Positions 1 to 41,612 of a stretch of DNA of 41,612 nt are shown one piece after another (position 1 is the first letter of the stretch; each line of letters opens with the position of its first letter). Below the pieces are notes generated by a model. The model made no database searches. It was not told the origin of the DNA and saw only the letters and a program-made list of their open reading frames with translations. The translations under genes and the position numbers were made by a program. The stretch comes from Candidatus Saccharimonadota bacterium (GTDB lineage: Bacteria > Patescibacteriota > Saccharimonadia > Saccharimonadales > UBA4665). Location of the stretch: contig JAICKC010000013.1 of the NCBI GenBank assembly GCA_025928155.1, positions 1 to 41,612 on the forward strand. Reading direction: 5' to 3'.

Positions 1-611
1 CTACAAGTGCTTTGTAATACGCTCTTGGGACTACACGCGAACCTGTCACCGTCAATCACGACCGTATGGTCATTCCCAGTGCTATGGTAGTGCTCCAAGA
101 TCGCCTCCCAGCCCATACGAAAGTCCGGCCCTGACGAGTATACCTCAGAGAGCCTTGGGAGATACGCCGGTATTTCCGCCTGTGAAATCTTGTCGGCACC
201 AGGCCCCTTTTGCGAGTCGTTGATACCTCTGACTAGAAGAGAGACGATTTGAAGGCGCGGATTACGGATGGTGAAGATGTTACCGATTGCCAATGCGGAC
301 AACTCCCTAAATGCCTCTCGCGGTAAAAATGCTGCCATGTTCTTCGTTACGACAGTGAGTTTCCCTTCCGTAGCTGCTAAGCGCGGCTCCAGCACTTCTA
401 ATAGAGCGTCAAATCCCTTATCGTTAGTGCCTGTTCCCTGCGGAAAAGGTTCGTTGACAAAGACCCTGGAGTCTCCAGTGGCGCTTTGTGCCAGCGCTCG
501 CCCTAAGGCGGTAGACATAGAGCGTGGGACAGACACAATCTGTATAAGCTCCAGCCGGTTAGCATCTACGTGCTCCCTCAGTGCTTTAACGCTGTTCATG
601 CGTGGCGGCAT
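1..611 (-). CDS. Sulfotransferase-like P-loop protein, 3' end missing
   Basis: This reading frame is open from an ATG at 611 (or 599) to the left edge of the window, so the C-terminus is missing; about 203 codons are visible. The N-terminal part reads VSVPRSMSTALGRAL followed by VFVNEPF. This matches the pattern of sulfotransferase-like P-loop proteins, where a PRSxSTAL loop binds the PAPS phosphates and a DEPF-like segment follows. A later VTKNM segment fits the 3'-phosphate region of that fold. A GGGAGG sequence sits at 612-617, directly before ATG 611 and 12 nt before ATG 599, so the start is ambiguous. Family membership rests on motif recognition only, and the substrate cannot be inferred. 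No operon partner is visible on this strand. Confidence 0.6.
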   Translation of the reverse strand, partial: MPPRMNSVKALREHVDANRLELIQIVSVPRSMSTALGRALAQSATGDSRVFVNEPFPQGTGTNDKGFDALLEVLEPRLAATEGKLTVVTKNMAAFLPREAFRELSALAIGNIFTIRNPRLQIVSLLVRGINDSQKGPGADKISQAEIPAYLPRLSEVYSSGPDFRMGWEAILEHYHSTGNDHTVVIDGDRFACSPKSVLQSTC

Positions 612-861
612 CCTCCCTGGCTTTGTATATAGTTAGACTGTCAGAACCCAACAAGCGCTGCAGCTGGTATAAATATATAAGATTGACGCAAAATAAAAAA
701 AGACACCGTAAAGCAGATGCCTTCATGCCTGTAGATTCATATTGGTGCAGCGTAAAGGACGATTATAGAACTCTGGTCGGTCTCGAAGGTGTTAGTGTTG
801 TAAAAAAGTCCGTTGATTTTGATGAGAGTGAAGGCAAAAGGTAGTTGGCCGTGCTGGCAGC

Positions 862-1194
862 TCAGCTAATTTGAAACATAGTTACTAATGTATTGCTTAG
901 CGCCTCAGTATCCTTTTTGGTTAGTACAGTAAATCTTCCGCCAACGCGTCGTTTATCAATTGTCTTTATTTGATCACAAGCTAATGCTCCGACCTGCTCA
1001 TGATAGGTCACGGGAACATAAAACGGGAATTTACGCACAGTGCTTGTTAATGGGACAATGATTACTGTACCGAGAAGTTCGTTCATTTCGTCTGGCGATA
1101 CAATGACGCATGGGCGTGTCTTCTTCATTTGGTGCCCGAACGTTGGCTCCAGGTCGCACCAATAGATACTGAATTGCTTATACTTTTCAGCCAT
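862..1194 (-). CDS. MazF/PemK-type toxin (endoribonuclease)
   Basis: The 110-residue protein has the length and motifs of the MazF/PemK toxin family, which cleaves mRNA at short sequences. Visible marks are an N-terminal W-C-DLEPT-GHQ strand, the KKTRPCVIVSPDEMN stretch that normally carries the catalytic Arg, a VIIVPLTS strand and ACDQIKTIDKRRV near the C-terminal third. Its ATG overlaps the antitoxin stop codon in a TAATG junction, so the two are translationally coupled and the antitoxin is made first, as usual for mazEF. I assign the family, not the cleavage specificity. A chromosomal type II module like this in a streamlined genome is probably either an addiction remnant or a stress regulator. 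Confidence 0.88.
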   Translation of the reverse strand: MAEKYKQFSIYWCDLEPTFGHQMKKTRPCVIVSPDEMNELLGTVIIVPLTSTVRKFPFYVPVTYHEQVGALACDQIKTIDKRRVGGRFTVLTKKDTEALSNTLVTMFQIS

Positions 1195-1466
1195 TATTCT
1201 AGTCCGTCGGCTACGGTTGCCTCGGCTTCCGCATGTAAGTCTCCATAATTGTCGACCGCCTTCGGCAATCCATGACTCGCTATTTCATTTTCTATTTGTT
1301 TACGCCAACCCTCACGTGGATTAGCCGCTTTACTGATAATGATTTTTCCCTGCCTTGCTTCAAGCCTTACCCTATGAGTTAGCCCACTCATCTTTAATAG
1401 GTCTTGAGGTAGACGTACTGCAACGCTGTTGCCAGAGGTTGTAAGAGAAGTATTAATTGCATTCAT
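1194..1466 (-). CDS. MazE/AbrB-type antitoxin
   Basis: The 90-residue protein starts with a SpoVT/AbrB-like swapped-hairpin DNA-binding domain: TTSGNSVAVRLPQDLL (roughly residues 9-24), then a short strand-rich segment ending in GKIIISKA. An acidic tail (DNYGDLHAEAEATVADGLE) would wrap the toxin. This is the standard MazE layout. The gene lies directly upstream of the toxin and shares one base with it. The start codon at 1466 is only 6 nt from a strong -10 box, so the mRNA is probably leaderless, and no Shine-Dalgarno sequence is present. A perfect palindrome over the -10 box is the obvious autoregulatory operator. Confidence 0.85.
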   Translation of the reverse strand: MNAINTSLTTSGNSVAVRLPQDLLKMSGLTHRVRLEARQGKIIISKAANPREGWRKQIENEIASHGLPKAVDNYGDLHAEAEATVADGLE

Positions 1467-1467
1467 A

Positions 1468-1501
1468 CGTACATTGTACGAATTATGTTTACCGCTGTCA
1501 A
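1468..1501 (-). promoter_or_regulatory. mazEF promoter with palindromic operator
   Basis: On the minus strand, TTGACA (1496-1501) and TACAAT (1473-1478) are separated by exactly 17 nt. The perfect palindrome CGTACATTGTACG (1468-1480) covers the -10 box. The predicted transcription start falls on the A of the antitoxin ATG at 1466. The operator role is inferred from its position and from known MazE autoregulation. Confidence 0.8.
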
Positions 1502-1543
1502 GCTCATGCTTACATCACTCTAAGCTCTAACAATAGCCAAACT

Positions 1544-1573
1544 AAAACACCCCATTTTACAGGGGGTGCTTTT
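1544..1573 (-). terminator. Intrinsic terminator after tRNA-Leu
   Basis: CACCCC (1548-1553) pairs with GGGGTG (1563-1568) around a 9-nt loop. On the minus strand the hairpin is followed by TTTTAG, and on the plus strand by CTTTT, so it may work in both directions. It lies 23 nt past the 3' end of the tRNA gene and insulates the toxin-antitoxin promoter. Confidence 0.7.
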
Positions 1574-1595
1574 CAGGATCTTGAATTCGTACTCT

Positions 1596-1680
1596 TGGTG
1601 CGGATGAGAGGACTTGAACCTCCACGCCCGAAGGCATTAGCTCCTAAAACTAACGTGTCTACCAATTCCACCACATCCGC
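1596..1680 (-). tRNA. tRNA-Leu (anticodon TAG), CCA encoded
   Basis: The 85-nt sequence folds as a class II tRNA. The acceptor stem is GCGGATG (5' end at 1680) with CATCCGC (1600-1606), followed by discriminator A and a genomically encoded CCA (1596-1598). The D arm is GTG...CAC and the anticodon stem is TTAGT/GCTAA around loop TTTAGGA, giving anticodon TAG. A long variable arm (TGCC TTC GGGC) precedes a TTCAAGT T-loop. The long variable arm and anticodon together identify leucine (CUA codons). Confidence 0.96.
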
Positions 1681-1720
1681 AAGCTAACAGGGACATTTTA
1701 CGTCAGTGCCAGTGAAAATA

Positions 1721-2749
1721 CTATACCGATAGCTGGCTGTAGGCGATAGCTTTAGCGTAAAGTTTGTAGCCCCACTTTAGCCGACCAAAGTGCTGCAGAC
1801 GGTGGGCATGCAGTAGGTGCTTAACCTGGCGACGACTGACGGCCCGTAGTTCGGCTACTTCACCCGGTTGAGGTTTGAGCTCGCGGCTATGCACGGGAAG
1901 CTTCACATGGTAGACATACAGGTGGCAACGCGTTTGCTTATGGTAATGTGGGTGGTAACCGATCTGCCGGTACATAAATAATGGCTGGAAACGTTTTTCG
2001 GGCAATTTTACACCTAACTCTTCGTGTGTCTCGCGAGCGGCAGCTCTGAGCGGGGGCTCACCGCTATCCACACCACCGCCCAGCGATATTTCCAGCATTC
2101 CCGGCGCAAAGATTATCTCATTTGCCCGTTTGCCTACCACATACTTGCCGTCGATCGTTTGGGCTACCACGTGCACACCCCGATGCCAGAGACCGCGGTC
2201 GGTGACCCATTCCATAGGCAGGCGCAGACCTGCTGGCTCGTTCCGCGCATCAACCACATCAACCCACGCCGTATGAGTCAGGTATGTACCCAATCCGTCA
2301 CAGAGACGTTGGATCTGCCGAAATGTGCCGGACACGGCGTCAACGAGTGCCTGCTCATCATGTAGAGCCAGCAAGCGGCGCATCTCTGTAAGATCAAAAT
2401 CAGGCACACGCCAGACCAACGACTTGCGAATATCAAAAGTGTAGTTTTTCCTGGCATCCTCGTAGACATCTTTGTTCAAAAATATGATGGCGTCGGCGTC
2501 GGCGAGCAGCTTGTCGGTGGTCTGCTGCTTGCGCCGGTACAGGCCATGCCTAAGACCATATTTCTTGGCCGTAGGCTTGGCCAAGGGGCTGAAAGTTTGT
2601 GTATCAGTATCCTGAGTAGCCACCCCGCTGGATGTAACCGCAAACTTTTGATCAACCAAGGTGTCGAAATATGCCGCCGCCAATCTACTCCGAAACACAT
2701 TCCCGCGACACACAAAGTGTATGTTATATAGTTTGTCTGTTTTCGCCAT
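1721..2749 (-). CDS. LMW protein-tyrosine-phosphatase-like / Nudix hydrolase fusion
   Basis: A 342-residue two-domain protein. The N-terminal half has the low-molecular-weight phosphatase P-loop FVCRGNVFRS (C14, R20; C-X5-R) and a later VPDFD segment (around residue 117) that can supply the general acid. The C-terminal half has a complete Nudix box at residues 225-247 (G-X5-E-X7-RE-X2-EELGV pattern), the motif that binds Mg and cleaves nucleoside diphosphates linked to another group. The fusion may couple dephosphorylation with nucleotide-adduct clean-up, but the substrate is unknown. I prefer the ATG at 2749 because it places the P-loop right after the first strand. The frame stays open to a TTG at 2848, and neither start has a clear ribosome site. 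It is the last gene of the recG operon, downstream of rsmD. Confidence 0.8.
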   Translation of the reverse strand: MAKTDKLYNIHFVCRGNVFRSRLAAAYFDTLVDQKFAVTSSGVATQDTDTQTFSPLAKPTAKKYGLRHGLYRRKQQTTDKLLADADAIIFLNKDVYEDARKNYTFDIRKSLVWRVPDFDLTEMRRLLALHDEQALVDAVSGTFRQIQRLCDGLGTYLTHTAWVDVVDARNEPAGLRLPMEWVTDRGLWHRGVHVVAQTIDGKYVVGKRANEIIFAPGMLEISLGGGVDSGEPPLRAAARETHEELGVKLPEKRFQPLFMYRQIGYHPHYHKQTRCHLYVYHVKLPVHSRELKPQPGEVAELRAVSRRQVKHLLHAHRLQHFGRLKWGYKLYAKAIAYSQLSV

Positions 2750-2860
2750 AAGTCTTGAGCTGCTTCTAGCATAAGCCAAATGACGTTTGATGTCTACTCT
2801 GGCTGATGGTACACCGACAGACTGGCGTATATCATAAGTGTTCGCCAAACGTAGCTAAAT

Positions 2861-3403
2861 TTACCTTTTGCTGTCTGCCCGTTTATAGAAGACTAACTGT
2901 GCGTCGCCGTAGGATTTGTGGCTGACAATTTTAAGGTCTGCGAATTCGCGAGTCGGTTCACTGCCAGGCCAGCTTAGGCAAAGCAGACCGCCAGGTTTGA
3001 CGTGGACAGCCAGGCGCTCTAGCACGTCTGGTCGGATGTCGTCGTACGGCGGGTCGGCCAGCACGATGTCGAACTGCTCCGTTTGGTGGTTGCGCGACCA
3101 GCCGCTGATGTTCGCCCGCTTCACGCTAATCTCATCTGTTAAGTCTAGCGTTTTTATATTTTCGGCAATGGTTTTCGCGGCTTCGGGGTCGATGTCGATC
3201 GCCAGCACGTGCGTCGCACCGCGGCTCACTGCCTCGATGCTGCAGGCGCCGCTGCCGGCGTAAGCGTCAAGCACGACTAGTTCTTCCAAATCACCCAATG
3301 TATTGAACAGCGCACCCCGTACTTTATCGCTCATCGGGTGGGTGCGGCGGGTACGCGGGCTCAAGAAGTTGCGGCCACCGAGCTGCCCAGCGATTACCCT
3401 CAT
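2861..3403 (-). CDS. rsmD: 16S rRNA (guanine966-N2)-methyltransferase RsmD
   Basis: The 180-residue protein has the full RsmD pattern. The N-terminal MRVIAGQLGGRNFLSP is typical of the family, followed by RRTHPMSDKVRGALFNTL, the SAM-binding VLDAYAGSGACSIEAVSRGA and the catalytic DPPY (near residue 118). It methylates G966 of 16S rRNA in the small subunit. Its ATG overlaps the stop codon of the upstream gene by four bases (ATGA), so the two are coupled. Length agrees with the family norm of about 180-200 residues. Confidence 0.95.
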   Translation of the reverse strand: MRVIAGQLGGRNFLSPRTRRTHPMSDKVRGALFNTLGDLEELVVLDAYAGSGACSIEAVSRGATHVLAIDIDPEAAKTIAENIKTLDLTDEISVKRANISGWSRNHQTEQFDIVLADPPYDDIRPDVLERLAVHVKPGGLLCLSWPGSEPTREFADLKIVSHKSYGDAQLVFYKRADSKR

Positions 3404-4215
3404 ACCACAGCCTCCTTTGCGGCCAGCAGCCAGGCTAGTGTCACACAGTTAACAACGGCCGGCATTAGCTCACGACGTACTTGGCGCGCCAGCCTCGGTG
3501 TCCAGCCGGAGCGATAAAACTGGCCGTACATATCTAGTTGAGCGATTTGCTCGGCCTGCTGCTCAAACAGCTGCTCGATACCGTGCTTAGCGGCGTACGC
3601 GATGTCTTTCTCACTAGGCACATGTCTTCGCAGGCGCAGCGGCATGGCCATAATAGTTACTCCCCATTCGAAGGTAAAGTGGGTGGCTGCCAATCCTTTG
3701 TCGCCCCACATCCGCCAGTTGTTGCGCACACGCTTAGGTAGAGTCTCACCAGGAAGCAGCACCTGTTCCTTGACCGAATCACGCGTGTCACGGCTAGTGC
3801 CGCGCAGCTTTTCCAGCTCCGCCTCGTAGGGATAGTGGTGCGCCGGCGTCAGGCCGTCGACAATAGCATGGGCAAGCCACGCTGCTTCGAAAGCAGTCCG
3901 GGTTTCATCGCCCCCACGAAGTGCCATGACCAGCCCGGCATAATGGGTGCGGATGTCGGTCAAGATACGTTCATTGTCGGTACTATTTGGATCGTAAAAA
4001 TGCCATGGTTCATCGCCACCAGGATTCTTGCGCTTGATGCCGTCCGGTCCATCGATGCCCTCAAACCGGGTGATAGTGCGCCAGGCAGGAAAGCTGTGTT
4101 GGGCCTCCGGCATGAGTTCGCCCAAGTGCTGGCGGGCTATCCGGTCGATTTTTTGGTGCGCGCCGAACCAAGCATCGAAGTGTTTGGAGCCTTTAAGTGT
4201 CGTTCCTGAATACAT
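3400..4215 (-). CDS. Putative Zn-dependent phospholipase C / S1-P1 nuclease-like protein
   Basis: A 271-residue protein without signal peptide or membrane segment. Two histidine motifs stand out: DEPWHFYDPN (about residues 68-77) and AWLAHAIVDGLTPAHHYPYE (about 112-131), spaced as in the all-alpha zinc-dependent phospholipase C / S1-P1 nuclease fold. There His and Asp side chains from similar HFYDP and H-x3-D-x2-TPxH stretches bind a Zn cluster. The N-terminal Trp that serves as a ligand in secreted members is absent and there is no export signal, so an intracellular role is likely. The gene sits 2 nt after recG and overlaps rsmD. Family placement is from motifs only; the substrate is unknown. 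Confidence 0.5.
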   Translation of the reverse strand: MYSGTTLKGSKHFDAWFGAHQKIDRIARQHLGELMPEAQHSFPAWRTITRFEGIDGPDGIKRKNPGGDEPWHFYDPNSTDNERILTDIRTHYAGLVMALRGGDETRTAFEAAWLAHAIVDGLTPAHHYPYEAELEKLRGTSRDTRDSVKEQVLLPGETLPKRVRNNWRMWGDKGLAATHFTFEWGVTIMAMPLRLRRHVPSEKDIAYAAKHGIEQLFEQQAEQIAQLDMYGQFYRSGWTPRLARQVRRELMPAVVNCVTLAWLLAAKEAVV

Positions 4216-4217
4216 AG

Positions 4218-6254
4218 TTAGTTGAGGTTGGTGACAGTTCTCAGCCGTTGTACGCGCGCCGCCAACTCTGTATATTTTAGCAAATCTTCACCCCTACTTA
4301 CGAACTCAGCCGCTGAACGGCGGGCAGCGGCGATCAGTGTAACGTCGGTGAGCTTGGCTATGCGCAGGTCGAGTGCACCGTGCTGCAGCTGGCCGTATAT
4401 GGCACCCGGGCCTCGTAGTTCCAGGTCGAGCTCGGCCAAACGAAAGCCATCACTACTGCTTTCGAGTGCTCGCAAGCGCTTGCCGGGAGCTTTACTGTCG
4501 CTCATTAGAAGGTAACAGTACGCGTGGTGACCGCCGCGACCCACTCGTCCGCGCAACTGGTGAAGCTGTGCCAGACCGAAGCGCTCAGCGCTTTGAATCA
4601 TCATCACACTGGCATTTGGCACATCTACGCCTACTTCGATAACCGTTGTAGAGATTAGTACGTCTAGCTTCCGATCTACAAATTGCTGCATGACGGCGGT
4701 TTTGTCCTCGGCCTTCATCTTGCCGTGCAACAGACCAAGCCGGTAGTTTTTAAACTCTCTTTTTCGGAATTGCTCGTATATTTTCTCCGCTGAATGCGCA
4801 TCCACGCTGTCCGATTCAGAAATGAGGGGACAGACCACGAACATCTGCCTTCCGGCGTCAAGTTCACGGCGGACGGCGTCATACACCGGCTCGATGCTGT
4901 TAGGCGACACAATTTCGGTCTGCACAGGTTGCCGGCCAGGTGGCTTGGCATCCAGCACCGAGATATCCAGCTCGCCGTATAGCGTCAGAGCCAACGAACG
5001 TGGGATGGGAGTAGCGGTCAAAGACAGGAGGTGCGGCATGTGACCGGCTTTGGCCATCAGACCCTTGCGCTGTTCCACACCGAAGCGGTGCTGCTCGTCG
5101 ATAATTACTAGGCCGAGCTTGGGCATATCCACCGTATCTTGTATGAGCGCGTTGGTGCCGACCAGAAAGCGGGCCTTGCCGCTGGCAATGACCTCGTGCG
5201 CCTTCCGCTTTTGTGCAGTGGTGAGGGCGCCCACTAATAACAGCAGCTCTCCGCTCAAGCCCAGCGGCTCCAGCAGCTTATAGATGGTGTCGGCATGCTG
5301 TCTGGCCAGCAGCTCGGTCGGTGCCATGAGTGTCACTTGGTAGCCTTCGCGTAGCGCCATCACAGCCGCCATGGTCGCCACCACAGTTTTGCCGGAGCCT
5401 ACGTCACCCTCAACCAGCCGATTCATAGGGTGCTCAGACTGCATATCCTGGTAGATTTGCCAGACTGCTTTGCGCTGTGCGTCGGTGAGACTGAATGGCA
5501 AGTGGCTGACGAAATCTTTGGCCAGTTTCTCATCGAACGGGATTAGGAGCGACGCGTCGGCAGCCAACTCTTGTTTGTTAAGTAGGCTCGCTAGGCTTAG
5601 CTCGAAGACTTCTTCGAAACCCAGGCGGCGCTTAGCCTCGGCTAGCTGCTCGCCACTCTCTGGAAAATGCATAGCGAGCACGGCTGCGGCTCGGCTAAGC
5701 AACTTTTGTTCACCGACCAGCCACTCCGGGAGCGTTTCGGGCATGGTTTGAATAAGGTGCCGGCAGCTGCCGACGGCTTTGCGGATTTGTTTGCTCGTTA
5801 GCCCCTTGGTTTCGCGGTATACTGGCACGATCCGAGCGGTATTCACGGTGAAATCGCTCACTAACTCGGCGCTGGGGCTCGTCATCTGGAACCTTTGATG
5901 GCTCAGCTCGTACACGCCGGAAAAGTAATATTCTGCGCCACTTTTCAGGCCGCTGGCCCGGTACGGCTGGTTGAACCACACCAGCCGCATACTGCCGGTT
6001 TCGTCACTCACTACCGCTTCGGTCAGATGCATACCGCGCCGCACATACCGTCCGCTAGCCTGCTTCACCACAGCCTTAATAGTCACCGGGCCGGGCCGGG
6101 CATCGCGAATTGCCATCACTTGGCTGTAATCTTCGTACCGACGCGGCAGGTAGTCAATGAGCTGCGCCACTGTTTTTACACCCAGCACCGCGAGCTTTTT
6201 TGCCAGCTCATCCCCCACTCCTTTTACGGCCGTAGCCGAACTACTCAACTCCAT
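4218..6254 (-). CDS. recG: ATP-dependent DNA helicase RecG
   Basis: The 678-residue protein has the RecG order. An N-terminal helical segment begins with KGVGDELAKKLAVLGVKTV and is followed by the OB-fold wedge domain that opens stalled forks. Then come the superfamily 2 helicase motifs: GDVGSGKT (Walker A), IIDEQHRFG (motif II), SLTATPIPRSL (III) and QLRGRVGRGG (VI), and a LELRGPG C-terminal part. RecG reverses stalled replication forks and branch-migrates Holliday junctions. It is first in an operon with the phospholipase-like gene, rsmD and the phosphatase-Nudix fusion. A TATACT box lies 7 nt before the ATG, suggesting a leaderless message. Confidence 0.97.
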   Translation of the reverse strand: MELSSSATAVKGVGDELAKKLAVLGVKTVAQLIDYLPRRYEDYSQVMAIRDARPGPVTIKAVVKQASGRYVRRGMHLTEAVVSDETGSMRLVWFNQPYRASGLKSGAEYYFSGVYELSHQRFQMTSPSAELVSDFTVNTARIVPVYRETKGLTSKQIRKAVGSCRHLIQTMPETLPEWLVGEQKLLSRAAAVLAMHFPESGEQLAEAKRRLGFEEVFELSLASLLNKQELAADASLLIPFDEKLAKDFVSHLPFSLTDAQRKAVWQIYQDMQSEHPMNRLVEGDVGSGKTVVATMAAVMALREGYQVTLMAPTELLARQHADTIYKLLEPLGLSGELLLLVGALTTAQKRKAHEVIASGKARFLVGTNALIQDTVDMPKLGLVIIDEQHRFGVEQRKGLMAKAGHMPHLLSLTATPIPRSLALTLYGELDISVLDAKPPGRQPVQTEIVSPNSIEPVYDAVRRELDAGRQMFVVCPLISESDSVDAHSAEKIYEQFRKREFKNYRLGLLHGKMKAEDKTAVMQQFVDRKLDVLISTTVIEVGVDVPNASVMMIQSAERFGLAQLHQLRGRVGRGGHHAYCYLLMSDSKAPGKRLRALESSSDGFRLAELDLELRGPGAIYGQLQHGALDLRIAKLTDVTLIAAARRSAAEFVSRGEDLLKYTELAARVQRLRTVTNLN

Positions 6255-6261
6255 GCATATT

Positions 6262-6291
6262 AGTATAGCGGCCAGTCTCGTGACTCCTCAA
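6262..6291 (-). promoter_or_regulatory. recG operon promoter (leaderless type)
   Basis: On the minus strand, TTGAGG (6286-6291) and TATACT (6262-6267) have an 18-nt spacer. The -10 box ends 7 nt before the recG ATG at 6254, so transcription should begin at or within a base of the start codon. Confidence 0.6.
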
Positions 6292-6483
6292 AGTCAGATT
6301 TACATCTGATGTTCAGGAACTGCCGGGAAAGTAGGTAAAAGCAATAGTGAATGTAGGATTTAGATAACCACCTTAGACGCTACGTTTGTTCCTCCTTTCC
6401 CAGTTGTTTTGATACTGATTCATGACTACCTTAAGCCTCCCTATTGCTTTTGATGTATACTATGAACATCTTGGAACTGTTAA

Positions 6484-6942
6484 ATGTCTGATACGCCTAA
6501 AACAAAAGCAACAAAGAAAACCGATAGCCAGGGACAGCTAAGTGGTATTAGAGGTTTTCTAGTGTTCTATCTGTTCATTATGGCTTATCAGCTGGTTCAT
6601 GGCCTCGTCCTAACCGGCGGCTCGATTGTCCTATACAACAATCCTGCTCTTGCCAAGACACAAGACTTCTCTCTCCCCTTGAGCGGTTTACTTCTGTACG
6701 ACATATCGAATCTAATCCTAGCTGCCCTTGGGGTAGTGTTCCTGGTTCTGGCCTTTAAGAGAAAGAAGGCGGCAATTGTCTGGGGGCTTGCCCTAAGCGT
6801 CCTGTGGCCCGTCGCTCTCTTTGTGTGGCATATCGCAGGAGAAAAATCTCATTTCGGTACCATTGTGGACACGCTGCCAAACATCATTGGCATCTTTTAT
6901 CTTTTGCTATCCAAGCGAGTAAAAGCTACTTTCGTTAAATAA
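6484..6942 (+). CDS. Four-helix membrane protein, DUF2569-like
   Basis: A 152-residue protein with a basic, Lys/Thr-rich cytosolic N-terminus (about 20 residues) and four predicted membrane helices: FLVFYLFIMAYQLVHGLVL, a second around DISNLILAALGVVFLVLAF, a third around GLALSVLWPVALFVW and a fourth around LPNIIGIFYLLLS. The pattern GIRGFLVFYL before the first helix, and the positions of the others, resemble DUF2569 proteins, whose function is unknown. A TATACT box at 6456-6461 lies 22 nt before the ATG. It is a single gene between divergent recG and convergent gatD. Confidence 0.6.
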   Translation: MSDTPKTKATKKTDSQGQLSGIRGFLVFYLFIMAYQLVHGLVLTGGSIVLYNNPALAKTQDFSLPLSGLLLYDISNLILAALGVVFLVLAFKRKKAAIVWGLALSVLWPVALFVWHIAGEKSHFGTIVDTLPNIIGIFYLLLSKRVKATFVK

Positions 6943-6988
6943 GTACGTGGTTTCGTGGCAATAGTTGCTATGCGGGAGATTTTTTACC

Positions 6989-7033
6989 TGGAGGCGCGGC
7001 GCTCCAAAGTTCGGTATATGGGGGTACATATAC
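6989..7033. other. Convergent intergenic region with two short hairpins
   Basis: The 122-nt gap between the membrane protein (ends 6942) and gatD (ends 7065) holds two inverted repeats: TGGAG/CTCCA (6989-6993, 7002-7006) and GTATATG/CATATAC (7014-7020, 7027-7033). Neither is followed by a convincing U-tract, so a terminator role is only tentative. Confidence 0.3.
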
Positions 7034-7064
7034 TTATACTAAGATACAGAGTTCCTTTCCATCG

Positions 7065-7781
7065 CTAGTAGCCCCGGGCGACAGCATTCGCACGAGCTTG
7101 GGCAGTCAGCATTTCATCTAGCCTTTTCGGAGCGAAGCTAACCCCCTTACGGTGTAACGCTGTTGCGATGAGCCAGTCAGCAAATTGTGGATTGTTAGGC
7201 AAGAGCGGGCCATGCAGGTAGGTACCAACAGCATTATGCCTGCGAGCACCTTCGGTTTTGTCCTGGCCGTTATTGCCACTGCCGCGGGTAATAGTACCAA
7301 ATGGCTGCTGGTTTGGTCCGAGAAATGTCTTGCCACTGTGGTTCTCAAAGCCATAAAGGGTGCCGAATTCTTCCGTTTCGATAGCCACATTACCGATGAG
7401 TCGCTTAGGGTCGCCCTTGGTTTCAACATCAAAAATACCGATGCCCTTTATCTCTTCGCCCAAGGAGGTCATAAACCTGTTGCCGAAGAGTTGATAGGTA
7501 CCGCAGACCATCAGCATGGGCACGTCGGCGTCGACGAGCTGACGGAGCTTGTCACCAATACGTAAAATGTCGGCCTGAATGTCGGCCTGGGCACTATCCT
7601 GGCCGCCGCCGCCCAAGATTAGGTCAGCCTCTTTCGGAAACGGATCGCCGGCACTGTAGTAACGGATGGCTGGTTCCAAGCCCTGCCACTGCGCTCTACG
7701 CTCCAGCACCAGCAGGTTTCCCCGGTCGCCGTAGGTGTTCATTTCATTGGGATAGATGTGCACGATGTGCAATTTCGTCAT
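7065..7781 (-). CDS. gatD: Lipid II isoglutaminyl synthase, glutaminase subunit GatD
   Basis: The 238-residue class I glutamine amidotransferase has its nucleophile in MVCGTYQLFG (C93) and its catalytic His in GTYLHGPLLP (H190), almost the same numbering as in Staphylococcus aureus GatD (C94, H189). It frees ammonia from glutamine and passes it to MurT to amidate D-Glu of the lipid II stem peptide. Its ATG overlaps the murT stop by four bases, as expected for a two-subunit enzyme. Presence of the pair implies D-isoglutamine-containing peptidoglycan, in line with the class A PBP encoded nearby. Confidence 0.93.
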   Translation of the reverse strand: MTKLHIVHIYPNEMNTYGDRGNLLVLERRAQWQGLEPAIRYYSAGDPFPKEADLILGGGGQDSAQADIQADILRIGDKLRQLVDADVPMLMVCGTYQLFGNRFMTSLGEEIKGIGIFDVETKGDPKRLIGNVAIETEEFGTLYGFENHSGKTFLGPNQQPFGTITRGSGNNGQDKTEGARRHNAVGTYLHGPLLPNNPQFADWLIATALHRKGVSFAPKRLDEMLTAQARANAVARGY

Positions 7782-9052
7782 AATTCCTTGCCTGCCTTTC
7801 GTTCGAGCATGGCGTGCAGGTGCAGCATAGGGGTATAGGTAGCGAAGATCACCTTGTCGCTGGGCAGCACGCAGAACTTTGTCATTGCTTCGTCGATGTC
7901 TGGCTCAACAGCACCGACAGAGACTTGATCGTACTGCAAGCGCAGCGCCATATCAATGGCTCGGGTGCCGGCGGTAAGCGCCACATCGCAATCCCGGAGG
8001 CTGGTAAAATCTACGTCCCATAACCAGGACATGTCTCGGCCGTCAGCCAAGTGGTCGTTGATAGCAACCATAACTTTCGCACTAGGGTTTACATAACTAG
8101 CTAGCCCTTGCCGAAAGCTCGCTGGGTTTTTTACAAGGTTGAGCTGCAATTCACTGCCGTTCTTGAGTCTAAATGTCTGGCCACGGCCGAACGCCGGCTT
8201 GACCCTTGAGAGCTGCTCTACAAGCGCGGCCGGCTCCACATCCGGAAGCAATAGACGTGCCAGCGCCAGCGCAGCTGCAGCGTTCTGGAAATTGTGCTGG
8301 CCAGTCACTTGCAACGTTACGTCAAGCGTCTCCTGGCCAATCCGGTAGCGGGCCGCGTCGTTTTTAAACGATAGCAGCTCGACAGCCAGCGGCACATTGG
8401 TCGCTTCCAGTATTGGTGAAGGGGCATCGACGGCCACCAGCTCATCGTCACGGGGGAAATACTTGAGCAGACTAGGTGCCACCCCAAAATATGTCACCGG
8501 GACTTTCGCAGCCTTGGCGGCCATACTCAAACGTTTGTCATCAGCGTTAGTAGTAATGCCCTGCGTAGCTGACAGCATGGTGCCACTAACGAACTCCGCA
8601 ACTTTATCAACTTCGCCAAAGCGATCAAGCTGGTCGCGGCTGGCGTTTAAACCCAGTACGTAGCGCGGCTTTACGACATCCGTAAACTGGCGCGCGTATG
8701 CTTCGTCCAGCTCAAACACGGCAATATCGAACGGTAAACGACCAGCATGGCGCGCCTGCTGGCTGACACTACTGATAATGCCACGGGTCAGGTTGCTGCC
8801 GGTGGGATTCGTAAGCACCCGCTTACCGTTTCCGCGCAACAGCTCCACCACCATTTTTGTAGTGGTCGTTTTGCCGTTGGTGCCAGTGATGATGACCACA
8901 CCGTCTTTCAGCTGCCGGAGCATTACGCCCAGGTAACCTGGGACCAGCGTTTCAACAACTAGCCCGGGTAATGCTTGCCCGCCGCTCCGACCGCGGAGCT
9001 TTACCGCTCCGGCGACTGACTTCCCCAGCAACGTTCCGACGGTTTTGCGCAT
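7778..9052 (-). CDS. murT: Lipid II isoglutaminyl synthase, Mur-ligase subunit MurT
   Basis: The 424-residue Mur-ligase-family protein has the ATP loop ITGTNGKTTTTKM, the TNPTGSNLTRGI segment, a central ligase domain ending in TGQHNFQNAAAALAL, and a C-terminal MurT domain (ALTAGTRAIDMALRLQYD). It activates D-Glu of lipid II with ATP so that ammonia from GatD can be added. Firmicute MurT carries a four-cysteine zinc ribbon inserted in the central domain. I see no CxxC pair anywhere in this protein, so that insertion is absent. The ribosome site AGGA overlaps the last codons of tyrS 4 nt upstream, so tyrS-murT-gatD is one operon. Confidence 0.92.
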   Translation of the reverse strand: MRKTVGTLLGKSVAGAVKLRGRSGGQALPGLVVETLVPGYLGVMLRQLKDGVVIITGTNGKTTTTKMVVELLRGNGKRVLTNPTGSNLTRGIISSVSQQARHAGRLPFDIAVFELDEAYARQFTDVVKPRYVLGLNASRDQLDRFGEVDKVAEFVSGTMLSATQGITTNADDKRLSMAAKAAKVPVTYFGVAPSLLKYFPRDDELVAVDAPSPILEATNVPLAVELLSFKNDAARYRIGQETLDVTLQVTGQHNFQNAAAALALARLLLPDVEPAALVEQLSRVKPAFGRGQTFRLKNGSELQLNLVKNPASFRQGLASYVNPSAKVMVAINDHLADGRDMSWLWDVDFTSLRDCDVALTAGTRAIDMALRLQYDQVSVGAVEPDIDEAMTKFCVLPSDKVIFATYTPMLHLHAMLERKAGKEL

Positions 9053-9056
9053 TCGG

Positions 9057-10301
9057 CTATCCTAACTCAACTAGTGCCGAGTCTTTGAAGGCTCTACCCC
9101 GGCGTAGGAGCAAGCGGCCATTTTGGAAGTCAGCCGGCTCGAAGTTTTCGCGCCGCACCTTTTGCCCGTTAATGCTGACAGCGTTTTCGGTAATAAACCG
9201 GCGTGCTTCCGTATTAGAGCTAGCTAAACCACTGACGACTAGGGCTTCGGCAATGGCTCCATTGTTCGTAGCCTTGACCGCAGGAATCTCCTGGCGCAAA
9301 GCATCCAGCGCTTCTCCTTCAACGTGGGCGACACTGGCACCTTTAAGGTAGTCCGTGACTTCGGTGGCAATACGCAGCTGGTCGTCACCATGTACCAGAC
9401 GAGTGACGTTGACGGCGAGTGCAACTTGTGCCGCCCGGGCGCCGGGATTTTCGCGGTGTTGTTTCATGATTCCCTCGATTTCCTCTTTCGAAAGCAGTGT
9501 GTACACCTTGAGGTAATCTTCCACGCCAGCGTCATCGCAGTTAATCCAGAACTGGTAGAACTGGGTCGGGGTAGTTTTGGCGGGATCAAGCCAGACTGCG
9601 CCGGTTTCACTTTTGCCAAATTTTACACCTGTTGTTCTATTGACGACAAGAGGTACCGAGTAAACATGCGTTTCTACACCCTCGACGCGGCGGATCAAGT
9701 CAACACCGGTAATGCTGTTGCCCCATTGGTCCGCACCACATACTTGCAGCGTCACACCCTTTTCCCGGTACAGGTGCAAGAAATCATACCCCTGGATAAG
9801 ACTGTAGCTGAATTCGGCATAGCTGATACCCGCCCCGTCTTCGCGCAAGCGGCTCTGCACAAAATCGCGGCCGAGCATCTGACGCATCGGCACATGTTTG
9901 CCTACCTCACGTAAGAACTGCAGGTAGCCAATGTCTTTGAACCAGTCATAATTGTCAACGATTTCAAACTGTTGACCGGCAAAAACCGCTCGGTACTGCG
10001 CGGCGATAGCGGCTTTGTTGCGAGCGATCTCATCGAGGGACAACAGGTCACGCTCCTGCTTTTTGCCGTCGGGGTCGCCAATCATGCCGGTAGCGCCGCC
10101 GACCAGCAGGATAGCTTTGTGGCCATGCTCAATAAACTGGCGCACCATCATAGCAGCCGCAAGATTACCGATTTGCATACTGTCAGCGCTGGGGTCAACG
10201 CCAAAGTAAAAGGCAATCGGGTTGCCATCAAGCACCGACAGGTCTTTGAAGGTCGTTTGGTTGACGAATCCGCGCCAGGCGAGTTCTTCGGAAAGTGTCA
10301 T
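9057..10301 (-). CDS. tyrS: Tyrosyl-tRNA synthetase
   Basis: The 414-residue protein has a class I catalytic core with DPSADSMQIGNLAAA (HIGH-motif position), the tyrosine-pocket stretch CGADQWGNSITGVDLIRR, the KMSKS-type loop KFGKSE, and a C-terminal S4 RNA-binding domain (EALVVSGLASSNTEARRFI). It charges tRNA-Tyr. The usual first His of the HIGH motif is Gln here (QIGN). I chose the second of two adjacent ATGs (10301; the other is 10304). A TATACT box at 10309-10314 lies 7 nt upstream of it, implying a leaderless message, and an upstream in-frame extension to 10343 is unlikely. First gene of the tyrS-murT-gatD operon. Confidence 0.95.
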   Translation of the reverse strand: MTLSEELAWRGFVNQTTFKDLSVLDGNPIAFYFGVDPSADSMQIGNLAAAMMVRQFIEHGHKAILLVGGATGMIGDPDGKKQERDLLSLDEIARNKAAIAAQYRAVFAGQQFEIVDNYDWFKDIGYLQFLREVGKHVPMRQMLGRDFVQSRLREDGAGISYAEFSYSLIQGYDFLHLYREKGVTLQVCGADQWGNSITGVDLIRRVEGVETHVYSVPLVVNRTTGVKFGKSETGAVWLDPAKTTPTQFYQFWINCDDAGVEDYLKVYTLLSKEEIEGIMKQHRENPGARAAQVALAVNVTRLVHGDDQLRIATEVTDYLKGASVAHVEGEALDALRQEIPAVKATNNGAIAEALVVSGLASSNTEARRFITENAVSINGQKVRRENFEPADFQNGRLLLRRGRAFKDSALVELG

Positions 10302-10476
10302 CATAGGTAGTATACCGTTTCTTGTAGCTAAATATAGTGCCATAAACGTCAGCCCTTCACAACCTATTTAAGCGCAAGTAGCTGAAATGACTGACTCTTC
10401 AGCAAAATCCTCCCTTGTGTGTATAAAATTAGCTATATTGTTCATATTTTTCGAGTACTGTGTCGTAAATACAACG

Positions 10477-10485
10477 TGTTATACT
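10477..10485 (+). promoter_or_regulatory. Extended -10 promoter of the PBP gene
   Basis: TGTTATACT (10477-10485) is an extended -10 element; no good -35 box is present. Transcription would start near 10492, leaving a leader of about 42 nt. This leader contains a 7-codon ORF (ATG at 10501, stop TAA) just before the PBP ATG at 10534. Confidence 0.5.
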
Positions 10486-10533
10486 TTAGATCAGAATAGT
10501 ATGAGCGGAGTATCCATAAAATAACTACTGCGT

Positions 10534-13500
10534 ATGAGTAATAGTAAGCCGCGGCCGCGGAAGACACCCAAAAATACCTACACTACCTCCAGCGGTAAGA
10601 CGATTAAGCTCAACCGCTCTCTTACTGACCGCATGAAGGCAGGCCGTGAGGCCAAAGCGCAGCGTAAAGCCGCCTACCTCAGCACTCTGCCAAAAGAGCA
10701 CTGGAAACGGCTGTTGTGGCGCCTGGAGCCCAAGCGTATGTACCATTACTGGTTCAGCCGCGACGGCGCTATTATGGCGTTGAAAATCGTCGGCGTAGGC
10801 TTTGTGGTGTGCTTTTTATTGATCGTGGGCTTGTTTGCCTACTTCCGCAAGGACTTGCCGAAGATCCAGGACATCAACAACGCCAATGACGGCGGTGGCA
10901 ACGTAAGCTACTACGACAAGACTGGCCAGACATTGCTCTTCCATGATTCCGGTGCGTTTAAGCGGCTGCCGGTTACCGGCGATAATATCAGCCCCTACAT
11001 GAAAGAAGCGACGATTGCTGTAGAGGACAAAGGCTTTTACCACGAAGGTGCGTTTAATATAAAAGGCATTACTCGTGCGGCTATTAATAACCTTCGTGGC
11101 GGGAGTACCCAGGGTGGCTCCACCATTACCCAGCAGCTCGTGAAGCTGAACGAGGGCTGGACGAGTGACCACACTATTAGTCGTAAGGTCAAGGAGCTTA
11201 TCCTGGCTGTAGAACTTGAGCGGGAATATAGCAAGGATGATATATTGACAGCCTATCTCAACATGGCCCCCTACAGTGGCACCGACTATGGAGTAGAGGC
11301 TGCTGCGCAAGATTACTTTCACACCAGCGCTAAAAATCTCGGCCTAGAACAGTCAGCTATGTTGGCCTCTATTCCTAAATCGCCAACTGAGTACTCACCA
11401 TACAGCAGCCCGAACTGGAACCCGCAAGCCAGCGGTTACTATTTTAATGAAAATGGTTTGCTCGCCCGACAGCAATACATTCTGAGCCTCATGGCTAATC
11501 AGGGTTATGTTAGCCAGGCTGATGCCACCGCCGCGCAAAAGAGGGATATTATTTCCCAAGTACTGCCTATGCCGACTGATCATTTTGCGGGCATCGTGGA
11601 CAAGCAGTATGCCTACTTTATATTGGCCGCCAAGAATCAGCTAACCGACATCGTCCCAAAGAGCGTGGTCAAAAACGGCGACTTGAAAGTAATTACTACT
11701 CTGGACGTCGGTCTACAGGGATTAGCCGAGAAATCGCTCGCCGACAACGCGACTAAACTTCACAGAGATAAAGCTGATGATGCATCGTTTGTGGCTGAAG
11801 ACAACGTGACAGGCCAAATCGTAGCTCTCGTCGGCGGCATGAATTTTGACACACAGCAGGTCGACTACGCCAGCGGTGCACCCATATCACCCGGTTCAAG
11901 CATTAAGCCATATTCGTACACCACGCTTATCAACGACAACAATAACGTCGGTGCTGGCAGTATGCTGGTCGACAAGCAGCAGCCACTGCCTGGATATCCT
12001 TGCGATAACAAAAACAGGCCGGAAAGCAGCAACCCCGGTGACTGTCTATGGGATGACACGCGGACATATTACGGCAATGTTACGCTTCGCTACGCCCTGG
12101 GCAGCTCTTTGAACGTACCGGCCGTAAAAGCATTTACTTCGAGCGACCCCAAGGATACGTCCACGTCGGCGGCTGGGAGCAGCTGGCGCATCCAGTCTAT
12201 CAATAACACTATGAAAACTGTTAATGCGCTGATGGGTAACACCGACGCGTACAAGTGCTACGATCCAGTTAAGCTCGAGCAGGAAGGGCGCACCCTCTTG
12301 CAAGCCACAAAGTCCGACGAAACACAATGTGGCGCCGCTGCGGGTATCGGTAACGAGGCCTACACCACACTGGTTGACCACGTCAACGGCATCGCAAGCA
12401 TTTCCCGCCTCGGACAATCAATCCCGACCACGCTTATTCTGAAAGTTATGAATGGTTCAGGCAAAACGTTAGAGCAGTTCCAACAACCAAAGGCCAAGCA
12501 AGTTGTTAAGCCCGACTCCGCTTACATTGTGACTGATATGGCAGCCGATCCCGGTGCTTCATACTTGAGCGGCAGCTGCACTACCACTACCTGCACAAGC
12601 AGTAGTATGAAGTTCCACCGTTATAAGGGTTGGCACAACGCTATTAAGACGGGGACCAACCAAGACTTGGACGGCCTCATGATGTCCTGGAATACTAAAT
12701 ATACGGCTGGCGTATGGATCGGTAACTACGACCGCAGCCCCTACGGTGGCTCGCCCGAAAACGTCACCGACCCGATCATGAAGTCATTCATGGACGGAGC
12801 AATCGACAGCCTGGGCAACGTCAAACCCGTTAACTGGACTACGCCCAGCGGTCTCAAGTCCCTCCCCGCCTTCCATTCGTCCGTACCGTTCAAATCAGAG
12901 TCACAGCCGCCGGCTAACGACTTCTTCCCGTCTTGGTATGTAGGCAAGGCATCGAGTAGTAAGCAGCTTACCTACGATAAAGTTTCTGGACTTATTGCCA
13001 CTAGCTGTACGCCAGACTCTGCCAAGCAAGCACCGAGCGCCGCAACATCGTCTTCGTTGAATGTCGACCTATACATGGGCGGCGCACCGAATGTCGGCTC
13101 CGGTTCTTCCACCAGTACTTCCACGCCCGCAGCCTCCGCTTACGATAACGTGCATAGCTGCGGTGACAGTCCACCTACAGCTACTATCACTGGGGTCTGC
13201 GACACAACAGGCCACAACTGCGTATCAGTCAACGGGGGCACTACTACTTGCCCCAACACAGGCTGCGCTATAGAAGTACACGTCGAGCAGGGGACTCACC
13301 CCTTTGACGACTCCCAATACCCCACCTTCCCGGGCACACTCTCCCTCGTAGTAAACGGTCAGACCGTACAGTCACAGCCGGTCAGCAGCAGTGGTGACTA
13401 CACACTTACCTTTACGCCACCAGCTGGCAGCAGTGGCAGTATACAGGTCACGGCAAACGTTACGGACAGCGTGCTGTACCAGGGTAGCGATACTCAATCG

Positions 13501-13617
13501 ATTACTATTCCCAACACGACATCATTCTTCCGTATGCCCACTTCGGGCGGCGGTAGTGGGGGTGGCGGTAACCCTAACGACCTCTTTGCAGGTGCTTTCC
13601 ACCCTAGCCGTCATTAG
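10534..13617 (+). CDS. Class A penicillin-binding protein (transglycosylase/transpeptidase)
   Basis: A 1027-residue bifunctional peptidoglycan synthase. A basic cytosolic stretch (about 80 residues) precedes one membrane helix (VGFVVCFLLIVGLFAYF). The family 51 glycosyltransferase domain shows VEDKGFYHEGAF and GGSTQGGSTITQQLVKL. The transpeptidase domain has all three motifs: S455-S-I-K458, S525-L-N527 and K705-T-G707. The last 250 or so residues form an outside tail rich in Ser/Thr and Cys (for example TTCPNTGCAI), with an Ig-like beta domain and a final Gly-rich stretch. The tail is long for the family and its Cys pairs suggest disulfides. It works with the MurT/GatD-modified lipid II made by neighbouring genes. 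The gene is convergent with radA, 6 nt apart. Confidence 0.95.
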   Translation: MSNSKPRPRKTPKNTYTTSSGKTIKLNRSLTDRMKAGREAKAQRKAAYLSTLPKEHWKRLLWRLEPKRMYHYWFSRDGAIMALKIVGVGFVVCFLLIVGLFAYFRKDLPKIQDINNANDGGGNVSYYDKTGQTLLFHDSGAFKRLPVTGDNISPYMKEATIAVEDKGFYHEGAFNIKGITRAAINNLRGGSTQGGSTITQQLVKLNEGWTSDHTISRKVKELILAVELEREYSKDDILTAYLNMAPYSGTDYGVEAAAQDYFHTSAKNLGLEQSAMLASIPKSPTEYSPYSSPNWNPQASGYYFNENGLLARQQYILSLMANQGYVSQADATAAQKRDIISQVLPMPTDHFAGIVDKQYAYFILAAKNQLTDIVPKSVVKNGDLKVITTLDVGLQGLAEKSLADNATKLHRDKADDASFVAEDNVTGQIVALVGGMNFDTQQVDYASGAPISPGSSIKPYSYTTLINDNNNVGAGSMLVDKQQPLPGYPCDNKNRPESSNPGDCLWDDTRTYYGNVTLRYALGSSLNVPAVKAFTSSDPKDTSTSAAGSSWRIQSINNTMKTVNALMGNTDAYKCYDPVKLEQEGRTLLQATKSDETQCGAAAGIGNEAYTTLVDHVNGIASISRLGQSIPTTLILKVMNGSGKTLEQFQQPKAKQVVKPDSAYIVTDMAADPGASYLSGSCTTTTCTSSSMKFHRYKGWHNAIKTGTNQDLDGLMMSWNTKYTAGVWIGNYDRSPYGGSPENVTDPIMKSFMDGAIDSLGNVKPVNWTTPSGLKSLPAFHSSVPFKSESQPPANDFFPSWYVGKASSSKQLTYDKVSGLIATSCTPDSAKQAPSAATSSSLNVDLYMGGAPNVGSGSSTSTSTPAASAYDNVHSCGDSPPTATITGVCDTTGHNCVSVNGGTTTCPNTGCAIEVHVEQGTHPFDDSQYPTFPGTLSLVVNGQTVQSQPVSSSGDYTLTFTPPAGSSGSIQVTANVTDSVLYQGSDTQSITIPNTTSFFRMPTSGGGSGGGGNPNDLFAGAFHPSRH

Positions 13618-13623
13618 GACGAT

Positions 13624-14982
13624 CTACCTTTCGAGAAATTCGTTGAGTGCAGTGCGCACGTCTGGTACCACGTGCAGAAACTTATTAGATTTAGCCCCCC
13701 GTGCCGCTGGACCAATTGCCACGTCAAAACCGAGTTTTTTAGCTTCAGCAACTCGCTTTTCGATAAATGGAACGTGCCGCACCTCGCCGCTCAACCCTAC
13801 TTCGCCAAACACCACTGCATTTTGTTTGAGCTGCAGGCCTTTGGCGGCAGAGCCTATGGCCATACAGATTGCTAAATCAGCGGCTGGGTCGGAAAGCCTT
13901 ATGCCACCCACGATATTTATGTAGATGTCCTGGTCAGACAGGCTCAATTTAGTACGGCGCTCCAGCATCGCCACTAAGAGGTTCACGCGGTTTAGGTCAA
14001 TGCCGCTGGCCGCACGCTTGGGGTAGCCATAGGCCGTTTTGTTTACGAGTGCTTGCACTTCGACTAACAAGGGGCGTGTACCTTCCAGCGTAGCTAACAC
14101 CACCGAACCATCGGTAATCTGCCGTTCGGCGAGCAGCGCTTGACTGGGATTGAGTACGGGCTTCAACCCTTCGCCGTCCATTTCCAATATCGCCGCCTCG
14201 CTGGTTGGGCCGAACCGGTTTTTGGTGGCTCGCAGCACCTTGAAACCGCCGTAGGCATCGCCTTCCAACTGGAGTACAACGTCAACAATGTGCTCAAGCA
14301 CTTTCGGCCCGGCAATCGAGCCTTCTTTGGTGACATGGCCCACCACGAACATAGCCGTATTACTTGCTTTGGCGGCCGCAACTAGCACCGCGGTGCTGTT
14401 TGTAATCTGACTAACGCTACCTGGGGCGGCAGCCACCGCCTGTACCGTCATAGTCTGAATGCTATCCACCACTACGAAGTCGTAATTACCCGCGGTCACG
14501 GTCGCAGCTACATCTTCGGCAATATTAGTGGTTGCGAGTTTGAGTCGCTGTGCGTCTACGCCCAAGCGCTGGGCACGCATGCCCACTTGGTGCTCCGACT
14601 CTTCTCCGCTCACATATAAAACGTCATGGTTTTGCGCCACCCGGGCAGCGAGCTGCAACAGCAAAGTACTCTTGCCAATGCCTGGCTGGCCGGCTATCAA
14701 GTTCACGCTGCCGCTCACAATGCCGCCGCCCAGTACCGCATCGACATCCACAATGCCGGTCTGCATGCGCTCGTCCTTGGCGTTAGCTGCAGCCGTAACG
14801 CCGCCCGCCTCTAGTACGGATCCGGTGCCGGCCTTTTTATTCAACCCTGTCCCGGCTGTGGCCATTATCTGTACCTCTTGCGCGATCGTATTCCACTCGC
14901 CACACTGCACGCACCGCCCTTGCCACGAACTATACTGCGCACCGCAGTTATTGCACACAAACTTCACCAAAGGTTTTGCCAT
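13624..14982 (-). CDS. radA: DNA repair protein RadA
   Basis: The 452-residue protein has an N-terminal four-cysteine zinc finger (FVCNNCGAQY, CVQCGEW), a RecA-type ATPase with GQPGIGKST (Walker A) and FVVVDSIQTM (Walker B), the RadA-specific KNRFG motif, and a C-terminal Lon-protease-like domain that lacks the protease site, as usual. RadA promotes branch migration in recombinational repair, related in purpose to RecG nearby. A promoter, TTTATA (15016-15021) and TATAAT (14993-14998) with a 17-nt spacer, ends 10 nt before the ATG, giving a leader of only about 3 nt. Confidence 0.97.
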   Translation of the reverse strand: MAKPLVKFVCNNCGAQYSSWQGRCVQCGEWNTIAQEVQIMATAGTGLNKKAGTGSVLEAGGVTAAANAKDERMQTGIVDVDAVLGGGIVSGSVNLIAGQPGIGKSTLLLQLAARVAQNHDVLYVSGEESEHQVGMRAQRLGVDAQRLKLATTNIAEDVAATVTAGNYDFVVVDSIQTMTVQAVAAAPGSVSQITNSTAVLVAAAKASNTAMFVVGHVTKEGSIAGPKVLEHIVDVVLQLEGDAYGGFKVLRATKNRFGPTSEAAILEMDGEGLKPVLNPSQALLAERQITDGSVVLATLEGTRPLLVEVQALVNKTAYGYPKRAASGIDLNRVNLLVAMLERRTKLSLSDQDIYINIVGGIRLSDPAADLAICMAIGSAAKGLQLKQNAVVFGEVGLSGEVRHVPFIEKRVAEAKKLGFDVAIGPAARGAKSNKFLHVVPDVRTALNEFLER

Positions 14983-15032
14983 ATACCTGCCTATTATAAA
15001 CTTGGGTAGGGCTTGTATAAAAGTAGTGGGAG

Positions 15033-15081
15033 AGTTCGGCAGAGTGGTGTGATCAGATTCGATCAGCAGCTCTGCCGAACT
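15033..15081. repeat. Perfect 12-bp inverted repeat (stable hairpin)
   Basis: AGTTCGGCAGAG (15033-15044) is an exact reverse complement of CTCTGCCGAACT (15070-15081). The 25-nt loop holds a second small inverted repeat, TGATC/GATCA. It lies 28 nt past the stop of the minus-strand gene ending at 15109 and just upstream of the radA promoter. On the minus strand only a scattered T run follows, so it may terminate, or it may protect an mRNA 3' end. Confidence 0.6.
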
Positions 15082-15108
15082 TCCCTCTTCTTGTCCTCTC
15101 GACTACTC

Positions 15109-15603
15109 CTACCAGATAGGCGATGACGTGGAACGAAGTCGTTCCATCAGAGCGTTGGCAGACGTTGGCGTGGTGGCGATCTCGGCGGTACCGAACGTGC
15201 CGCTCTCGTGAGCTAGGCCGATTACCAGGGCCGGTCGTTCGACGGACAGCATCTCGAGACACCACAGCAGGAAAGCGAGTGGCGCCCCTACGCCTGTAAT
15301 GAGCAGCACTGCGATTACCAGGTTTAGATCGTCGTCACCTCGTTCGCACCACGCCTTGGCGAAGTAGCGTACCTCATCCTTATAGAACAGCATCATCGCC
15401 GCAGCGCTGCCTCCGATCTGGCGGCTCCCGTGCCACCCTTTGTTGGGCTTGACGAGGAACCAGTCAGTGGTAGTGACCCCCGGCCCGAGCAGTTCGCGAG
15501 CGTAAGCTGCGTACAGGTTGGTGTAGCGGCGGCGCAGGCGACCCTGCCGGAATTTCCAGAGGGGGCTCTTGCGGAGCACTTGATGTACCCTGGGACCCCA
15601 CAT
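15109..15603 (-). CDS. Hypothetical membrane protein, one helix
   Basis: I do not recognise this 164-residue protein. The N-terminal 90 residues are basic and aromatic (WGPRVHQVLRKSPLWKFRQG). A single long hydrophobic segment (LNLVIAVLLITGVGAPLAFLLW, about residues 93-114) is followed by a polar C-terminus. A good ribosome site, GGAGG, is located 6-8 nt before the ATG, which supports it as a real gene. It is a lone gene with a strong inverted repeat downstream. Compared with its neighbours it looks poorly conserved in type. Confidence 0.6.
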   Translation of the reverse strand: MWGPRVHQVLRKSPLWKFRQGRLRRRYTNLYAAYARELLGPGVTTTDWFLVKPNKGWHGSRQIGGSAAAMMLFYKDEVRYFAKAWCERGDDDLNLVIAVLLITGVGAPLAFLLWCLEMLSVERPALVIGLAHESGTFGTAEIATTPTSANALMERLRSTSSPIW

Positions 15604-15677
15604 AGTGGGCCTCCATTTTCGCTTGGGAACAAGACAACGATTATTATTACATAATTATAAGTTTAAGTAAAGAAGCG

Positions 15678-16664
15678 CTACTGCGCTGCGGGCACACGTG
15701 TATCGATCGCCTGCGCCAGGGTTGTCAGCTGCCCGGCCACACTATTGCGCGTGTCCACCAGCTGATTATACGAAGCAATCTGCCGTCTAACACTATCAAC
15801 ACCTGCATTGTAGCTACGCACCTGCGCATTGTAACTGTTGATCGCCGCATTATATGCTGCAGCCTGGCCGCTCGTGAGCAGCTGCTGCAGCTGGGTTTTT
15901 TGACTATCGAGGCTTTTGCCTTGTGCTGTCAAGCTAGTTTCTAGGCTATCAATACGGCTTTTCATACTATCAAGCTGGGCGTCGTCGTTGGCAATCTGCT
16001 GGCGACGGCTCGTAAACTGCACCTGGTACTGTTGATAGTAAGCCGTTATCTTCTGGCGATTCGTGAAATATTTAGCATAGTACTGCTCGAGTGCCGGCGG
16101 CAGGTTGGCGACCTCCGTACCAAACACACAGCTCATCTCGTTATCGACATCTTTTGGCTCAGTTTTTTGGTAGATGGCGATTTCGGACTTGACCGTTGTG
16201 TCAGTCAAGCCGCTAGTGTAGTAGGCGTCCAGCTTGCTATTGAGCTGCTTGCGCTCGCTGCTACTTAAGCGTTCATAGACAGCGTGTAACGCTTCGTGTG
16301 CAGCCGTAACCTGCGGCAAACCGGCCAGACTTGGATCCTGCACATCGTAGACGTAAATGCCATTCTCGCCCGGGTGGTAGCAACCCAGTACAACTGTATC
16401 CTGATTCTCGGGACAACCCCGCCGAAACGCTTCAACCGTGGTCGGCAGTTGCGGCTTGTTCAGGTAAAACAAGTGGCGTGTGTAGGGCTCCATACCATCA
16501 TCATCTGCCAGCTGCTTAATCGATACCGCCGGCGTATAACCGCGCAAACGGAACCAATCCTGAACTGGATAGCGCTGCCACCAAACCAAACATAGCAATG
16601 CCAGCACCCCCAATAGAAGAGGCACCTGCCATCGACCTGACGGTTTTGCTTGCATGGGTTTCAT
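15678..16664 (-). CDS. Membrane-tethered putative zinc metalloprotease with coiled-coil tail
   Basis: The 328-residue protein has one N-terminal membrane helix (VPLLLGVLALLCLVWW, about residues 14-29), so the rest faces outside. The segment TAAHEALHAVYERL carries an HExxH zinc site (H123, E124, H127). Two cysteines at about 84 and 95 may form a disulfide. From about residue 205 to 315 a heptad-like, Gln/Ser/Asn-rich region predicts a coiled coil. I do not see the third zinc ligand with certainty. Proteolysis at the cell surface is an inference from HExxH plus topology. It lies 78 nt downstream of clpC; a TACACT box close to its ATG may give it its own promoter. Confidence 0.6.
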   Translation of the reverse strand: MKPMQAKPSGRWQVPLLLGVLALLCLVWWQRYPVQDWFRLRGYTPAVSIKQLADDDGMEPYTRHLFYLNKPQLPTTVEAFRRGCPENQDTVVLGCYHPGENGIYVYDVQDPSLAGLPQVTAAHEALHAVYERLSSSERKQLNSKLDAYYTSGLTDTTVKSEIAIYQKTEPKDVDNEMSCVFGTEVANLPPALEQYYAKYFTNRQKITAYYQQYQVQFTSRRQQIANDDAQLDSMKSRIDSLETSLTAQGKSLDSQKTQLQQLLTSGQAAAYNAAINSYNAQVRSYNAGVDSVRRQIASYNQLVDTRNSVAGQLTTLAQAIDTRVPAAQ

Positions 16665-16742
16665 GTCTCTTTAGAGTGTACCACTAAAGCGTAACCGACC
16701 ATTTAGCGCTAATATCAGGGGGATCTGTTAACAGAAGTGCCG

Positions 16743-19232
16743 CTACTCGGTGGCGGTTGAGTAGGTCAGCTCGTTGTCCTTGGTACCAACATGGACTATG
16801 TCGCCCTTTTGGTACTTTTGGTCGAGCAATTCGACCGCCATTTGGTCTTCAATGGTGTCCTGAATGAGACGGCGTAGCGGGCGCACACCATTCTTGGCGT
16901 CATACCCATGCTCCAGCAGGTAGTCTTTGGCACCCTTGGTCAGCTGCACGCTGATGCCCTGTTTTTGCAGACGGCTCCTCAGCTCATCAATTTGCAGGTC
17001 GATGATGCGGTAAATGTCCTTCTTGGTCAGACCGCGGAAGACGACAATCTTGTCGATGCGATTCAGTAGTTCCGGCCGCATTTCCTTCTTGAGCCGGTCG
17101 AGCACATTGTCTTTATTGGCATCATGCATGGCATCAAGGTCGTCGAAGTCGGTAGGACGCTCGGCGCGGAAGCCAAAGCTGGCTTCTTTCTGCAAGCGCT
17201 CCGCACCAATGTTGCTCGTCATGATGATGATCGTATTGGTAAAATCAATCTTGCGACCCTTGGCATCAGTGAGGTAGCCATCTTCCAGAATCTGCAGCAG
17301 CATATTGAAGACGTCCGGATGCGCCTTTTCGATCTCGTCGAACAGCACCAAGCTGTACGGCTGGCGGCGGATTTTGTCGGTCAGCTGACCGCCGTCGTCA
17401 TAGCCAACATAGCCGGCAGGAGCACCGACTAAACGGCTGACGTTGTGGTGCTCGCCGAATTCACTCATGTCGATTTTGACGAGCGCCGAATCGCTGCCAA
17501 AGAATTCTCGGGCTAGTACCCGAGCTAGCTCGGTTTTGCCGACGCCGGTCGGGCCCAGGAAAATGAATGAGCCGATTGGTCGATTCGGAGCACCGATACC
17601 ACTGCGATTGCGGCGAATAGCCTTGCTCACTACCTGGACAGCCTCTTCCTGACCGATCACGTGCCGGCCAATATTTTTCTCAAGCCCCAGCAGGTACCTT
17701 GCTTCACTCTTGATGACTTTCTTGACAGGCACGCCGGTAATGCGAGCTACGACCTCGGCAACATCATCGCTGGTGACGTTCAAGCGCTTATCTGCCCGAA
17801 CGCCTTTGAGCAGCTCCTCAAGCTCTTTGTTGATCTGTGAAGCACGGGTCTTGGCCCGAGCCGCCCGCTCGTAGTCTTCGTTGTCAACGGCCTCGTCGAT
17901 GCGGGCATTGACCAGCTTGAGTTCCTTCTGCAGCTTGCGGACTTCGGGGCTGGTTTTGCCTTTGAGCACACGCAGGTGAGCGCTGGTTTCATCGAGCAGG
18001 TCGATGGCTTTGTCCGGCATGAAGCGGTCATTAATATAGCGCTTCGCCAGGTTAACCGTGTCCTCCAATACTTCGTCGCCAATGGTCACGCCATGGAACT
18101 CTTCGTAGTGCTTGCGCAAACCCTTCAAGATAGCCAAGGTTTCGGCCAGGTTGGTTTCTGGCACCTGGATGGGCTGGAAACGGCGCTCCAGGGCAGCGTC
18201 TTTTTCAATATGCTTGGTGTATTCGGCCGTAGTGGTCGCACCGATGACCTGGATTTTACCGCGGGCCAACGCAGGCTTTAAGATGTTTCCGGCGTCCATA
18301 GCGCCTTCGGCGGCGCCCGCGCCGACGATCAGGTGTAGCTCGTCTATAAATACAATCGTCTTCTTGTCGTCTTCGAGTTCGCTCATGACTTTCTTGAGCC
18401 GCTCTTCGAACTCGCCGCGATATTTCGTACCTGCGATCATGCCAGCTAGGTCGAGCATGACGATACGCTTATCGAGCAAGCTGTCGGGCACGTCCTCGCT
18501 CACAATACGCTGGGCTAGACCCTCTACGATTGCAGTCTTACCTACGCCCGGTTCGCCGATGAGCACCGGGTTGTTTTTGGTACGGCGGTTCAGAATGGTA
18601 ATCATGCGCTTGATCTGATTTTCGCGGCCGACCACCGGGTCGAGCTTGCCGCCGCGGGCTTGCGCCGTCAGGTCAGTACCGAAGCTATCCAGGGTAGTCT
18701 TTTTACCGTTTTTGCGGCCGCGGCGTTCCGTACCGACACCGCCCTCACCCTCTTCGTATTGCTGGCGACTTAAGAAGTTCTCAAGCTCACCCATCAGCCG
18801 GTCGATATCGACACCCATGTCGCGCAGTAAAATAGTCGCACGGGCATTCTTTTGGCTCATGATGCTATACAGGATGTGCTCAGTGCCGCAGAAATCCTGG
18901 TTATAGTCCTGCGCGACATCATACGCCATCTTGAGCGTCAACTTGGCGGTTTCGGAATAACCTTTGGCGCCCATATTAATAACAAGTGTCTTGGGCGTAA
19001 GGTTGAGCGCCACGCGCGCTTTGTCGAGCGTCACCCCTGCCCCATCGAGCAGCTTCGCACCCATGCTGGAATCTTGTGCGAGCAGGCCGAGCAGTAAGTG
19101 CTCCGTCCCGACGTAGGCATTGCCGAGGCCGCGGGCAATCGTTCCGGCGTGGGCTAGGCTTTGGCGGGCATTATCGGTCAGAAAATTTTGGAATTCGGCG
19201 TAGTCGGGAGAATAGTTTGCTGATGAATCCAT
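16743..19232 (-). CDS. clpC: ATP-dependent Clp protease ATPase subunit ClpC
   Basis: The 829-residue Hsp100 protein has two N-terminal Clp repeats (about residues 10-150), a first AAA+ module with GEPGVGKTA, a UVR-like middle segment ([21 protein letters not shown]), a second AAA+ module with GPTGVGKTE, and a C-terminal D2-small domain. The middle segment sets it apart from ClpA and ClpB. An SFGF tripeptide loop stands where ClpC proteins carry the ClpP-docking VGF/LGF loop, so pairing with ClpP is likely. It unfolds damaged proteins. Upstream is a full CIRCE element inside its promoter, so it should be repressed by HrcA and heat-induced. A GGGGAA ribosome site lies 5 nt before the ATG. Confidence 0.96.
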
Positions 19233-19273
19233 AGTTCCCCATTTCTAGCGAGCTTTTATATTTCGCTGCTTCT

Positions 19274-19317
19274 ATGATATCGCGTTTAGCACTCTATGGT
19301 CAAGAGTGCTAAACGCG
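19274..19317 (-). promoter_or_regulatory. clpC promoter overlapped by CIRCE (HrcA operator)
   Basis: TTAGCACTC (19286-19294), a 9-nt spacer and GAGTGCTAA (19304-19312) match the CIRCE consensus exactly. Pairing extends outwards with CGCGT, making 14-bp perfect arms (19281-19294 and 19304-19317). On the minus strand TTGACC (19298-19303, in the CIRCE spacer) and TATCAT (19274-19279) are 18 nt apart. HrcA binding would therefore cover the promoter. The leader is about 35 nt. Confidence 0.93.
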
Positions 19318-19321
19318 TATT

Positions 19322-19349
19322 TTGAACTCCCCAGACGTCAGCGTATACT
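19322..19349 (+). promoter_or_regulatory. folP promoter (leaderless type)
   Basis: TTGAAC (19322-19327) and TATACT (19344-19349) have a 16-nt spacer. The -10 box ends 6 nt before the folP ATG at 19356. It starts only 5 nt beyond the clpC CIRCE arm, so HrcA bound there could also touch this promoter. Confidence 0.65.
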
Positions 19350-19355
19350 GGCGGC

Positions 19356-20117
19356 ATGCACAAGGTTACACTGATGGGCGTCGTAAATGTTACACCCGAT
19401 AGTTTTAGTGACGGCAACCTGCACTTTGCACCGGATGCGGCCATAGCCCATGCAGAGCAGCTGTTCGATGACGGCGCGACAATGGTTGACATTGGAGCAG
19501 AGTCTACCCGACCTAACGCCACACTGCTCACGAGTGAGGAAGAGTGGCGACGGCTGGCGCCAGTACTCGCCGCCGTACTTGCCGCTCACCCTGGCGCTAT
19601 TTCACTAGACAGCCACCACCCGGAAACTATTAAACGCGCGGTTGCTGCCTTTGGGCCAGTCTTTCTCATGAACGACGTTACGGGATTTAATAACCCGGAC
19701 ATGGTTACAACAGCTGCTTATTACCGGCTTGGCTGTATTGTGAGCCACATGCCGAGCCAATTTGGGGCCGATATCCAAGCGGCACATCAAGGGCCGCTGA
19801 TAACCGATATGCGACAGGTGAAGGATGAACTACTGGAACGCTATGCCGCACTCGTGGCTACAGGCGTACCAAGCGACCGTATCATCTTGGACCCGGGTAT
19901 CGGGTTCGGCAAGACGCCCGAACTCAATCGAGCCTTACTAGAGTTTCCGAAGCAATTGCCTGAACACCAGGTGCTCATTGGCTACTCGCGCAAGCGCTTT
20001 CTGGGCGACGCCCGCTTTGACCTCGCTCCTAATCTCGCCGCAGGGCAGGTTGCCGTGAGCGCGGGCGCTACAATATTGCGCGTCCACGACGTGGCCGGAC
20101 ACCGGCGTCTAACCTAG
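19356..20117 (+). CDS. folP: Dihydropteroate synthase
   Basis: The 253-residue TIM barrel carries the family loops in order: NVTPDSFSDG (loop 1), DIGAESTRP (loop 2), LMNDVTGF, LDPGIGFGKT, GYSRKRFLG and the final RVHDV. It joins pterin pyrophosphate to p-aminobenzoate to make dihydropteroate, the target of sulfonamides. The segment usually reading MHMxG is SHMPSQFG here, a small departure. The next enzyme of the pathway, folC, faces it 2 nt away on the other strand. A -10 box 6 nt from the ATG and no ribosome site imply a leaderless message. Confidence 0.94.
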   Translation: MHKVTLMGVVNVTPDSFSDGNLHFAPDAAIAHAEQLFDDGATMVDIGAESTRPNATLLTSEEEWRRLAPVLAAVLAAHPGAISLDSHHPETIKRAVAAFGPVFLMNDVTGFNNPDMVTTAAYYRLGCIVSHMPSQFGADIQAAHQGPLITDMRQVKDELLERYAALVATGVPSDRIILDPGIGFGKTPELNRALLEFPKQLPEHQVLIGYSRKRFLGDARFDLAPNLAAGQVAVSAGATILRVHDVAGHRRLT

Positions 20118-20119
20118 TA

Positions 20120-21391
20120 TCACAATTCTCGTTCGCGCAGCAGTTTTCGAACTGCACTCACCAGGTAAAACGAACCGGTTATTAGCAATACGGGCTCGGG
20201 CCTGTTCAGGAGAGTTCGGACAGCTTCTCGGAGTTGGGGGTGCTCTTCCACGGCACTAAAGTCGAGCTCGCGGCAGGCCTGCGCAATACGGTCAGCAGTG
20301 AGTGGCGAGCGCGGTATATCCTGCCCGGCTGGAAATGTCGTAGCGATAATGACAGTTGCGATGCCAGCGAGGCCTCTGACGACCGGCAGTAGCTGGCCTT
20401 CCTTATCTTCTACCAGACCAAGCATCACTGCTATCTCCACGCTAGGAAACTGTTGCTTGATGGCACCCGTCAGCGCGTGCATTTTCTGGGCGTTGTGGGC
20501 GCCATCAAAGATCAACGTCTTATCGTGATATACCATGCACTCCATGCGCGCCGGAACGATAACGGCTTGTGTTTCTGTCCGCGCTTTGGCTGGCAGTTGC
20601 GGCAGATGATCACGTCCCGCCACAAAATCATACACGCAGCTCGCCAGGTACCAGTTGCGCTGCTGGAAGGCTGGCAGCTTGTTCACGGCGTCTATACCGC
20701 CCGGCGATGTCACTTCATGCAGGTCGGCCGACTGCTCCGTGGAAACCCGACGCACTACCTGCATAACTTCGTCGGTCTGACGGTACACGAATACTGGGTC
20801 GCCTGGCATGATTATGCCTGTCTTTTGAGTAGCAATACTGGCCAGATCACGACCGAGCACGTTGGTATGGTCGAGCCCTATATCGGTGATTATGCATACC
20901 TTATCGGTACTTGTTACTACATTCGTGCCATCGAGCAGGCCGCCCAGCCCCACCTCTATCACCGCGTAATCGACTCCCTGGCGGGCAAACTCCCAGTAGG
21001 CGAGTGCTACCAGGAGTTCGAAATAGGTAGGCCGCATGCCAGTTTTTTGGACGATCTCCAGAAAAATAGTAAGCTCGTCGCAGAAGCGTTTTTCTTCCAA
21101 CGGCACGATGTTTACCTGCACTCGCTCATTCACTTGGTCGATATGCGGTGAAACCGTGAGGCCTACCTTTTGGCCAGCCGCCACCAACAGCGCGGCCATA
21201 TAGTAACTGGTCGAGGTCTTGCCTGATGTGCCCGCCACATGTACTACTTTGTAGGTGTCCTGCGGATTTCCGAGAGCACTCATTAACTGGCGCATTCGGT
21301 CGAGCGTGTAGTTGGCTGTCTGCGAACCGGCGGGCGGCACATACTCCGCCAGCGCTGTGTTAGCCTCAGAAAAGTTTTGTATACGGCGCAT
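20120..21391 (-). CDS. folC: Folylpolyglutamate synthase / dihydrofolate synthase
   Basis: The 423-residue Mur-ligase-related enzyme has HVAGTSGKTSTSYYMA (ATP loop), SPHIDQVNERVQVN (the folate-binding Omega-loop region), VIEVGLGGLLDGTN and the C-terminal LIFDGAHNAQKM motif. It adds glutamate to dihydropteroate and/or to reduced folates. Because folP is next door, the dihydrofolate synthase activity is probably used. A GGAG ribosome site lies 5 nt before the ATG. The gene converges with folP with only 2 nt between the stop codons. Confidence 0.94.
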   Translation of the reverse strand: MRRIQNFSEANTALAEYVPPAGSQTANYTLDRMRQLMSALGNPQDTYKVVHVAGTSGKTSTSYYMAALLVAAGQKVGLTVSPHIDQVNERVQVNIVPLEEKRFCDELTIFLEIVQKTGMRPTYFELLVALAYWEFARQGVDYAVIEVGLGGLLDGTNVVTSTDKVCIITDIGLDHTNVLGRDLASIATQKTGIIMPGDPVFVYRQTDEVMQVVRRVSTEQSADLHEVTSPGGIDAVNKLPAFQQRNWYLASCVYDFVAGRDHLPQLPAKARTETQAVIVPARMECMVYHDKTLIFDGAHNAQKMHALTGAIKQQFPSVEIAVMLGLVEDKEGQLLPVVRGLAGIATVIIATTFPAGQDIPRSPLTADRIAQACRELDFSAVEEHPQLREAVRTLLNRPEPVLLITGSFYLVSAVRKLLREREL

Positions 21392-21410
21392 GTGGCTCCT
21401 TTATTGCAAG

Positions 21411-21848
21411 TTAGTCGCTAGACTCACCGTTTCTATCTACAATATCTGGATGACTTGGAGGCGGTAGCTGCCTCAGCCATTCCCGTCCTGTGATCCGGCC
21501 GCTCGCTAGATCGGCTAGTTCACTATTCAGCTCTGCAGCTATAGGCGTCATGATCTCCTGCGTCTTTCGCCTGCGGTCAAGCCATCCCGAGCTAAGTGCT
21601 GAGACAATCCCCACGATAGCTATGCTCCCGGCAACCGTGGTAGCTACTTCTATACCCTCTTCTATCTGCCTATCGTATCGGTGGCATGCTACTGACGTAG
21701 GCGCAACGTTGCATGTATCTGCGTCGCCGCTTTCACCGATCCAGCCCATAGCCCCACACCATGCAAGAAAGAGTCCCCCCAAAGCGACAGATGTGCCGCC
21801 GTACTTCGCCGCCCTTCCTATGCGTGTTTCGGGAGTGCGTCCCAGCAT
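21411..21848 (-). CDS. Hypothetical two-helix membrane protein
   Basis: I do not recognise this 145-residue protein. It has two hydrophobic segments (about residues 16-38 and 68-90: VALGGLFLAWCGAMGWI and TTVAGSIAIVGIVSALSSG). They are separated by an acidic loop with two cysteines (DTCNVAPTSVACH), which probably lies outside and could form a disulfide. A basic stretch (DRRRKTQE) after the second helix suggests an inside C-terminus. The ribosome site GAGG overlaps the nusA stop codon 12 nt upstream, so it should be cotranscribed with nusA. Confidence 0.55.
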   Translation of the reverse strand: MLGRTPETRIGRAAKYGGTSVALGGLFLAWCGAMGWIGESGDADTCNVAPTSVACHRYDRQIEEGIEVATTVAGSIAIVGIVSALSSGWLDRRRKTQEIMTPIAAELNSELADLASGRITGREWLRQLPPPSHPDIVDRNGESSD

Positions 21849-21860
21849 GGGGTTTCCTCG

Positions 21861-23015
21861 CTACTCGCCGTGCTCTTCGATGGCTTCGAGCAGGCTACTT
21901 TCCAGCTGCTCCTTTTTCTTCAATTTGGGCTGCTTGGGCAGTTCCACCGTTTCGACCTGTCCCTGGACTTCATGTGCCTTCTCGGCTTCGATGTCGAGCT
22001 CATATTCCACGAGCTTGCTGGCCAGACGGACGTTCTGGCCGCCGCGGCCAATGGCAATGCTCAACTGATCTTCGGGCACGATAACTTTGGCGCGCTTAGC
22101 GGTCTCATCGAGCTGTACGCGAACAACCTTGGTCGGGCTGAGTGCCTCGGCAATGTAGTCGCTGATGTTTTCCTTCCAGACGATGATATCGATTTTTTCC
22201 TGCTCGCCAATCTCGTTCATGACGGCGTTCACACGGGTGCCGTGCCCCCCCACAAAGGTACCGACGGGATCAACGCCAGGTACGGTGCTGGCTACAGCCA
22301 CCTTAGACCGCACACCGGCTTCACGGGCGATAGTCTTGATAACGACTGCGCCGCTCTCCATTTCCGGCACTTCGGCACGGAAGAGGAATTCCAGAAACTC
22401 GCGGTTACCTCGAGAAACGACCAGCTGCGGGCCGCGGGGGCCGCGCTCGACATCTTTCAGGAAGACCTTAAGGCGCTGGCCGGGGTAGTAGCGCTCGCCT
22501 TGGATTTGTTCGCTGCGCGGCATAATGCCCTGAGCTTTGCCAAGTTCCAGGCGCACGATGTTGCCTTCTACCCGGCTAACCGTAGCGTTGATAACGCTAC
22601 CGATTTTGTCCTCATATTCAGCCAGAACGATTTCCCGCTCGGCTTCGCGCAGACGCTGCAAAATTACTTGCTTGGCAGTCTGAGCAGCCACGCGGCCAAA
22701 GGCTTGCACCTCTTCGTGAATTTCCACAAAGTCACCGATCTGGGCGTCCTTTTTGAGCTTTTGAGCGTTTTCGAGGGTGATCTCAAAGTCTTCGTCGCCA
22801 ACCTTTTCGACGACCTCTTTACTGACATAGGCATCCACCTCACCAGTGTTCAGGTTCATCTCTACACGCACTTCCTGCTCGCGCTCGCCGTAGTCACGGC
22901 GGTAGGCGGCAGCCAGTGCTTGCTCTACTACCTCTTTAACAGTCGGCTCGGGCAGATTTTTCTCTTCGGCGATCGCCTTGATAGCTACTGCCAGTTGCTT
23001 AAAATCCATGTCCAT
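21861..23015 (-). CDS. nusA: Transcription termination/antitermination factor NusA
   Basis: The 384-residue protein has the NusA N-terminal RNA-polymerase-binding domain (FKQLAVAIKAIAEEKNL...), an S1 domain (about residues 130-200), and two KH domains including GVRSKVAVAS and IAIGRGGQNVRLASKL. It ends soon after KH2 and lacks the acidic repeats of gammaproteobacteria. The frame is open up to 23426, but the NusA fold begins at MDMDFKQ. I place the start at the ATG at 23015 (next ATG 23009), with AAAGGA 11-12 nt upstream. The leader holds an intrinsic terminator about 50 nt before the ATG, a likely autoregulation device. Confidence 0.95.
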   Translation of the reverse strand: MDMDFKQLAVAIKAIAEEKNLPEPTVKEVVEQALAAAYRRDYGEREQEVRVEMNLNTGEVDAYVSKEVVEKVGDEDFEITLENAQKLKKDAQIGDFVEIHEEVQAFGRVAAQTAKQVILQRLREAEREIVLAEYEDKIGSVINATVSRVEGNIVRLELGKAQGIMPRSEQIQGERYYPGQRLKVFLKDVERGPRGPQLVVSRGNREFLEFLFRAEVPEMESGAVVIKTIAREAGVRSKVAVASTVPGVDPVGTFVGGHGTRVNAVMNEIGEQEKIDIIVWKENISDYIAEALSPTKVVRVQLDETAKRAKVIVPEDQLSIAIGRGGQNVRLASKLVEYELDIEAEKAHEVQGQVETVELPKQPKLKKKEQLESSLLEAIEEHGE

Positions 23016-23071
23016 GGGCTTATTTGTCCTTTCTTTAGTTTCCAAATTGTATATGGTATATGGCTGATACG

Positions 23072-23096
23072 AAAAAAGCCGACCTGCCGGCCGACT
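23072..23096 (-). terminator. Leader terminator (attenuator) of nusA
   Basis: On the minus strand AGTCGGCC (23089-23096) pairs with GGTCGGCT (23077-23084) over eight pairs including two G-U, around a GGCA tetraloop, and is followed by TTTTTT (23072-23077). It lies some 10-30 nt after the predicted start site and 57 nt before the nusA ATG, so it must be read through to express nusA. Confidence 0.82.
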
Positions 23097-23109
23097 CGAA
23101 TCAATACTA

Positions 23110-23137
23110 AGTTTAGCAAAAACTTGGGCCTTGTCAA
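23110..23137 (-). promoter_or_regulatory. nusA promoter
   Basis: On the minus strand TTGACA (23132-23137) and TAAACT (23110-23115, preceded by TGC) are 16 nt apart. Transcription should begin near 23103, directly before the leader terminator. Its -35 box abuts the -35 region of the divergent U1 promoter. Confidence 0.78.
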
Positions 23138-23138
23138 C

Positions 23139-23167
23139 TATACAGATTAATATATTTGTGCTATAAT
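23139..23167 (+). promoter_or_regulatory. Promoter of unit U1
   Basis: A consensus TATAAT (23162-23167) preceded by TGC makes an extended -10 element; TATACA (23139-23144) 17 nt upstream is a fair -35 box. Predicted start is near 23174, so the transcript begins with the class I leader motif. Confidence 0.75.
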
Positions 23168-23174
23168 ATATAGG

Positions 23175-23218
23175 TTTTGTTGAGGCGCTTTGCACCTCCG
23201 AAGCACATTGACAAGTGC
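23175..23218 (+). repeat. Class I leader motif, copy 1
   Basis: TTTTGTTGAG, a hairpin closed by GAGG/CCTC, then 23 nt after the first GAG the core TTGACAAGT. Copies with the same spacing (23-24 nt) occur at 25374 and 25991. Each starts 7-11 nt after a -10 box. Confidence 0.75.
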
Positions 23219-23328
23219 AGAACCATTGTTGAACCACCCGAGGACTTATAAAAATCCTCCGGCGGTTCAACAATGTCGTTGACCAACCCGACAGGTTCGC
23301 CCTGCCAACGCTATACAGGAAGGTGCCT

Positions 23329-23709
23329 ATGAGCACTACCGTACGACCACCAACCCGGACTCGAGCCGCTAGCGCGCACGCGCACGGCCCAAAGCCCTGG
23401 GTACCGCTGGCCCTCCTCGCTCTCAACTACCTTCTCCTGAGTGGCTTGGTAGTCGCCGCTCTGACGTTGCAAAGCAGCAACGGTGTATTCCATGCCGCCG
23501 CGTGCGACATCACCACGACACCTGGCCTCACCCTTGTCCGCACGCCGGCAGGAACCCTTAACGATGTAACGGGAGATACGTTTACCCGCTACCACGCCTA
23601 CCACTTCACTGTCACTGGCAGTGGAGACGATGGACGTCTGGTCGTCACAGCCCAGCCTGCTTCCCAGCAAGAGATCGCCAGCTATCAAAACGACGCCAGC
23701 TACTGCTGA
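23329..23709 (+). CDS. Hypothetical single-pass membrane protein (U1 ORF 1)
   Basis: I do not recognise this 126-residue protein. A basic N-terminus (RPPTRTRAASAHAHGPK) precedes one membrane helix (about residues 25-47, VPLALLALNYLLLSGLVVAAL). The C-terminal 75 residues are Thr/Ser-rich, beta-type in composition, and hold two cysteines (AACDIT and the last residue), which could pair outside the cell. The ATG at 23329 follows AGGAAGG by 5 nt; an in-frame extension to 23323 is not needed. It is the first gene of a two-gene message whose leader carries the class I RNA motif. Confidence 0.65.
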   Translation: MSTTVRPPTRTRAASAHAHGPKPWVPLALLALNYLLLSGLVVAALTLQSSNGVFHAAACDITTTPGLTLVRTPAGTLNDVTGDTFTRYHAYHFTVTGSGDDGRLVVTAQPASQQEIASYQNDASYC

Positions 23710-23758
23710 CCGTCGCTCACCACCCAACCTACCGAGAATAGCAACTCTAGGGAGAGAC

Positions 23759-24226
23759 ATGCGATACCGTATCGTCCGTAACATCCCGCGTGCACTAATG
23801 ATGCTCGCCTTCGCCCTGACCGCCGTCGCCGGCGTCTTCGCCAGCGGCAATGCCCGCCAGGCACCCGCCACAGTAGCACCGGCAGCGAACGTCGGCACGA
23901 TGATTCACGCGCTTCCTGCAGCTGGCCCTGGTGGCAACCAGACAACCGACGAGCATGCCGTCTGTGGTATCCGTCACGTGACCATCGCCGGAATGAGCTT
24001 TCCTACTATCTACACCTCCGACGGGGTCGACTACCAGTTCAACTCGGACCAGTGGCAGGTCGTGCTCAAGCACCACCGCCGCGGCCTGTTCGAACTCACG
24101 ACCATGTCACCCGTCGTTCCCGGTGACCCTGGCATCCTCGTCCTGCTATGTTTCACCGCTCCGTCGATGTCCCACCACCTGAAGCACATGTGCCTGCGGA
24201 TCGCCGAACACTTCGGCGTCGGCTGA
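23759..24226 (+). CDS. Hypothetical secreted protein (U1 ORF 2)
   Basis: I do not recognise this 155-residue protein. It begins with a typical signal sequence: MRYRIVRNIPR, then ALMMLAFALTAVAGVFASG with an ASG-N-A type cleavage site near residue 30. An Ala/Pro-rich linker (about 32-60) follows, then a compact domain with three Cys (HAVCG, LLCFT, HMCLR) and several aromatic/His clusters (VVLKHHRRG, MSHHLKHMC). The His/Cys content may indicate metal binding, but no family is evident. AGGGAGAG lies 1-2 nt before the ATG. It is 49 nt downstream of ORF 1 in the same unit. Confidence 0.65.
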   Translation: MRYRIVRNIPRALMMLAFALTAVAGVFASGNARQAPATVAPAANVGTMIHALPAAGPGGNQTTDEHAVCGIRHVTIAGMSFPTIYTSDGVDYQFNSDQWQVVLKHHRRGLFELTTMSPVVPGDPGILVLLCFTAPSMSHHLKHMCLRIAEHFGVG

Positions 24227-24252
24227 TCAACGAACTCGAAAATGGCACCCGA

Positions 24253-24287
24253 CCTGGGGCGCGGCGTCAGCCGACCCGCGCCCCAGG
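24253..24287 (+). repeat. GC-rich 11-bp hairpin in U1 trailer
   Basis: CCTGGGGCGCG (24253-24263) and CGCGCCCCAGG (24277-24287) are exact reverse complements; the loop contains a further GGC/GCC pair. No U-tract follows, so it is probably a structural trailer element and not a simple terminator. Confidence 0.7.
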
Positions 24288-24321
24288 CGTCCATTGGCCT
24301 TTCAGCCATCAACCTTCTGCA

Positions 24322-24362
24322 CTTGTCGTTCAACCCTGCAGTTTTGTCTAAAAACTTCAGAG
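24322..24362 (+). repeat. Class I trailer motif (D element), copy in U1
   Basis: CTTGTC, then GTTC..CCCTGCAGTTTTGTC, then TAAAAACTTCAGAG. It aligns with copies at 25893-25940 and 26485-26534; the A-run lies 20-25 nt after the pairing arm in each, as it also does in U6. Confidence 0.7.
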
Positions 24363-24381
24363 TCGACCTGACAATATAGCC

Positions 24382-24409
24382 TTTACATTTTTTATGGCAC
24401 TCTTATAAT
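24382..24409 (+). promoter_or_regulatory. Promoter of unit U2
   Basis: TTTACA (24382-24387) and TATAAT (24404-24409) with a 16-nt spacer. Predicted start near 24416. Confidence 0.8.
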
Positions 24410-24525
24410 TTGCGGCGGCATGTTTACTGCATGTACCGGTAACTGGCAGAGGACAAGGGGCACTCCCCCTTCCGGAAAACGGTCGCCCGAGCAATCTCGG
24501 CTGACTCGAGCAAATCGGAGGTACC

Positions 24526-24690
24526 ATGAAAGGTATAGTTCGTAATACGGGGCATTCGTGTGCCTGGCACAACCCCCCGCACTACGCTCTGTCGTGGTTC
24601 TTGAACTTCAGAGCTAGGAAATGCTCTGGGTGTGGCAAGCATTTCGTCAAGCGCAAAATCCCACCGGGCGCGAAGTTCTTCATTTCGTAA
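24526..24690 (+). CDS. CAWH-type zinc-ribbon small protein (U2 ORF)
   Basis: A 54-residue basic protein. Residues 12-15 read CAWH and residues 33-36 CSGC, followed by GKHFVKRK. The C-x2-H plus C-x2-C spacing is that of a small zinc ribbon. It is a paralogue of the 49-residue product of U3: both have CAWH, about 16-20 residues, KC-x2-CG-x2-F-x2-RK. The ATG follows GGAGG by 4 nt, an ideal ribosome site. The basic tail suggests binding to nucleic acid, possibly its own structured RNA; that is speculation. No known family is recognised. Confidence 0.72.
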   Translation: MKGIVRNTGHSCAWHNPPHYALSWFLNFRARKCSGCGKHFVKRKIPPGAKFFIS

Positions 24691-24737
24691 CCTCACCCCT
24701 GGACAACCTCCAGCCAGTTCCCTACTTGTAGTAAACT

Positions 24738-24840
24738 GACGCAGCCCTAATAGCGTCAAAACGGAGCGCTGCCTGGCGTATTGTGAGATTTTGGGGCGTA
24801 AAGCCAACGAAACCCCTCACCCTAACGCCAGACAGCCTCC
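24738..24840 (+). ncRNA. Structured 3' domain, copy A
   Basis: Begins with a GACGC/GCGTC hairpin (24738-24742, 24752-24756), then AAAACGGAG and a long stem: CTGCCTGGCGT (24769-24779) with the matching 3' arm ending CTCC at 24840, with one C-A mismatch. Inside are GTGA/TCAC and GGGG/CCCC stems and the conserved GCCAACGAAACC. Copy B (25231-25335) shares most of this sequence and fold. The strand assignment follows the unit it ends. Confidence 0.72.
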
Positions 24841-24894
24841 ACCCTACATCATTTAGAACGTTTGAGCTTTTACTTATAACTTGTGTTTTTGTGC

Positions 24895-24923
24895 TTTACA
24901 TTGTAAAATATCAGTAATATACT
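24895..24923 (+). promoter_or_regulatory. Promoter of unit U3
   Basis: TTTACA (24895-24900) and TATACT (24918-24923) with exactly 17 nt between. Predicted start near 24930. Confidence 0.8.
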
Positions 24924-25030
24924 CTATTGTGGCAAGTCTGCTGTACGTGCCCTGTAGTTGAAAGATCGCACTCCCGGTCCAGAAAATCTCATGGACCTCT
25001 TACGAAATCAGAAGTCGTCAAGGAGAAGCT

Positions 25031-25180
25031 ATGCCCAAACAGCAAAAGCGCGGCGTTACTTGTGCCTGGCACCAGGTGTCATTCATGAAGCGGACGCTAA
25101 GCCCCACCGGAGAGAAGTGCCCATCATGTGGCAGGCGATTTAAGCTCCGCAAATACAAGCCGGAGCCGAAGTCTCGCTAG
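25031..25180 (+). CDS. CAWH-type zinc-ribbon small protein (U3 ORF)
   Basis: A 49-residue, strongly basic protein. CAWH at residues 11-14 and CPSC at 30-33 give a C-x2-H ... C-x2-C zinc site, followed by GRRFKLRKYK. It is a paralogue of the U2 product, with the same ligand pattern and the same RK-rich exit. AGGAGAAGCT precedes the ATG, giving a GGAG ribosome site with a 5-nt gap; the same GGAGAAGCTA string precedes the U6 start at 31210. Function unknown; nucleic-acid binding is likely from charge and fold type. Confidence 0.72.
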   Translation: MPKQQKRGVTCAWHQVSFMKRTLSPTGEKCPSCGRRFKLRKYKPEPKSR

Positions 25181-25230
25181 TCACCTGTAATTCTCTTCAC
25201 CCAGCACCCAAACCACGTACAGCAGACACT

Positions 25231-25335
25231 GACGCGGCCTCACTAGCGTCAAAACGGAGCGCTGCCTGGCGTATTGTGATCAATTTTGTCGGCGCACGCC
25301 AACGAAACCACCCACAACAACGCCAGGCAGCCTCC
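25231..25335 (+). ncRNA. Structured 3' domain, copy B
   Basis: GACGC/GCGTC hairpin (25231-25235, 25246-25250), then AAAACGGAG and a perfect stem of GCTGCCTGGCGT (25261-25272) with CGCCAGGCAGC near 25321-25331, closed by GGAG/CTCC. Inner stems are TTGTG/CACAA and GGCG/CGCC before the conserved AACGAAACC. Compared with copy A the inner stems use different bases but remain paired. Confidence 0.75.
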
Positions 25336-25353
25336 ACATTACTTACAGATAGT

Positions 25354-25364
25354 TATACTATAAT
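25354..25364 (+). promoter_or_regulatory. -10 region of unit U4
   Basis: TATACT (25354-25359) overlaps TATAAT (25359-25364). No good -35 box is visible at the right spacing. The class I leader motif starts 9 nt after the second -10 box. Confidence 0.55.
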
Positions 25365-25373
25365 TGCACTGGC

Positions 25374-25416
25374 TTTTGTTGAGCTTCTGCTCTGTTAGTC
25401 GGCACCTTGACAAGTA
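25374..25416 (+). repeat. Class I leader motif, copy 2
   Basis: TTTTGTTGAG, with hairpin GAGC-TTCT-GCTC, then TTGACAAGT 23 nt after the first GAG. Aligned copies are at 23175 and 25991. Confidence 0.78.
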
Positions 25417-25573
25417 GACAGCACAGGCTTGTGATGGGTTACAGATGCTTGCAGAGCGTCAGCATCCCATCGCAAGCGTCAAGAGGGCAAAGCCCAACGC
25501 TCAAACTGAGCGACCGACACGCCACGATCCGTAGCAACAAAGGATGGGAACGGTTCGTGAAATAGGAGTCACT

Positions 25574-25762
25574 ATGAGCAGATACAGGCAACGACCCGGC
25601 AAGGTCGTTAGTCCGAAGGCCGAGAAGGTGCGTATGCTTACCAATCTGCTGAAGAAGCGAAGGTTCTCGTGCGGCCATACGGCCTTCAGCATCGGCGGCA
25701 TCTGCCCGAAGTGCAAAGGCGAAGGCCGCGGGAGGGGTATAGAAATCCGTAGCAAGAAGTAA
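25574..25762 (+). CDS. CGH-type zinc-ribbon small protein (U4 ORF)
   Basis: A 62-residue protein rich in Arg and Lys. After a basic 30-residue N-terminus comes RRFSCGHTAFS followed by ICPKCKGEG, giving zinc ligands C33, H35, C44 and C47, then GRGRGIEIRSKK. The product of U5 shares RR-[FY]-SCGH-x-A-[FW]-S, CP-x-C and the G-x-G...I-x-I ending, so the two are paralogues. AGGAG lies 5 nt before the ATG; an upstream in-frame extension lacks a ribosome site. It differs from the CAWH pair of U2/U3 in ligand spacing. Function unknown. Confidence 0.72.
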   Translation: MSRYRQRPGKVVSPKAEKVRMLTNLLKKRRFSCGHTAFSIGGICPKCKGEGRGRGIEIRSKK

Positions 25763-25809
25763 TAGGCCAACCCCCAATCATTTTTACCCCTTCGCCTTTA
25801 CGAACGAGA

Positions 25810-25856
25810 CCTGGCAGCCTGGCGAATGAGACCATGAAAAATGTTATGCTGCCAGG
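25810..25856 (+). repeat. 9-bp hairpin in U4 trailer
   Basis: CCTGGCAGC (25810-25818) and GCTGCCAGG (25848-25856) are exact reverse complements around a 29-nt loop. The arm sequence resembles the long stem of domains A and B (CTGCCTGGCG). Confidence 0.65.
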
Positions 25857-25892
25857 CACACTACTCCCCTCACCCTTATGTCTCCTCTGTCA

Positions 25893-25940
25893 CTTGTCAT
25901 CTCTCCCTTGGAGTATTGCTCAAAAAACCGCAGAGGTGAG
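25893..25940 (+). repeat. Class I trailer motif (D element), copy in U4
   Basis: CTTGTCAT, CCCTTG, an AAAAAAC run and GCAGAGGTGAG. About three quarters of its bases match the copy at 26485-26534. Confidence 0.72.
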
Positions 25941-25951
25941 TTGGGTATCGA

Positions 25952-25980
25952 TTGTATTATTCTGCAAAAGAGTATATATT
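25952..25980 (+). promoter_or_regulatory. Possible promoter of unit U5
   Basis: TATATT (25975-25980) with TTGTAT (25952-25957) 17 nt upstream. The -35 box is weak (3 of 6). It starts 12 nt after the U4 D element. Confidence 0.5.
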
Positions 25981-25990
25981 ATCGTTGACT

Positions 25991-26033
25991 ATTGTTGAGT
26001 TCATGCTCCAATAAGTCGCTCCCTTGACAAGTC
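25991..26033 (+). repeat. Class I leader motif, copy 3
   Basis: ATTGTTGAG, with hairpin GAGT-TCAT-GCTC, then TTGACAAGT 24 nt after the first GAG. Spacing matches copies 1 and 2 within one base. Confidence 0.75.
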
Positions 26034-26191
26034 GGCGGGCGCGACCGAGTGATAGTTTGTACTGTGCTGCAAAGCGCCGGAAACTCGTCACTAGTGTCGG
26101 GAAAGTTACACCTACCGAAACGCGCTTGGTGCGGTCTTTCATGGCTCAACATACAACTGGGCACACGCCCCCAAGAAGGAAAGGCACGGTA

Positions 26192-26368
26192 GTGTCATCA
26201 AAGAAGAAGCCCTACAGGGTCAAGAAGAATGCGCCTAAAAAGGAGAGCAAGCCCTCAACGGGCATCCTGATGTGGCGCAGATACAGCTGCGGTCATCGGG
26301 CATGGAGCGCCAGCAAGGTGTGCCCGAACTGCCGAGGCCTTGGCAGCGGCATCCAAATCCATAAGTAG
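26192..26368 (+). CDS. CGH-type zinc-ribbon small protein (U5 ORF)
   Basis: A 58-residue basic protein with RRYSCGHRAWS and VCPNCRGLGSG, i.e. zinc ligands C33, H35, C44 and C47, and ending IQIHK. I place the start at a GTG (26192): GAAGGAAAGG lies 7 nt upstream, and this start puts the first zinc-ligand Cys at residue 33, exactly as in the U4 paralogue. The ATG at 26141 in the same frame lacks a ribosome site. N-terminal 25 residues are Lys/Pro-rich (KKKPYRVKKNAPKKESK). Function unknown; nucleic-acid binding is likely. Confidence 0.7.
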   Translation: MSSKKKPYRVKKNAPKKESKPSTGILMWRRYSCGHRAWSASKVCPNCRGLGSGIQIHK

Positions 26369-26484
26369 ATCAGCGCCGCGCTGAGTTAGTTGCGACATGA
26401 TGAGCACCAGCGCGAGTCGGTTTGAGGAAGATGTCACGCGCCCAGCTATGGCCGTTACCTTCAAAACCCTTTTCCTACTCGCCG

Positions 26485-26534
26485 CTTGTCATGTTCGCCC
26501 TTGCTGTTTTGCCATAAAAAACTGTAGAGGTGAG
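26485..26534 (+). repeat. Class I trailer motif (D element), copy in U5
   Basis: CTTGTCAT, GTTCGCCCTTG, GTTTTGCC, an AAAAAAC run and GTAGAGGTGAG. Aligns with copies at 24322 and 25893. Confidence 0.72.
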
Positions 26535-26541
26535 CAGTTTT
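26518..26541 (+). terminator. Probable terminator of unit U5
   Basis: AAAACTG (26518-26524) pairs with CAGTTTT (26535-26541) around a 10-nt loop; the 3' arm itself supplies the U-run. It overlaps the D element, as the U6 terminator does, and ends 9 nt before the pepN -10 box. Confidence 0.55.
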
Positions 26542-26548
26542 ACTCCGT

Positions 26549-26556
26549 GCTACACT
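26549..26556 (+). promoter_or_regulatory. pepN extended -10 promoter (leaderless type)
   Basis: TACACT (26551-26556), preceded by TGC, ends 6 nt before the pepN ATG at 26563, so the message is probably leaderless. No good -35 box is visible. Confidence 0.6.
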
Positions 26557-26562
26557 GGTTAC

Positions 26563-29127
26563 ATGAAATCAGTTGCGAGGCTCTATAACCAGTTCCAACC
26601 CAAGACCTACACAGTAGCATTTGACATAGACGAGAAGGCTATGCGCTTCACCGGCCGCGTAGTCATCGAAGGGAAAAAAGTCGGTCGGCCCGCCCAGCGC
26701 ATCACGTTGCATCAGCACGGCCTCAAGATTACCCGGGCACAGGTTATCAAGCACGACAAAAAGGGCGACACCGAACTGACTGTTAAGCGGCTTAATAATC
26801 AAAACATACTGCAGGAAGTACGCCTGCACACCGAAGGTATGGTCTACTCTGGCGACTATACGCTAACGCTCGAATTTGAAGCACCGCTCACCACTGGTAT
26901 GACCGGCATCTACCCCTGCTTCTTCAAAGACGGCAAGGTCGAAAAACAGCTCATCATGACGCAGTTCGAGAGCCATCACGCCCGGGAAGGTTTCCCGTGT
27001 ATTGATGAGCCGGAAGCTAAGGCCGTATTCAATATGACCCTATGCACTCGTACCGACGTGACGGTGCTTGGCAACACACCTGTTGCCTCGCAAAAAACCG
27101 AAGGCAAACAGCTGGTTACCACTTTTGAACCGACGCCGCGCATGAGCAGCTACTTACTAGCGTTCGTGTTCGGCGAAATGGTCAGCAAATCTGCCAAAAC
27201 TGTCCGTGGCACTGATGTAAACGTGTGGGCGACGATAGCACAGCCGAAAGAGTCGCTCGACTACGCGCTTGACGTCGCTAAACGCTCCATAGAGTTTTTT
27301 GAAGACTACTTTGGCGTGCAGTATCCACTGCCCAAGGCCGACCATGTGGCCTGTCCCGACTTCAGTTCCGGTGCCATGGAAAACTGGGGGCTGATAACCT
27401 ACCGCGAGCGCGTTTTGCTCGCTTACCCCGGCACAACCGCCCAAAGTACATTGGAGCAAATCGCACTGGTAATCGCGCACGAAACCAGCCACCAATGGTT
27501 CGGTAACCTAGTCACCATGCGTTGGTGGAATAACCTTTGGCTCAACGAATCCTTCGCCAACATGATGGAGTACCAGGCGGTGGACGCTATGTTCCCAGAG
27601 TGGCATGTCTGGGATAGCTTTGTAGCTTACGAGGGTCTGAGCAGCCTACGCCGTGACGCTATTGCGGGTGTGCAGGCCGTACAAACAGAGGTGCACCATC
27701 CTGACGAAATCAGCTCGCTATTCGACCCGAGCATCGTCTACGCCAAGGGCGGCCGCCTACTCTACATGCTCAAAAACTATGTCGGCGAAGACGCTTTCCG
27801 CGCGGGACTTAAAAAGTACTTCGAAGCCAACGCCTACGGCAACACAACCGGCGATGATCTTTGGGAAGCCTTAGGTGAGGTCAGCGGCAAAGATGTCGCT
27901 GCCTTTATGAATCCGTGGATTATGCGCAGCGGCTTTCCACTGGTGAGCGTGGAACAGACCGGCAAGCAGGTGTCGCTCAAGCAGGAACAGTTCCTGGACG
28001 ATCCTGAGAAGGCCGACCCGGAACGCCTATGGCCGGTGCCACTGTTTGCGAACGCCGACGGTCAGCCAGAAACATTTGATACCCGCGACAAAAAGCTGAC
28101 GCTTACAAGCGACGAGGTACTCCGCCTCAATACTGGTGCCCGCGGCCAGTACCTTGTGCGTTACGTGAGCGACAGCCAAAAGAAAGCCGTGATGGGTCTT
28201 GTAGGCGCGCAAAAGCTACCCGAACCCGACCGCTTGATGCTGCTCAACGGCGCCAGCATGCAATCGCGTGCCGGCTACGAGCCATATGGCAACGTACTTG
28301 CGATGCTCAGCGCATACAATACAGAGGCCAGCGAGCCTGTGTGGGATATTATGGCCACGGTTGTTGGTGAGAGTCGCCGATTTATCGATCTCGATGAGCG
28401 GTTGGAAGGCAAGGTTAAGCCATTCGTCGACAAACTGGCCGCCGCGCAGGTGAGCCGCCTGGGCTGGGATGCCGACGTAAACGAATCCGCCGCCGACACC
28501 AAGCTACGCGGCCTCGTACTAGGACTAAGTGCCTACGCCGAGAACGCTACCACCGTCCAAAAGGCCATTGCACTATTTGCCGCTTACCGTAGTGACCCAG
28601 CGGCTGTTCCTGCGGAGCTGCGTGCGCTAGTGTTTATAGTGCCGGTAAAGAATGACGACGAGGCAGCCTTCAACTACCTCTTAGACCTGCACGACAAGAC
28701 TCAGAACGGCGATCTCCAAGCGGACGCCTGTAGCGCTTTGACCGCCACGCGTGACCCTAAGCGCGCTGAGTTGCTACTGGCGCGGCTCAAAGACCCGAAA
28801 GTCATTAAGCCTCAAGATGTCGACCGTTGGCTCGTATACCTACTGCGCAACCGCTACGTTCGACCGACGGCCTGGGATTGGCTGGTCGCCAACTGGCAAT
28901 GGCTGGAAGAAACTTTCAAGAACGATAAGTCGTACGACTATCTGCCGCGCTATGCCGCATCCGTTGTCAACACGCGCGAATACCAACAGAAATTCCGTGA
29001 TTTGTTCGAAAGCAAACAAGATCAGGTGTTGTTAAAAAGAAACATCCAGCTTGGGTTTGAGGAAATCGAAACCCGTGTGACCTGGCTTGAGCGCGACCTG
29101 GAGAGCGTCCAAGATTTCTTCAAATAA
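26563..29127 (+). CDS. pepN: M1 family aminopeptidase (PepN-like)
   Basis: The 854-residue protein has the M1 hallmarks: SSGAMENWG (G270-A-M-E-N-W-G), which binds the free N-terminus, and H306-E-T-S-H310 followed by N-E329-S-F-A, the zinc-binding HExxH-x18-E. The C-terminal half is the helical ERAP1-like domain that shapes the substrate cavity. It removes N-terminal amino acids from peptides, probably for nutrient recovery from imported peptides. There is no signal peptide. I chose the ATG at 26563 because it starts at the first beta strand and lies 6 nt after an extended -10 box; a frame extension to 26530 is not supported. Confidence 0.95.
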   Translation: MKSVARLYNQFQPKTYTVAFDIDEKAMRFTGRVVIEGKKVGRPAQRITLHQHGLKITRAQVIKHDKKGDTELTVKRLNNQNILQEVRLHTEGMVYSGDYTLTLEFEAPLTTGMTGIYPCFFKDGKVEKQLIMTQFESHHAREGFPCIDEPEAKAVFNMTLCTRTDVTVLGNTPVASQKTEGKQLVTTFEPTPRMSSYLLAFVFGEMVSKSAKTVRGTDVNVWATIAQPKESLDYALDVAKRSIEFFEDYFGVQYPLPKADHVACPDFSSGAMENWGLITYRERVLLAYPGTTAQSTLEQIALVIAHETSHQWFGNLVTMRWWNNLWLNESFANMMEYQAVDAMFPEWHVWDSFVAYEGLSSLRRDAIAGVQAVQTEVHHPDEISSLFDPSIVYAKGGRLLYMLKNYVGEDAFRAGLKKYFEANAYGNTTGDDLWEALGEVSGKDVAAFMNPWIMRSGFPLVSVEQTGKQVSLKQEQFLDDPEKADPERLWPVPLFANADGQPETFDTRDKKLTLTSDEVLRLNTGARGQYLVRYVSDSQKKAVMGLVGAQKLPEPDRLMLLNGASMQSRAGYEPYGNVLAMLSAYNTEASEPVWDIMATVVGESRRFIDLDERLEGKVKPFVDKLAAAQVSRLGWDADVNESAADTKLRGLVLGLSAYAENATTVQKAIALFAAYRSDPAAVPAELRALVFIVPVKNDDEAAFNYLLDLHDKTQNGDLQADACSALTATRDPKRAELLLARLKDPKVIKPQDVDRWLVYLLRNRYVRPTAWDWLVANWQWLEETFKNDKSYDYLPRYAASVVNTREYQQKFRDLFESKQDQVLLKRNIQLGFEEIETRVTWLERDLESVQDFFK

Positions 29128-29218
29128 GCTCTTGGATAAGCCCGTCACCGCAAAATCGCGACTGCTTAGTTCCAATGCGGCTAGCGCTCTTCGACTGCGT
29201 GTCCGTTTGCGTAATTTG

Positions 29219-30442
29219 TCATCGTTCAGGTAACTCCTCGCCGACGATATCCGGCGACTCTTTGTTGGGTACCCAAGGTGTGCGTCGCATTAGGTCGATC
29301 ACTCCCAATAGCAGTAATGGCGTAGCTGCCAACGTCAGCGCCCCACGAATACCCAACCAGCGCAAGGCAACGCTGAACACAGCCGCCAACACAAAGAACC
29401 ATGCATAGCTTACCGTGGTCATGACCGAAAATATCGTCGCCCGCCGCTCGCTACTAATGACGCTTTGTATATACAGCTCGAGATACATTTGAAGTAACAT
29501 CAGCGCCACGAATACTACGAACAAGCTCAGGAACACCGTGGCCGCAGTATGAAAACGGAGACCTACCAGATGCGCTATTAGAATTGTTGCCCACACCACG
29601 CCGAGCGTGCCGGCCGTACCTTGCCTGTGATGGGCAATTTCCGCGCCAGCTACCATGCCCAGTGTTAGTACTGTTATGAGGATACTAAACCAAAACGACG
29701 ACAGACGCACATCGACACCGAGCAGCTGGTAGTACTCGTACCAGATAGAAAGTAGCCCAGACAAACAAATATACAGCAGAGCAGCCCAGCGCAGTTTCGG
29801 GGCCCAAAGCGTCTTGAGCGCTTCGCCGATATGTCCTGTCCAGCTCGAACCCGCAACAACGCTGCGGCGCGAGACTTCCGGAAGGCGGAGCATGAGCATT
29901 GCTACCAGCAGTGCGGGAACGACCGTAATAAAGTACGACCAACGCAAACTAAAAAATATACTTACGACTCCTGCAGCTACGCCCGCCAGCGCCATACTGA
30001 AGTACTGCGCGCTGTGCATTCGAGCGTAGATTTTGCGCACGCTCTTGCCAAGGCCACCCGCCTCGATGCTGTCGTAGGCGAACGCTTCGTACACCCCGGA
30101 ACTCAAAGCGTCGCTGAGCGACCATATAAGCGTACCGATGCAGTATGTGAGCAGTCCATTGCTGAAACCCATTATGATACTGCAGGTGACCATAGCCACC
30201 TGCGCCAGTAACAGCAGTTTGCGGCGACTCCACCGATCTGCTACAACGCTAGTCGGCAGCTCGAAGATAACCTTTGAACCCTGTGCGAGCACCCCCACCA
30301 GTACGATTTGCTGCGCATTTAAGCCGATACGAGTCTCGAACAGCTTCTCGATAGCGTACCAGAGGATTACACCGCGTAAAGCACCGATAACGATCAGCTG
30401 TCGCTTCAACGACTCAGCCGCCGAGTGTTTGCCTCGCTCCAT
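29219..30442 (-). CDS. MFS transporter
   Basis: A 407-residue protein with about twelve hydrophobic helices. The loop after helix 2 reads DRWSRRKLLL, the A-type major facilitator motif (G/D-x-x-x-D-R-x-x-R-R). A polar central loop (WTGHIGEALKTLWAPKLRW) divides the two halves. The cargo cannot be told from sequence. I place the start at the ATG at 30442. A CATACT box preceded by TGA lies 8 nt upstream, and longer forms would overlap rnhB by up to 59 nt. It reads in the same direction as rnhB, 34 nt downstream of its stop. Confidence 0.85.
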   Translation of the reverse strand: MERGKHSAAESLKRQLIVIGALRGVILWYAIEKLFETRIGLNAQQIVLVGVLAQGSKVIFELPTSVVADRWSRRKLLLLAQVAMVTCSIIMGFSNGLLTYCIGTLIWSLSDALSSGVYEAFAYDSIEAGGLGKSVRKIYARMHSAQYFSMALAGVAAGVVSIFFSLRWSYFITVVPALLVAMLMLRLPEVSRRSVVAGSSWTGHIGEALKTLWAPKLRWAALLYICLSGLLSIWYEYYQLLGVDVRLSSFWFSILITVLTLGMVAGAEIAHHRQGTAGTLGVVWATILIAHLVGLRFHTAATVFLSLFVVFVALMLLQMYLELYIQSVISSERRATIFSVMTTVSYAWFFVLAAVFSVALRWLGIRGALTLAATPLLLLGVIDLMRRTPWVPNKESPDIVGEELPER

Positions 30443-30476
30443 CGCTTGCCAGTATGTCACAATTTCTGCCAGCCTG

Positions 30477-31061
30477 CTATGACTCTGAAAGAAGCCGTGC
30501 CTGCACCGGTTTATAGCTGCGGCGGTGGATGTCACTTACGCCGAGCGTTTTTAGGGCAGCGATATGAACCGCGGTGCCGTAGCCGACGTGATTCTCAAAC
30601 CCGTAGCCGTTGTACTGCTGCGCTATTTTTGCCATATAGTTATCGCGTGCCACCTTGGCGACAATACTGGCAGTGCTCACGCACGACACGCTGTCGTCGG
30701 CTTTTATAACGGCTTTGGCACGCGGGTCTAAGGGGAAGAAATTGTGGTTGCCGTCAATGATAAGTTCCTCGAAGCTCATGGTTATTTGCGCCAGAGCTCG
30801 CTCCATAGCCATGCCGACCGCCCGCACAATTCCCACCTTGTCAATCTCTCGCGGGCTCACCCACCCCAGGGCAACTGCCAGAGCGTGGGCGTGAATCCAC
30901 TCCGCCGCAACCTCGCGCTGCCGCTTAGAGAGCCTTTTGCTGTCGCGTAGTGTAACCGGCTCGCCATCTACTGTCGGTTTTGTGGGCAATATGACCGCAC
31001 CAGCCACCAACGGACCGGCCCAACACCCTCTGCCTACTTCATCCATTCCAACAACCAGCAT
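30477..31061 (-). CDS. rnhB: Ribonuclease HII
   Basis: The 194-residue protein has VGMDEVGRGCWAGPLVAGAV, including the catalytic Asp-Glu pair of RNase HII, then a later KADDSVSCVSTASIVAKVARD segment holding further acidic metal ligands. It cuts RNA from DNA-RNA hybrids, including single ribonucleotides in DNA. I start it at ATG 31061: a TATGAT box (31068-31073) lies 6 nt upstream and the family motif begins within a few residues. A longer frame to 31136 would overlap the divergent U6 promoter. Confidence 0.94.
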   Translation of the reverse strand: MLVVGMDEVGRGCWAGPLVAGAVILPTKPTVDGEPVTLRDSKRLSKRQREVAAEWIHAHALAVALGWVSPREIDKVGIVRAVGMAMERALAQITMSFEELIIDGNHNFFPLDPRAKAVIKADDSVSCVSTASIVAKVARDNYMAKIAQQYNGYGFENHVGYGTAVHIAALKTLGVSDIHRRSYKPVQARLLSES

Positions 31062-31076
31062 AGCTCTATCATAGGC

Positions 31077-31105
31077 TTGCCTAGTTCTAATGCAAGCTTT
31101 ATGAT
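31077..31105 (+). promoter_or_regulatory. Promoter of unit U6
   Basis: TTGCCT (31077-31082) and TATGAT (31100-31105) with 17 nt between. It is divergent from and adjacent to the rnhB -10 box at 31068. Predicted start near 31112. Confidence 0.7.
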
Positions 31106-31209
31106 GGGTACGTCTTTGTGAGTTTATAACTCTCAAGGTACAGGCAGGTAGAGGTTACGCCCCCGCGTAGTTCCACAGGTGACTACGCATACTCACACTG
31201 GAGAAGCTA

Positions 31210-31416
31210 GTGGGAAAGTCCAAGAAGGCCAGGATAAAGGCAAAGAGCCCGGTCAAGGGAGGGAAGCAAACAGATCCGAAGACCACGGTCCCGTTCGGCG
31301 GCAGCAAAACAGGACGCCAGCGCGTTACCAAAACAACGGCAACCTCCGCCGACGCTAGTGGCAATCGAAAAGCCCGCCGGGCGGCTGCAGCCCTGAGGCG
31401 CAGGAATAAGGAGTAA
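31210..31416 (+). CDS. Small, very basic protein (U6 ORF)
   Basis: A 68-residue protein with about one third Lys and Arg: MGKSKKARIKAKSPVKGG at the start and a RKARRAAAALRRRNKE helix at the end. There are no cysteines, so unlike the U2-U5 products it has no zinc site. Its composition is like that of histone-like tails or small ribosomal proteins, but I recognise no family. The start is a GTG at 31210, preceded by GGAGAAGCTA, the same ribosome-site string as in U3. Binding to RNA or DNA is likely from charge alone. Confidence 0.65.
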   Translation: MGKSKKARIKAKSPVKGGKQTDPKTTVPFGGSKTGRQRVTKTTATSADASGNRKARRAAAALRRRNKE

Positions 31417-31603
31417 AGCTATAGCGCAAGCGTAGATTAAATACCCTTCCCTCGACGGAGGAAGCGGTAAGCTGTAGCATAAAGATAGCGGTGTGATGGC
31501 CGGATCCGGGTCGCGCGAACGCACGTAGGATCCGGCCATCACTACTCTCAATTTCTCTCTTTGCCCCAACTTTCCTCTACCTGCTTACTTTTCTCTTGGA
31601 AAT

Positions 31604-31631
31604 AAAAACTCCGAGTTTCCCGGAGTTTTTT
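31604..31631. terminator. Bidirectional terminator shared by U6 and rplS
   Basis: AAAAACTCCG (ending 31613) pairs with CGGAGTTTTTT (31621-31631) around a 7-nt loop. U-runs are present in both directions, so it ends U6 on the plus strand and rplS (stop at 31655) on the minus strand. Confidence 0.88.
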
Positions 31632-31654
31632 GTAGTAGCTAAACCCTATAAAAC

Positions 31655-32170
31655 TTACGCTTCTTTGTGGCGAGCTTCGACGGCGGCCTGCTTAGCTTCA
31701 AGTTCAGCCTGCTTAGCAGCTTCTTCGGTAGCCTTGGCCTCTGCTTCGGCGGCAGCTGCAGCCTTAGCCTCGGCTTCAGCCTGCTCCGCTGCTTCGTCGC
31801 GGATATTGTTTACAGCTTGCCGGTCGAAGTCCAGTCCCTGTAGGCGGGCACTCTTACCGGTAAGCTTGCGCATGTAGCTCAAGTAGTTACGGCGCACCTT
31901 ACTCCGTTTAGTGACTTCAATCTTGAGCACTAGAGGAGAATGCAGCAAAAAGCTCTTTTCGACGCCAACACCGCTGGCAATGCGGCGAACGGTGATACGG
32001 CTAGTGTGAGAACTCTTGCGGTCGGTGCGAATAACCAGACCCTGGAAGATTTGTACACGCTCTTTGCTGCCTTCCCGGATTTTCTGGTGCACCTTGACGG
32101 TGTCGCCCGAGCGCACGTCCACCACGGCGCCTTTCTTGAACGATTGATTGAGTTGCTTGATGTATTCCAT
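31655..32170 (-). CDS. rplS: 50S ribosomal protein L19 with Ala/Glu-rich tail
   Basis: The 171-residue protein starts with MEYIKQLNQSFKKGAVVDV, followed by GDTVKVHQKIREGSKERVQIFQGLVI, RRIASGVGVEKSF and a VRRNYLSYMRKLTGKSARL end, which is a complete L19 (about 115 residues). About 55 further residues are Ala, Glu and Lys (AEAEAKAAAAAEAEAKATEEAAKQ...) and should form a long charged helix. L19 lies at the 30S-50S contact. I chose ATG 32170 because the family N-terminus starts there; a frame extension to 32215 is unlikely. A TATAAT box lies 12 nt before the start. Confidence 0.95.
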   Translation of the reverse strand: MEYIKQLNQSFKKGAVVDVRSGDTVKVHQKIREGSKERVQIFQGLVIRTDRKSSHTSRITVRRIASGVGVEKSFLLHSPLVLKIEVTKRSKVRRNYLSYMRKLTGKSARLQGLDFDRQAVNNIRDEAAEQAEAEAKAAAAAEAEAKATEEAAKQAELEAKQAAVEARHKEA

Positions 32171-32238
32171 AGTCAATTGGTAATTATACGCTGTTTTACC
32201 CCTGAAAGCAAGCACCTATACCAGGGCGCACTGCGGTA

Positions 32239-32646
32239 CTACACAGGTAGGCTGACTATTCCGCTTTTGACACCTTCTTGTTCTAGATGATACTGTTCGT
32301 GAACTCCTGCGGCAAGACAGCCAACAGCGACAACTGCCGGCATAAACTCGGGATCACTGACAAACTCCAGGTATCCTTCCGGGTCATCCGGATCGAGCCA
32401 GGGTTCGTATATGCTTAGGAACGTTTCAACTGCCAGACGCGCTGTCTTGTTCACAATGGGCTGCTTGTCCGAGCCCACTCCTAATATGTTTGCTTCCTCG
32501 GCTTCCGTAATAATGGATGTAAGCGCAAACTGCGCGACGTCCACAGCAGTGCTATGCGTCGATAGAGAGAGGTTATGTACTTTCCCTTGCGCAATAAGAG
32601 TATCCAGCCGATCAGCCACCTCTTCCCTGGTAGGTAATAATCTCAT
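32239..32646 (-). CDS. Hypothetical small acidic protein
   Basis: I do not recognise this 135-residue protein. It is acidic, has no membrane helix or cysteine cluster (one Cys), and looks mainly helical: EEVADRLDTLIAQGKV at the N-terminus and AARLAVETFLSIYEPW-like helices later. AGGTG lies 8-9 nt before the ATG. A promoter is likely: TTCTCA and TATTCT with a 17-nt spacer. This spacer contains the short palindrome GCGGTGACCGC (32693-32703), a possible operator. It stands alone between pilB and rplS, on the same strand as both. Confidence 0.55.
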   Translation of the reverse strand: MRLLPTREEVADRLDTLIAQGKVHNLSLSTHSTAVDVAQFALTSIITEAEEANILGVGSDKQPIVNKTARLAVETFLSIYEPWLDPDDPEGYLEFVSDPEFMPAVVAVGCLAAGVHEQYHLEQEGVKSGIVSLPV

Positions 32647-32733
32647 AAAGTTGCACCTGCTGTTACTTAGTGTCTTAGATAGAATACACTACGCGGTGAC
32701 CGCTGAGAACCTTCTTAGGATTACTTACAGACC

Positions 32734-34341
32734 TTACCCGACCACGCGGTAGACTTCTTCGAGCGTGGTCTGGCCGGCACAGACCTTGAGGATGCCGTCC
32801 TGAAGCATTGTGCGCATACCGCTTTTGGCAGCAGCAGTTTCAATATCCTGAGCTGACAGAATGTTCGTGGGATGTTCGAGCAAACGGCGGATCTCGCCGG
32901 TCATACGGAACTGTTCGCGAATGGCTAGTTGCCCCTGGAAGCCGTATGGATTTTCGGCCGATGCACCGGGCCTAAAGAACTTGGTCTGAGTCAAATCCGG
33001 CCGAGGGATAGCCTCAGGCAGTGTATTGAGCACTTGTTGTATTTTCAACAGCTCTGCTTCTATGGGCTGGTACGGCTGCTTGCACTTGTCGTCGAGCTTG
33101 CGGATAAGGCGTTGCGCCATCACCAGGCGGATAGCCGACACGAAGAGCGGGTTCTGGCCAATAATGTCCATGAGTCGCGCGAGTGCTTCGGCAGCGCTAC
33201 CAGCGTGGTAGGTGCTGAGTACGAGATGCCCTGTCAGGCTGGCTTGCAGCGCCGTTTTGGCAGTGTCGTTGTCGCGAATCTCGCCAACCATGACGATGTC
33301 GGGATCAAGCCGAAGCGTCGCGCGTAGCTTATTGGCAAAGCTGGCGTCCTCACCATGCTCGGTACTGTGTACCGAAATCTGTGTAATGCCGGGGAATTGA
33401 TACTCGACGGGATCTTCAATGGTAATGATTTTGCGCTCATCGCTTTTAAGCGAGTTCAGGACGGAATACAGCGTAGTGGTTTTGCCGGAACCGGTCGGGC
33501 CGACAACCATTACCAGACCGCTGGGTTTGGCGATAATCTCATCCAGCACGGCGCGTTCCTCTTGGCTTAAGCCTAGCCGATCAAGGTTATATTTGCCCGC
33601 GTCCATGTTGAACAAACGCATCACCACGTCCATGCCGTGGATGGTCGGCACGGTTTCCAGACGGACATTAACATCTACTTGAGTGCCGTCGGCCATGGCA
33701 GCTCTTTGGCTGATATGCCCTTGTTGAGCCTCATCCGCAACAGTGGAAACGTTGCCGGCACTGGCGATTGCACCGATGAGCACGCGGTACTTTTCGGGCT
33801 GCAAGAATGCGATGGCGTGCAACACCCCATCGATGCGGAAACGAACCCGGACATCATGATCCTGCGTCTCGATGTGGATGTCGCTAGCATTCAGGCGATG
33901 CGCCTGACTGACCAAATAGGCCAGCATGTCGTCCGCGCGTACCTGGCTGAGCGTGGATGACACTTGCTGCACCAGGTCGGTAGTACCCGCGTTAGCGATG
34001 CTAATATCTTGGTATTCAACCTTTGGCGGCGGATTATAGAGAAGCATGTATTCGCGGTACCCTGCTTCAGCTATCAGGGTAAAGGAGACACGCTGGTCGT
34101 TGAAACGCTGGCGCAGCTGGTTCATGGTCTGCTGCGAGGTAGTGGTCGTAATGCCAAAAAGTATATTGCTGCGGTCCGCTTGAATAGGAACAATGCGCAA
34201 GCGCTGCATTTCATCCACGCTCAAGATATCTTTGAATAGCGGCTTGTCGAGCAGTAGCGAGGTATCAGTATACGACACCTGGAGAATTTGGGCGCGGCGC
34301 TCGGTAGCCAGTTCCTCATCGCGCCTTGCATCTTGTGACAT
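32734..34341 (-). CDS. Type II secretion / type IV pilus assembly ATPase (GspE/PilB family)
   Basis: The 535-residue protein has an N-terminal T2SSE-N-like domain, then the hexameric ATPase core with ASDIHIE, VVGPTGSGKTTTLYSVL (Walker A), TIEDPVEY (Asp box), LRLDPDIVMVGEIRD (Walker B) and LSTYHAGSA (His box). It powers pilus extension or pseudopilus assembly. The zinc-binding four-Cys insert typical of PilB/GspE (two CxxC pairs) is worn down to a single Cys (DDKCKQPY); the second pair region reads FFRPGASAENPYGFQG. No other pilus gene is in the window, so partners must be encoded elsewhere. Confidence 0.93.
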   Translation of the reverse strand: MSQDARRDEELATERRAQILQVSYTDTSLLLDKPLFKDILSVDEMQRLRIVPIQADRSNILFGITTTTSQQTMNQLRQRFNDQRVSFTLIAEAGYREYMLLYNPPPKVEYQDISIANAGTTDLVQQVSSTLSQVRADDMLAYLVSQAHRLNASDIHIETQDHDVRVRFRIDGVLHAIAFLQPEKYRVLIGAIASAGNVSTVADEAQQGHISQRAAMADGTQVDVNVRLETVPTIHGMDVVMRLFNMDAGKYNLDRLGLSQEERAVLDEIIAKPSGLVMVVGPTGSGKTTTLYSVLNSLKSDERKIITIEDPVEYQFPGITQISVHSTEHGEDASFANKLRATLRLDPDIVMVGEIRDNDTAKTALQASLTGHLVLSTYHAGSAAEALARLMDIIGQNPLFVSAIRLVMAQRLIRKLDDKCKQPYQPIEAELLKIQQVLNTLPEAIPRPDLTQTKFFRPGASAENPYGFQGQLAIREQFRMTGEIRRLLEHPTNILSAQDIETAAAKSGMRTMLQDGILKVCAGQTTLEEVYRVVG

Positions 34342-34407
34342 AACGTATAGCTATTATAGGCGTAAGGGTTATATTTGGCCAGCACTGCCGGGTATACTTG
34401 GGACAGT

Positions 34408-34908
34408 ATGGGTGATATTGTCGTTGTCGCGCACGATATTCGCAGTACCCACAACGTGGGGTCGTTGCTACGGACCTGTGAGGGCTTGGGCGTGAGCCAT
34501 GTCTATCTTATCGGCTACACACCATACCCTGCTATGCCGTACGACACTCGCCTACCGCACATTGCCGGCAAACTGACCGCTCAAATTCATAAAACCGCCC
34601 TCGGCGCTGAGGACTTGGTGCCCTGGACGCACGTCGACAGTGTGGCCCTGTGTATCGACAGGCTGAAAAACGACGGACATGTGGTTGTCGCGCTGGAACA
34701 GGGGTCAGACAGCGTACTCTTACCTCGATACCATGCTCCCACGAAAGTCGCGCTGCTGCTCGGCCGTGAAGTCGAGGGTATCGACCCGGCCGTCTTAGGG
34801 ATGTGCGACACTATGGTAGAGATACCGATGTTAGGACGCAAAGAGTCGTTCAACGTGGTACAGGCAGCTGCCATGGCGCTGTACCAATTTCGCTTCAGTG
34901 CTTTGTGA
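34408..34908 (+). CDS. TrmH/SpoU family RNA 2'-O-methyltransferase
   Basis: A 166-residue SPOUT methyltransferase. Motif 1 is HNVGSLLRTCEGLGV, motif 2 is LLLGREVEGIDP, and motif 3 is VEIPMLGRKESFNVVQAAAMALY; the last two form the knot that binds SAM. The substrate (tRNA or rRNA) cannot be settled. I chose the ATG at 34408, since the domain begins there and a TATACT box (34393-34398) lies only 9 nt upstream. A frame extension to 34375 is not supported. Confidence 0.9.
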   Translation: MGDIVVVAHDIRSTHNVGSLLRTCEGLGVSHVYLIGYTPYPAMPYDTRLPHIAGKLTAQIHKTALGAEDLVPWTHVDSVALCIDRLKNDGHVVVALEQGSDSVLLPRYHAPTKVALLLGREVEGIDPAVLGMCDTMVEIPMLGRKESFNVVQAAAMALYQFRFSAL

Positions 34909-34988
34909 TAACTAATTCTGTGGATTAGTCAACGGGCTTTTGTCGCTATGCTTATGCTATACTAGAGCAAGTTAGCAAAAGTTGAGAG

Positions 34989-35882
34989 ATGACGCTTACC
35001 AAACCAAAAACTCACCGCTTGTCGTCAAACCAACGCAAGCGCTTGGGTCAACACCATAGACAGCAAAGCCGACACTACAGTAAGCCATACTGGCCGTATT
35101 TGCCGGTGTTCGCCGTACTTATCGGGGGTACTATCTTCAATACTATGGCGAACCGCAACCACCACAGCGTCTTGGGGTATTCTACCGATATTAGTCCCAA
35201 GGCACTCCTGCAGCAGACTAACGGCGTGCGGGTGAGTTACCACGAACCAGCCCTCCAGCTCAACCCCGACCTCACAGCCGCTGCGCAAGCAAAGGCTAAC
35301 GATATGGTAAAGCGCAACTACTGGAACCACCTGACACCTGACGGCAAGCAGCCTTGGACGTTTATTGTGACCACTGGCTATCAGTATGAAGCTGCCGGCG
35401 AGAACCTGGCGTATGGATTTGGTAGCAGCGACCAGGTGATGACAGCTTGGATGGACAGCAAGGAACATCGAGCCAACATTCTGGATGCCGATTACCAAGA
35501 CGTCGGCTTCGCCACCGCCGACGCACCGAACTATATGGGCACCGGGCCGGGTACGGTTATCGTAGCCATGTACGGCGAACCAACCGGCATGATCAGCCAC
35601 TCTACGGGGGGCTTCACTTCCAAGCCAGTGCCGCTGGGCGCCTACACTAAGCAAGTCACACGCTTGCAGCTGATTGATTCGACCTACTGGGCAGCGCTCG
35701 CTGTAGCGGTCGCCGCCGGGTCTGTGCTAACACTGTATTTTATACGGCACGCACTCGCCTGGCATCGCGTACTCGTGCGGGGGGAGCATTTCTTTGTCCG
35801 ACATCCATTGCTCGACGTGTTACTTATGTCGGCCGCGGTGTTCTGTTTGCTACTCTCACAGATCGCCGGCACGATTTTGTAG
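34989..35882 (+). CDS. CAP (SCP/PR-1) domain protein with membrane anchors
   Basis: The 297-residue protein starts with a basic cytosolic segment, then a membrane helix (about residues 36-52, YLPVFAVLIGGTIFN). An extracellular CAP domain follows: LNPDLTAAAQAKANDMVKR, AAGENLAYGF, MDSKEHRANILDADYQDVG. Two more helices near the C-terminus (about residues 230-252 and 274-294) anchor it again. CAP proteins are secreted cell-surface proteins of varied function; an attachment or host-contact role is possible for an epibiont but is speculation. An extended -10 box (TGCTATACT, 34955-34963) lies upstream, and TTGAGAG is next to the ATG. Confidence 0.88.
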   Translation: MTLTKPKTHRLSSNQRKRLGQHHRQQSRHYSKPYWPYLPVFAVLIGGTIFNTMANRNHHSVLGYSTDISPKALLQQTNGVRVSYHEPALQLNPDLTAAAQAKANDMVKRNYWNHLTPDGKQPWTFIVTTGYQYEAAGENLAYGFGSSDQVMTAWMDSKEHRANILDADYQDVGFATADAPNYMGTGPGTVIVAMYGEPTGMISHSTGGFTSKPVPLGAYTKQVTRLQLIDSTYWAALAVAVAAGSVLTLYFIRHALAWHRVLVRGEHFFVRHPLLDVLLMSAAVFCLLLSQIAGTIL

Positions 35883-35905
35883 CCGGAAGTTAGCTTGGAT
35901 ACCGG

Positions 35906-38900
35906 TTACTGTACAACGACGTTAGTAGCGCCGACAAGCGTTTGGAGACGAGCTAGGGCATCCGGCGTGCTTGACATGCGCGTGGGGAGCTTGACAGCTT
36001 GCTTGGCTGTGTCGGGCCCGAGCACCAGCACCACTTCGCTGTCGCCCTGTTGCTCGTCAATGGCGGTTTTGAGCGATTGGAGCATGGCGTTGTCGTCGCT
36101 TTTAAGCAGCCGTATATAGACACGGGTGGGACGTGCGACGTCCTGAACTTTAGTAGCAGTAGTGGCTGCGGCTCGTTCGGCTTTGGCAGATGCCACAGCG
36201 GTTTGCAGGGCGCCACCCCTACGCTTGACGGCCTTAAGCTCGCGCGGCTTGCGGCCGGTGGGCTGATATGCGGTGGCCTGTTCGTGCGTGACTTCGCGGC
36301 CGTCGTCCACCATTACCTTAACTTCGTCGCTGAGGTTGCCGTTCCGGTCCTTGGCATTGACCCGACCGCGGGCGATAACGACATGGTCGCGCTCCCATAG
36401 CCCGAACGTCTGCTGATACACACTCGGAAACAGAATGAGTTCTGTCTCGCCAAACTCGTCTTCTATCTTTACAAACGCCATTTTTTGACCATTTTTGGTG
36501 GTAATTTCGCGCATGTCGGTGACGACGCCACCAATGGTCACGGGTTTGCCATCGAACTCCGGCTTGAGAGTGTTGAGCGCAATGGTTTGCTCGCCTAGCA
36601 ACGCACTGTATGCCTCGAGCGGGTGGTGGCTCAGATACAGCCCCAGCAGCTCACGCTCCCAGATGAGCAATTCGTGCGAATTGTGCTTAGTAGCGGGTGT
36701 ATCGAGTTTGAGAGCCGGCTTGGCGCTTGCCGTACCATCGATAAGATTACCAAAGAGGTCAGTTTGACCGCTAGCGCGCTCCTTAGCTAGCCGCTGGCCA
36801 TAGGCCAAGATGGTATCGAGGTTGTGGAGCAGCGTGGAGCGGTCGCCGAAGCAGTCAAACGCGCCGGCTTTAATCAGGCTTTCCAGCCCTTTACGGTTGA
36901 CGGTGCGAGTATTAACGCTGGAAATAAAATCTTCTACGGTTTCAAATTTGTCCCGTTCTTCCCGTGCCCGAATAATCTCATCCACCGCACCGGCGCCAAC
37001 GTTTTTAATAGCGTCCATACCAAAACGAATAGGGGCTTTGCGGTTATCTGGGTTGTTGGTATCCGGTACGACAGCAAATTCGTGGAATGACTCGTTGGCG
37101 TCGGGCGGCAGTACCTGAATACCCATGTGCTTGCATTCCGCAATTTCGATGGCGAGGCGGTCGATATCGTCGTAGTCGCTGGTCATGAGCGCCGCCATAA
37201 ACGCCGAGGGATAGTGTGCTTTGAGATACGCCGTCCAATAGCTGGTCATGCCGTAACAGGCCGAGTGGCTCTTGTTGAAGCAGTAGTCGGCGAAGCCCAG
37301 CAGATCTTTCCAGAATTTTTCGATAACCGGACGGGGCACACCGTTGGCAACCGCACCGTCCTCAAACTTGACCTGCATTTTCTGCATCACATCAAGCTTT
37401 TTTTTACCGATAGCTTTGCGAAGCGTATCAGCTTCGCCGCCGGTGAACCCGCAGACATCACGGCTGATCTGCATCACCTGCTCTTGATATACTAGAACGC
37501 CGAAAGTGCTTTCCAGGGCGTTTTTCATGAGCGGATGCGCGTAGGCGATGTCCTCCAGCCCGTTTTTGCGCTTGATGAAGCTATCGGTCAGACCGGCGCT
37601 CAAAGGCCCCGGACGATACAGTGCACCCATGGCAATGACGTCGTTGAACTCGGTAGGTTTAAGCTCGCGCAGGTAGCGCTTCATACCGGACGATTCAAAT
37701 TGGAATACGCCGGTCGTGTCACCGCGGCCGAGAAGGGCGAAGGTTTCAGGGTCATCCAGCGGCACCGATTCTAAATCGATGTCTTTGCCGTAGACGCGTT
37801 TGATAATACGCAGCGTGTTTTTGATGATGGTTAAGTTACTAAGGCCTAAGAAGTCCATTTTGAGCAGCCCCAGCTCTTCGACCTGCCCCATGGGAAACTG
37901 TACGGTCACGACCCCCTTTTGAGCCATTTCAAGCGGCATATAGTTTACGAGCGCCGAAGGAGCAATTACTACGCCACAGGCGTGCACGCCGTGACTGCGC
38001 ACCGTGCCTTCCAGCGCGATAGCCATATCGATGACCTGTTTGCTGACCTCGTTAGTCTCATATTCGTTCTTGAGGTCCAAATCGTCCACGATACTTTTTT
38101 TAAGCGGAATGTGGCGCCCCTGCACCGGCTGGGGGATCATTTTTGCTAGACGATCGGCATCAGCGTAGGGCACCTGCATCACACGCGCGACATCGCGTAC
38201 CGCAGCGCGGGCTGCCATCCGGCCAAAGGTCACAATGTTGCTAACTTGGTCTTGGCCGTACTTCTCGGCGCAGTACTGGATGACTTCGTCACGGCGGCTG
38301 TCCTGAATATCTACGTCAATGTCCGGCATGGAAATACGATCGGGGTTTAGAAAACGCTCGAACAGCAGGCCGTAGCTGAGCGGATCAAGGTCGGTAATGT
38401 AGAGCGAATACGCGATGATGGAGCCAGCGGCACTGCCACGCCCTGGGCCGAAGATAATCCCCTGATCTTTACCCCAGTTAATGAAATCTTGCACGATGAG
38501 CATATACCCGTTGAAGCCCATGCCGTCGATGACACTCAGCTCGTATTCGGCCCGTTCCAGCACTGCCGGCTCAAGTACCTTCTTAACCTGGTCAATCGTC
38601 ATTTTGTCAGCCTTTTCGCGGTTGATTTTAGCGTAGCGTTCGGCTAACCCGCGATACACCAACTTATCCAGGTAGGTCTTTTCGGTTTCGCCTTTTGGCA
38701 CCGGGAACTGCGGGATCAGGATCTTCCCTAGCTCAATTTCCAGGTTCACGCGATCGGCAAGTACTTTGGTGTTGGTAATGACCTCCGGATGCTCCTTGCT
38801 CCAACGCTTAATAACTTCGTTCGGGTCTTCAACATGCAGCGGGTAGTCTTTAAGGCTCATGCGCTTTTCGTCGCTTAAGAATGCGCCAGTACCGACACAC

Positions 38901-39598
38901 AGCAGAATTTCGTGGGCGTCTTGGTGATCGTGCTTGAGGTAGTGAGCATCACAGGTTACTACCACCGGGATGTCGAGTTCTTTGCCGAGCTTGAGTACCT
39001 GCTCGTTGACGTGCTGCTGCTCATTGGAATGGAGCGGGTTGTCCGGATGGCCATGATCCTGGATCTCTAGGTAGTAGCGGTCACCGAAGGTACTTTTATA
39101 CCAGCTAGCGACGTCTTTAGCCTTAGCGTAGTCGTCGGTTTTGAGGGCATCGCCAACTTCACCTCCCATGCAAGCGCTGAGCGCAATAATACCCTCGTTG
39201 TATTGCTCCAATAGGTCATGGTCGATACGGGGGAAGTAATAGACACCGTGGAGGTTGGCAGTGGTGCTGAGCTGCATGAGATTCTGCCAGCCTTTTTCAT
39301 TCATGGCGAGCAGAATGAGGTGATAGCGAGGCTTGTCCTTGGAAGGGTCTTTGTCAGTGTGCTTGCGGGCAGCTACATAGGTTTCCATCCCAATGATGGG
39401 TTTGATGCCGTTACTAGTTGCCTCTTTGTAGAATTCGATGGCGCCGCTCAGCGTACCGTGGTCAGTCATAGCCACTGCTTGCATACCGCTCTCTTTGGCA
39501 AGCTGAATCAGGTCGGGGATCTTTGTTAATCCGTCGAGCAAACTATACTGCGTGTGGTTGTGCAGGTGCACATAGTCACTGGGTTTGAGTCCTGCCAT
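35906..39598 (-). CDS. dnaE: DNA polymerase III alpha subunit
   Basis: The 1230-residue replicative polymerase opens with a PHP domain (VHLHNHTQYSLLDGL, MTDHGTLSG, VVTCDAHYLKHDHQDAHE) that keeps its metal-binding His and Asp residues. The polymerase core shows GPGRGSAAGSIIAYSL and MPDIDVDI, with the catalytic Asp residues. The helical fingers, a helix-hairpin-helix region and an OB fold (PVTIGGVVTDMREITTKNG) follow. The C-terminal 100 residues (RVYIRLLKSDD...) resemble the tau-binding end. I place the start at ATG 39598; the frame is open to a TTG at 39607. A TATACT box lies about 50 nt upstream. It converges with the CAP gene. Confidence 0.96.
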   Translation of the reverse strand: MAGLKPSDYVHLHNHTQYSLLDGLTKIPDLIQLAKESGMQAVAMTDHGTLSGAIEFYKEATSNGIKPIIGMETYVAARKHTDKDPSKDKPRYHLILLAMNEKGWQNLMQLSTTANLHGVYYFPRIDHDLLEQYNEGIIALSACMGGEVGDALKTDDYAKAKDVASWYKSTFGDRYYLEIQDHGHPDNPLHSNEQQHVNEQVLKLGKELDIPVVVTCDAHYLKHDHQDAHEILLCVGTGAFLSDEKRMSLKDYPLHVEDPNEVIKRWSKEHPEVITNTKVLADRVNLEIELGKILIPQFPVPKGETEKTYLDKLVYRGLAERYAKINREKADKMTIDQVKKVLEPAVLERAEYELSVIDGMGFNGYMLIVQDFINWGKDQGIIFGPGRGSAAGSIIAYSLYITDLDPLSYGLLFERFLNPDRISMPDIDVDIQDSRRDEVIQYCAEKYGQDQVSNIVTFGRMAARAAVRDVARVMQVPYADADRLAKMIPQPVQGRHIPLKKSIVDDLDLKNEYETNEVSKQVIDMAIALEGTVRSHGVHACGVVIAPSALVNYMPLEMAQKGVVTVQFPMGQVEELGLLKMDFLGLSNLTIIKNTLRIIKRVYGKDIDLESVPLDDPETFALLGRGDTTGVFQFESSGMKRYLRELKPTEFNDVIAMGALYRPGPLSAGLTDSFIKRKNGLEDIAYAHPLMKNALESTFGVLVYQEQVMQISRDVCGFTGGEADTLRKAIGKKKLDVMQKMQVKFEDGAVANGVPRPVIEKFWKDLLGFADYCFNKSHSACYGMTSYWTAYLKAHYPSAFMAALMTSDYDDIDRLAIEIAECKHMGIQVLPPDANESFHEFAVVPDTNNPDNRKAPIRFGMDAIKNVGAGAVDEIIRAREERDKFETVEDFISSVNTRTVNRKGLESLIKAGAFDCFGDRSTLLHNLDTILAYGQRLAKERASGQTDLFGNLIDGTASAKPALKLDTPATKHNSHELLIWERELLGLYLSHHPLEAYSALLGEQTIALNTLKPEFDGKPVTIGGVVTDMREITTKNGQKMAFVKIEDEFGETELILFPSVYQQTFGLWERDHVVIARGRVNAKDRNGNLSDEVKVMVDDGREVTHEQATAYQPTGRKPRELKAVKRRGGALQTAVASAKAERAAATTATKVQDVARPTRVYIRLLKSDDNAMLQSLKTAIDEQQGDSEVVLVLGPDTAKQAVKLPTRMSSTPDALARLQTLVGATNVVVQ

Positions 39599-39653
39599 AG
39601 CAAACAAATGAAGCGTTGTTACCCCCTTACGCTTTCTCTATCTAGTATAGACC

Positions 39654-39676
39654 AAAGGCGCCCGAGTAGGCGCCTT
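39654..39676 (-). terminator. Hairpin after the histidine phosphatase gene
   Basis: AAGGCGCC and GGCGCCTT form an 8-bp stem around CGAGTA-type loop bases. On the minus strand it follows the stop at 39682 and precedes TTTGG, so the U-run is short. The dnaE -10 box starts a few bases further on. Confidence 0.5.
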
Positions 39677-39681
39677 AAGAT

Positions 39682-40350
39682 TTACAACAACCCCTTTTGC
39701 ATAATTACATCTGCACCTCTGCTCAGGTAGGGCACGCTCCAGTAGTTACCGCTTCCTAGAAAGAGGCTCAACGTAGCGTTCCCTACTTGTTGCTCGTAAG
39801 ACTGTTGATGGTCAAGCCCAAGTATACTGCCCGCTGGATACTTTATGGTGCCAGCATGGGTAAAGACAAGGTACTGTTCGGGTTCGCTCGTCGGCTCAGG
39901 AAATATTATCGACAACCAGCCGAGGACGCGACGCGACACATCGTTCATCGATTCGCCGCGGGGGAATTTGAAGTCTTTTTGCTCTCTGCGCATTCGGATG
40001 AACGCTTCGGGTGTATATGCTTTCTCCCGTGGCAGGCCTTCCCAGGGACCGTGGCCAAGCTCCTGCAACTCATCCTGCACGATGATTTCTGGGGCCCCGA
40101 CTCCCATCGCCTCGAGCGTCAGTTCAGCGGTGTCGAGAGTGCGGACTGCCGGACTAGCATACACCCGCTTCGGCTGCAGTCCGGCTACCGCGAGGGCTCG
40201 ACCCAGTGCTACCGGCTGTAGTCTTCCCGTATCGGTTAGCGGCGCCTCATTAACACGGCCCGCTAGAATCTCTGGTGAAAGATTATGGGCCGCCTCTCCG
40301 TGGCGAATCATAAACACTCTGACCGGGTGTATGTTTTGGATTTTTACCAT
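39682..40350 (-). CDS. Histidine phosphatase (phosphoglycerate mutase-like) family protein
   Basis: The 222-residue protein has the phosphohistidine motif MIRHGEAAHN near the N-terminus, a second Arg in ASPAVRTLDTAEL and the second His in VFTHAGTIKY. These four residues form the phosphate pocket. Members act on many phosphorylated compounds; the substrate is unknown. The ATG at 40350 is preceded by GGGGG with a 7-nt gap, but this putative ribosome site is the 3' arm of a strong hairpin (40356-40380), so translation may be restrained or may depend on read-through structure. Confidence 0.88.
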   Translation of the reverse strand: MVKIQNIHPVRVFMIRHGEAAHNLSPEILAGRVNEAPLTDTGRLQPVALGRALAVAGLQPKRVYASPAVRTLDTAELTLEAMGVGAPEIIVQDELQELGHGPWEGLPREKAYTPEAFIRMRREQKDFKFPRGESMNDVSRRVLGWLSIIFPEPTSEPEQYLVFTHAGTIKYPAGSILGLDHQQSYEQQVGNATLSLFLGSGNYWSVPYLSRGADVIMQKGLL

Positions 40351-40380
40351 AAAATAACCCCCTTAGTTTGGCAGGGGGTT
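40351..40380 (-). terminator. Hairpin-U element overlapping the phosphatase start
   Basis: On the minus strand AACCCCC (40374-40380) pairs with GGGGGTT (40356-40362) around an 11-nt loop, followed by ATTTT that runs into the phosphatase ATG. It has the form of an intrinsic terminator for the YtxH gene and also hides the phosphatase ribosome site. Confidence 0.68.
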
Positions 40381-40432
40381 AATTTGCAACCTCTTTTACC
40401 GTATCACAAGGATGTGTTGTTAGCAAAATTGG

Positions 40433-40849
40433 TTACTTCTTTAGGAAATCGCGCAAATGTTCAATGGCTTTGGTGGCGTCCTGAATTGCCTTCTTTAGGT
40501 CTTTGTCGTCGGCTTGACCATCGTGCAGAGCGCTGAGGACTTCGCGGGCTTTCTGCTTGGCTTCGCGGCCCTTGCCGAGCGCTTCGTCGGCCTCCCGGGC
40601 GGTGCGGCCCTTGAGCATTTCCACTCGCTCGCTCATTTCGTTAATTATATCCGTGAGTTCGGTATGAAGCTTTTTAAGCTCCTTCTCGGCTGCCGCATAG
40701 CTGGCCTCAGCTTTATTTTTAATATCTGCCCGTGTCTCTTTACCGCTTTTAGGTGCGGTGAGTATGCCGGCGACATAACCCAGTATTGCGCTTACCAGCG
40801 CGCCAACTGCAAATATCTTTACTGTGTTTCCCTTGTTATCTTTTGCCAT
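40433..40849 (-). CDS. YtxH-like membrane protein
   Basis: A 138-residue protein with one N-terminal membrane helix (about residues 10-32, IFAVGALVSAILGYVAGIL) immediately followed by TAPKSGKETR, the signature of YtxH-domain proteins. The remaining 100 residues are charged and heptad-like, so a long cytosolic coiled coil is predicted. YtxH proteins are stress- or envelope-linked in Firmicutes but have no firm function. It is 6 nt after a small membrane-protein gene and probably in one operon with it. Confidence 0.72.
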   Translation of the reverse strand: MAKDNKGNTVKIFAVGALVSAILGYVAGILTAPKSGKETRADIKNKAEASYAAAEKELKKLHTELTDIINEMSERVEMLKGRTAREADEALGKGREAKQKAREVLSALHDGQADDKDLKKAIQDATKAIEHLRDFLKK

Positions 40850-40855
40850 AGCCTA

Positions 40856-41116
40856 CTACCCCCTCCGGCGCTTATTACTGCTTATTCCACCGACAAATTT
40901 CGCAACCAACTTTGCAACATTAAAGGCGGTGGCATTGGCCCGGAGTGTCTCGCCGATAGCTTCAGCGCTGTCCACCAAGTGCTCGCCCCTGGCCACAATA
41001 TTCCGGAGCGACGCCACAAGTTTTAGAATAAGCACTGCCGTAATGATCGATAGGATAAGGAAAATCCCCAAGAGACCCCCCAACGCAATGACTAAGATGT
41101 CAAATGCAGTATTCAT
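40856..41116 (-). CDS. Small single-pass membrane protein
   Basis: An 86-residue protein with one long membrane helix (about residues 5-34, FDILVIALGGLLGIFLILSIITAVLIL), then an amphipathic region and a basic end (SSNKRRRG). The shape, an N-terminal helix plus a short coiled region next to a YtxH gene, resembles DUF948-type partners, but I cannot assign a family. A promoter on the minus strand, TTGCGA (41149-41154) and TATATT (41127-41132) with 16 nt between, ends 10 nt before the ATG. Confidence 0.6.
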   Translation of the reverse strand: MNTAFDILVIALGGLLGIFLILSIITAVLILKLVASLRNIVARGEHLVDSAEAIGETLRANATAFNVAKLVAKFVGGISSNKRRRG

Positions 41117-41126
41117 AGTATCTATA

Positions 41127-41154
41127 AATATACCATAACCGTGCTAGCTCGCAA
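41127..41154 (-). promoter_or_regulatory. Promoter of the small membrane protein / YtxH operon
   Basis: TTGCGA (41149-41154), 16-nt spacer, TATATT (41127-41132). The leader would be only about 4 nt. Confidence 0.55.
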
Positions 41155-41174
41155 GCAACTGATCGGGCTCGTCT

Positions 41175-41612
41175 TCAGTCTAAGCGCGTTTTTAGGAACT
41201 GGCGGAGCTCCGAGCCAATGTCGTCATGCTTCAGCGCAAAATCGAAGACTGTTTTGAGATACTCCAGTTTGTCGCCAGTATCATATCGAGTGCTGTTTTT
41301 AATTTCACAGCCGTACAGCGCTTTGCCGTCGGCTAACATCGGTCGAAAGACGTGATCGGTTATGTGAAATTCTTCGCCGTCCTGTACACTGGCCAGACCC
41401 CGATCAAGGTAGCCGAGCACCTCCGGCGTTAGCAGGTAGCCACCCACTGCGGCAAAGTTGCTAGGGGCATTGTCGCGCCCAGGTTTTTCTTTGACGCTGT
41501 CCATCTTAATAACATCGTCACGAATTTGTTCGCCGCCCACGATACCATAGCGGCTGAATTCCTTATCGTCCTCGATGCGGATGCACGGCAGAATGCAGCC
41601 ATCCAGCTCATC
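41175..41612 (-). CDS. galU: UTP-glucose-1-phosphate uridylyltransferase, 5' end missing
   Basis: The frame is open to the right edge, so the N-terminal half with the nucleotide-binding GxGTR loop is outside the window; 145 residues are visible. They include YGIVGGEQIRDDVIKMDSVKEKP, then DNAPSNFAAVGGYLLTPEV, EFHITDHVF and RYDTGDKLEYLKTVFDFAL, which match the GalU C-terminal half (EKP, APSN, TGDKxGYLKA). The enzyme makes UDP-glucose for glycolipid or capsule sugar synthesis. It lies upstream of the small membrane protein on the same strand. Confidence 0.88.
   Translation of the reverse strand, partial: DELDGCILPCIRIEDDKEFSRYGIVGGEQIRDDVIKMDSVKEKPGRDNAPSNFAAVGGYLLTPEVLGYLDRGLASVQDGEEFHITDHVFRPMLADGKALYGCEIKNSTRYDTGDKLEYLKTVFDFALKHDDIGSELRQFLKTRLD

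Follow-up and report, generated by a model that had tools for sequence, protein, structure and literature searches.

What is the purpose of five short units, each with a leader complementary to its own trailer, that stand head to tail between two conserved genes of Candidatus Saccharimonadota bacterium (assembly GCA_025928155.1)? The window analysed here, i.e. the whole stretch of 41,612 nucleotides from contig JAICKC010000013.1, carries these units (U1 to U5) on its forward strand as an island (23145-26540) inserted between the divergent genes nusA and pepN. In 24 of the 30 related loci examined nusA is likewise divergent to pepN. The gap between both genes measures 244 and 308 nt in two congeners versus about 3.5 kb here, and homology of the 5' flank to a congener ends near 23120, so the island is a lineage-specific insertion of roughly 3.3 kb. 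In other relatives whose nusA and pepN are farther apart, the space is taken up by ordinary genes or plain spacer and contains no such units.

Layout of the five units

Each unit contains one or two small ORFs according to the ORF list, and for each a -10-like box is seen in the sequence, both as the first-pass annotation had described. A promoter scan supplied a -35 partner for three of the five boxes (U1, U2, U3). All five arm pairs lie where the annotation had placed them, with the complementarity it gave, and their fixed position was confirmed as well: about 36 nt from the start site in U1, U4 and U5 (class I) and about 6 nt in U2 and U3 (class II). A scan of the units for intrinsic terminators found none after the trailers.

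In U1 the -10 box TATAAT (23162-23167) is preceded by a -35-like TATACA at a spacer of 17. The leader arm GACAAGTGCAGAA (23210-23222), with a leader hairpin directly inside it (23224-23275), matches the trailer arm TTCTGCACTTGTC (24315-24327) perfectly over 13 nt. Two ORFs without an assigned family lie in between; ORF1 (23329-23709, 126 aa) likely has one N-terminal membrane helix, and ORF2 (23762-24226, 154 aa) has a signal-like N terminus, both as judged by eye. The -10 box of U2 (TATAAT, 24404-24409; -35 TTTACA, spacer 16) is followed by a leader arm (24422-24452) that pairs with the trailer arm (24707-24736) over 14 nt with one G-U and one mismatch, and then over 7 and 4 more pairs, the best pairing being in the first 14 nt. 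The enclosed ORF (24526-24690) encodes a basic, zinc-ribbon-like protein of 54 aa (CxWH...CxxC). Behind it a class II 3' element of two hairpins (24735-24842) recurs in U3, and its second hairpin recurs once on another contig, C18. U3 has the -10 box TATACT (24918-24923), arms of 14 nt that pair perfectly (24936-24949 with 25214-25227), an ORF for a basic, zinc-ribbon-like protein of 49 aa (25031-25180) and its own class II 3' element (25228-25337).

The -10 regions of the last two units were read from the sequence, TATACTATAAT (25353-25363) in U4 and TATATTAT (25975-25982) in U5. The U4 arms (25408-25421 with 25887-25899) form 13 pairs with one bulge, not significant alone, around an ORF for a basic, zinc-ribbon-like protein of 62 aa (25574-25762; CGH...CxxC). 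In U5 the arms form 12 pairs with one bulge (26025-26037 with 26480-26491), and the ORF (26141-26368), again for a basic, zinc-ribbon-like protein (75 aa), starts at an ATG without a clear ribosome site before it.

A conserved long hairpin is common to three zinc-ribbon units (window 24762-24840 and 25255-25335; L009 1951-2022); its inner part carries GGCGTATTGT and AAACC without variation. This class II hairpin may be a separate RNA element in itself.

Leader-trailer pairing and compensatory change

Complementary arms could be a matter of chance or a by-product of structured short RNAs, the class I arms deriving from one duplicated ancestral unit. The best complementary segment between leader (start site to ATG) and trailer (from the stop to where the arm region ends) was scored against Markov shuffles of both sequences. 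U2 and U3 stand out with p ~0.0015 each, which argues against chance, and U1 is modest (p 0.015). U4 (p 0.21) and U5 (p ~0.075-0.08) fall inside the shuffle range as a chance origin would predict, neither being exceptional alone; moreover, a different leader-trailer segment outscores the claimed arm of U5, so that the p value of this unit says nothing about the claimed arm. For the five units combined Fisher's p is 5e-6, and the true assignment of leaders to trailers yields the highest pairing sum of 120 permutations, beating all 119 re-pairings. Contiguous complementarity beyond chance is thus found in U2, in U3 and in the five units taken together, and not in U4 or U5 alone. A cruder test, on the helix length in minimum free energy folds, gives weaker support: shuffles matched the observed value in 20, 4, 2 and 6 of 150 cases for U2, U3, U4 and U5, respectively. 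RNAduplex energies were dropped as a measure of the arms; they are uninformative because they grow with length.

A scan for inverted pairs with partners 150-1400 nt apart, run on a sample of ~400 kb from the same genome, also speaks against chance: the island holds four where 0.3 are expected, including the arm pairs of U1 and U3, and hardly any turn up in the sample's other long gaps, most of which have none. On the other side, a 13-nt inverted pair also occurs within ordinary coding sequence (33948-34223).

The best evidence for maintained pairing comes from a comparison that was absent from the first-pass annotation. U2 and U3 are duplicates, with related zinc-ribbon-like proteins and 3' elements that have a 110-nt block in common at 84%. 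Between the arms of the two units there are five differences in the leader and six in the trailer; four of these changes in the 14-bp helices are two-sided and compensatory, Watson-Crick pairs being kept. Under a simple model, random placement of the trailer changes restores an equal number of pairs with a probability of ~0.0008. All covariation considered here is between paralogues within one genome. The compensatory changes between U2 and U3 speak against a by-product of structured RNAs.

For class I the annotation had gone further than the data allow. It stated that the bases beyond the common core are matched only by each unit's own trailer, and read this as compensatory change; in fact, once G-U and one bulge are allowed, the U4 trailer can also form 13 bp with the leader of U1 and 14 bp, as many as U5's own trailer, with that of U5. 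Because class I arms cross-pair, as descent from one duplicated unit would have it, the proposed compensatory change there comes down to three paralogues and a shared core of 7-8 nt.

The arms might also be inverted repeats at the level of DNA, belonging to cassettes that move or recombine, with the same ends (U1, U4, U5) around unrelated ORFs. The island being a lineage-specific insertion between nusA and pepN fits such cassettes, and so do the class I ends in U1, which carry an unrelated ORF pair. Yet the arms lie within the units and vary from one to the next, the pairing in U2 contains a G-U step, and neither terminal repeats at unit edges nor, among the ORFs of the island, a transposase, integrase or other recombinase was seen. 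We regard a cassette origin as improbable.

Related units elsewhere in the genome

Searches with the zinc-ribbon alignments across 295 genomes of the class gave convincing matches in the present genome only; in related genomes, these alignments and a covariance model built on the class II trailer otherwise returned only weak or stop-interrupted matches. The small basic family likewise had no convincing relative in the related genomes searched, and scans of GTDB contigs with the U3 and U1-ORF2 proteins gave no matches. A single match of the U5 protein among viral contigs, a short cysteine motif within a 169-aa ORF that belongs to a phage-like structural region, was judged to be chance.

Contig C18 (L018) of the same genome carries several more small-gene units, with CxWH/CxxC proteins, basic proteins sharing an SPQA motif and other K/R-rich ORFs. 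One of them, C18b (L018 8512-9245), is an independent unit with a stronger leader-trailer pair (p ~0.001), formed by L018 8586-8616 with 9197-9223; in the inner part of this pair, GGAGAGG partly coincides with the ribosome site and is complementary to CCTCTCC of the trailer. A closing pair is lacking in six of the seven C18 units run through the shuffle test, with boundaries set by eye. End closure is therefore not universal among such units.

Small basic ORFs, every one of them accompanied by a ribosome site and strong hairpins, form further rows on both strands at L018 3780-7050, 8140-9280 and 11206-13030; a sample of ~31% of the genome showed essentially no such rows outside C18 and the island in the window. 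Three near-identical long hairpins (CATACTACTTC...GAAGTAGTATG; L018 3793-3866, 4361-4437 and 5585-5657) mark the 3' ends of minus-strand units; one precedes a T run, and they resemble repeated terminators. The SPQA-motif proteins (54-62 aa) are encoded on the minus strand at L018 6519-6692, 6734-6922 and 11568-11732, and outside the present genome this family gave weak matches only.

Weighing the absence of arms from most C18 units, the cross-pairing of class I and the values for U4 and U5 against the strong pairs of U2, U3 and C18b, we consider chance or a by-product a rather doubtful account of the arms as a whole. The data support small ORFs enclosed by a closing helix in U2, U3 and C18b. 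The evidence for U1 is suggestive; a helix in U4 and U5 is weakly indicated, through homology only.

Predicted folding and comparison with known mRNAs

In folds of the full-length units the claimed closing helix is predicted to dominate, its mean probability being 0.84-1.00 for U1-U5 and 0.63 for C18b. If the trailer arm is kept unpaired, the fold loses 5 to 16 kcal/mol in U1-U5 and 17.5 in C18b. Truncation of the trailer shifts the predicted accessibility of the ribosome site by at most 0.06 in U1-U5, which points away from a translation switch; such a model is not supported by these predictions.

The first-pass annotation, which had proposed an Rfam search, knew of no described RNA class of this form. 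At the gathering threshold Rfam indeed names no family in the island, a single tRNA being the sole match in the window. As to its kind, however, the arrangement is not new: pairing of 5'UTR and 3'UTR inside one bacterial mRNA is described for hbs (14 nt), icaR, RNAIII/hld, hok and aapA (PMC7821165, PMC3868564, PMC6733600).

The design of hok/Sok and aapA/IsoA is similar in several respects, comprising compact small-ORF mRNAs, a covarying 5'-3' closing helix and several copies per genome (PMC6733600). Fold-back control of this type would keep the closed full-length mRNA silent until 3' trimming opens it, perhaps with an antisense RNA. In line with this, a second leader segment of C18b, GGAGAGG over the ribosome site, can pair with CCTCTCC of the trailer, and minus-strand promoter-like sites are found just downstream of the U1, U3-start/U2 and U4 trailers. 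These sites are weak, however, and expected in AT-rich gaps; no antisense RNA is known. Nor is there a hydrophobic toxin in U2-U5, four of the six proteins being basic, Cys/His zinc-ribbon-like and not hydrophobic, while the U1 ORFs have membrane-like segments. In addition, the ribosome sites of U1-U5 are predicted to be almost equally accessible with and without the closing helix. We consider fold-back control unlikely here.

The icaR mRNA of S. aureus also pairs its leader with its 3'UTR (PMC3868564), using an anti-Shine-Dalgarno motif, UCCCCUG. In contrast, the arms here are far upstream of the ribosome site, and masking of the Shine-Dalgarno sequence by the 3'UTR is not seen in the predicted accessibility (the change of at most 0.06). 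Since no masking of the ribosome site by the helix is predicted, both the hok/aapA-like lock and the icaR-like mechanism are less favoured than a clamp like that of B. subtilis hbs.

In hbs, as stated in PMC7821165, a 14-nt interaction of 5'UTR and 3'UTR protects against RNase Y. In common with the present units it has a 14-nt leader-trailer helix in one short mRNA for a small basic protein. The difference is that here a row of unrelated lineage-specific genes is concerned, for which protection from nucleases is only proposed. In this reading each unit would be a short transcript that codes for a small protein specific to the lineage, i.e. four basic zinc-ribbon-like proteins and, from U1, two membrane- or secreted-like proteins. 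The 5' leader would pair with its own 3' trailer and clamp the transcript shut, hairpins flanking the clamp on both sides, and the clamp would mainly guard the transcript ends and time decay. We infer transcription, the true 3' ends and any effect on stability, and we put forward mRNAs with a 5'-3' UTR clamp that protects ends or times decay as the favoured but tentative reading, with a substantial chance of being wrong. The genome encodes RNase III and an RNase J-type nuclease, the latter found with a search model that is broad according to a control; their action is something the closing helix could block or invite. It is conceivable, and very improbable, that the tiny basic zinc-ribbon-like proteins bind their own end-closed transcripts as lineage-specific, self-regulating RNA-protein units.

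To our knowledge, 5'-to-3' end closure is known from only a few bacterial mRNAs. The end closure proposed here extends a known principle; support for the pairing is good in two or three of the genes and poor in the rest. A row of end-closed units in one small genome, together with compensatory change between duplicates, would suggest that the device is reusable as a standard design for short mRNAs, and the row offers a clean system for testing what closure does. End closure could also help to explain how very small orphan genes acquire stable messages.
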